Source: Terriglobia bacterium
GTDB taxonomy: Bacteria; Acidobacteriota; Vicinamibacteria; Vicinamibacterales; CAVVIG01
Assembly (NCBI GenBank): GCA_020073005.1
Contig: JAIQFX010000058.1
Location: 1 to 33,902 of the forward strand
DNA length: 33,902 bases
Direction: 5' to 3'
This document shows, one piece after another, positions 1-33,902 of the stretch; the stretch's first letter is position 1, and the number at the start of each line of letters is the position of its first letter. Under the pieces are notes generated by a model. The model saw only the letters and a list, made by a program, of their open reading frames with translations. It searched no databases and had not been told where the DNA came from. The position numbers and the translations under genes are program-made.

Positions 1-43
1 TGAAGGCTGACGTCTGAGGGAATTTCTTCGGCAGCTCGCCGAG

Positions 44-280
44 ATGACGTCGTGGATCGCGGCGCTCGTCCTGGGCGCCGCGCCCCGCCGCGTCTGGCCC
101 GGCGCGCTGCGGGCGATCTCCGCGGTGCTCGACGTGCTCGTCACGGGCCATGCGCTCGGCGTGAGCGCCGACTACCCGCTGACGAAATTCGAGTCGCTCG
201 AAGCCGTCCGGCGGGGGATCGAATACGAGCTGCCGGCCCTTACGGGACGAGCGGCGCGGCCGCTTCAGCGGCCCAACTGA
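44..280 (+). CDS. possible small hypothetical protein or 3' gene fragment
   Basis: An open frame of 78 codons from ATG 44. The same frame is open from just after a TGA at 8-10. I do not recognise the product. It has a hydrophobic, alanine-rich N-terminal half and then a short segment reading SADYPLTKFESLEAVRR, which looks protein-like rather than random. No Shine-Dalgarno sequence precedes the ATG. The 3' end overlaps a minus-strand ORF (240-524), so at most one of the two is likely to be complete and real. It may be the tail of a gene beginning outside the window that was broken by the TGA at 8-10. Confidence 0.3.
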   Translation: MTSWIAALVLGAAPRRVWPGALRAISAVLDVLVTGHALGVSADYPLTKFESLEAVRRGIEYELPALTGRAARPLQRPN

Positions 281-524
281 CGCCATCCCGGCACCGCGGT
301 TCGAACCGCGGGCATGCGCGACATTGCATTGTCGTTTCAAGCAGGCGCGGCAGACCGTCGCGGCGGCAGCTCCAGGGCGTATTCCAGGCCTCGAGCCAGT
401 ATGGAAACGGGAGATACAGGGTCGGTTCCGCCCAGCGGCAGTTCTGCGGGGTGCGCTTGTCCACGGGCCCTCCTGACGAAATCCCGGCAACGAGACGGAT
501 CCGGTCGGAGAGTTCGCAATCCAC
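240..524 (-). CDS. possible small cysteine-containing protein
   Basis: 94 codons from a GTG at 524 (the true start is uncertain and no Shine-Dalgarno sequence is evident). The central part, about residues 30-78, is rich in Trp, Tyr, Pro and Cys (PFPYWLEAWNTPWSC, then a CxxC at residues 68-71 followed by PRFEPRC). Third codon positions are mostly G or C, as expected for a real gene in this genome. The CxxC plus further cysteines suggests a small metal-binding or redox protein, but I cannot assign a family. It lies just beyond the terminator of the ribosomal operon, so it would need its own promoter or read-through. Confidence 0.4.
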   Translation of the reverse strand: MDCELSDRIRLVAGISSGGPVDKRTPQNCRWAEPTLYLPFPYWLEAWNTPWSCRRDGLPRLLETTMQCRACPRFEPRCRDGVSWAAEAAAPLVP

Positions 525-535
525 ATGCCGCTGGA

Positions 536-574
536 AAACAAAAGCCCCGCTGGCTCAAAGGAACCGGCGGGGCT
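536..574 (-). terminator. Rho-independent terminator of the ribosomal superoperon
   Basis: On the plus strand 543-553 and 564-574 form an inverted repeat (AGCCCCGCTGG / CCGGCGGGGCT, 11 pairs including one G-T) with a 10-nt loop. Plus-strand 536-543 is A-rich, so the minus-strand transcript reads a GC-rich hairpin followed by TTTTGTTTT. This is a classic intrinsic terminator downstream of rplQ, the last gene of the operon. Confidence 0.9.
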
Positions 575-593
575 CTGAAGGATTTCTTCTGCC

Positions 594-628
594 TTCTTAC
601 TTCTTACTTCTTACTTCTAAGTTCTTTA
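594..628. repeat. 7-nt tandem array between rplQ and its terminator
   Basis: Units TTCTTAC at 594-600, 601-607 and 608-614, then TTCTAAG (615-621) and TTCTTTA (622-628). On the transcribed minus strand each perfect unit contains TAA. The last unit contains the rplQ stop codon (plus 626-628). Confidence 0.85.
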
Positions 629-1210
629 GCTTCCGCCGGCCTTTCTCGGCGTCGTCGACTTGCGCGTGGCGCCCTTGACCGGCTTGGACTGCACTTTCTG
701 CGTGCCGTCGTCCTTCTTGCCGCGGAGACGGTCGGCCGCCGCGCGGAGACGGCCGCCGACGCCCTTGGTCTTCGGCTTCGGCGCTTCGGCGCCGCCCTCG
801 GTCTCGGCCGCGGCCTTGGGATTGAACTCGCTGCCGATCAGCTCCACCTGCGCGACCTCGGCGCTGTCGCCCTTGCGGTAGCCGAGGCGCAGGAGGCGCG
901 TGTAGCCGCCCGGCCGCTCCGCGAAGCGCGGCGCGATCGTGTCGAACAGCTTCGTCACGACCTCGCGGTCCTGCAGGTCCTGCATGACCAGGCGTCGCGC
1001 GTTCAGCGTGTGGTGCTTCGCGTCGCCGCCGGCCACGCCGCGCTTGGCGATCGTGATCAGCCGCTCGACGAACGGCCGCAGTTCCTTGGCGCGCGGCACC
1101 GTCGTCGTCAGGTGCTCGTATCGAAGCAGGGACGTCGCCTGGTTCCGCAGCATCGCGATGCGATGCTCGGTGACGCGCCCGAGCTTCCTGTGGGCTACTC
1201 GATGTCTCAT
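626..1210 (-). CDS. rplQ: 50S ribosomal protein L17
   Basis: 194 residues starting MRHRVAHRKLGR. L17 sits near the exit tunnel of the large subunit. The first ~120 residues match the family core (LGRVTEHRIAMLRNQ, TTVPRAKELRPFVERLIT, GYTRLLRLGYRKGD). The remaining ~70 residues form a basic, low-complexity tail (KPKTKGVGGRLRAAADRLRGK and on) absent from the ~127-residue E. coli protein. The ATG at 1210 is chosen over upstream in-frame starts because it matches the conserved MRHR start and lies only 4 nt after the rpoA stop. It is the last gene of the superoperon, followed by a heptamer array and a terminator. Confidence 0.98.
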   Translation of the reverse strand: MRHRVAHRKLGRVTEHRIAMLRNQATSLLRYEHLTTTVPRAKELRPFVERLITIAKRGVAGGDAKHHTLNARRLVMQDLQDREVVTKLFDTIAPRFAERPGGYTRLLRLGYRKGDSAEVAQVELIGSEFNPKAAAETEGGAEAPKPKTKGVGGRLRAAADRLRGKKDDGTQKVQSKPVKGATRKSTTPRKAGGS

Positions 1211-1214
1211 GACG

Positions 1215-2201
1215 CTATTCCTGCGATGCCGCCGTGGGCTGATCGACACGCATGCCGAGGCTCAGGCCCATCGTGTGCAGGATCTCCTTGATCTCGTTGA
1301 GGCTCTTGCGGCCGAAGTTCTTCGTCTTGAGCATCTCGGCCTCGGTCTTCTGCACGAGCTCGCGAATCGTCCGGATGTTCGCGTTCTTGAGGCAGTTGTA
1401 GGACCGCACCGACAGCTCGAGCTCCTCGACCGACTTGTCGAGGTTCTCGTTGCTCGCGCCGGTGCGCGGCTGGTCGGCCATCGCCTCGACCTGCTGCTCG
1501 GCGCCTTCCTCGAGGTTGATGAAAATGTTCAGGTGATCGCGGACGAGCTTGGCGGCCAGCGAGATCGCGTCGCGCGGGTTGATCGACCCGTTCGTCCAGA
1601 CGTCCACCGTCAGCTTGTCGTAGTCGGTGGTCTGTCCGAGGCGCGCCGCCTCGACCAGATAGTGCACCTTCTTGATCGGCGAGTGGACCGAGTCGATCGG
1701 AATCCAGCCGATCCCGAGGTCCTCGTCGAAGTTCTTGTCGGCCGCGACGTAGCCGCGGCCGCGCTTCATGCGCATCTCCATGTGGAGCTTGCCGCCCTCG
1801 GCGACGGTCGCGATGTGCGCATCCGGCTCGAGGATCTCGACGTCGGCGTCGGCCTGGATGTCGCGCGCGCGCACCTCGCCGGCCTTGTCGACGCGCAGCG
1901 TCAGCGTCTTGGTGTGGTCGACGTGCAGCTTCAGCGGAATCTGCTTGAGGTTGAGGATGATGTCGGTCGCGTCCTCGACCACGCCGGGGATCGGCGAGAA
2001 CTCGTGCAGCACGCCGTCGATCTTGACCGCGGTGATCGCCGCGCCTTCAATCGACGAGAGCAGCACGCGCCGGAGCGCGTTGCCGATTGTGGTGCCGAAG
2101 CCGCGCTCGAACGGCTGCGCGTAGAACCGGCCGAATCGATCCGTGAGGGTCTCGCGTTCGAACTCGAGACGCTTGGGGCGCTGAAAGCCTTTCCAGAGCA
2201 T
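1215..2201 (-). CDS. rpoA: RNA polymerase alpha subunit
   Basis: 328 residues, start [15 protein letters not shown], the typical size for alpha. It dimerises to scaffold beta and beta' assembly, and its C-terminal domain contacts UP elements and activators. The N-terminal domain shows [21 protein letters not shown] at about residues 30-50. The C-terminal domain shows [20 protein letters not shown] and [16 protein letters not shown]. The ATG at 2201 has an AAAGGA-like Shine-Dalgarno sequence about 9 nt upstream; an earlier in-frame start would lie inside the structured leader and is rejected. Unlike most tightly packed genes here, it is separated from rpsD by 181 nt holding a nested inverted repeat and a tandem array, so its expression may be tuned separately. 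Confidence 0.98.
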
Positions 2202-2223
2202 GTGCTGTGTCCTTTCGCCGATG

Positions 2224-2297
2224 GGCCCGCAGACGGGCCTCCAGACCTGCAAGTGACCGCCGGCCTCCCGCCGCAGGTCTGTTCAAGGCTGCGGGCC
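2224..2297 (-). promoter_or_regulatory. nested stem structure in the rpoA leader
   Basis: Two nested perfect inverted repeats: an outer GGCCCGC (2224-2230) / GCGGGCC (2291-2297) and an inner CAGACCTGC (2242-2250) / GCAGGTCTG (2273-2281). In the minus-strand transcript they would fold into a long interrupted hairpin ending about 22 nt before the rpoA ATG. The position suggests a translational control or mRNA-processing element; the function is inferred. No U-run follows, so it is not an intrinsic terminator. Confidence 0.5.
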
Positions 2298-2311
2298 GGC
2301 GGATGAACGAA

Positions 2312-2387
2312 AGTGAAAACTGAGAAGTGAGAACTGAAAAGTGAAGACAACGCTTCACTTTTCTCTTTTCAGTTTTAGGTTCTTACT
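2312..2387. repeat. bipartite 7-nt array between rpsD and rpoA
   Basis: Left arm AGTGAAA, ACTGAGA, AGTGAGA, ACTGAAA, AGTGAAG (2312-2346). Right arm CTTCACT, TTTCTCT, TTTCAGT, TTTAGGT, TCTTACT (2353-2387). The arms are inverted copies; 2336-2346 pairs perfectly with 2353-2363 across a 6-nt loop. The rpsD stop codon (plus 2383-2385) lies in the last unit. Confidence 0.85.
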
Positions 2388-3012
2388 TTGAGTACAACTC
2401 CACAATCAGCTGCTCCTGCACGGGCAGGTTGATCTGCTCGCGCGTCGGCATCGAAACGATGCGTCCCGAGATCGTGCTCGAGTCGAACGAGAGCCACTCG
2501 GGGATCCCGCGGCCCTTCACTTCCTCCATCGCGTGCTCGATCGTCGGGTTCTTCTGCGTGCGGCCGAGCACCGTGATCACGTCGCCTTCCTTGACGGAGA
2601 ACGACGGGATGTCGACCTTCTTGCCGTTGACGAGGAAGTGCCCGTGGCGCACGAGCTGCCGCGCCTGCGGCCGCGACGTCGCCAGCCCGAGGCGGTAGAC
2701 GACGTTGTCGAGCCGCCGCTCGAGCAGTTGCAACAGCGTCACGCCGGTGATGCCGCGCGTCCGCTCGGCTTCCTCGAAGTACCCGCGGAACTGATCTTCG
2801 AGCACGCCGTAGATGCGCTTGACCTTCTGCTTCTCGCGCAGCTGCAGTCCGTACCCGGCGAGCTTCGCCTTCCGCGTCTTGCCGTGCTGGCCAGGCGGGA
2901 AGTTGCGCTTCTCGATCGCGCACTTCTCCGTGTAGCAGCGTTCGCCCTTCAGGAACAGCTTCATCGCCTCGCGGCGGCAGAGCCGGCAGACCGGTCCGAT
3001 ATATCGCGCCAT
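2383..3012 (-). CDS. rpsD: 30S ribosomal protein S4, zinc-binding form
   Basis: 209 residues from [16 protein letters not shown], the normal S4 length. S4 is a primary 16S-binding protein, nucleates 30S assembly and in several bacteria represses its own operon. Cysteines at 9, 12, 26 and 31 give the C+ zinc-binding variant. The S4 RNA-binding domain follows ([36 protein letters not shown]). The start codon overlaps the rpsK stop in TAATG, so the two are translationally coupled. Confidence 0.98.
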
Positions 3013-3464
3013 TACACTCTCCTCCGCTTCGGCGGACGGCATCCGTTGTGCGGGATGGGCGTCACGTCGCGGATTGATTTCACCTCGAGGCCGACCGTCT
3101 GGAGCGCGCGGACCGCCGACTCGCGGCCGGATCCGGGGCCCTTCACCCGCACGTCGAGCGACCGCATGCCCACCGCCTTGGCGGCGTTGCCGGCGTTGAG
3201 CGCGGCCTGGGTCGCCGCGAACGGCGTGCCCTTGCGCGAGCCCTTGAAGCCGATGCCGCCGGCGCTCGACCACGCCACGACGTTGCCGTCGGTGTCGGTG
3301 ATCGTAACCACGGTGTTGTTGAACGACGCCTGGATGTGCGCCAGCCCGTGGTGGACGATGCGCTTCTCGCCGCGCTTCTTGAAGGTCTTCTTCCGCTTTC
3401 CGGTACCTTCTTTTTTCTCTGGTGTCGCCCCTTCCGGGACGGCCGCTGCTTCAGTCTTTGCCAT
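3012..3464 (-). CDS. rpsK: 30S ribosomal protein S11
   Basis: 150 residues. S11 forms part of the 30S platform and lines the mRNA exit region. The core is recognisable from about residue 35 ([23 protein letters not shown], then [14 protein letters not shown] and [15 protein letters not shown]), ending with the family signature [12 protein letters not shown]. The N-terminus carries about 25 extra residues, alternating acidic/alanine and lysine-rich stretches, compared with E. coli S11 (129 aa). A 34-nt gap containing a heptamer array separates it from rpsM upstream. Confidence 0.98.
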
Positions 3465-3470
3465 AGTCCG

Positions 3471-3498
3471 CTTTCAGCTTTCAGCTCTCGGGTGTCAG
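3471..3498. repeat. 7-nt tandem array between rpsM and rpsK
   Basis: Four units: CTTTCAG (3471-3477), CTTTCAG (3478-3484), CTCTCGG (3485-3491), GTGTCAG (3492-3498). It starts directly at the rpsM stop codon (plus 3499-3501) and fills nearly all of the intergenic gap. The minus-strand unit CTGAAAG contains TGA. Confidence 0.75.
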
Positions 3499-3873
3499 TT
3501 AGATGACCTTCTTCTTCGCGATCGCGCCCTTGCGCGGGCCCTTGCGCGTCCGCGCGTTGGTCCGCGTCCGCTGTCCGCGTACCGGCAGGCCGCGGCGGTG
3601 ACGCATCCCGCGGAAGCAGCCGATTTCCATCAGCCGCTTGATGTTCATCGAGACGTCCTTGCGGAGGTCGCCTTCGACGCCGCCCTGCTCTTCGATCACG
3701 CGGCTGATCTTCCGGACGTCGTCCTCGGACAGATCCTTCACGCGGATGTCGGGGCTGACCCCGGCGTCCTTGAGAATCCCGTTCGAGCGATGACGCCCGA
3801 TGCCGAAGATGTAGGTGAGACCGATCTCGACGCGCTTGGTGCGCGGGAGATCAACGCCAGCAATACGTGCCAT
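3499..3873 (-). CDS. rpsM: 30S ribosomal protein S13
   Basis: 124 residues, start [22 protein letters not shown], about the usual length. S13 sits in the 30S head and makes intersubunit bridges with the 50S. The C-terminal signature [25 protein letters not shown] is intact, followed by the basic tail KKKVI that reaches toward the P-site tRNA. It follows rpmJ by 6 nt in the classical rpmJ-rpsM-rpsK-rpsD-rpoA-rplQ alpha-operon order. Confidence 0.99.
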
Positions 3874-3879
3874 AAATCC

Positions 3880-3993
3880 TCAGCCCTGCCGTTGCTTGTG
3901 TTTTTGATTCGGACAAATCACCCGCACGACGCCGCGGCGCCGCACGATCTTGCACTTGTCGCAAATCCGTTTGACCGATGCTCGGACCTTCAT
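3880..3993 (-). CDS. rpmJ: 50S ribosomal protein L36, zinc-binding form
   Basis: 37 codons read directly on the minus strand: starts [15 protein letters not shown] and ends KHKQRQG. The zinc ligands C11, C14, C27 and H32 are all present, so this is the C+ form. L36 is the smallest large-subunit protein and stabilises 23S rRNA folding. It lies between infA and rpsM. Its Shine-Dalgarno sequence (GAGGA) is provided by the last unit of the adjacent 8-nt repeat array, only about 4 nt before the ATG. Confidence 0.97.
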
Positions 3994-3997
3994 CAGT

Positions 3998-4029
3998 TCC
4001 TCAAATCCTCAAATCCTTACTTCCTCAAA
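3998..4029. repeat. 8-nt tandem array between infA and rpmJ
   Basis: Units TCCTCAAA (3998-4005), TCCTCAAA (4006-4013), TCCTTACT (4014-4021), TCCTCAAA (4022-4029). On the transcribed strand the unit is TTTGAGGA, containing both a stop (TGA) and a Shine-Dalgarno core (GAGGA). The infA stop codon (plus 4025-4027) lies in the first transcribed unit, and the last transcribed unit supplies the ribosome-binding site of rpmJ. Confidence 0.85.
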
Positions 4030-4258
4030 TCTTCCCGACGATCCGACCGCGCCCGATGTCGACCGGCGACAGCTCCACGCGAACCCGATCGCCCACCAGG
4101 ATGCGCACGAAATTGCGATCCGTGCGATCCGCGATGTGCACCATCACGAACGGGCCGTCGTCGAGCCGCACGCGATACATCGCGCTCGGCAGGGTCTCGG
4201 TGACCGTCCCGACTACTTGCGCGCGGCGACCGGCACTTCCCTCGCCGTCAGAATCCAT
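4025..4258 (-). CDS. infA: translation initiation factor IF-1
   Basis: 77 residues from ATG 4258. IF-1 is a single OB-fold protein that blocks the A site during initiation. The family core is clear (GTVTETLPSAMYRVRLDDG, HIADRTDRNFVRILVGDRV, VELSPVDIGRGRIV). The only canonical start lies inside the map gene, giving a 46-nt out-of-frame overlap and about six extra N-terminal residues (MDSDGEGSAG...) relative to E. coli IF-1. No strong Shine-Dalgarno sequence precedes it, so coupling to map translation is likely. Confidence 0.95.
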   Translation of the reverse strand: MDSDGEGSAGRRAQVVGTVTETLPSAMYRVRLDDGPFVMVHIADRTDRNFVRILVGDRVRVELSPVDIGRGRIVGKI

Positions 4259-4986
4259 GGCCCGTCCGCCGTCACCGCCACCGTGTGCTCGAAGTGCGCC
4301 GACGGCTTGCCGTCGCGCGTGACCGCGGTCCACCCGTCCGCCAGGACTTTCACGGCCGGCTTCCCCGCGTTCACCATCGGCTCGATCGCCAGCACCATGC
4401 CTTCGGTCAGCCGCGGCCCGCGCCCGGGCTCGCCGTAGTTCGGCACCTGCGGCTCCTCGTGCATCTTCTGGCCGATGCCGTGCCCGACGAACTCGCGCAC
4501 GACCGAAAACCCGTACGCCTCGACGTGCTGCTGGACCGCGTGCCCGATATCCGAAATCCGCCCGCCCGGCCGCGCGCACTCGATCGCCTTGTAGAGCGAC
4601 TCCTCGGTCACGCGCAGCAGCGTCGCCGTCGACTCCGCGATCTGCCCGACCGGCACCGTGATCGCGCTGTCGCCGAAATACCCCGCCAGCGACGCCCCGA
4701 CGTCGATCGAGAGGATGTCGCCTTCGTTCAACACGCGCCGCGCCGAGGGGATCCCGTGGATCACTTCCTCGTTGATCGACGCGCAAATCGTCGCCGGGTA
4801 CCCGTGGTACCCCTTGAACGCCGGAATCGCGCCGGCGTGCGTAATCCGCTTCTCCGCCATCGCGTCCAGCTCGGCCGTCGTCACGCCCGGCGCGACGTGC
4901 GCCGCGAGCTCCGTCAGCACTTCACCCACCAGGCGGCCTGCGTCGCGCATGCGCTCGAGCTCGGCGGCCGACCGGCAGACGATCAT
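4213..4986 (-). CDS. map: methionine aminopeptidase type I
   Basis: 257 residues from MIVCRSAAELERMRDAGR. It removes the initiator methionine from nascent proteins. The dinuclear metal centre is intact: IDVGASLAGYFGDSAITV supplies two aspartates, EFVGHGIGQKMHE the histidine, AIEPMV and AHFEHTV the glutamates. The length is that of a type I enzyme without an N-terminal extension. The start overlaps the adk stop by 4 nt (ATGA) and its 3' end overlaps infA by 46 nt. The secY-adk-map-infA order is widespread in bacteria. Confidence 0.98.
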   Translation of the reverse strand: MIVCRSAAELERMRDAGRLVGEVLTELAAHVAPGVTTAELDAMAEKRITHAGAIPAFKGYHGYPATICASINEEVIHGIPSARRVLNEGDILSIDVGASLAGYFGDSAITVPVGQIAESTATLLRVTEESLYKAIECARPGGRISDIGHAVQQHVEAYGFSVVREFVGHGIGQKMHEEPQVPNYGEPGRGPRLTEGMVLAIEPMVNAGKPAVKVLADGWTAVTRDGKPSAHFEHTVAVTADGPWILTAREVPVAARK

Positions 4987-5654
4987 GCCCGCGCCCCGGA
5001 CGTCGCCTTGCAAAGCGCGGCGACCGCCGCTTCGAGCTCGGCCGTCACCGTGTTCGGCGCCTGCGCGCCGTTGACCGACCGGTAGGTCGGCCGCGAGCCG
5101 TAGAACTCGACCAGCGGCTTCGTGTCCCGCCGGTACGTCTTCAGCCGCTCGACGACGACCGCCGCGTTGTCGTCGGCGCGCTGCACCATCGGCCCGCCGC
5201 ATTTCGCGCAGGGCGCGGTGGTCGCGGCCGCGTCGCCGACTGCGGCGTTGCTCCCGCAGTTCTTGCAGACGAACCGCGTCGTCAGCCGGCGAATCAATTC
5301 GTCTTCCGCGACGTCGATGTTCAGCACAATCAGCGGATCGCGTCCCGCCATAATCCCGTCGAGCGCCCGCGCTTGCGGCACGGTCCGCGGGAAGCCGTCG
5401 AGGATGAATCCCGGCTTCACGTCGGCGCGGTCCAGCCGCTCGCGCACGATTCCCACCACGATCTCGTCGCTCACCAGCTCGCCGCGCTCCATGATGGCTT
5501 TCGCGCGCTTGCCGAGCTCGGTTCCCGTCTGCACGGCCTCACGAAGAATGTCGCCGGTCGAAATCTTCGGGATGCCCTTCGTCTTCGCGAACCGCTCGGC
5601 CTGCGTGCCTTTGCCCGCGCCAGGCGGTCCGAGCATGATGAGGTTCAGCGCCAT
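4983..5654 (-). CDS. adk: adenylate kinase, long form with Cys4 LID
   Basis: 223 residues from MALNLIMLGPPGAGKGTQAE; the P-loop GPPGAGKGT is at residues 9-17. It interconverts AMP + ATP and 2 ADP. The AMP-binding segment (STGDILREAV) and DGFPRT are present. The LID domain carries a four-cysteine structural zinc motif (VCKNCGS ... PCAKCGG). An in-frame ATG farther upstream (5720) only adds residues encoded by the heptamer array (TNDQRPT repeats), so the ATG at 5654 beside the conserved start is preferred. It is coupled to map by an ATGA overlap. Confidence 0.98.
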   Translation of the reverse strand: MALNLIMLGPPGAGKGTQAERFAKTKGIPKISTGDILREAVQTGTELGKRAKAIMERGELVSDEIVVGIVRERLDRADVKPGFILDGFPRTVPQARALDGIMAGRDPLIVLNIDVAEDELIRRLTTRFVCKNCGSNAAVGDAAATTAPCAKCGGPMVQRADDNAAVVVERLKTYRRDTKPLVEFYGSRPTYRSVNGAQAPNTVTAELEAAVAALCKATSGARA

Positions 5655-5660
5655 AGATAG

Positions 5661-5777
5661 TCGTTGGTCGTTGGTCGTTGGTCGTTGGTCGTTGGTCGTT
5701 GGTCGTTGGTCGTCAGTCATTGGTCCGACGAAGGACTAACGACTAACGACTAATGACTAATGACTAATGACTAACGA

Positions 5778-5780
<3 letters not shown>
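5661..5780. repeat. bipartite 7-nt array between secY and adk
   Basis: Left arm: seven perfect consecutive copies of TCGTTGG (5661-5709), then TCGTCAG and TCATTGG (5710-5723). Right arm: CGACTAA (5740-5746, 5747-5753), TGACTAA (5754-5760, 5761-5767, 5768-5774) and CGACTA (5775-5780). The arms are near-complementary (GTCGTTG against TAACGAC) and could fold as a long hairpin with a loop of about 16-20 nt. The final CTA is the secY stop codon on the minus strand. This is the longest perfect array in the window. Confidence 0.95.
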
Positions 5781-7159
<1,379 letters not shown>

Positions 7160-7163
<4 letters not shown>

Positions 7164-7606
7164 GCGAGTTGCTCCGTGGCGCCGCCCGCGGCGGCGATTT
7201 TCTCGGCCGCTTTCCCGCTGAATTTGTGCGCGTGGACGGTCAGCGCCTTGCCGACCTCGCCGCGCGCGAGGACCTTGACCTTGACCGTTCCGCCCGGAAC
7301 CAGGCCGCGCTCGCGCAGCAGGTCAGGCGTCACGACCGTGCCCGCGTCGAATTTCAGGCCGAGCGTGTCGAGGTTGACGACTTCGTACTCGACGCGGAAC
7401 GGATTGTGGAATCCGCGCTTGGGCACGCGCCGGTGCAGCGGCATCTGGCCGCCTTCGAACCCGCGCTTGAACTTGAACCCCGAGCGCGACTTCGCGCCCT
7501 TGTGTCCGCGGCCCGCGGTCTTGCCGCTGCCGGATCCCTGGCCGCGGCCGATGCGCTTCTTGGCGTGCGTCGCGCCCTGCGGCGGACGCAGATTGTTCAA
7601 TGGCAT
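7160..7606 (-). CDS. rplO: 50S ribosomal protein L15
   Basis: 148 residues from [22 protein letters not shown], the usual length. L15 is a late assembly protein inserted among 23S domains by a long glycine-rich, basic N-terminal extension, visible as [24 protein letters not shown]. The globular C-terminal part has [17 protein letters not shown]. It is followed by secY with a 4-nt overlap and preceded by rpmD by 5 nt, the standard spc-operon order. Confidence 0.99.
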
Positions 7607-7611
7607 GACGG

Positions 7612-7815
7612 TTACTCCACGACCTCGACGAGGTGACGCACCTTGTGAATCATGCCGCGCGTCTCCGGCGTGTCCTTCAGCTCCACCGTGTGGCGGATTC
7701 TGCGGAGACCGAGCCCCCGCACGACCGTCGCCTGGTTGTGCTTGAACCCGATGGGGCTCACCTTCAGGCGCACCCTCAGGGTGCCGCCCTTGCTGTCCGT
7801 TCGTTGATTCGACAT
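7612..7815 (-). CDS. rpmD: 50S ribosomal protein L30
   Basis: 67 residues. The family core is [51 protein letters not shown], with the diagnostic GLGLRR and TPETRGMI segments. A short N-terminal extension of about ten residues precedes it. It lies between rpsE and rplO in standard order. A 91-nt gap with an 8-nt array separates it from rpsE, one of the few non-overlapping junctions in the spc part of the operon. Confidence 0.98.
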
Positions 7816-7830
7816 CTCGGTCCTCGAATT

Positions 7831-7897
7831 TGATCATCGAGTCATCTGGTTATCGAGTCATTGCCGATGACCAGATAACCAGATGACTCAATGCCGA
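7831..7897. repeat. bipartite 8-nt array between rpsE and rpmD with a perfect 16-bp stem
   Basis: Left arm units TGATCATC, GAGTCATC, TGGTTATC, GAGTCATT (7831-7862). Right arm GATGACCA, GATAACCA, GATGACTC, AATGCCGA (7866-7897). Positions 7839-7854 and 7874-7889 are perfectly complementary over 16 bp, with more partial pairing inside. Every unit on the transcribed strand contains TGA or TAA or is one mismatch away. It starts about 10 nt after the rpsE stop. Confidence 0.9.
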
Positions 7898-7906
7898 AAT
7901 TCACCA

Positions 7907-8419
7907 TCACGCGCTAGCTAACTCCGCGAGTTCCTTGCCGCGCAGCCGCGCGATCATCGACGGGTCCTTCAGCGAGTCGAGCCCCTGCACGGTCGCCCGC
8001 ACGACGTTGTGCGGGTTGGCCGACCCGAGCGACTTGGTCAGGATGTTCGTGATGCCCGCGGCCTCGACGACCGCGCGCACCGCGCCGCCGGCGATGATGC
8101 CGGTGCCATCGGGCGCCGGCTTGAGCAGCACGCTGCCCGCGCCGAAATGCCCGACGACCCGGTGCGGAATCGTCGTCCCCGCCAGCGGCACGCGGATCAG
8201 GTTCTTCTTCGCCGCCTCGATGCCCTTCTTGATCGCCGACGGCACTTCCTTCGCCTTCCCGATGCCGAAGCCCACGACGCCGTGGCCGTCGCCGACGACG
8301 ACCAGCGCGCTGAAGCTCAGGTTCTTGCCGCCCTTGACGACCTTGGTGACGCGGTTGATCGACACCACGTTGTCCTTGATGTCGAGCTGGCTCGGGTCGA
8401 TGCGTTCACGTGTTTTCAT
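7907..8419 (-). CDS. rpsE: 30S ribosomal protein S5
   Basis: 170 residues from [20 protein letters not shown]5 lies near the mRNA entry and decoding region and contributes to fidelity. The double-stranded RNA-binding domain ([43 protein letters not shown]) and the C-terminal domain ([33 protein letters not shown]) match the family well. An upstream in-frame ATG (8458) lies inside rplR and is rejected. It follows rplR by 7 nt. Confidence 0.99.
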
Positions 8420-8426
8420 AAGCTGC

Positions 8427-8801
8427 TCAGAATTCCAGGCCCGCTTTGCGGGCGGCATCGGCGACGGCGCGGATGCGCCCGTGATACAGGAAGCCGCTGC
8501 GATCGAACACGACGCGCGTGATGCCCTTTTCCTTCGACCGCTCGGCGATCGCCGCGCCGACCGCTTCGGCGCCCTTGAGGTTGCCGCCCTTCACGCCCTT
8601 GGCGAACTTGCCCTTGAGCGCGGTCTCGACGCTCGAGGCCGACGCGAGCGTCTTCCCCGTCATGTCGTCGATGACCTGCGCGTAGATGTGCATCACGCTG
8701 CGAAACACGCTGAGCCGCGGGCGGGCCGGCGTGCCGGCGATCCGCTTGCGCTGCCGCAGCTGAATGCGGACGCGGCGATCGTTCTTCGTCTTGATCTTCA
8801 T
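8427..8801 (-). CDS. rplR: 50S ribosomal protein L18
   Basis: 124 residues starting [25 protein letters not shown]18 binds 5S rRNA with L5 and links it to the 50S. Diagnostic segments are [37 protein letters not shown] and [28 protein letters not shown] at the C-terminus. It overlaps rplF by 4 nt (ATGA), indicating translational coupling. Size and sequence are ordinary for the family. Confidence 0.99.
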
Positions 8802-9340
8802 GCCTTCGCCCCCGTCTTGCCCGCCTTCTTCTTCAGCACTTCACCGGTGTAGCGCACGCCCTTCTGCTTGTAGGGATCCGGCTTGCGGAAGCGGCGGATG
8901 TTCGCGGCCACCTGTCCGACCAGCTGGCGATCCACGCCGGTCACGGTGATGTGCGTCTGCTTGTCGATCGCGATGTCGATCCCGTTCGGGATGTCGAAGA
9001 CGACCGCGTGCGAGTAGCCGAGCGCGAAGATGACCTGCTTGCCCTTGATCTCCGCGCGGTAGCCCACGCCGACGATGTCGAGCTCGCGCTTGAAGCCGTC
9101 GGTGACGCCGAGCACCGCGTTGGCGACGAGCGTGCGCGCGAGGCCGTGATACTTGCCGAGCTCGGGATCGGCGGTCGCGGTCTTGGCGACCAGATGCCCG
9201 TCGGCGAGCGCGAAATTGATGCCGGAGGGATGCGCCTGGCGCAGCTTGCCCTTCGGACCCTGCACCTCGACGGCGCCGTCGACGACCTTGACGGTGACGC
9301 CCTTGGGAATCGTGATTGGCTTCTTACCGATTCGAGACAT
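8798..9340 (-). CDS. rplF: 50S ribosomal protein L6
   Basis: 180 residues beginning [20 protein letters not shown]6 sits at the base of the L7/L12 stalk near the factor-binding site. Both repeated domains are seen; the C-terminal one has the signature [29 protein letters not shown]. It lies 6 nt after rpsH and overlaps rplR by 4 nt. The length is typical. Confidence 0.99.
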
Positions 9341-9346
9341 ATGCGT

Positions 9347-9757
9347 TTACCAGATGTTGCAGAGCACTTCGCCGCCCACGCCCGCCTTGACGGCCGCCCG
9401 GCCGGTCATGACGCCGCGCGACGTCGTGAGGATGCTCGTGCCGAGACCGGCCAGCACATCCGGCACATCGTCGCGCCCGAGATAGACGCGGCGGCCGGGA
9501 CGGCTGATCCGTTCCACGCCCGTGATGAGTTTTTCGCCGTGCGGCCCGTACTTGAGGAACAGGCGCAGCGTCTTCAGCGCGGCGCTGCCCTTGACGATCG
9601 GCTCGTCCAGCAGCTTGAAGCCCTGGATGTAGCCCTCGTCCTGGAGAATGCGCGCGATGTCGGCCTTGATGCGCGAGGCCGGCATGTCGACGCGCGTGTG
9701 CTTGGCGATCACCGCGTTGCGGATCCGCGTGAGCATGTCTGCGATTGGGTCGGTCAT
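9347..9757 (-). CDS. rpsH: 30S ribosomal protein S8
   Basis: 136 residues starting MTDPIADMLTRIRNAVIAKH. S8 binds the central domain of 16S rRNA and in E. coli represses the spc operon. The C-terminal signature GISTSRG is seen here as LGTSILTTSRGVMTGRAAVKAGVGGEVLCNIW. A 105-nt gap containing an 8-nt repeat array separates it from rpsN, where most bacteria have a short spacer; the array lies in the region where S8 binds the spc mRNA in enterobacteria, although no homologous site is evident. Confidence 0.99.
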   Translation of the reverse strand: MTDPIADMLTRIRNAVIAKHTRVDMPASRIKADIARILQDEGYIQGFKLLDEPIVKGSAALKTLRLFLKYGPHGEKLITGVERISRPGRRVYLGRDDVPDVLAGLGTSILTTSRGVMTGRAAVKAGVGGEVLCNIW

Positions 9758-9774
9758 AGTGCGATCCTGAATTT

Positions 9775-9860
9775 AGTTATCTAGTCATCTGGTCATCCAG
9801 TCATCGATTGGCCATTCGAACGATCCAAATGACCCGATAACCAGACGACTCGATGAACGA
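9775..9860. repeat. bipartite 8-nt array between rpsN and rpsH
   Basis: Left arm AGTTATCT, AGTCATCT, GGTCATCC, AGTCATCG (9775-9806). Right arm ATGACCCG, ATAACCAG, ACGACTCG, ATGAACGA (9829-9860). The arms are degenerate inverted copies with a central GATTGGCCATTC-like spacer. The unit family (RGTCATC/GATGACY) is the same as in the rpsE-rpmD array. It begins directly next to the rpsN stop (plus 9863-9865). Confidence 0.85.
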
Positions 9861-9862
9861 AT

Positions 9863-10048
9863 TCACCAGCTGCTCTTCGTCACTCCGGTGATGTCGCCCT
9901 CGAGCGCCAGCTTGCGGAAGCACAGACGGCAGAGCGCGAACTTCCGCATGTAGGCGCGCGGGCGCCCGCACAGGCGGCAACGGTTGCGCAGCCGGATCTT
10001 GAACTTCGGTTTCTTCAGCTCTTTCGCACACTTCGCGGTGGTGGCCAT
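9863..10048 (-). CDS. rpsN: 30S ribosomal protein S14, type Z (zinc-binding)
   Basis: 61 residues, the short zinc-binding form, with CxxC pairs at residues 24/27 and 40/43 ([10 protein letters not shown] ... ALCRLCFRK). The zinc-less form is about 100 residues. S14 helps assemble the 30S head. The usual tail [11 protein letters not shown] is present. It lies 9 nt after rplE. L36, S14 and S4 in this operon are all C+ forms, so there is no zinc-sparing paralogue here. Confidence 0.99.
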
Positions 10049-10057
10049 GGTTCGCCC

Positions 10058-10606
10058 TTAACTCTTTTCCTGCCGGAACGGCATGCCGATGAACTGCAGC
10101 AGCTTGCGCGCTTCTTCGTCGGTCTTCGCCGTCGTGACGACCGACACGTTCATGCCGCGCGCCTTGTCGACCTTCATGTAGTCGATCTCGGGGAACAGCA
10201 GCTGGTCGCGCAGGCCGAGCGTGTAGTTGCCGCGGCCGTCGAACCCGCGCGACGACACGCCCTTGAAGTCGCGGACGCGCGGCAGCGCGATGTTCATCAG
10301 CCGGTCGAGGAACTCCCACATCCGCGCCCCGCGCAGCGTGACCATCGTCGCGATCGGCTGGCCCTTGCGGACCTTGAACGCCGCGATCGATTTCTTGGAG
10401 CGGCGCGTCACCGGCTTCTGGCCCGTGATGCGCGCGAGCTCGTCGGCGCCCGTGTCGACGATCTTCGCGTTGGACGTCGCTTCGCCGAGGCCCATGTTCA
10501 CCACGACCTTGTGGATCTTGGGCACGGCCATGACGTTCTTGTAGCCGAACTCCTTCTGCAGGGCCGGCACGACTTCCTTCTGGTAGCGCTCTTTCATGCG
10601 GCTCAT
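10058..10606 (-). CDS. rplE: 50S ribosomal protein L5
   Basis: 182 residues from [25 protein letters not shown]5 binds 5S rRNA and contacts P-site tRNA and S13. Diagnostic parts are [59 protein letters not shown] and [23 protein letters not shown]. The ATG at 10606 overlaps the rplX stop by 4 nt; an alternative start (M4, 10597) is possible. Upstream in-frame codons run into rplX and are not used. Confidence 0.99.
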
Positions 10607-10941
10607 TTGTCGACGACCCCCTCGCACTTGCGGCAGATGCGGACCTTCCGGCCGTCGCCGAGAATCTTGTGGCCCACACGGGTCTGCGCCCCGCACTCGG
10701 GGCACACCAGCTGCACGTTCGAGGCGTGCAGCGACGCTTCGCGCTCGACGATGCCGCCCTTCACGTTCTTGCCGGGGTTCGGCTTCGTGTGGCGCTTGAT
10801 CATGTTCACGCCTTCGACGATCAGCCGGATGGCGCGATCGCCCGGCAGCACCTTCAGGACGCGGCCGCGCTTGCCGCGGTCCTTCCCCGTGATGACGAGC
10901 ACGTTGTCGTTCTTCCGAATGGGCGTGGCTAAACGCGACAT
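10603..10941 (-). CDS. rplX: 50S ribosomal protein L24
   Basis: 112 residues. L24 is an assembly initiator for the 50S. The KOW motif region is clear: [39 protein letters not shown]. The C-terminal third carries two cysteine pairs ([30 protein letters not shown]), a zinc-ribbon-like extension found in many bacterial L24 proteins and absent from E. coli. It overlaps rplE by 4 nt and follows rplN by 2 nt. Confidence 0.99.
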
Positions 10942-10943
10942 GG

Positions 10944-11312
10944 CTAGAGAACCTCTGGCGCCAGCGAAATGATCTTCATGAACCGGCGCTCGCGCAGCTC
11001 GCGGGCGACGGGACCGAACACGCGCGTGCCGATCGGCTCGCCCTGATCGTTGATGAGCACGGCGGCGTTGCGGTCGAAGCGGATGTAGCTGCCGTCGCGG
11101 CGGCGCTGCTCCTTCACGGTCCGGACGATGACGGCCTTCACGACCTGCCCCTTCTTCACGTTGGACTCGGGCGTCGCCTCTTTGACCGATGCCGTCACGA
11201 TGTCGCCGAGCCTGGCGTAGCGCCCGGTCGAGCCGCCGATCGGGTTGATGACGGCGATCTTGCGCGCGCCGGAATTGTCGGCGACGTCCAGGATCGATCG
11301 CATTTGGATCAT
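10944..11312 (-). CDS. rplN: 50S ribosomal protein L14
   Basis: 122 residues from [22 protein letters not shown], exactly the family length. L14 is on the subunit interface and binds 16S helix 44. Signature segments are [59 protein letters not shown] and the C-terminal [12 protein letters not shown]. Three nucleotides or fewer separate it from rpsQ and rplX on either side. Confidence 0.99.
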
Positions 11313-11314
11313 GG

Positions 11315-11569
11315 TTAGACCTCCGCGGCCTTCCGGACCACGCGCGCGAGGGCCCACCGCTTGCGGCGGCTGAGCGGCCGCGTCTCGGTGATGGCGACCG
11401 TGTCGCCCACCTTCGCGGCGTTCTCCTCGTCGTGGACCATGAATTTCGACGTGCGCCGCTCCGCCTTGCCGTACAACCCGTGGCGCACCTGCCACTCGAC
11501 CGCGACGACGCAGCTCTTCTGCATCTTGTCGCTGACGACGACGCCGACCTTCTCTGACTTGACGCTCAT
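11315..11569 (-). CDS. rpsQ: 30S ribosomal protein S17
   Basis: 84 residues, an OB-fold primary 16S-binding protein. Diagnostic are [66 protein letters not shown] and the short C-terminal VRKAAEV. It lies in the rpmC-rpsQ-rplN block, 5 nt after rpmC. Nothing unusual. Confidence 0.99.
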
Positions 11570-11574
11570 AGGCC

Positions 11575-11766
11575 CTACTCGGCTCTCTTCTGGTTCAACA
11601 CCGTTTTCACGCGCGCGAGATCGCGGCGCACCGTGCGGACCTTGTCGGGGTTCTCGAGCTGCCCCATCGATTTCTGGAGCCGCATCCGGAACAACGAATC
11701 CGTCAGCTCGCGCTCCTTCACGCCGAGCTCGTCGGCGCCGAGGTTACGCAGTTCCGCGGCCTTCAT
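11575..11766 (-). CDS. rpmC: 50S ribosomal protein L29
   Basis: 63 residues: [31 protein letters not shown] and [20 protein letters not shown], the two-helix L29 fold. L29 surrounds the nascent-chain exit and helps dock SRP and trigger factor together with L23. The ATG overlaps the rplP stop by 4 nt. The length is typical for L29. Confidence 0.99.
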
Positions 11767-12188
11767 AGCATCTTCTCCTGCGCGAAGCGGACCGTGAACC
11801 TGGTCAGGATGGGCAGCTTCGCCGACGCGAGGCGCATCGCCTTGCGCGCTTCGGCCTCGCTGATCCCTTCCATCTCGAAGAGCACGCGGCCCGGCCGGAT
11901 GACGGCGACCCACTGCTCGGGCGCGCCCTTGCCCTTGCCCATGCGGGTTTCCTGCGGCTTCTTCGTGATCGGCTTGTCGGGAAACACGCGCGTCCAGATC
12001 TTCCCGCCGCGCGCGACGAAGCGCGTCATCGCGACGCGCGCCGCCTCGATCTGGCGATCGGTCAGCCAGCAGGGCTCGAGCGCCTTCAGGCCGTAGTCCC
12101 CGAACGAAATGTCGGACCCGCGCCAGGCCTTGCCTCGCATCCGGCCGCGCTGTTGCTTGCGGAACTTGACTTTCTTCGGCATCAACAT
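11763..12188 (-). CDS. rplP: 50S ribosomal protein L16
   Basis: 141 residues from [20 protein letters not shown]16 organises the A-tRNA site and completes the peptidyl transferase region. Signature segments are [70 protein letters not shown] and the C-terminal [11 protein letters not shown] 105-nt spacer with an 8-nt array separates it from rpsC, whereas in most bacteria the two are nearly adjacent. Confidence 0.99.
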
Positions 12189-12206
12189 AATGCAATCTCG
12201 AATCTG

Positions 12207-12296
12207 GAAATTGGGTAATGGGGTAATTGGGTAAGTGCATTGCCCAATTGCCTGACCCGATTACTCAACGACCCAACTACTCAATTACCCAATTCA
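12207..12296. repeat. bipartite 8-nt array between rpsC and rplP
   Basis: Left arm TTGGGTAA (12211-12218), TGGGGTAA (12219-12226), TTGGGTAA (12227-12234). Right arm ACCCGATT, ACTCAACG, ACCCAACT, ACTCAATT, ACCCAATT (12255-12294). The arms are complementary; 12209-12219 pairs perfectly with 12284-12294. TAA occurs in each left-arm unit. The rpsC stop (plus 12294-12296) begins on the last base of the last unit. Confidence 0.9.
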
Positions 12297-12983
12297 CCCT
12301 CGGGCGGCAGGTCTCCTCGGCGCCCGTTCTCTGTACTCTTCTTCGCGACCTCTCTGAGGCACCAGCCGCTCGCCCTTGTACAGCCACACCTTGATGCCGA
12401 TCTGGCCGTAGGTCGTGTTGGCTTCCGCGAAGCCGTAATCGATGTCCGCGCGCAGCGTCTGCAGCGGCAGCTGGCCGTGCAGGTACCACTCGGAGCGCGC
12501 GATTTCCGCGCCGTTCAGCCGTCCCGACACGCGCACCTTGATGCCGCGCGCGCCGAAGCGCAGCGCCGACTCGACGGCCTTGCGCATCGCGCGACGGAAG
12601 GCGACGCGCTTCTCGAGCTGCATCGCCACCGACTCGGAAATCAGCTGCGCATCCAGCTCCGGCTTCTGGATTTCCTGGATGTTGATGAAGACCTCGCGGT
12701 TGGTCCGCTTCTGGATTTCCTGCTTCAGCTTGTCGACTTCCGTCCCCTTGCGGCCGATGATGATGCCCGGGCGCGAGGTGTAGATGTCGATCTTCAGCTT
12801 GTTGGCGGCCCGCTCGGTTTCAATCTTCGCGACGCCCGCGTGGGCGAAGCGCTTCTTGAGGCTCGAACGCAGCGCCAGATCCTCGTGCAGCAGCTTCGCG
12901 TAGTCGCGGTCCGAGTACCACCGCGACCGCCACGTCTTGTTGAACCCGAGGCGGAATCCGAACGGGTGAACCTTCTGACCCAC
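12294..12983 (-). CDS. rpsC: 30S ribosomal protein S3
   Basis: 229 residues starting at GTG 12983 (protein [23 protein letters not shown]). S3 lies at the mRNA entry tunnel and has helicase activity with S4 and S5. The KH domain is seen ([19 protein letters not shown]), and the C-terminal domain has [16 protein letters not shown] and [11 protein letters not shown]. An AGGAG Shine-Dalgarno core sits about 6 nt upstream, within the last codons of rplV. The tail is arginine-rich and its stop abuts the repeat array. Confidence 0.99.
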
Positions 12984-12985
12984 GG

Positions 12986-13429
12986 TTACTCCTTCACCTT
13001 TTTCACAGCCGTCTTCCGGCCTGAGCCTTCAGCCTTGCGACTTCCCCGCTTCGGCGCGTCGGCCGTCGCGACCGCAACGATTTTTTCCGGCCGCTCCGAC
13101 ACGTGCACCGTGAGGTGCGCCGTGCGCTTCAGCACGCGGAACGCGCGGCCCATCGGCGCGGGACGGACCCGCTTGGCCGACGGCCCCTGGTTCGCGTAGC
13201 ACGCGGAGACGTAGAGCCGATCGACGTCGCCGCTGAAGCCGTCCTTGTTCTGCGCGTTGGCGATGGCCGAACGGAGCACTTTCGCGATGTCCTCGGCGAT
13301 GCCCTTGCGCGTGAACTTGAGCGTCGCGAGCGCGCGGTTGACGTCCTTGCCGCGAATCAAGCCGAGCACGAGCCCGGCCTTCTGGGCGGACGTGCGCACG
13401 TAGCGAGCGGTGGCGTGTGCCTGAATCAT
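12986..13429 (-). CDS. rplV: 50S ribosomal protein L22 with basic C-terminal tail
   Basis: 147 residues; E. coli L22 has 110. L22 lines the exit tunnel with L4. The core reads [34 protein letters not shown], then [41 protein letters not shown]. The last ~35 residues are a lysine/alanine-rich tail. It is 5 nt after rpsS and 2 nt before rpsC. Confidence 0.99.
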
Positions 13430-13434
13430 GATGG

Positions 13435-13806
13435 CTAGCTCCCCGGTTTCGCCGCAGGCGCGCCTGCGGCCGGAGCGGCCGCGCCCGCCGCGGCCGGAGC
13501 GCCCGGCGCGCCCGGTGCGCCGGCCAGCGCCGCGGCCTTCTCGGCGACGCGCGTCGTGTGACCCTTGAAGATCCGCGTCGGCGCGAACTCGCCGAGCTTG
13601 TGACCGACCATGTTCTCGGTCACGTACACCGGGATGAACTTCTTCCCGTTGTGAACCGCGAGCGTGTGCCCGACCATTTCAGGCACCACCGTCGAGCGGC
13701 GCGACCACGTCTTGATGACCTTCTTCTCGGACCCGCGATTCATCACCTCGATCTTTTCGAGGAGATGGGTATCGACGAACGGTCCCTTCTTCAGTGAACG
13801 GCCCAT
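13435..13806 (-). CDS. rpsS: 30S ribosomal protein S19 with Ala/Pro/Gly-rich tail
   Basis: 123 residues from [23 protein letters not shown]19 is in the 30S head near the A site and bridges to L5. The core ends near residue 90 ([18 protein letters not shown]). The last ~30 residues are a low-complexity tail built of GAP and AA repeats not found in the ~92-residue standard protein. The start overlaps the rplB stop in TAATG. Confidence 0.98.
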
Positions 13807-14630
13807 TATTTCTGTCTCCGCTGGACGATGAACTTGTCGGTGACCTTGCGGTTCCTCGTCTTGTAGCCCTTGGTCGGCAGGCCCCACGGCGACACCGGAT
13901 GGCGGCCGCCCGACGTCTTGCCTTCACCGCCGCCGAGCGGGTGATCGACCGGGTTCATCGCCACGCCGCGCACGTGCGGACGCTGGCCGAGCCAGCGGCT
14001 CCGTCCGGCCTTGCCGATCGACACGTTCTCGTGATCGATGTTGCCGACCTGGCCGATGGTGGCGAAGCACTCCATGTTGATCTTGCGAATCTCGCCCGAC
14101 GGCATCTTGACGGACGCGTAGTCGCCTTCCTTCGCCACCAGTTGGACGAATGACCCGGCGCTGCGCGCGATCTGCCCGCCCTTGCCCGGCCTCAGCTCGA
14201 CGTTGTGCAGCTGCGTGCCGAGCGGAATGTTCTTCAGCGGCAGGCAATTGCCCGGCAGAATGTCCGCGTTCTGCCCGGCGACGATCGTGTCGCCCACCTT
14301 CAGCCCCAGCGGCTGGAGGATGTAGCGCTTCTCGCCGTCGGCGTAGGTCAGCAGCGCGATGCGCGCCGAGCGGTTCGGGTCGTACTCGATCGTCGACACC
14401 TTCGCCGGAATGTCGCGCTTGTCGCGCTTGAAGTCGATGAGGCGGTACATCCGCTTGTGGCCGGCGCCGCGCCACCACGACGTGAGGTGGCCCTGGTTGT
14501 TGCGGCCGCCGGACTCGTGCTGCGGCTCGACGAGCGGCTTGTGCGGCTCGGTGGAGGTGATGTCGTCGAACGTCTGCACGGTCTGAAACCGCGAGCCGGG
14601 CGACGTCGGATTCATTTTGCGAAATGGCAT
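13806..14630 (-). CDS. rplB: 50S ribosomal protein L2
   Basis: 274 residues, standard length. L2 is required for subunit association and peptidyl transferase activity. The highly conserved loop near the active site is intact: [29 protein letters not shown] at about residues 225-250. The N-terminal part has [36 protein letters not shown] and [28 protein letters not shown]. It is coupled to rpsS by a TAATG overlap. Confidence 0.99.
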
Positions 14631-14633
14631 GGG

Positions 14634-14924
14634 TTACGCGCCTTCCAGGAATTCAGGAATCTTGGCGCCCTCGCGCAGTTTCACGTACGCCTTCTTCCAG
14701 TCCGATCGGCGGCCGGCAAAGCGGCCCTGCCGCTTCACCTTGCCGTGCGCGATGCTCGTGCGGATGCCCTCGACCTTCGACCCGAGCAGCTGCTCGATCG
14801 CGCGCTTGATCTGCACCTTGTTGGCGTCGACCGCGACGTGGAACACGAGCGTGCGGCCGTCCTCGCGCAGGATCGACGTCTTCTCGGTGATGAGCGGGCG
14901 GCGAATCACGTCGGTGAGTTTCAT
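14634..14924 (-). CDS. rplW: 50S ribosomal protein L23
   Basis: 96 residues from MKLTDVIRRPLITEKTSILREDG. L23 is at the tunnel exit and is the docking site for trigger factor and SRP. The VAVDANKVQIKRAIEQLLGSKVEGIRTSIAHGKVKRQGRFAGRRSDWKKAYVKL segment is the family core. The start overlaps the rplD stop by 4 nt and rplB begins 3 nt after its stop. Confidence 0.99.
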   Translation of the reverse strand: MKLTDVIRRPLITEKTSILREDGRTLVFHVAVDANKVQIKRAIEQLLGSKVEGIRTSIAHGKVKRQGRFAGRRSDWKKAYVKLREGAKIPEFLEGA

Positions 14925-15544
14925 GACAGCACTTCCTGCAGCTTCTCGAGCGCGCCCTTGGTCGCGACGACGCGTTCGGCGTTGGCCACGGACCGCGCGG
15001 TCACCTTCCCGCTCGCGACGTATTCCACGCGCGGCAGATTCCGGACCGAGCGCGCGAGCTTCTCGTCGAGCGCGACGTCGATGAGCACGGCCTTGCCGCC
15101 GCCCACGCCGAGGCGCGACAGCATCTCGACCGCCGCCTTGGTCTTCATCTCGCCGGCCGCCAGCGCGTCGACGACGACGAGCGCGCCGTCCTGCAGCTTT
15201 TGGGCAAGTGCCGCGCGCAGCGCCCCGCGCCCCACTTTCTTCGGCAGCGCGAAGTCGTAGCTGCGCGGCTGCGGCCCGAACACCGTGCCGCCGTGGCGCC
15301 ACAGCGGATTGCGGATCGACCCGATGCGCGCGCGGCCGGTGCCCTTCTGCCGCCAGGGCTTCTTGCCGCTGCCGCTGACGTTGGCGCGGTTCTTCGTCTG
15401 GTGCGTGCCGCGGCGCTTGCCGGCGTTCTCGTGGACGACCGATTCCCAGATGAGATCGGTGTTCACGCGCCCGCCGAAGACGTCGTCGCTCACCGTGAGC
15501 GCGCCGACCTTCTCGTTGTTGTGATTGACGATGTCGAGCTGCAT
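14921..15544 (-). CDS. rplD: 50S ribosomal protein L4
   Basis: 207 residues starting MQLDIVNHNNEKVGALTVSDDVFG. L4 lines the exit tunnel and in E. coli regulates the S10 operon by attenuation and translational repression. The tunnel loop is seen in GTHQTKNRANVSGSGKKPWRQKGTGRARIGS. The C-terminal part carries IDVALDEKLARSVRNLPRVEYV. It lies 2 nt after rplC. No obvious L4-type S10 leader is found, because rpsJ follows fusA by only 10 nt. Confidence 0.99.
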   Translation of the reverse strand: MQLDIVNHNNEKVGALTVSDDVFGGRVNTDLIWESVVHENAGKRRGTHQTKNRANVSGSGKKPWRQKGTGRARIGSIRNPLWRHGGTVFGPQPRSYDFALPKKVGRGALRAALAQKLQDGALVVVDALAAGEMKTKAAVEMLSRLGVGGGKAVLIDVALDEKLARSVRNLPRVEYVASGKVTARSVANAERVVATKGALEKLQEVLS

Positions 15545-15546
15545 GG

Positions 15547-16227
15547 CTACTTCTTGCCCTTCTTCGGCTTCTCGACCTGCGCGACCTTGATCTTCTTGGC
15601 CGTGACCGCCTTGCGGACGATCACATACGCGGTCGGCGCGCCGGGAATGCCGCCTTCGACGATCAACAGATGGTTCTCCGGATCGACGCGCAGCACCTTC
15701 AGGTTGTGAATCGTGACGCGCCCGCCGCCCATGCGGCCCGCGGCGCGCATGCCCTTGACGACGCGCGACGGAAACGATGAAGCGCCGATGGATCCAGGCG
15801 CGCGGTGGAACATCGACCCGTGGGTCGCCGCGCCGCCGGCGAAGTGGTGGCGCTTGACGACGCCCTGGAAGCCCTTGCCGCGGCCGGTGCCGATGACGTC
15901 GACGCGCTCGCCGGTGTTGAAGATGGACGCGAGCACCTGATCGCCGACCTTCGGCGCTTCAGCGCCCGCCACGAGCCCGACCTCACGCCGCACGCGCGTC
16001 GCGGGCACGTTCGCCTTCTTGAAATGTCCGACGGTCGGCTTGTTCGTCTTGGCCGGCGTCTCTTCGACGAAGCCGAGCTGAACCGCTTCGTAGCCGTCGG
16101 TCTGCGGAGTCTTCGCCTGCACGACCACGCACGGGCCGGCCTTGATGACGGTCGCCGGATGCACGGTCCCGTCCGCGTCGAAGACCTGGGTCATGCCGAC
16201 TTTGCGGCCGATGATCCCGGTGACCAT
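15547..16227 (-). CDS. rplC: 50S ribosomal protein L3
   Basis: 226 residues from [23 protein letters not shown]3 is an assembly initiator reaching the peptidyl transferase centre. The conserved loop [56 protein letters not shown] is intact at about residues 120-180. The C-terminus is extended by a lysine-rich segment ending KPKKGKK. The start overlaps the rpsJ stop in TAATG. Confidence 0.99.
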
Positions 16228-16565
16228 TACTTATGCTCCTTGCCGAACGCCTTGATCTCGACGTCGACGCCGGCCGGCAGATCGAGCTTCATCAGCGCGT
16301 CCACGGTCTGCGGCGTCGGCTCGAAGATGTCGATGAGCCGCTTGTGCGTGCGGATTTCGAACTGCTCGCGCGACTTCTTGTCCACGTGCGGCGACCGCAG
16401 CACCGTCCACTTGTTCTTCGACGTCGGCAGCGGAATCGGTCCCGCCAGCCGCGCGCCGGTGCGCTTGGCCGTGTCGACGATTTCGGTCGTCGACTGATCG
16501 AGGACGCGGTAGTCGTACGCCTTGAGGCGAATGCGAATCTTGTCGCTGAATGATGCGGTGGCCAT
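16227..16565 (-). CDS. rpsJ: 30S ribosomal protein S10 (NusE)
   Basis: 112 residues; the core begins [41 protein letters not shown] and carries [26 protein letters not shown]10 is a 30S head protein and, as NusE, pairs with NusB in antitermination. A short N-terminal stretch (MATASFS) precedes the core. Here it directly follows fusA (10 nt), with no tuf gene between, so the str and S10 operons are fused. Confidence 0.99.
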
Positions 16566-16575
16566 ATGTCCCCTG

Positions 16576-18690
<2,115 letters not shown>

Positions 18691-18693
18691 TGA

Positions 18694-18728
18694 TTCGAAT
18701 TTAGGATTTCAGAGTTCAGAGTGCGTTA
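18694..18728. repeat. 7-nt tandem array between rpsG and fusA
   Basis: Degenerate units TTCGAAT (18694-18700), TTAGGAT (18701-18707), TTCAGAG (18708-18714), TTCAGAG (18715-18721), TGCGTTA (18722-18728). The array fills the whole 35-nt gap; the rpsG stop codon is in its last unit. Only two units are identical, so this is one of the weaker arrays. Confidence 0.6.
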
Positions 18729-19199
18729 CCAGCGATAGTGAGCGAACGCCTTGTTCGCTTCCGCCATCCGGTGCGTGTCTTCGCGCTTCTTCACCGCGCC
18801 GCCGCGGAGGTTCGCCGCGTCGAGGAATTCGTTCGCGAGCTTCTCGAACATCGTCTTGCCGTCGCCGCGCGCGCGCGCGTAGCCGACGATCCAGCGGATG
18901 CTGAGCGACAGGCGGCGGTTCGGGTTCACTTCGACCGGCACCTGGTAGTTCGAGCCGCCGACGCGGCGCGACTTCACTTCGAGGCTCGGCTTGACGTTGT
19001 CGAGCGCCTTCTTGAAGACCTTCAGCGGATCGTCGCCGGTCTTCTCCTTGATGATGTCGAAGCTCTTGTAGATGATGCGTTCGGCGGTGCTGCGCTTGCC
19101 GCCGTGCATGATGCAGTTGATGAACTTCGTCACCAGCGGACTCTGGTAGATCGGGTCCGCCGCGATGTCGCGCTTGGGAATCTCTCGTCTGCGTGGCAT
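18726..19199 (-). CDS. rpsG: 30S ribosomal protein S7
   Basis: 157 residues, [31 protein letters not shown], standard length. S7 nucleates 30S head assembly and in E. coli represses the str operon. Conserved are [59 protein letters not shown] and the C-terminal [25 protein letters not shown]. Three nucleotides separate it from rpsL. Confidence 0.99.
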
Positions 19200-19202
19200 G
19201 GA

Positions 19203-19580
19203 TTAGGCCTTCTTCGGGCGCTTGGCGCCGTATTTCGATCGTCCCTGCATGCGTCCCTGCACGCCGACCGCGTCGAGCGTCCCGCGCACGACGTGATAGC
19301 GCACGCCCGGCAGATCCTTGACGCGGCCCCCGCGGATGAGCACCAGCGAGTGCTCCTGCAGGTTGTGGCCGACGCCAGGAATGTAGGTCGTCACCTCGAT
19401 GCCGTTGGTCAGCCGCACGCGCGCCACCTTGCGCAGCGCCGAGTTCGGCTTCTTCGGCGTCTGCGTGAAGACGCGGACGCACACGCCGCGCTTCTGCGGA
19501 CTGTTCTGCAGCGCGGGGCTCTTCGTCTTGCTGACGATCTTCTTGCGCCCGGCGCGGACGAGCTGACTGATGGTCGGCAT
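19203..19580 (-). CDS. rpsL: 30S ribosomal protein S12
   Basis: 125 residues from [26 protein letters not shown]12 is at the decoding centre. The [17 protein letters not shown] segment and [17 protein letters not shown] contain lysines 43 and 88, the residues commonly changed in streptomycin resistance, so this is the ordinary sensitive-type sequence. An upstream in-frame start (19658) would read through the repeat array and is rejected. It is the first gene of the superoperon, with a long leader of about 240 nt and no clear Shine-Dalgarno sequence. Confidence 0.99.
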
Positions 19581-19590
19581 ATGAAATCTC

Positions 19591-19664
19591 GGATTGAGGA
19601 TTGCGGAATGCGGATTGGAAATCCCCTTTCGGGAAGATCCGCACTCCGCAATCCTCAACCCGCA
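19591..19664. repeat. bipartite 7-nt array forming a long hairpin in the rpsL leader
   Basis: Left arm GGATTGA, GGATTGC, GGAATGC, GGATTGG (19591-19618). Right arm ATCCGCA, CTCCGCA, ATCCTCA, ACCCGCA (19637-19664). The arms pair over about 24 bp with two mismatches. It lies 10 nt upstream of the rpsL ATG on the minus-strand transcript, so the hairpin would sit just before the first ribosome-binding region of the operon. Confidence 0.9.
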
Positions 19665-19673
19665 ATGTCTGCG

Positions 19674-19708
19674 TTTCAGGCCTAAAAGCCGAAGCTTGGC
19701 GCCTGAAA
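19674..19708 (-). promoter_or_regulatory. second inverted repeat in the superoperon leader
   Basis: TTTCAGGC (19674-19681) and GCCTGAAA (19701-19708) are perfect inverted copies enclosing an AAGCTT-centred partial palindrome. A further short hairpin (AGCTAG 19793-19798 / CTAGCT 19809-19814) lies near the predicted transcription start. In E. coli the str operon is controlled by S7 at the rpsL-rpsG junction, which here is only 3 nt; the leader hairpins are candidate replacements, by inference. Confidence 0.4.
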
Positions 19709-19830
19709 ACCCTAATGAACCCTAGGTTCGAGTGAATCGCGACGGATTTGGTCTTCCCGGGCGTGACCGGGGACGCTTTCCTGATGCGGTGAAGCTAGAT
19801 AGGGTGTCCTAGCTCCAACAGAACCTGACG

Positions 19831-19860
19831 AATATAACACGCCCTCCAACGGCCACGCAA
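19831..19860 (-). promoter_or_regulatory. sigma70-like promoter of the ribosomal superoperon
   Basis: On the minus strand, TTGCGT (plus 19855-19860) and TATATT (plus 19831-19836) are separated by 18 bp and resemble -35 and -10 boxes. Transcription would begin near 19824, giving a leader of about 245 nt to rpsL. It lies in the only divergent gap upstream of the operon. No other convincing promoter is seen before rpsL. Confidence 0.6.
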
Positions 19861-19880
19861 CCGGCGGACCGCAACCTTGA

Positions 19881-19886
19881 TATATT
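19881..19886 (+). promoter_or_regulatory. -10 element of ilvE, possibly leaderless
   Basis: TATATT at 19881-19886 lies 8 nt before the ilvE ATG, which puts the expected transcription start at or 1-2 nt before the start codon. No convincing -35 box is seen. A GAGG (19887-19890) is only 4 nt from the ATG, which is short for a Shine-Dalgarno sequence. Confidence 0.4.
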
Positions 19887-19894
19887 GAGGCGCT

Positions 19895-20833
19895 ATGGGA
19901 TTCACACCGACCGACAGCATCTGGTTCAACGGCAAGCTCGTCCCGTGGAAGGACGCCACCGTGCACGTTCTGGCACACGGCCTCCAATACGGCACCGGCG
20001 TCTTCGAGGGCATGAAGTCGTATCCGACCCCCGACGGCCCCGCCATTTTCCGGCTGGACGCACACCTCGAGCGTTTCTTTAAGTCAGCCGAGCTGTACGA
20101 CTTAGCCATCCCCTACTCGCAGGCGACGCTCGCCGACGCGAGCCTCGACGTCGTGCGCGTGAACAAGCTCGAGGCGTCCTACCTGCGGCCGGTGGCCTTC
20201 TGCGACGCCGGCACGCTGAGCGTCTGGACGAAGGAGTGTCCGATCAGCGTCGCGATCGCGGCCGTGCCGACCGGGAAGTATCTCGCCAACGCCGACGCCG
20301 GCGTCCGCGTCACCGTATCGCCAATCCGCAAGTTCGACGCGACCGCCATTCCGGCCTGGGCGAAGGCCTGCGGCCAGTACATCAACTCCGCGCGCGCCGT
20401 GAACGAGGCGCAGCGGCGGGGATTCGACGAAGCGATCCTGTTGAACTCGCAGGGGTTGGTCGCGGAGGGATCGGGCGAGAACCTGTTCCTCGTCAAGGAC
20501 GGCCGGGTCGTGACCAACGACAAGGACGCCAGCATCCTGATGGGCGTCACCCGCGCGTCGGTCCTCGAAATCGCCCGCGACCTCGGCATCGAGGCGCGCG
20601 TGGCCCCGATTTCCGTCGAGGACGTCCTCCACGCCGACGAGCTGTTCTTCACCGGCACCGCCGTCGAGGTGACGCCGATCCGTGAGGTCGACGGCCGCGT
20701 CATCGGCGACGGTAAACCGGGCCCGGTCACCCGTCGTATTCAGGACACGTTCAACCAGGCCGTGCGCGGGCAGCTCCCGCAGTACCGGCGCTGGCTTTCC
20801 TACGTGCGTCAGGCCGTGACGTCACGGGGGTGA
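19895..20833 (+). CDS. ilvE: branched-chain amino acid aminotransferase
   Basis: 312 residues, class IV PLP aminotransferase, the last step of valine, leucine and isoleucine synthesis (2-oxo acid + glutamate). Features: IWFNGKLVPWKDATVHVLAHGLQYGTGVFEGM at the N-terminus, the PLP lysine K157 in IPAWAKACGQYINS, and FDEAILLNSQGLVAEGSGENLFLVKDG. ELFFTGTAVEVTPIREVDGR is the cofactor phosphate-side signature. The length matches IlvE rather than D-amino acid transaminase or aminodeoxychorismate lyase (about 270-285). It is divergent from the ribosomal operon. Confidence 0.95.
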   Translation: MGFTPTDSIWFNGKLVPWKDATVHVLAHGLQYGTGVFEGMKSYPTPDGPAIFRLDAHLERFFKSAELYDLAIPYSQATLADASLDVVRVNKLEASYLRPVAFCDAGTLSVWTKECPISVAIAAVPTGKYLANADAGVRVTVSPIRKFDATAIPAWAKACGQYINSARAVNEAQRRGFDEAILLNSQGLVAEGSGENLFLVKDGRVVTNDKDASILMGVTRASVLEIARDLGIEARVAPISVEDVLHADELFFTGTAVEVTPIREVDGRVIGDGKPGPVTRRIQDTFNQAVRGQLPQYRRWLSYVRQAVTSRG

Positions 20834-20855
20834 GTTGACGTTGGGGTGTCGTGGT

Positions 20856-20873
20856 GTCCGGCTTCAGCCGGAC
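20856..20873. repeat. short palindrome in the ilvE-cytochrome gap
   Basis: GTCCGGC (20856-20862) and GCCGGAC (20867-20873) flank a TTCA loop: a compact GC-rich hairpin about 23 nt after the ilvE stop and just upstream of the AAGAGG ribosome-binding site (20875-20880) of the next gene. It has no T-run, so it is not a standard terminator. It has the form of a dispersed REP-like palindrome, but only one copy is in this window. Confidence 0.6.
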
Positions 20874-20885
20874 CAAGAGGTGCAT

Positions 20886-21656
20886 ATGATTCGTGGAACG
20901 AACGGGATCGCGGCGCTCGGACTCGTGCTTCTCACCGGCTCGCTCGCGTTCGCGCAGGCGCCGGCCGGCGGCGGCCAGCGCGGCGCGCAGGCGCCGCCTC
21001 CACCGATGACCAACCTGCAGATCTTCCCCAAGGACGCGCAGCGCCAGCAGGTGCTCGCGACGATGCAGGCGTTCACGCAGTCGCTCGGCGTGCAGTGCAA
21101 CTACTGCCACGTGCAGGAGGGGCGCGGCGGGCGCAACGACATGGCATCGGACGAGAAGCAGACGAAGAAGACCGCGCGCCAGATGATGGTCCTCGCCCGC
21201 GAGATCAACGAGAAGCTGCCGACCGCCGTCAGCAAGTCCGCCGATGCGACCACCCGCGTCGGCTGCGCGACCTGCCATCGCGGCGTCGCCGTCCCGAAGC
21301 AGATCACCGACATCGTCACCGACGCGGCGGCCGGCGGCGGCGCCTCGGCGGGCCTCGCGAGGTTCAGGGAACTGCGCGAGCGGTACTTCGGCGGCCAGAG
21401 CTACGACTTCAGCGAAGGCAGCCTCATCGCCATTGCGCAGCGCGCGAACCAGGCGCAGAAGGCCGACGATGCGCTTGCGTACCTGCAGGCGAATCTCGAG
21501 TTCTACCCGAAGTCGGCGCGCACGTATCAGACGATGGCGCAGATCAAGAACGGGAAGGGCGACAAGGACGGCGCGATCAAGGATCTCGAGAAGGCCGTCG
21601 AGCTCGATCCGAACAACAATCAAGCGAAGATGATGCTGCAGCAGCTCAAAGGCTAG
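20886..21656 (+). CDS. secreted dihaem c-type cytochrome, reaction-centre cytochrome c-like, with TPR-like tail
   Basis: 256 residues. Signal peptide at residues 1-24 (LGLVLLTGSLAFAQA). Two haem c sites: CNYCH at 71-75 and CATCH at 127-131. The context (LQIFPKDAQRQQVLATMQAFTQSLGVQCNYCHV, ASDEKQTKKTARQMMVLAREIN, GCATCHRGV) is that of the photosynthetic reaction-centre cytochrome c subunit-like family (CytoC_RC), common in non-phototrophic Acidobacteria and here half the length of the four-haem protein. Residues 175-250 form one or two TPR-like helical repeats (DDALAYLQANLEFYPKS; GAIKDLEKAVELDPNN). A role in periplasmic electron transfer is inferred. AAGAGG 5 nt before the ATG is the ribosome-binding site. 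Confidence 0.9.
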   Translation: MIRGTNGIAALGLVLLTGSLAFAQAPAGGGQRGAQAPPPPMTNLQIFPKDAQRQQVLATMQAFTQSLGVQCNYCHVQEGRGGRNDMASDEKQTKKTARQMMVLAREINEKLPTAVSKSADATTRVGCATCHRGVAVPKQITDIVTDAAAGGGASAGLARFRELRERYFGGQSYDFSEGSLIAIAQRANQAQKADDALAYLQANLEFYPKSARTYQTMAQIKNGKGDKDGAIKDLEKAVELDPNNNQAKMMLQQLKG

Positions 21657-21670
21657 GCAAAGGAGCCTCC

Positions 21671-22534
21671 ATGCACCGACTGGTATCGGCGCTGATTGTC
21701 GGAGTTCTGTCGGCGGGCACGGCGTTCGCGCAGGCGCCGAAAGAGCCGCTCGTCGAGTTCGAAATGATGACGTGGCCCGAAGTGAAGGCGGCGCTCGCCG
21801 CCGGCAAGACGACGGCGCTCGTCTACACCGGCGGGACGGAGCAGCGCGGACCGCAGAACGTGAACGGCGGCCACACGCTGATGGCGCGCGCGACCGCGAA
21901 AGCGATCGCGCTCAAGCTCGGCAACGCGATCGTGATGCCGACGCTCGCCTACTCGCCCAACCGCGCCAGCGCGGACCTGCCGGGCACGATCGGCCTGAGC
22001 AACGACGTGTTCGGGCAGATGCTGACCGAAATCGCCGAGCAGTCGATCATCACCGGCTTCAAGAACGTGATCCTCATGGGCGACCACGGCGGCGGACAGC
22101 CGGCGGTGTTCGCAGAGGTCGCGAAGAAGCTCGAGGCGAAGTACGCGCCGCAGGGCAAGCACGTGTACTTCTGCGACGAGGTCTACAAGAAGGCCCAGGA
22201 CGACTTCGACAACTGGCTGGTGAGCAAGGGCTATCCTCGCAGCTCGCACGCCGGCATTCCCGACACGTCGACGATGCTCTACCTCGGCGGCGACAAGGGC
22301 TGGGTGCGCAAGGAACTGATTCCGACGGCGGAAGGCGATCCGGTGCCCGAGCCGGGCCAGCGCGGCCAGGGCCGCGGGCGCGGCGCGGACCCGAACGCGC
22401 CGCCGCGCAAGAACAACGGCATCAGCGGCGACGCCCGCCGATCGACGCCGGAACTCGGCAAGATGGCGATGGACATCAAGATCGATTACGCCGTAAAACA
22501 GATCACGGGATTCCTCGCGAGTCAGGGAAAATAG
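21671..22534 (+). CDS. secreted creatininase-family amidohydrolase with altered metal ligands
   Basis: 287 residues with a signal peptide (1-21, VSALIVGVLSAGTAFAQA). The family N-terminal motif is seen as TGGTEQRGPQNVNGGH: E57 aligns with the first metal ligand, but the usual His two residues on is R59 and the usual Asp is H68. The NGHGGN motif is GDHGGGQ (H139), and the HAGxxETS motif is HAGIPDTS (H193, D198 instead of Glu). An Arg/Gly/Pro insertion lies at about residues 228-250. Creatininase relatives hydrolyse cyclic or linear amides; with these changes the substrate and even activity are open. AAAGGAG lies upstream and the gene is 14 nt after the cytochrome. Confidence 0.85.
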   Translation: MHRLVSALIVGVLSAGTAFAQAPKEPLVEFEMMTWPEVKAALAAGKTTALVYTGGTEQRGPQNVNGGHTLMARATAKAIALKLGNAIVMPTLAYSPNRASADLPGTIGLSNDVFGQMLTEIAEQSIITGFKNVILMGDHGGGQPAVFAEVAKKLEAKYAPQGKHVYFCDEVYKKAQDDFDNWLVSKGYPRSSHAGIPDTSTMLYLGGDKGWVRKELIPTAEGDPVPEPGQRGQGRGRGADPNAPPRKNNGISGDARRSTPELGKMAMDIKIDYAVKQITGFLASQGK

Positions 22535-22547
22535 CAGTACCCAGACA

Positions 22548-24329
22548 ATGGAAACACCCGCCCCCGCGGCGTCGGCCGGTCGCGGCGTAGGTCCGTCGAT
22601 CGTGGGCCAATGGGTCCACGACCGCAGCCTGCGCCTCGCCGCCGGCCTGGCCGTGGCGGTCGCGATTCCGGTCGCGGTCCTCTTCTACTTTCAGTTCCGA
22701 TCGATCTCCGCGCTCAGTCAGTCGTCGGCGGTGGTCCTGCGGCAGCTCAGTCAGGCGACCGCGGACGACCTGACGCAGGGCCTGCAGGACGCGCTGAAGG
22801 CGCCGTACCTCGCCGTGCTGATCCGCGTCGCGCAGGCGCAGACCGAGCCGCTGGATCTGCCGCTCATCGCGCCGACACTCGAACAGGGACTCACCAACGA
22901 TCCGTTCGTCAGCCGCTTCTACGTCTGGTCGGACGAGACGAAGGAACATCGCGGTGAAGTCCTGGCTTACGACCGCGAGAGCCACGGCTTCACGACGGAC
23001 GTCCCCGAAGGCCCCGAGATGGTGCGGCGCTTCCACGAGCTGGCGCCCCAGAAGCACGCGATCACCGTCTTCGAGACGACGATCGGCGGACGCCGCGTGA
23101 TCTTTCAAGGGCAGCTGCGGTTCCGGTTTCCGGCGCGGGACAAGCTGACCAGCTTCGTCGCGCTGCGCGTCGAAGCGGATCGGTTGAGCGGCGAGTTCCT
23201 GTCGTCATTTGTCAGCGCGCACCTGAAAACCGTCGAAGGGCCCACCGGCTTTCCGTCGCTGGGCGTGGCCGTGCTCGACCAGCAGGGCCGCGCGCTGTTC
23301 CCGCCCGGCGCCGCCGTGCCCGCGCGGTACGTCGACGAGCGCACGTTTCCGGTCGTGTTCTTCGAGCCCGAGCTGATCAGCCTGATGGCGCCCGAGGGCC
23401 ACAAGCCGGAAGTGTGGCGGCTGCGCACGGGGTACGGCGATCGGACGATTCCCGAGATCATCGCCGCGCGCGAGCGCCCGCAGCACGCGCTGATGGCGAT
23501 GCTCGCCGGCGTGATGGCGCTCGGCGTCTTCTTCATGGCGCGCGCCGCGGCGCGCGAAGTGCGCGTCGCGGAGATGAAGTCGAACTTCGTGTCCAGCGTG
23601 TCGCACGATCTGAAGACGCCGCTCGCGCTCATCCAGCTGTTCGCCGAGACGCTCGAGCTCGGGCGCGTGAAGAACGCCGAGCGGATGCACGAGTACTACC
23701 GGATCATCAACAGCGAGGCGCGCAAGCTGACGCGGCTGATCAACAACCTGCTCGACTTCTCGAAGATCGAAGCCGGGCTGCGCCGCTACAAGCGCGAGCC
23801 CGTCAACCTGACGGACCTCACGACGCGCGTGCTCGAGTCGCTCGAGAGCCAGTTCCGGCACAATCAGTTCACGGTGACGTCGCGGCTGGCCCCCGACGTG
23901 CCGGTCCTCATCGATCAGGAAGCGGCCGTGCAGGCGCTCGAGAACCTGCTGTCCAACGCGATGAAGTACTCGCCCGAGCACCGCACGATCCACGTCGAGG
24001 TCGACCGCGCGGCGGGCTTCGGCGTCGTCCGCGTGATCGACCGCGGCGTCGGCATTCCGCTGCGGCTGCAGCGCAAGATCTTCCGCAAGTTCTACCGCGT
24101 CCAGACCGACGCGGGGTCGGGCCCACAGGGCACCGGCCTCGGCCTGGCGATCGTCGATCACGTGATGCGCGGGCACGGCGGGTTCGTCCGTGTCGACAGC
24201 GAGCCCGGGCGCGGCGCCACGTTCTCGCTCCACTTCCCCCTGTACACAATGTCCGCAGGAGACTCTCACGGTGACGAAACGGATTCTGGTGATCGAGGAC
24301 GAACCGCAGATGTTGCTCGGTCTGCGTGA
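22548..24329 (+). CDS. membrane sensor histidine kinase
   Basis: 593 residues. Transmembrane segments at about 28-50 and 314-331 enclose a ~260-residue extracytoplasmic sensor region that I do not recognise. Then HisKA with the phosphorylated H353 (FVSSVSHDLKTPLALIQLF) and HATPase: N box ENLLSNAMKYSP (470), G1 DRGVGIP, F box FRKFYR, G2 GTGLGLAI (528-535). No HAMP domain is evident. It would phosphorylate the downstream regulator, with which it overlaps by 59 nt out of frame; the kinase C-terminus therefore has a ~25-residue polar tail. The start ATG 22548 has only a weak upstream site, 13 nt after the creatininase stop. Confidence 0.95.
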   Translation: METPAPAASAGRGVGPSIVGQWVHDRSLRLAAGLAVAVAIPVAVLFYFQFRSISALSQSSAVVLRQLSQATADDLTQGLQDALKAPYLAVLIRVAQAQTEPLDLPLIAPTLEQGLTNDPFVSRFYVWSDETKEHRGEVLAYDRESHGFTTDVPEGPEMVRRFHELAPQKHAITVFETTIGGRRVIFQGQLRFRFPARDKLTSFVALRVEADRLSGEFLSSFVSAHLKTVEGPTGFPSLGVAVLDQQGRALFPPGAAVPARYVDERTFPVVFFEPELISLMAPEGHKPEVWRLRTGYGDRTIPEIIAARERPQHALMAMLAGVMALGVFFMARAAAREVRVAEMKSNFVSSVSHDLKTPLALIQLFAETLELGRVKNAERMHEYYRIINSEARKLTRLINNLLDFSKIEAGLRRYKREPVNLTDLTTRVLESLESQFRHNQFTVTSRLAPDVPVLIDQEAAVQALENLLSNAMKYSPEHRTIHVEVDRAAGFGVVRVIDRGVGIPLRLQRKIFRKFYRVQTDAGSGPQGTGLGLAIVDHVMRGHGGFVRVDSEPGRGATFSLHFPLYTMSAGDSHGDETDSGDRGRTADVARSA

Positions 24330-24954
24330 CAACCTCGAGCTCGACGGCTACGAAGTCATCACGGCGGCGGACGGCGAAGAGGGACTGGCGAAGGCGATCT
24401 CGTCCGCGCCGGACCTGGTGATCCTCGACGTCACGCTGCCGCGCAAGAACGGCTTCGAAGTCTGCCGCGAGCTGCGCGCGCGCGCCAATCCGACGCCCGT
24501 CGTGATGCTCACCGCCCGCGCGCAGGAAACCGAAAAGGTGCTCGGCCTCGAGCTCGGCGCCGACGACTACGTCACCAAGCCGTTCAGCATCACCGAGCTC
24601 CTCGCGCGCGTGCGCGCCGTCCTGCGGCGCTCGGGCGGGCGCAACTCAGGCCTCGAGAAGTGCAAGATCGGCGACATCGACATCGATTTCCGCACGCACC
24701 AGGCGCACCGCGGCGGCGAGCGCATCGACTTCACGGCGCGCGAGTTCGATCTCCTCCGCTATCTGGTGGCGCACACGGGCCAGGTCGTCACGCGCGAGCA
24801 GATTCTGAACCAGGTCTGGGGCTACGAGGAGTCGCCGACGACGCGCACGATCGACAACTTCGTCGCCAAGCTGCGGCAGAAGATCGAGACCGCGCCCCAC
24901 GAGCCCGAGCACATCCTCACCGTCCACGGCGCCGGCTACAAGTTCGTCGGCTAG
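24271..24954 (+). CDS. OmpR/PhoB-family response regulator
   Basis: 227 residues from GTG 24271, with AGGAG at 24257-24261 as Shine-Dalgarno. Receiver domain: acidic pair E9/D10, phosphoacceptor D53 (VILDVTLPRKNG), T81, K103 (YVTKPF). The C-terminal winged helix has IDFTAREFDLLRYLVAHTGQVVTREQILNQVWGYEESPTTRTIDNFVAKLRQKIE and ends HGAGYKFVG. Partner of the upstream kinase. The target genes are not evident. A farther upstream ATG (24190) inside the kinase gene would add residues with no receiver homology and is rejected. Confidence 0.97.
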   Translation: MTKRILVIEDEPQMLLGLRDNLELDGYEVITAADGEEGLAKAISSAPDLVILDVTLPRKNGFEVCRELRARANPTPVVMLTARAQETEKVLGLELGADDYVTKPFSITELLARVRAVLRRSGGRNSGLEKCKIGDIDIDFRTHQAHRGGERIDFTAREFDLLRYLVAHTGQVVTREQILNQVWGYEESPTTRTIDNFVAKLRQKIETAPHEPEHILTVHGAGYKFVG

Positions 24955-25754
24955 TACTTCAGTTGATCGTTTTCGTAGCGCGCGGCGATGACCGTGCAGT
25001 TGTCGCGGCTGCCGCGCGCGAGGGCCGCGGCCAGCACGTGGTGCGCCATGACCTCGGGCTCCGGGTCGTGCTGCGCGGCCAGCCGCAGCTGTTCGTCGCT
25101 CAGCACGCCGTGCACGCCGTCGGTCGTGAGGATCAGGACGTCGCCGTCGCGCAGCGCTTCTTCCATCACGTGCACATCCGTGCGCGGCCTCGCGCCGACG
25201 ACGTTGGTCAGCGCGTTGCGCATCGGGTGATGCTGCAGCAGCACCGGATCGACGTGCGGATCCTGCGCGAGCACGCTCGCCACCCACGAGTCGTCGCGCG
25301 TCACCTGACGCAGCCGTCCGTCCGTCAGGAGGTAGAGGCGGCTGTCGCCGACATGCCCCACCACCAGACGCGCGCCGACCGCGCGCGCGGCGACGACCGT
25401 GGTCCCCATGCCGGCGAAGCGATCCGCCGACCCGGCCATCTCGAGAATCTGCACGTTGGCGATCTGAATCGCGGTGCGCAGCAGGTTGCCGTCCGCCGAG
25501 AAATCGGGGTCGAAGCCGAACGGCCAGTCGAGGGCGCGGTCGCCGAGCAGCGCGGCGCCGCGGTGCGACTCCTGCACGAAGTCGACGATGGCGTCGACGG
25601 CGAGCCGGGCCGCGACTTCCCCGGCGTTGTGGCCGCCCATCCCGTCCGCGATGACGCAGAGGCCGAGCTCGTCCAGAATGGCAAAGCGGTCTTCGTTGGT
25701 GGGCCGAATCCGGCCTTTGTCAGTGACCCCGTACGCGCGCAGCACCCGGCACAC
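24951..25754 (-). CDS. PP2C-family (Stp1-like) serine/threonine phosphatase
   Basis: 267 residues from GTG 25754 (another GTG 9 nt inside is possible). A soluble bacterial PP2C: GVTDKGRIRPTNEDRF, ADGMGGHNAGEVAA (D37), GMGTTVV, VGHVGDSRLYLL, VTRDDSWV, TTDGVHGVL and SRDNCTVI hold the metal-binding aspartates. It dephosphorylates Ser/Thr proteins and often pairs with a Hanks-type kinase; none is in the window. It is tail-to-tail with the response regulator, with a 4-nt overlap of the stop codons. Confidence 0.93.
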   Translation of the reverse strand: MCRVLRAYGVTDKGRIRPTNEDRFAILDELGLCVIADGMGGHNAGEVAARLAVDAIVDFVQESHRGAALLGDRALDWPFGFDPDFSADGNLLRTAIQIANVQILEMAGSADRFAGMGTTVVAARAVGARLVVGHVGDSRLYLLTDGRLRQVTRDDSWVASVLAQDPHVDPVLLQHHPMRNALTNVVGARPRTDVHVMEEALRDGDVLILTTDGVHGVLSDEQLRLAAQHDPEPEVMAHHVLAAALARGSRDNCTVIAARYENDQLKY

Positions 25755-25795
25755 CCCTGTGACGCTTGAACGGCCAGCTGGATCCGGCCGTGCGG

Positions 25796-25822
25796 ATTAT
25801 CGGCAATCGTGGCAACATTCAA
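25796..25822 (-). promoter_or_regulatory. possible promoter of the PP2C gene
   Basis: On the minus strand TTGAAT (plus 25817-25822) and GATAAT (plus 25796-25801) lie 15 bp apart, a short but possible -35/-10 pair, about 42 nt before the GTG start. It directly abuts the CAGYCAC array. Confidence 0.3.
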
Positions 25823-25850
25823 CAGTCACCAGCCGCCAGTCACCAGCCAC
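25823..25850. repeat. 7-nt tandem array upstream of the YbhB-like gene
   Basis: CAGTCAC (25823-25829), CAGCCGC (25830-25836), CAGTCAC (25837-25843), CAGCCAC (25844-25850). It ends 1 nt before the AAGGAG ribosome-binding site (25852-25857). The same unit family recurs at 32341-32368 and, inverted, at 33222-33246. Confidence 0.85.
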
Positions 25851-25865
25851 CAAGGAGATCATTCG

Positions 25866-26357
25866 ATGATCGGAGTTCTCGTCATGTCCGCCGCGCTCTC
25901 CCTTACCAGCCCGGCCTTCACGGAAGGCGGCGCGATTCCGTCGAAGTTCACGTGCGACGCGGGGATGACCAACCCGTCGCCCGCGCTGGCGTGGAAGGAT
26001 GCGCCGGCGGGCACGAAGTCGTTCGTCCTGATTCTGCACGATCCGGACGCGCCGCTCGCGGGCGGCTTCACGCACTGGGTCCTGTTCGACGTGCCGGCCT
26101 CGACGACGGGGCTGCCCGAGAACTTCCAGGCGGGATCGGTCGGCATCGACGGCAACAGCGGCTTCCGCCGCGCCGGCTACGGCGGCCCGTGCCCGCCGAC
26201 CGGCTCGCACCACTATCACTTCATCCTGTCGGCGCTCGACGTCGCCGCGATCGGCGCAGCGAAGGGCGCGACGAAGGCGGATGTCGAGAAGGCGATGGCC
26301 GGACACGTGCTCGCCACAGCCGAACTGGTCGGGACGTATCAGAAGACGCCGAAGTAA
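25866..26357 (+). CDS. YbhB/YbcL family Raf kinase inhibitor-like protein
   Basis: 163 residues with AAGGAG 8 nt upstream. PEBP fold: LTSPAFTEGGAIPSKFTCDAGMTNPSPALAW, ILHDPDAPLAGGFTHWVLFDVP (DPDAP 59-63; HWVLFDVP 70-77), GYGGPCPPTGSHHYHF and the C-terminal GHVLATAELVGTYQK. The name is historic; bacterial members have no established kinase target and may bind small ligands. The first residues (MIGVLVMSAA) are mildly hydrophobic; M7 is an alternative start that would give the usual short N-terminus. Confidence 0.95.
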   Translation: MIGVLVMSAALSLTSPAFTEGGAIPSKFTCDAGMTNPSPALAWKDAPAGTKSFVLILHDPDAPLAGGFTHWVLFDVPASTTGLPENFQAGSVGIDGNSGFRRAGYGGPCPPTGSHHYHFILSALDVAAIGAAKGATKADVEKAMAGHVLATAELVGTYQKTPK

Positions 26358-26363
26358 GTACGT

Positions 26364-26430
26364 AGTCGTTGGTCGTCGGTCGTGAGTCCTTGGCCGTAAC
26401 GAACGACGAATGACCAACGACTGACGACTA
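26364..26430. repeat. bipartite 7-nt array between the YbhB-like gene and a secreted hypothetical
   Basis: Units AGTCGTT, GGTCGTC, GGTCGTG, AGTCCTT, GGCCGTA (26364-26398), then ACGAACG, ACGAATG, ACCAACG, ACTGACG, ACTA (26399-26430). The two halves are inverted copies meeting with almost no spacer. Same family as the secY-adk and four-helix-bundle arrays. The final CTA is the stop codon of the minus-strand gene. Confidence 0.9.
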
Positions 26431-27081
26431 TTTGGCGACGTCGTACACGCGGCGAATGACGTCGCCGCGGTTCTTCTCCGCGAACTGCGCTTCCATCACG
26501 AGCTGGCCGGCGCCAGCGCCGCCCGAGAGCGTGTAGCGCAGTTCGCGATCCTTCTCCACGTTGAAGCGGATGACGAGCTGCGTGGGCTCCCACTTCGTCA
26601 CGACGCCGATCGGCCCCGCGTCGAGCTGCAGCGTCTCTTCCTTGCCGGTCGGATGAAACGTGCGCGTGCGCGCGCGGCCGAACGCGATCGTGACCGCGGT
26701 GTCGGTCTGCGCGATCGTCAGCGCGGGCGGCGGGTCTTTCACTTCCTCGACCAGTTCGCGGATCTTCTTCACATCGTCTTCGCTCTCGAAGCGCGGCGTC
26801 CCGCTCGGGACCGCGCCTGACCCGCTCGAACGTCCTCCACCTCCGCCGCGGCCGCCACGTCCGCCGCCGGATCGGCCGCCGCCGCTGCCGCCGCGGCCTG
26901 GCGTGGCGCTGCTCGCGTCCTGCCAGTCCGGATCGAATCCAACGTCTTTCGGGAAGTCGCTGGCCGCGCGATTGAGGGTCCAGTCGCCGGAGAGATCCGG
27001 ACGCGCGGCAGCCGGCAGACGCGCGGCTGCAACCGTCACGCTCCCGGCGCAGGCAGCGCAGATCAGCAGCAACCATTTCAT
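26428..27081 (-). CDS. secreted hypothetical protein with Gly-rich linker
   Basis: 217 residues. Signal peptide 1-20 (WLLLICAACAGSVTVAAA). Then a short PDLSGDWTLNRAASDFP motif, often seen at the start of small secreted acidobacterial proteins, a Gly/Arg/Ser-rich linker at about 60-90, and a folded-looking C-terminal domain (LTIAQTDTAVTIAFGRARTRTFHPTGKEETLQL... VIRFNVEKDRELRYTLSGG) with alternating beta-strand character. I do not know the function; a lipocalin-like beta-barrel is possible. The stop codon is supplied by the adjoining repeat array. Confidence 0.8.
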   Translation of the reverse strand: MKWLLLICAACAGSVTVAAARLPAAARPDLSGDWTLNRAASDFPKDVGFDPDWQDASSATPGRGGSGGGRSGGGRGGRGGGGGRSSGSGAVPSGTPRFESEDDVKKIRELVEEVKDPPPALTIAQTDTAVTIAFGRARTRTFHPTGKEETLQLDAGPIGVVTKWEPTQLVIRFNVEKDRELRYTLSGGAGAGQLVMEAQFAEKNRGDVIRRVYDVAK

Positions 27082-27088
27082 GACTGGC

Positions 27089-27229
27089 TTAGACGCGGCG
27101 CAGGAACCGCACGGCGTGCCGTCCCAATTCCAGCGTGGCGATCATGACCGACTGCGGGAGGCTGGTGCCGGCGCGAGCGAGGGCGACGCGGCACGACTCG
27201 AGGCAGGCGATGAGGAACGTGGACAACAC
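27089..27229 (-). CDS. possible small gene or gene remnant
   Basis: The frame ends at TAA (plus 27089-27091), is open back to 27295, and has a GTG at 27229. Third positions of the last ~45 codons are almost all G or C, as in real genes here, and the product (TFLIACLESCRVALARAG, VMIATLELGRHAVRFLRRV) looks like two helices. There is no ATG start or ribosome-binding site, so it may be the 3' remnant of a lost gene. It occupies the 225-nt gap between the two hypotheticals. Confidence 0.25.
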   Translation of the reverse strand: MLSTFLIACLESCRVALARAGTSLPQSVMIATLELGRHAVRFLRRV

Positions 27230-27306
27230 ATCGGATTGGACCAGAATCGCGTGGCAGAACGACGGCGAGCCGATGACAAATCGATGATGTGCACCTCAGA
27301 GGCGGC

Positions 27307-27492
27307 TCAGTCCTTCTCGAGCTCGGCAATCCGCTTGAGGGCTTTCTTACGGAGGGCCGCCGCGTCGCGCGCGATGGCGGCCTCGCCCGCGCGTTCCATA
27401 TGCACGACCCTGCGATCGAGCGCCGCGATCAATTCGTTCAGGTGCCGAAGGGCGCGCTTCCGATCCTCGCTGCTGGATGACTTGGTCGCCAT
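27307..27492 (-). CDS. small helical hypothetical protein
   Basis: 61 residues from ATG 27492 with a GAGAG-like site upstream (TTG 27504 is an alternative). Highly charged and predicted helical throughout (DRKRALRHLNELIAALDRRVVHMERAGEAAIARDAAALRKKALKRIAELEKD), with a heptad-like Leu/Ile/Ala pattern suggesting a coiled coil. There is no signal peptide and no recognised family. It stands 30 nt upstream of nothing conserved; the aldo/keto reductase ends just beyond its start. Confidence 0.6.
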   Translation of the reverse strand: MATKSSSSEDRKRALRHLNELIAALDRRVVHMERAGEAAIARDAAALRKKALKRIAELEKD

Positions 27493-27522
27493 GGTCGCTC
27501 TCAATTAGGACACAACTCGCGG

Positions 27523-28608
27523 CTAGTATCTATCGGCATCGCTCTTCGGCATGAGCGGCCAGACGGCGGACGGCTCGCCGTTCACCGTCGCGCCGCCGTG
27601 CATGAAGCCGTTGGCCGCCTTGAGGAAATTCGCCGGGAAGTTGAGCGCCGGCTCGGACAGCGTGTCGAGCGCGGCGATCTGATCGCGCGTCAGCGTGACC
27701 TCCAGCGCGGCGAGATTCTGCTCGAGCTGATCCAGCCGCCGCGCGCCGATGATCGTCGACGCCACGCCCGGCCGGCCCTGCACCCACGCGAGCGCCACGC
27801 TCGCCGCGGACACGTGCAGCGCTTGTCCGATACGAATCAGCTCGTCGATGATCGCGTAGCCGCGCTCGTCGAGGAACGTGGTGACCCGCTCGCCGCGATC
27901 GGCTTTCACCTGGCCCGCATTCGCCCGTGTGTACTTGCCCGACAGTGCGCCGCTCCGCAGCGGCGACCACGGCGTCACGCCGAGGCCCAGCTCGCGCGCC
28001 ATCGGTATCAGCTCGCCTTCGATCGTCCGCTCCAGGAGCGAGTACTCGACCTGCAGCGCGACCAGCGGCGTCCACCCGCGGAAGCGCGCGATCGTCTGCG
28101 CCTGCGACACCTTCCACGCCGGCGTGTCCGAGAAGCCGATGTAGCGGACCTTCCCCGCCTGCACGAGATCGTCGAGCGCGCGCAGCGTCTCTTCGATCGG
28201 CGTGAACCTGTCCCAGCAGTGCATCCAGTACAGATCGATGTAGTCGGTCTGCAGGCGGCGCAGCGACTGCTCGCACGCCGCGGCGATCGCCTTGCGGCCC
28301 GCGCCGCCGCCGTTCGGATCGCCGGGAAAGAGGTTGCCGAAGAACTTCGTCGCGATGACGACGCGGTCGCGCCGGCCGCGGTCGCGGCCGAGGAAGTCGC
28401 CGATGATCTTCTCGGAGTGGCCCTTCGTGTAGACGTTGGCCGTGTCGATGAAATTGCCGCCGCGCTCGAGGAACCGCGCGATGATCGCTTCTGACTCGGC
28501 GACGCTCGATCCCCAGCCCCAGTCCTCGCCGAACGTCATCGCGCCAAGACAGAACGGGCTCACTCGCAAACCGGAGTTACCAAGGGTGATGTAGTGATTG
28601 AGGGACAT
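27523..28608 (-). CDS. aldo/keto reductase
   Basis: 361 residues, NAD(P)H-dependent TIM-barrel reductase. The catalytic tetrad is complete: D55 and Y60 (FIDTANVYTKGHSE), K88 (VVIATKF) and H130 (DLYWMHCWD). Further on are GKVRYIGFSDTPAW, QVEYSLLERTIE, PLRSGALSGKYT and STIIGARRLDQLEQNLAAL. Resembles the YajO/AKR11-like group of predicted reductases; the substrate is unknown. The ATG at 28608 directly abuts a GTTGGTC repeat array, so there is no Shine-Dalgarno sequence. The upstream gene is the four-helix-bundle protein on the same strand. Confidence 0.95.
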   Translation of the reverse strand: MSLNHYITLGNSGLRVSPFCLGAMTFGEDWGWGSSVAESEAIIARFLERGGNFIDTANVYTKGHSEKIIGDFLGRDRGRRDRVVIATKFFGNLFPGDPNGGGAGRKAIAAACEQSLRRLQTDYIDLYWMHCWDRFTPIEETLRALDDLVQAGKVRYIGFSDTPAWKVSQAQTIARFRGWTPLVALQVEYSLLERTIEGELIPMARELGLGVTPWSPLRSGALSGKYTRANAGQVKADRGERVTTFLDERGYAIIDELIRIGQALHVSAASVALAWVQGRPGVASTIIGARRLDQLEQNLAALEVTLTRDQIAALDTLSEPALNFPANFLKAANGFMHGGATVNGEPSAVWPLMPKSDADRY

Positions 28609-28650
28609 GTTGGTCGTTGGTCGTTGGTCGTTAGTCGTTGGTCGTTAGTC
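28609..28650. repeat. 7-nt tandem array, left arm flanking the four-helix-bundle gene
   Basis: Six consecutive units: GTTGGTC (28609-28615, 28616-28622, 28623-28629), GTTAGTC (28630-28636), GTTGGTC (28637-28643), GTTAGTC (28644-28650). It is in inverted orientation relative to the array at 29098-29180 and fills the space from 9 nt after the four-helix-bundle stop to the reductase ATG. Confidence 0.95.
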
Positions 28651-28659
28651 GCCGCCAGC

Positions 28660-29040
28660 TTAACCGCGCAAAGGGCGGTTCTCCCTATTCAAGTGCTTGA
28701 TCCACTGCGTCAGCATCTTACCAATCACAACGTAACGGTCGACGAGACTCGCCCGTTCTTCTGCCGTGATGTGATTCCTGCCGCACGCGACTTTCAGGTG
28801 CGTCTGCATCTCGTTGCACGATCCACGAGCGATATATTGATAGTGGGCGCAATGACGGTCCGTCTTCTGCCCGAATCCCTCGCTGATGTGCGCCGGAATG
28901 CGCGACGAGCATTCGGCTAACTGCCCACGAAGTTCGAAGTCTCTGCGCAGGCTCGGACGCTCAAGAATGGCAGAAACTGCATCAGCCGCTTCGAGTGCGC
29001 GCTGATATACGAGCAATTCATCGAGTGACCCGGCATGCAT
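28660..29040 (-). CDS. four-helix-bundle protein (S23/IVS-encoded protein family)
   Basis: 126 residues. Family features: LLVYQRALEAADAV (residues 9-22), ELRGQLAECSSRIPAHISEGFGQKT (36-60), YQYIARGSCNEMQTHLKVA (67-85), then a long fourth helix. This family was first seen encoded in intervening sequences of Leptospira 23S rRNA and is structurally akin to the Avd protein of diversity-generating retroelements; its cellular role is not settled. Third-position GC is visibly lower than in neighbours (codons GCA, GAT, CTT, GTA, TAT), which suggests acquisition. It is enclosed by two inverted heptamer arrays (28609-28650 and 29098-29180). Confidence 0.9.
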   Translation of the reverse strand: MHAGSLDELLVYQRALEAADAVSAILERPSLRRDFELRGQLAECSSRIPAHISEGFGQKTDRHCAHYQYIARGSCNEMQTHLKVACGRNHITAEERASLVDRYVVIGKMLTQWIKHLNRENRPLRG

Positions 29041-29097
29041 GCCAAGCGAATTGCATGTTCCGTACCGAGAGCTCGCCGAAACCGGAGCGCCGGATTG

Positions 29098-29183
29098 CCA
29101 ACGACCAAGGACTCATGACCACGACTAACGACCAATGACCAATGACCAATGACTAATGACCAACGACTAATGACCAACGACTA
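29098..29183. repeat. 7-nt tandem array, right arm flanking the four-helix-bundle gene
   Basis: Twelve units: CCAACGA, CCAAGGA, CTCATGA, CCACGA (6 nt), CTAACGA, CCAATGA three times, CTAATGA, CCAACGA, CTAATGA, CCAACGA, then CTA (29181-29183), which is the stop codon of the cupin gene. Complementary to the units at 28609-28650. It lies 57 nt upstream of the four-helix-bundle start. Confidence 0.95.
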
Positions 29184-29519
29184 CTTGTTTTCCACAACGA
29201 TCAATTCGATCGTCCGGTTCGTATCGTTGACGTCCTTGTGCATTTCGCCTGCGGGCATCGGCTCGAAGAAGTACGCCTTGCCTGATTCGTAGTGCGTCAC
29301 GGTCGCGCGCCCGCCCAGCGCGACGGTTTTCAGATCGCCGCCGACGATGCCAATCACCGTGCGATAGCGATCGTGGCGATGCATCGTCGACTCGGTGTGC
29401 GGCGGGATGATGCTCTTCCACGAAACGACGCGGTCGTTTTCGAATTGCGGCACGCGCTGCATCTCGGCGCGCGGCGCCTGCAGGAGCAATCCCAGCACCA
29501 CAGCAGCGCGCCAGATCAT
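29181..29519 (-). CDS. small secreted cupin-like protein
   Basis: 112 residues. Hydrophobic N-terminus (IWRAAVVLGLLLQAP) consistent with a signal peptide. Cupin-like motif SIIPPHTESTMHRHDRYRTVIGIVGGDL with H47 and H49, and a second strand pair with FFEPMPAGEMHKDVN (H94). It probably binds a metal ion; the reaction is unknown. It overlaps the amidohydrolase stop by 4 nt (ATGA), so it belongs to the permease-amidohydrolase-cupin operon and may act on the same compound outside the cytoplasm. The last residues (VVENK) precede a stop formed by the repeat array. Confidence 0.75.
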   Translation of the reverse strand: MIWRAAVVLGLLLQAPRAEMQRVPQFENDRVVSWKSIIPPHTESTMHRHDRYRTVIGIVGGDLKTVALGGRATVTHYESGKAYFFEPMPAGEMHKDVNDTNRTIELIVVENK

Positions 29520-30511
29520 TTGATCTTCCCCTCGAGCCGCAGCAGTTTCGCGGCGGTCCGCCAGCGAATGCCCTCGCGCTGCTCGTCCGTCACCGGCAAC
29601 GTGTTCACGGCGTCCAGCATCGACGGAATGCTGCCGATCTGATGCGGGTAGTCGCTGCCGGACAGGATGTGATCGGCTCCCGCGAACTCGATCGCGAGCT
29701 TCAGCGCGCCCTGATTGAAGTTCACGGTGTCGTAATAGAACTCCTTGAGGTACGAGCTCGGCTCGCGCTGAATGTGCTGGCGACAGTCCCGGAACGCGTG
29801 GAATCCCCGATCGAGCCGCTCCGCGAGGTACGGAATCGCGCCGCCAAGATGACAGAGCGCCCACTTGATCTTCGGATAGCGCTCGGGCACGCCCGCGAAG
29901 ACGAGCGACGCCGCGGCCAGCGTCGTGTCGAACAGGAAGCCGACGAGCGGCATCAGCCAGTACTCCTGCATCATGTCCACGTTCACCGGATGCGCGGGGT
30001 GGATGTAGAGCACGGCGCCGAGGTCGTTCGCGCGCTCGTAGATCGGCCAGAACCGCTCGTCGCTCAGCGCCACGCCGTTGATGTTGCTGAAGAGCATCGC
30101 CCCTGGCAGCCCGAGCTGCCGCGTCGCGCGCTCGAACTCCTTCGCCGACGCCGCCGGATCGTTGAGCGGCAGCGTCGCAAGCGACGTGAAGTGACGGCCG
30201 CGCGTGTCGATCGCTTCCTTGAACTCGTCGTTCACCATCGACGCGAGCTTCGCCGCCACCGCCGGCGTCTCCACGTGCGTGCCCGGCGTCGTCAGCGTCA
30301 CGACCTGCATCGTCACGCCGAGCGTGTCGAGCACCTCCTGGCGGTACGCGAGATCGCGATGCCCGCGCACGGCGACGTTGTAGTCGCCCGGGTAGTGCAG
30401 GTTCGGATTGCCGTCGCTGTCGATCGTCACCTTCACGCTGCTCTGGCCGGACTGCAGCGCCTTCATGTAGTTCGGCGGGTAGTAATGGTTGTGGAAATCA
30501 ATGACGGGCAT
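29516..30511 (-). CDS. amidohydrolase, ACMSD-like (amidohydrolase_2)
   Basis: 331 residues from MPVIDFHNHYYPP. TIM-barrel metal-dependent hydrolase or decarboxylase of the aminocarboxymuconate-semialdehyde decarboxylase group: metal ligands H7 and H9 (DFHNH), H171 (YIHPAHP), H221 (ALCHLGGAIPYL) and D287 (ILSGSDYPH). GDYNVAVRGHRDLAYRQEVLDTLGVTMQVV and LATLPLNDPAASAKEFERA are typical of the group. The exact substrate cannot be told. The start overlaps the permease stop by 14 nt, and the last 4 nt overlap the cupin. Confidence 0.93.
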   Translation of the reverse strand: MPVIDFHNHYYPPNYMKALQSGQSSVKVTIDSDGNPNLHYPGDYNVAVRGHRDLAYRQEVLDTLGVTMQVVTLTTPGTHVETPAVAAKLASMVNDEFKEAIDTRGRHFTSLATLPLNDPAASAKEFERATRQLGLPGAMLFSNINGVALSDERFWPIYERANDLGAVLYIHPAHPVNVDMMQEYWLMPLVGFLFDTTLAAASLVFAGVPERYPKIKWALCHLGGAIPYLAERLDRGFHAFRDCRQHIQREPSSYLKEFYYDTVNFNQGALKLAIEFAGADHILSGSDYPHQIGSIPSMLDAVNTLPVTDEQREGIRWRTAAKLLRLEGKIK

Positions 30512-31796
30512 GTAGACGTCTCCAGACGAAGTAAACGGGAAGACCGGCGACGACGAGTCCCAGTCCCCACAGACTGCTGCCGGGATCGGACGCAATCTGA
30601 TTCACGACAATCGCCAGACAAATGGCGGCGAACAGCACGGGCGCGACCGGAAATCCCCACGCGCGGAACGCCGCGACGTAGCCGGCTTTCCGCCGCAACG
30701 CCAGCGTCCCGAGCGCGAGCGCGCCGAAAAAGATCCATTCAGTGTAGACCACGCGCGACACCAGCGTGCCGTACGTCGCCGTCAGCACGAGCGCCGACGA
30801 CCAGATTGCCTGCGCGGCGATCGCGAGGTACGGCGACCGGTACGTCGGGTGCACGGCGCCCATCCACTTGAACAGCAGTCCATCGTCGGCCATCGCGAGA
30901 TACACGCGCGGTCCGGCGAGGATGATGCCGCTGTTGGCGCCGAGCGACGAGACGAGCACCAGCACCGAGATCGCCGACGCGGCCGAGGCGCCAGCGGCCA
31001 CCGACGTCGCATCGAACGCGATGTGCGTGGACGAGAGCACGCGGCCGAGCGGCAGCACGAGCAGGTACGCGGAGTTGAGCGACAGATAGGTCACGACGAC
31101 GACGGCCGTGCCCAGCATCAGCGCGCGCGGAATCGTGCGCTCGGGATCGTGCGTCTCTTCGGCGGCGTACGTCACCATGTGCCAGCCGCCGAAGGCGAAC
31201 AAACCGGCGACGAGCGCGCGCAGGAATCCGGCCGGCTGCACGGCGGCCGCGGCCGCCGCCGGCGCACGCAGCACGCCGAGCCCGAACAACAGGCACAGCA
31301 GGATCGCGATCGCGCCCAGCTTCGTGATCGTCAAGCCGGTCTGCACGGCGGCGCCGGGCCGCACGCCCGCGTAGTTGATCGCCGATAGCACGAGGATGCT
31401 GCCGACCGCGGTCCACCGGATTCCGAGATCGCCCATCGGGACGATCGTCGCCGCGTACCGTCCGAACACCATCGCGATCGCCGCGATGATGCCCGAATGC
31501 ATGCTCCAGAACATCGCCCAGCCCCACAGGAATCCTGCAGCCGGCGAAAACATCTCGCGCAGGAACACGTACACGCCGCCGGTCCGCGGGTACGCGGACG
31601 TCAGCTCGGCGCAGATGCTCGCGCCGAACCACGTGAGCGCGCCCGCCGCGATCCAGACGAGCAGCATGCCCGAGAACGACGGCACGGCCCGGCTGACTTC
31701 CGACGGCTGAACGAAGATCGACGAGCCGACGATCGTGCCGACGACCATGGCCGTCGCCTGCGTCAGGCCGATGGACCGGGTCAGTTGTGTGGACAT
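30498..31796 (-). CDS. APC-superfamily amino acid/amine permease
   Basis: 432 residues with about 12 hydrophobic segments. TM1 motif GLTQATAMVVGTIVGSSIF, and AELTSAYPRTGGVYVFLREMFSPAAGFLWGW are the family signatures; AAEETHDPERTIPRAL lies in the cytoplasmic loop. It probably imports an amino acid or related amine. It heads an operon with the amidohydrolase (14-nt overlap) and the cupin, suggesting uptake and degradation of one compound. A 24-bp direct repeat begins 2 nt before its ATG, leaving no clear ribosome-binding site. Confidence 0.93.
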   Translation of the reverse strand: MSTQLTRSIGLTQATAMVVGTIVGSSIFVQPSEVSRAVPSFSGMLLVWIAAGALTWFGASICAELTSAYPRTGGVYVFLREMFSPAAGFLWGWAMFWSMHSGIIAAIAMVFGRYAATIVPMGDLGIRWTAVGSILVLSAINYAGVRPGAAVQTGLTITKLGAIAILLCLLFGLGVLRAPAAAAAAVQPAGFLRALVAGLFAFGGWHMVTYAAEETHDPERTIPRALMLGTAVVVVTYLSLNSAYLLVLPLGRVLSSTHIAFDATSVAAGASAASAISVLVLVSSLGANSGIILAGPRVYLAMADDGLLFKWMGAVHPTYRSPYLAIAAQAIWSSALVLTATYGTLVSRVVYTEWIFFGALALGTLALRRKAGYVAAFRAWGFPVAPVLFAAICLAIVVNQIASDPGSSLWGLGLVVAGLPVYFVWRRLHARH

Positions 31797-31798
31797 GC

Positions 31799-31846
31799 GT
31801 TGTAGCGCGAGCCTTTCAGGCGGTTGTAGCGCGAGCCTCTCAGGCG
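31799..31846. repeat. 24-bp tandem duplication between permease and DinB genes
   Basis: Positions 31799-31822 and 31823-31846 are 23/24 identical (each begins GTTGTAGCGCGAGCCT and ends CAGGCG). Each unit contains a small inverted pair (GCCT/AGGC). A partial third copy (GCGAGCCT) touches the DinB stop at 31854. It is longer-period than the 7/8-nt arrays and looks like a separate repeat family. Confidence 0.85.
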
Positions 31847-31853
31847 AGCGAGC

Positions 31854-32330
31854 CTAATCGAACTCACGCTTGGCAGCGGTCTGCTCGGCGCCGACGCGGC
31901 CGGTCACGATGTCGGCGCGCGAGTAGTTTTCGCTCTTCATCTTCGCGCCGGCGAGGCGGCGCAGCATCGTCAGCTGGCCGACGTGCGTCAGCGAATCGGC
32001 GATCGCTCCCTGGAAGAGCTTCTCGTGCGTCGTCGCGATTGGCGCGTCGGACGCGAGATACGCGTCGAAGCGCGCGAGCGTCGCGTGAAAGCGCGCGACT
32101 TCCCGATCCCAGGGCAGCGGCGTCGAGTCATTCCACTTTTCCGCGCCCGTCGCCTGCGTCAGCGCCCAGTCGTATAGGTCGCCGATGTGCGCCAGGATTT
32201 TCACCACTGTGCGCGGCGATCCGTCGGGAGAGTACGACGCGAAACTCGCCGGCGCGTCGCGGACCGCCTTCCCGCCGCGATACGCGACGGTAGCGACGGT
32301 ATGTCTCAGTAGTGCGCGTTTTTCATCCAT
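31854..32330 (-). CDS. DinB-fold (DinB/YfiT-like) protein
   Basis: 158 residues from MDEKRALLRHTVATVAYRG, with GGAG 6 nt upstream. Four-helix metal-binding fold: ILAHIGDLYDWAL (H48) and SLTHVGQLTMLRRLAGAKM (H116) supply putative metal histidines. Members include thiol-dependent transferases and many of unknown function; the protein is not tied to the LexA regulon here. It is transcribed from the same strand as the dimethylargininase-like gene, with a repeat array between them. The original 24-nt longer frame is rejected because it runs into the array. Confidence 0.85.
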   Translation of the reverse strand: MDEKRALLRHTVATVAYRGGKAVRDAPASFASYSPDGSPRTVVKILAHIGDLYDWALTQATGAEKWNDSTPLPWDREVARFHATLARFDAYLASDAPIATTHEKLFQGAIADSLTHVGQLTMLRRLAGAKMKSENYSRADIVTGRVGAEQTAAKREFD

Positions 32331-32340
32331 GTGAGTCTCC

Positions 32341-32389
32341 GAGTCACCAGCCACCAGCCACCAGCCACCTGTCTTCTAGCCTCTAGCCT
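32341..32389. repeat. 7-nt tandem array between DDAH-like and DinB genes
   Basis: GAGTCAC, CAGCCAC, CAGCCAC, CAGCCAC (32341-32368), then CTGTCTT, CTAGCCT, CTAGCCT (32369-32389). On the minus strand the last two units read AGGCTAG twice and encode the final residues (EARG) and the TAG stop of the upstream hydrolase. Confidence 0.9.
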
Positions 32390-33152
32390 CCTTCAAGATC
32401 AAACTACAACACGTGACCGCGCCTTCCGCCTTGGCGACCTCGGTTGTCTCGATCGTGTGGACGCGCAGGCCCGCCTCGCGAATGCGCTCCGCGGTCCGCG
32501 GAAACGCGTTCGAATAAAGAATGCGATCGTCGAGCCGCAGGGCATTCGCGCCGGACGGCTCCGCGGGATCGACCTCGAGGAACCGGAAGCCCGGCAACTG
32601 CGCCGTGTCAATCCACGCCGGATTGACCAGCAGCAGATCGTCGGTCAGCGTCGTCACGGCCGACTTCAAGTGCAGGCAGCCCGTCACGGTGACCTCGCGG
32701 ATCGCGTAGCCGTGCGGCGACAGCATCTGGTGCAGCTGAATCGCGGCGTCGTGATTCGTGCGCGTCGAGATGCCGACGAACACGCGGCGGCCGACGACGA
32801 GGACGTCGCCGCCGTCGAGCGTGCCGGGCGGGACGATGAAGTGCAGCTTGCGCAGCCGGTCCAGCGCCCGCGTGATGACGGTCACTTCAGGACGGCGGGA
32901 CGGCGCGCCCGGGCGCGTGATCACGGCCAGCTCGTCGAACACGACGGCGATGTCCTCGACGAACACGGAGTCCGGCAGGTCGACGCCACCCTCCAGGTGG
33001 TCGACCAGGTAGCCGGCGTCCCGCAGGGCCTGCTCGTACGCCCGATGCTGCGCGCGCGCGAGGTCGAAATCGATGGGCACCCGCGCCTGATGCGTCAGCT
33101 CGCACGCGCCCATCGCGGGGCTCACGGCGTGCGTAATGGCGAGCTTCGACAT
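32376..33152 (-). CDS. dimethylargininase-like hydrolase (DDAH/amidinotransferase superfamily)
   Basis: 258 residues from MSKLAITHAVSPAMGACELTH. Conserved: PDSVFVEDIAVVFDELAVITRPG (acidic substrate-binding residues), PPGTLDGGDVLVVGRRVFVGISTRTN, H161 in GCLHLKSAVT, and the catalytic cysteine in GAVTCCSLIL (C248 or C249). Hydrolyses methylated arginine to citrulline and methylamines, or a related guanidino compound. The C-terminal EARG and stop are encoded by the repeat array. A TATGAT box (plus 33161-33166) 8 nt before the ATG suggests a leaderless transcript. It is divergent from the ADOP permease. Confidence 0.92.
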   Translation of the reverse strand: MSKLAITHAVSPAMGACELTHQARVPIDFDLARAQHRAYEQALRDAGYLVDHLEGGVDLPDSVFVEDIAVVFDELAVITRPGAPSRRPEVTVITRALDRLRKLHFIVPPGTLDGGDVLVVGRRVFVGISTRTNHDAAIQLHQMLSPHGYAIREVTVTGCLHLKSAVTTLTDDLLLVNPAWIDTAQLPGFRFLEVDPAEPSGANALRLDDRILYSNAFPRTAERIREAGLRVHTIETTEVAKAEGAVTCCSLILKEARG

Positions 33153-33221
33153 GGCCAACAATCATAATCGCGGAACCCAACCCTGCGGCGAGCCGGCCCG
33201 TCTAATCGGGAACCCAAGAAC

Positions 33222-33246
33222 GGTGGCTGGTGACTGGTGGCTGGTG
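33222..33246. repeat. 7-nt tandem array upstream of the ADOP permease
   Basis: GGTGGCT (33222-33228), GGTGACT (33229-33235), GGTGGCT (33236-33242), GGTG (33243-33246). It is the inverted form of the CAGYCAC family seen at 25823 and 32341. It ends 7 nt before the ATG at 33254 and occupies the expected Shine-Dalgarno region. Confidence 0.85.
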
Positions 33247-33253
33247 AACGACG

Positions 33254-33902
33254 ATGAATGACCTGCGTCTTGCCTTCCGTTCTCTGCGGTCGACGCCCAT
33301 TGTTTCCGCCGTCGCGATTCTATCGCTGGCCCTCGGCATCGGCGCGAACACAGCGATCTTCTCGCTGGTGAACAGCCTGCTGCTGCGCGCCCTCCCCGTC
33401 AGAGAACCACAGCAACTGGCCCTGGTCACCGACGACGAGACCCGCGGGATCAGTTCGTGGACCAATCCCATCTGGGAACAGATCCGCCAGCGCCGGCACG
33501 AGCTGTTCGACGACGCGTTCGTCTGGGGCGGCTCGCGATTCAACCTCGCCGAAGGCGGCGAGACGCAGTTCGTCGACGGCGTCTGGGCGAGCGGCGCCAT
33601 GTTCGAGACGCTCGGCGTGCGGCCGATGCTCGGCCGGGCGTTCAGCGACGCCGACGATGCGCGCGGCGGCGGGCCGGACGGCGCGGTCGCCATCATCAGT
33701 TACGCGTTCTGGCAGCGGCGCTTCGGCGGCGCAGCCGACGCGATCGGCAAGCGCCTGAACCTGGAGCGCGTGCCGTTCACGATCATCGGCGTCGCGCCGC
33801 CGGACTTCTTCGGTCCGGAAGTCGGCCGCGCCGTGGACGTCATGATTCCGCTCGGGACCGAGCCGCTCATCCGCGGCAAGGAATCGTTCCTCGATCGGCG
33901 AT
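33254..33902 (+). CDS. ABC transporter permease, MacB-like/ADOP, 5' part
   Basis: Open from ATG 33254 to the window edge: MNDLRLAFRSLRSTPIVSAVAILSLALGIGANTAIFSLVNSLLLRALPV, then a periplasmic domain (EPQQLALVTDDE, ASGAMFETLGVRPMLGRAFSDADD, VAIISYAFWQRRFGG, FTIIGVAPPDFFGPE). This is the start of the MacB periplasmic core permease found as duplicated orphan permeases (ADOP) in Acidobacteria, usually ~800 residues with two permease halves; only the first ~216 residues are visible. One N-terminal transmembrane helix is seen at 18-40. No cognate ATPase is in the window. Its start is next to a repeat array. Confidence 0.9.
   Translation, partial: MNDLRLAFRSLRSTPIVSAVAILSLALGIGANTAIFSLVNSLLLRALPVREPQQLALVTDDETRGISSWTNPIWEQIRQRRHELFDDAFVWGGSRFNLAEGGETQFVDGVWASGAMFETLGVRPMLGRAFSDADDARGGGPDGAVAIISYAFWQRRFGGAADAIGKRLNLERVPFTIIGVAPPDFFGPEVGRAVDVMIPLGTEPLIRGKESFLDRR

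Follow-up and report, generated by a model that had tools for sequence, protein, structure and literature searches.

S23-type genes between facing inverted arrays of short repeats: a probable two-part DNA element with gene-less satellites

Why should a small gene be flanked by two arrays of the same heptamer in facing, inverted orientation? This question is raised by one locus in a stretch of 33,902 nucleotides of an acidobacterial contig, which we refer to as the window. At positions 28609-29183, as delimited by TRF and by comparison with sister genomes, the window carries an element composed of two inverted heptamer arms with one gene inside. The left arm (28609-28651) contains six copies of GTTGGTC/GTTAGTC (6.1 by TRF) and is G-rich inwards, and the right arm (29098-29183) contains approximately 12 units of CCAATGA/CCAACGA/CTAACGA that are complementary to the left arm; both were detected by TRF and by arm alignment. 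The gene (28660-29040, minus strand), identified by ORF call, profile matches and a structure model, codes for a four-helix-bundle protein of 126 amino acids that belongs to the S23 family (PF05635/TIGR02436). When aligned as reverse complements, the arms share 37 identities over 43 nucleotides (28609-28651 against 29122-29164), with a score that none of 2,000 mononucleotide shuffles reached. GC content at third codon positions is 0.64 in the S23 gene, compared to 0.82-0.91 in six neighbours. Arms and gene together occupy the whole gap from the start codon at 28608 of an aldo/keto reductase-like gene to the stop codon at 29181 of a cupin-like gene (both assigned by eye). PF05635 is the sole Pfam match of the gene between the arms, and a DDE transposase gene is absent there. 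The original prediction had claimed both the complementary arrays around the gene and its lower third-position GC; TRF, the ORF call and the arm alignment bear out the former, and the codon position values confirm the latter.

The window protein matches PF05635 with an E-value of 6e-21 (75 bits, cut-off 33.8) and TIGR02436 with an E-value of 7e-19 (68.1 bits, cut-off 24); a single-protein scan of the genome contigs with it returned no match. Its structure model (pLDDT 97) superimposes on 2gsc (XCC0516) with a Z-score of 18.0 and an rmsd of 1.4 over 114 residues, on a Bacteroides S23 protein with a Z-score of 17, and on the Avd structures 4DWL and 8ub7 with Z-scores of 15.0 and 15.1, respectively. 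XCC0516 of Xanthomonas (2GSC) is also the only sequence match in the PDB up to an E-value of 1. We know of no catalytic motif in S23 proteins. The dN/dS or pN/pS ratio was low in six of the seven S23 pairs compared, and judging from these ratios the protein appears to be maintained by purifying selection in those six; the value of 0.7 for the remaining pair (L219-L223) is unusable because the length of the L223 match is not a multiple of three.

The suggested likeness of the S23 family to Avd of diversity-generating retroelements (DGRs) holds at the level of the fold (Z-score 15). This fold would fit a retroelement, in which S23 would partner a reverse transcriptase in the manner of Avd and the arrays would be cDNA products. 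Homology of Avd and PF05635 has been suggested (PMC10053308, in the portion available), and published accounts, as far as accessible, note PF05635 genes in DGR and CRISPR neighbourhoods. Unlike a DGR, however, the window S23 resides in a genome with no RVT_1 match, and there is none in G027 or G039, two single-contig genomes with armed S23 genes (10 and 6 S23 matches, respectively); RVT_1 matches are present in 14 of 40 genomes. The anticipated need for a reverse transcriptase was therefore not borne out. Reverse transcription was rejected on the basis of these three genomes, and the retroelement reading is strongly disfavoured, with next to no probability left to it.

We measured the occurrence of inverted arms at S23 genes in general by local alignment of the 350 bp to the left of the gene with the reverse complement of the 350 bp to its right, with a score of at least 16 as threshold. 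Among the matches listed, at least one PF05635 gene was found in at least 34 of the 40 genomes of the order, own genome included, which itself has five. The order set was composed of these five and 96 S23 genes outside the own genome (101 in total), 93 of which have 350 bp on both sides. The 96 were taken in score order among the matches listed, with eight places skipped (some at contig ends), so that weak S23 matches are under-represented; S23 loci found later stand outside these counts. Complementary flanks were detected at 70 of the 93 genes, compared to 18 of 1,860 pairings of a left and a right flank from different loci and 4 of 287 control ORFs. The controls, of 300-900 bp and from the same stretches, were chosen by a greedy longest-ORF rule and not by a gene finder. 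All four own-genome genes with testable flanks pass (scores 18, 29, 23 and 25); in the fifth gene, the contig breaks off. The first array detector had missed the arms of the own-genome loci except those of the window; flank alignment found all four.

The signal extends beyond the order. In a wide set made of the best 80 of at least 580 matches, which covers many phyla and at least one archaeon, 42 of 78 loci have inverted arms at the same threshold, compared to 1.5% of mismatched flank pairs; these counts are not independent, as five of the 78 loci are from Xanthomonas. S23 genes thus do tend to lie between inverted arrays, both in the order and across phyla, and this supports the original prediction. 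Below the threshold are 23 of the 93 genes in the order and 36 of the 78 in the wide set, some of them with one arm only or with arrays in direct order. By eye, arrays of the same word lie in direct order on the two sides of S23 in L105 (G014, 7.9-8.3 kb), L250, L254, L261 and L295. Several S23 genes are found no more than a few hundred bases from where a contig ends, which would fit assemblies broken by nearby repeats. Plasmid S23 genes also exist: seven plasmid records match, and in the four that were read, from Nostoc, Calothrix and Riemerella, the genes stand in close gene rows (neighbourhood reading only). The phage search with a Xanthomonas S23 returned no match.

The S23 arms are tandem arrays, with a repeat word mostly of 7 nucleotides, also of 6, 8, 9 or 10 and sometimes longer, that varies from locus to locus. 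In L057, L070, L087, L090 and L093 the arms look like long-period repeats (approximately 17-28 nucleotides), maybe higher-order units. Simply counting arrays beside genes is less sharp than the arm test: in the order, an array is present on at least one side of 57 of 93 S23 genes and 46 of 286 control ORFs, and on both sides of 27 and 4, respectively; in the wide set (best 80 of at least 580), the corresponding counts are 29 of 72 against 20 of 339, and 14 against 1.

When inverted array pairs are considered irrespective of genes, their loop sizes are bimodal. None of the 25 pairs with loops up to 150 bp contains S23. There are 59 pairs with loops of 300-800 bp, and 51 of these hold the S23 gene that was used to fetch the locus. 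Among the eight long loops that were not used in this way, four contain a further S23 gene, in one case in two pieces, and four (L111, L129, L244 and L294) contain none; one of the former, L042, was already in the original S23 match list. This result bears on the possibility that arrays are made by some other process, be it slippage or the work of a transposase or integrase not yet known, and that S23 is a passenger that landed or is tolerated in their loops: the S23 genes in half of these eight long loops argue against it.

The arms also have a common polarity. The left (5') arm contains more G than C in 64 of 75 armed loci of the order, in 51 of 53 of the wide set (best 80 of at least 580) and in 46 of 52 gene-less pairs. 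Since the left arm is G-rich, the polarity points inwards, independent of the strand of the gene.

A second possibility is that the arms act as RNA. Among 23S rRNA intervening sequences (IVSs), that of Coxiella, in the available part of PMC4990558, combines an S23 ORF with terminal inverted repeats, which pair into a stem of 28 bp, and with heptamers repeated in tandem ahead of the ORF, in numbers that differ from strain to strain. No known system comes closer to the window element, with which rRNA IVSs share the homologous PF05635 protein and the ORF between complementary ends. Transferred to our loci, the arm RNA would form a stem that is cut by RNase III and bound by S23. However, arm mismatches on the S23 sense strand have no G-U excess (304 G-U compared to 375 A-C in 139 loci), which speaks against a selected mRNA hairpin; the RNA hairpin was rejected for this reason. 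Moreover, the window element is not inside a 23S rRNA gene, as long protein ORFs flank it on both sides, and no Rfam family matches at 25500-31000. Unlike IVSs, elements of the window type lie outside rRNA, at gene junctions, their arms are arrays of widely varied words, and the arm word recurs in gene-less copies throughout the genome. We consider an action at the RNA level very unlikely.

Although the repeat word differs between loci, it tracks the S23 protein. In 75 armed loci, the mean arm score with the locus whose S23 protein is closest among those of other genomes is 11.5, compared to 5.3 over all pairs and to a maximum of 6.7 in 2,000 permutations. In the S23 tree, a quick one with 43 of 97 inner branches open, the window protein groups with L112, to which it is 76% identical, and with L094, and the arms of all three share the word GTCGTTG; L036 groups with L132 (common word TTTGAGGA) and L125 with L130 (common word TTGGGTAA). 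Two partial relatives found later, L143 and L144, both have the expected word adjoining. This co-variation speaks against a passenger. It does fit a binding protein, and S23 could be a sequence-specific regulator, with the arms as autoregulatory sites and the scattered arrays as its regulon. Several arrays lie directly upstream of start codons, and the available parts of PMC4679880 and PMC2700814 suggest that the heptamer repeats of Beggiatoaceae and Geobacter, respectively, have a role in regulation. A regulatory function, however, requires neither an inverted pair enclosing the gene nor a G-rich polarity that points inwards.

Words are also shared between S23 arms and gene-less arrays of the same genome. 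The word of 25 of 200 arrays away from S23 genes is identical to a same-genome S23 arm, compared to a mean of 1.05 and a maximum of 7 in 500 permutations of genomes. With only S23 genes of other loci considered, 11 of 200 are identical, modestly above the permutation maximum of 7, and the count with one mismatch (21) is below the permutation maximum of 31. Individual words show the same association. GAATGCAG (three copies, one mismatch allowed) occurs in only two of the 40 genomes, G001 and G009; the S23 gene L133 of G001 has GAATGCAG arms, and the S23 fragment on contig C1 of G009 is closest to L133 and is adjoined, by eye, by a degenerate word related to GAATGCAG. As many as 384 of 424 matches of TTTGAGGA (one mismatch allowed) fall in G013, to which L132 belongs; in the own genome, where L036 has this word, there are only four matches, two of which are the arms, and five genomes in which no such arm was seen have 2-14. 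The controls for both pattern searches, which like all of these searches count overlapping matches, were 0. Of the 11 genomes that have a window-like S23, 8 contain the word of the window, compared to 4 of the 29 that lack one (P-value 0.0007, Fisher test). The reversed word as control matches in 6 of 40 genomes, and in G017 and G029 the word (3 and 13) does not stand out from the control (15 and 12).

Not all of these data speak against a passenger. Gene-less arrays seem far commoner than S23 genes, with 163 overlapping matches of the window's word and one such S23 in the own genome (G000), and some genomes have arrays but no matching S23: G019 is an exception, with 105 overlapping matches of the window's word and no S23 of that type found. 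In this genome (L161-L164), the S23 of L164 has a TAATCGGG arm, and L161 contains a gene-less array of TAATCGG type. On the other side, S23-free genomes are poorer in arrays of period 7/8: we counted 3 in 250 kb from six such genomes and 20 in 333 kb from 11 genomes with at least four S23 genes (one-sided P-value 0.027), three of which had none in the samples, and control arrays of period 10/11 numbered one in each group. Over 19 genomes, the correlation between S23 number and array density was not significant (Spearman 0.30, P-value 0.22).

The window itself illustrates how gene-less arrays relate to S23 arms. Two gene-less inverted arrays, detected by TRF and arm comparison, have the word of the window's own S23 element: one at 5660-5780 and a degenerate one at 26364-26430. 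The short arm spacing previously described for these GTTGGTC-type arrays was recovered, with 0-13 bp at 5660-5780 and a short loop, by eye, at 26364-26430. At 3998-4031, a single array of TCCTCAAA (8 nucleotides) has the word of the own-genome S23 on C100 (L036; score 20), and the nearest arm to the array of TAGTCATC (8 nucleotides) at 9774-9805 is that of the own-genome S23 on C132 (L037; score 14). The gene-less inverted array AATTGGGT/ACCCAATT (8 nucleotides; 12209-12299) matches the S23 arms of L125 and L130 in sister genomes (scores 20 and 17) and the own arm of L037 (score 14). Overall, these five of the 11 gene-less arrays in the window score at least 14 against own-genome S23 arms; the median score of the window's gene-less arrays over all armed loci is 4-6. 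The other six match no own S23 arm, with one of the five own S23 genes cut at a contig end. The gene-less inverted array CGGATTG/ATCCGCA (19590-19666) is one of these six and matches the arm of S23 L111 from the sister genome G002; the word of another, AAAGTGA/TTCACTT (2310-2376, also inverted and gene-less), is absent from own S23 arms. The array GGTGACT at 33222-33247 has a different word, AGATTTC, at the orthologous junction of G001. Further array families, those just described among them, lie at 586, 2310, 3998, 9774, 12209, 19590, 25813, 32345 and 33222. A PEBP-like gene (by eye; 25809-26357) lies between the arrays CACCAGC (25813-25852) and GTCGTTG (26364-26430) and is absent at the syntenic place in G001.

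Comparison of sister genomes for gain and loss, as proposed at the outset, revealed two S23 elements that are near-cleanly present or absent. The window element is missing in G001, where the sequence at window position 28609 continues at 29176 (C24:13251/13253). G001 carries AAACGACTA at this site, which resembles the end of the last unit and represents either the terminal remnant of an array since lost or pre-existing sequence; the site could be a deletion instead of one that was never filled. G001 likewise lacks the own-genome S23 element of C132 and has a few bases at that site instead, and the same junction in G002 (C285, 10794-11491, near L366) holds, by eye, an antitoxin/PIN toxin pair. 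No presence or absence was called at the third own locus (C100), where the sisters matched on the right side alone. Gene-less arrays differ between sisters at several syntenic junctions, and at two of them the words are different. No target-site duplication is evident by eye at the sites read, where array boundaries are hard to place. In L307 (G001:C86), a 114-bp insert is an inverted gene-less element of CACGGAGGA type (9 nucleotides), and the corresponding site of the own genome is cleanly empty. Other small repeats that by eye also differ between sisters are GTAGGCCGGGTCC..GGACCCGGCCTAC palindromes and GTAGCGCGAGCC, found in L308 (G001:C32, approximately 2.7 kb, reverse strand), in L199 (13.6 kb) and at window positions 31799-31846.

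These differences weigh on both remaining alternatives. Since sisters carry different words at the same junction, the junctions may be plain hot spots, which favours a passenger; given the co-variation of word and protein, the occupied long loops and the poverty of S23-free genomes in arrays, we nonetheless regard a passenger as unlikely. The regulatory explanation, on the other hand, would lead one to expect a kept regulon, and array positions and even words differ between sisters; we likewise judge it improbable.

The association of word and protein led to a prediction in Xanthomonas. GGGAATC heptamer arrays are known there, often as convergent pairs, with 70 and 75 such pairs in two strains, and array types are usually kept between two strains (PMC4692102, available part). 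As predicted, the arms of XCC0516 homologues are made of this published word, GGGAATC, in five Xanthomonas loci with arm scores from 15 to 21: three, at 15, narrowly miss the threshold of 16, and two reach 21. The S23 element is fixed at one syntenic place in Xanthomonas, Dyella and Rhodanobacter. This fixed place and the kept array types indicate that the element is not always mobile. By eye, several of the loci L219-L230, from Xanthomonas and relatives, have four-unit arms with an odd third unit (GGGAATC GGGAATG GAGAATC GGGAATC type), and in some of them the arms are followed inwards by GGCAAAGCGG, complementary to the other side.

Other published heptamer repeats are the same kind of array as the S23 arms: GGGGA(C/T)T in Nostoc, with few inverted pairs (PMC4692102), TAACTGA in Beggiatoaceae, in direct order (PMC4679880), and four-heptamer elements in Geobacter (PMC2700814), each according to the part of the source available. 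The terms 'S23', 'intervening sequence' and 'four helix' have no occurrence in the accessible text of PMC4692102 and PMC4679880, and in a full-text literature that covers few subscription journals and preprints we found no link between S23 genes and genomic heptamer arrays.

The general layout also resembles another known system. In REPIN/RAYT systems, a dedicated gene is enclosed by inverted repeats, and inverted pairs that lack the gene occur at high copy number in the genome; the S23 gene similarly lies between inverted repeats whose word recurs in gene-less inverted copies elsewhere in the genome. Unlike REPINs, S23 systems are made of short tandem arrays and not of REP palindromes, and their protein is a helical bundle and not an HUH enzyme. 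Y1_Tnp is present in 28 of the 40 genomes, own included, but has no match in G013 and G030, which both have armed S23 genes; RAYT-type transposition was rejected on this basis. The S23 element is thus not an IVS by location, not a DGR in view of the missing reverse transcriptase match, and not a REPIN/RAYT system, and carries no transposase. It is best read as related through its protein to rRNA IVSs and to Avd of DGRs, and as neither of them.

The polarity of the arms, the missing G-U excess, the genomes with no RVT_1 match and those with no Y1_Tnp match, the selection on the protein and its fold together favour word-specific recognition of the DNA arms by an S23 oligomer. We consider it probable that the locus is a two-part element, with an S23-coding form whose word-specific inverted arms act as DNA, and gene-less satellites. 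The original prediction of a complete element with a gene between arms and gene-less derivatives is supported in this respect by the arm counts, the shared words and the sister genomes. The full form would be approximately 0.5-0.8 kb long, with one S23-type gene between facing inverted arrays whose G-rich strand points inwards from both ends. By homology to XCC0516, which is described as five four-helix bundles, the S23 protein may form an oligomer. It would recognise the word of its own arms, possibly by direct binding, and word and protein would change together because of this recognition. Gene-less inverted pairs (loops up to approximately 150 bp) and single arrays would be satellites that share the same recognition, as REPINs share a RAYT. 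The element would act on DNA, through neither an mRNA hairpin nor reverse transcription, and would appear at and vanish from gene junctions with no visible target-site duplication. S23 may cause arrays to spread or lengthen, and the cutting and copying may be performed by host replication or repair enzymes, for example on hairpins of single-stranded DNA at the fork.

Through the breadth of the association, the match between word and protein and the Xanthomonas prediction, what began as a peculiarity of one locus becomes a likely new class of repeat elements. In its broadest form, a proposal that we hold to be evenly poised, S23/TIGR02436 genes would mark a class of DNA elements that is large among prokaryotes and has so far gone unrecognised. 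In it, a word-specific four-helix-bundle protein with no assigned catalysis, coded between inverted arrays of its word, would seed and lengthen such arrays across the genome with host enzymes; many orphan heptamer repeats of bacteria, such as GGGAATC in Xanthomonas and perhaps those of Nostoc, Geobacter and Beggiatoaceae, would be its satellites, and rRNA IVSs would be copies that landed in rRNA genes. Short tandem arrays of 7-9 nucleotides have been reported in several bacteria with no known maker, and S23 is, to our knowledge, the first candidate partner for them. The word-by-word match between protein and array makes their origin testable in the laboratory, and a likely target emerges for 2GSC and 2RLD, structures that have been solved but lack an explanation. 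S23 elements may also explain the origin of 23S rRNA intervening sequences. If S23 does spread arrays with neither transposase nor reverse transcriptase, this would be, as far as we know, repeat generation of an undescribed kind.
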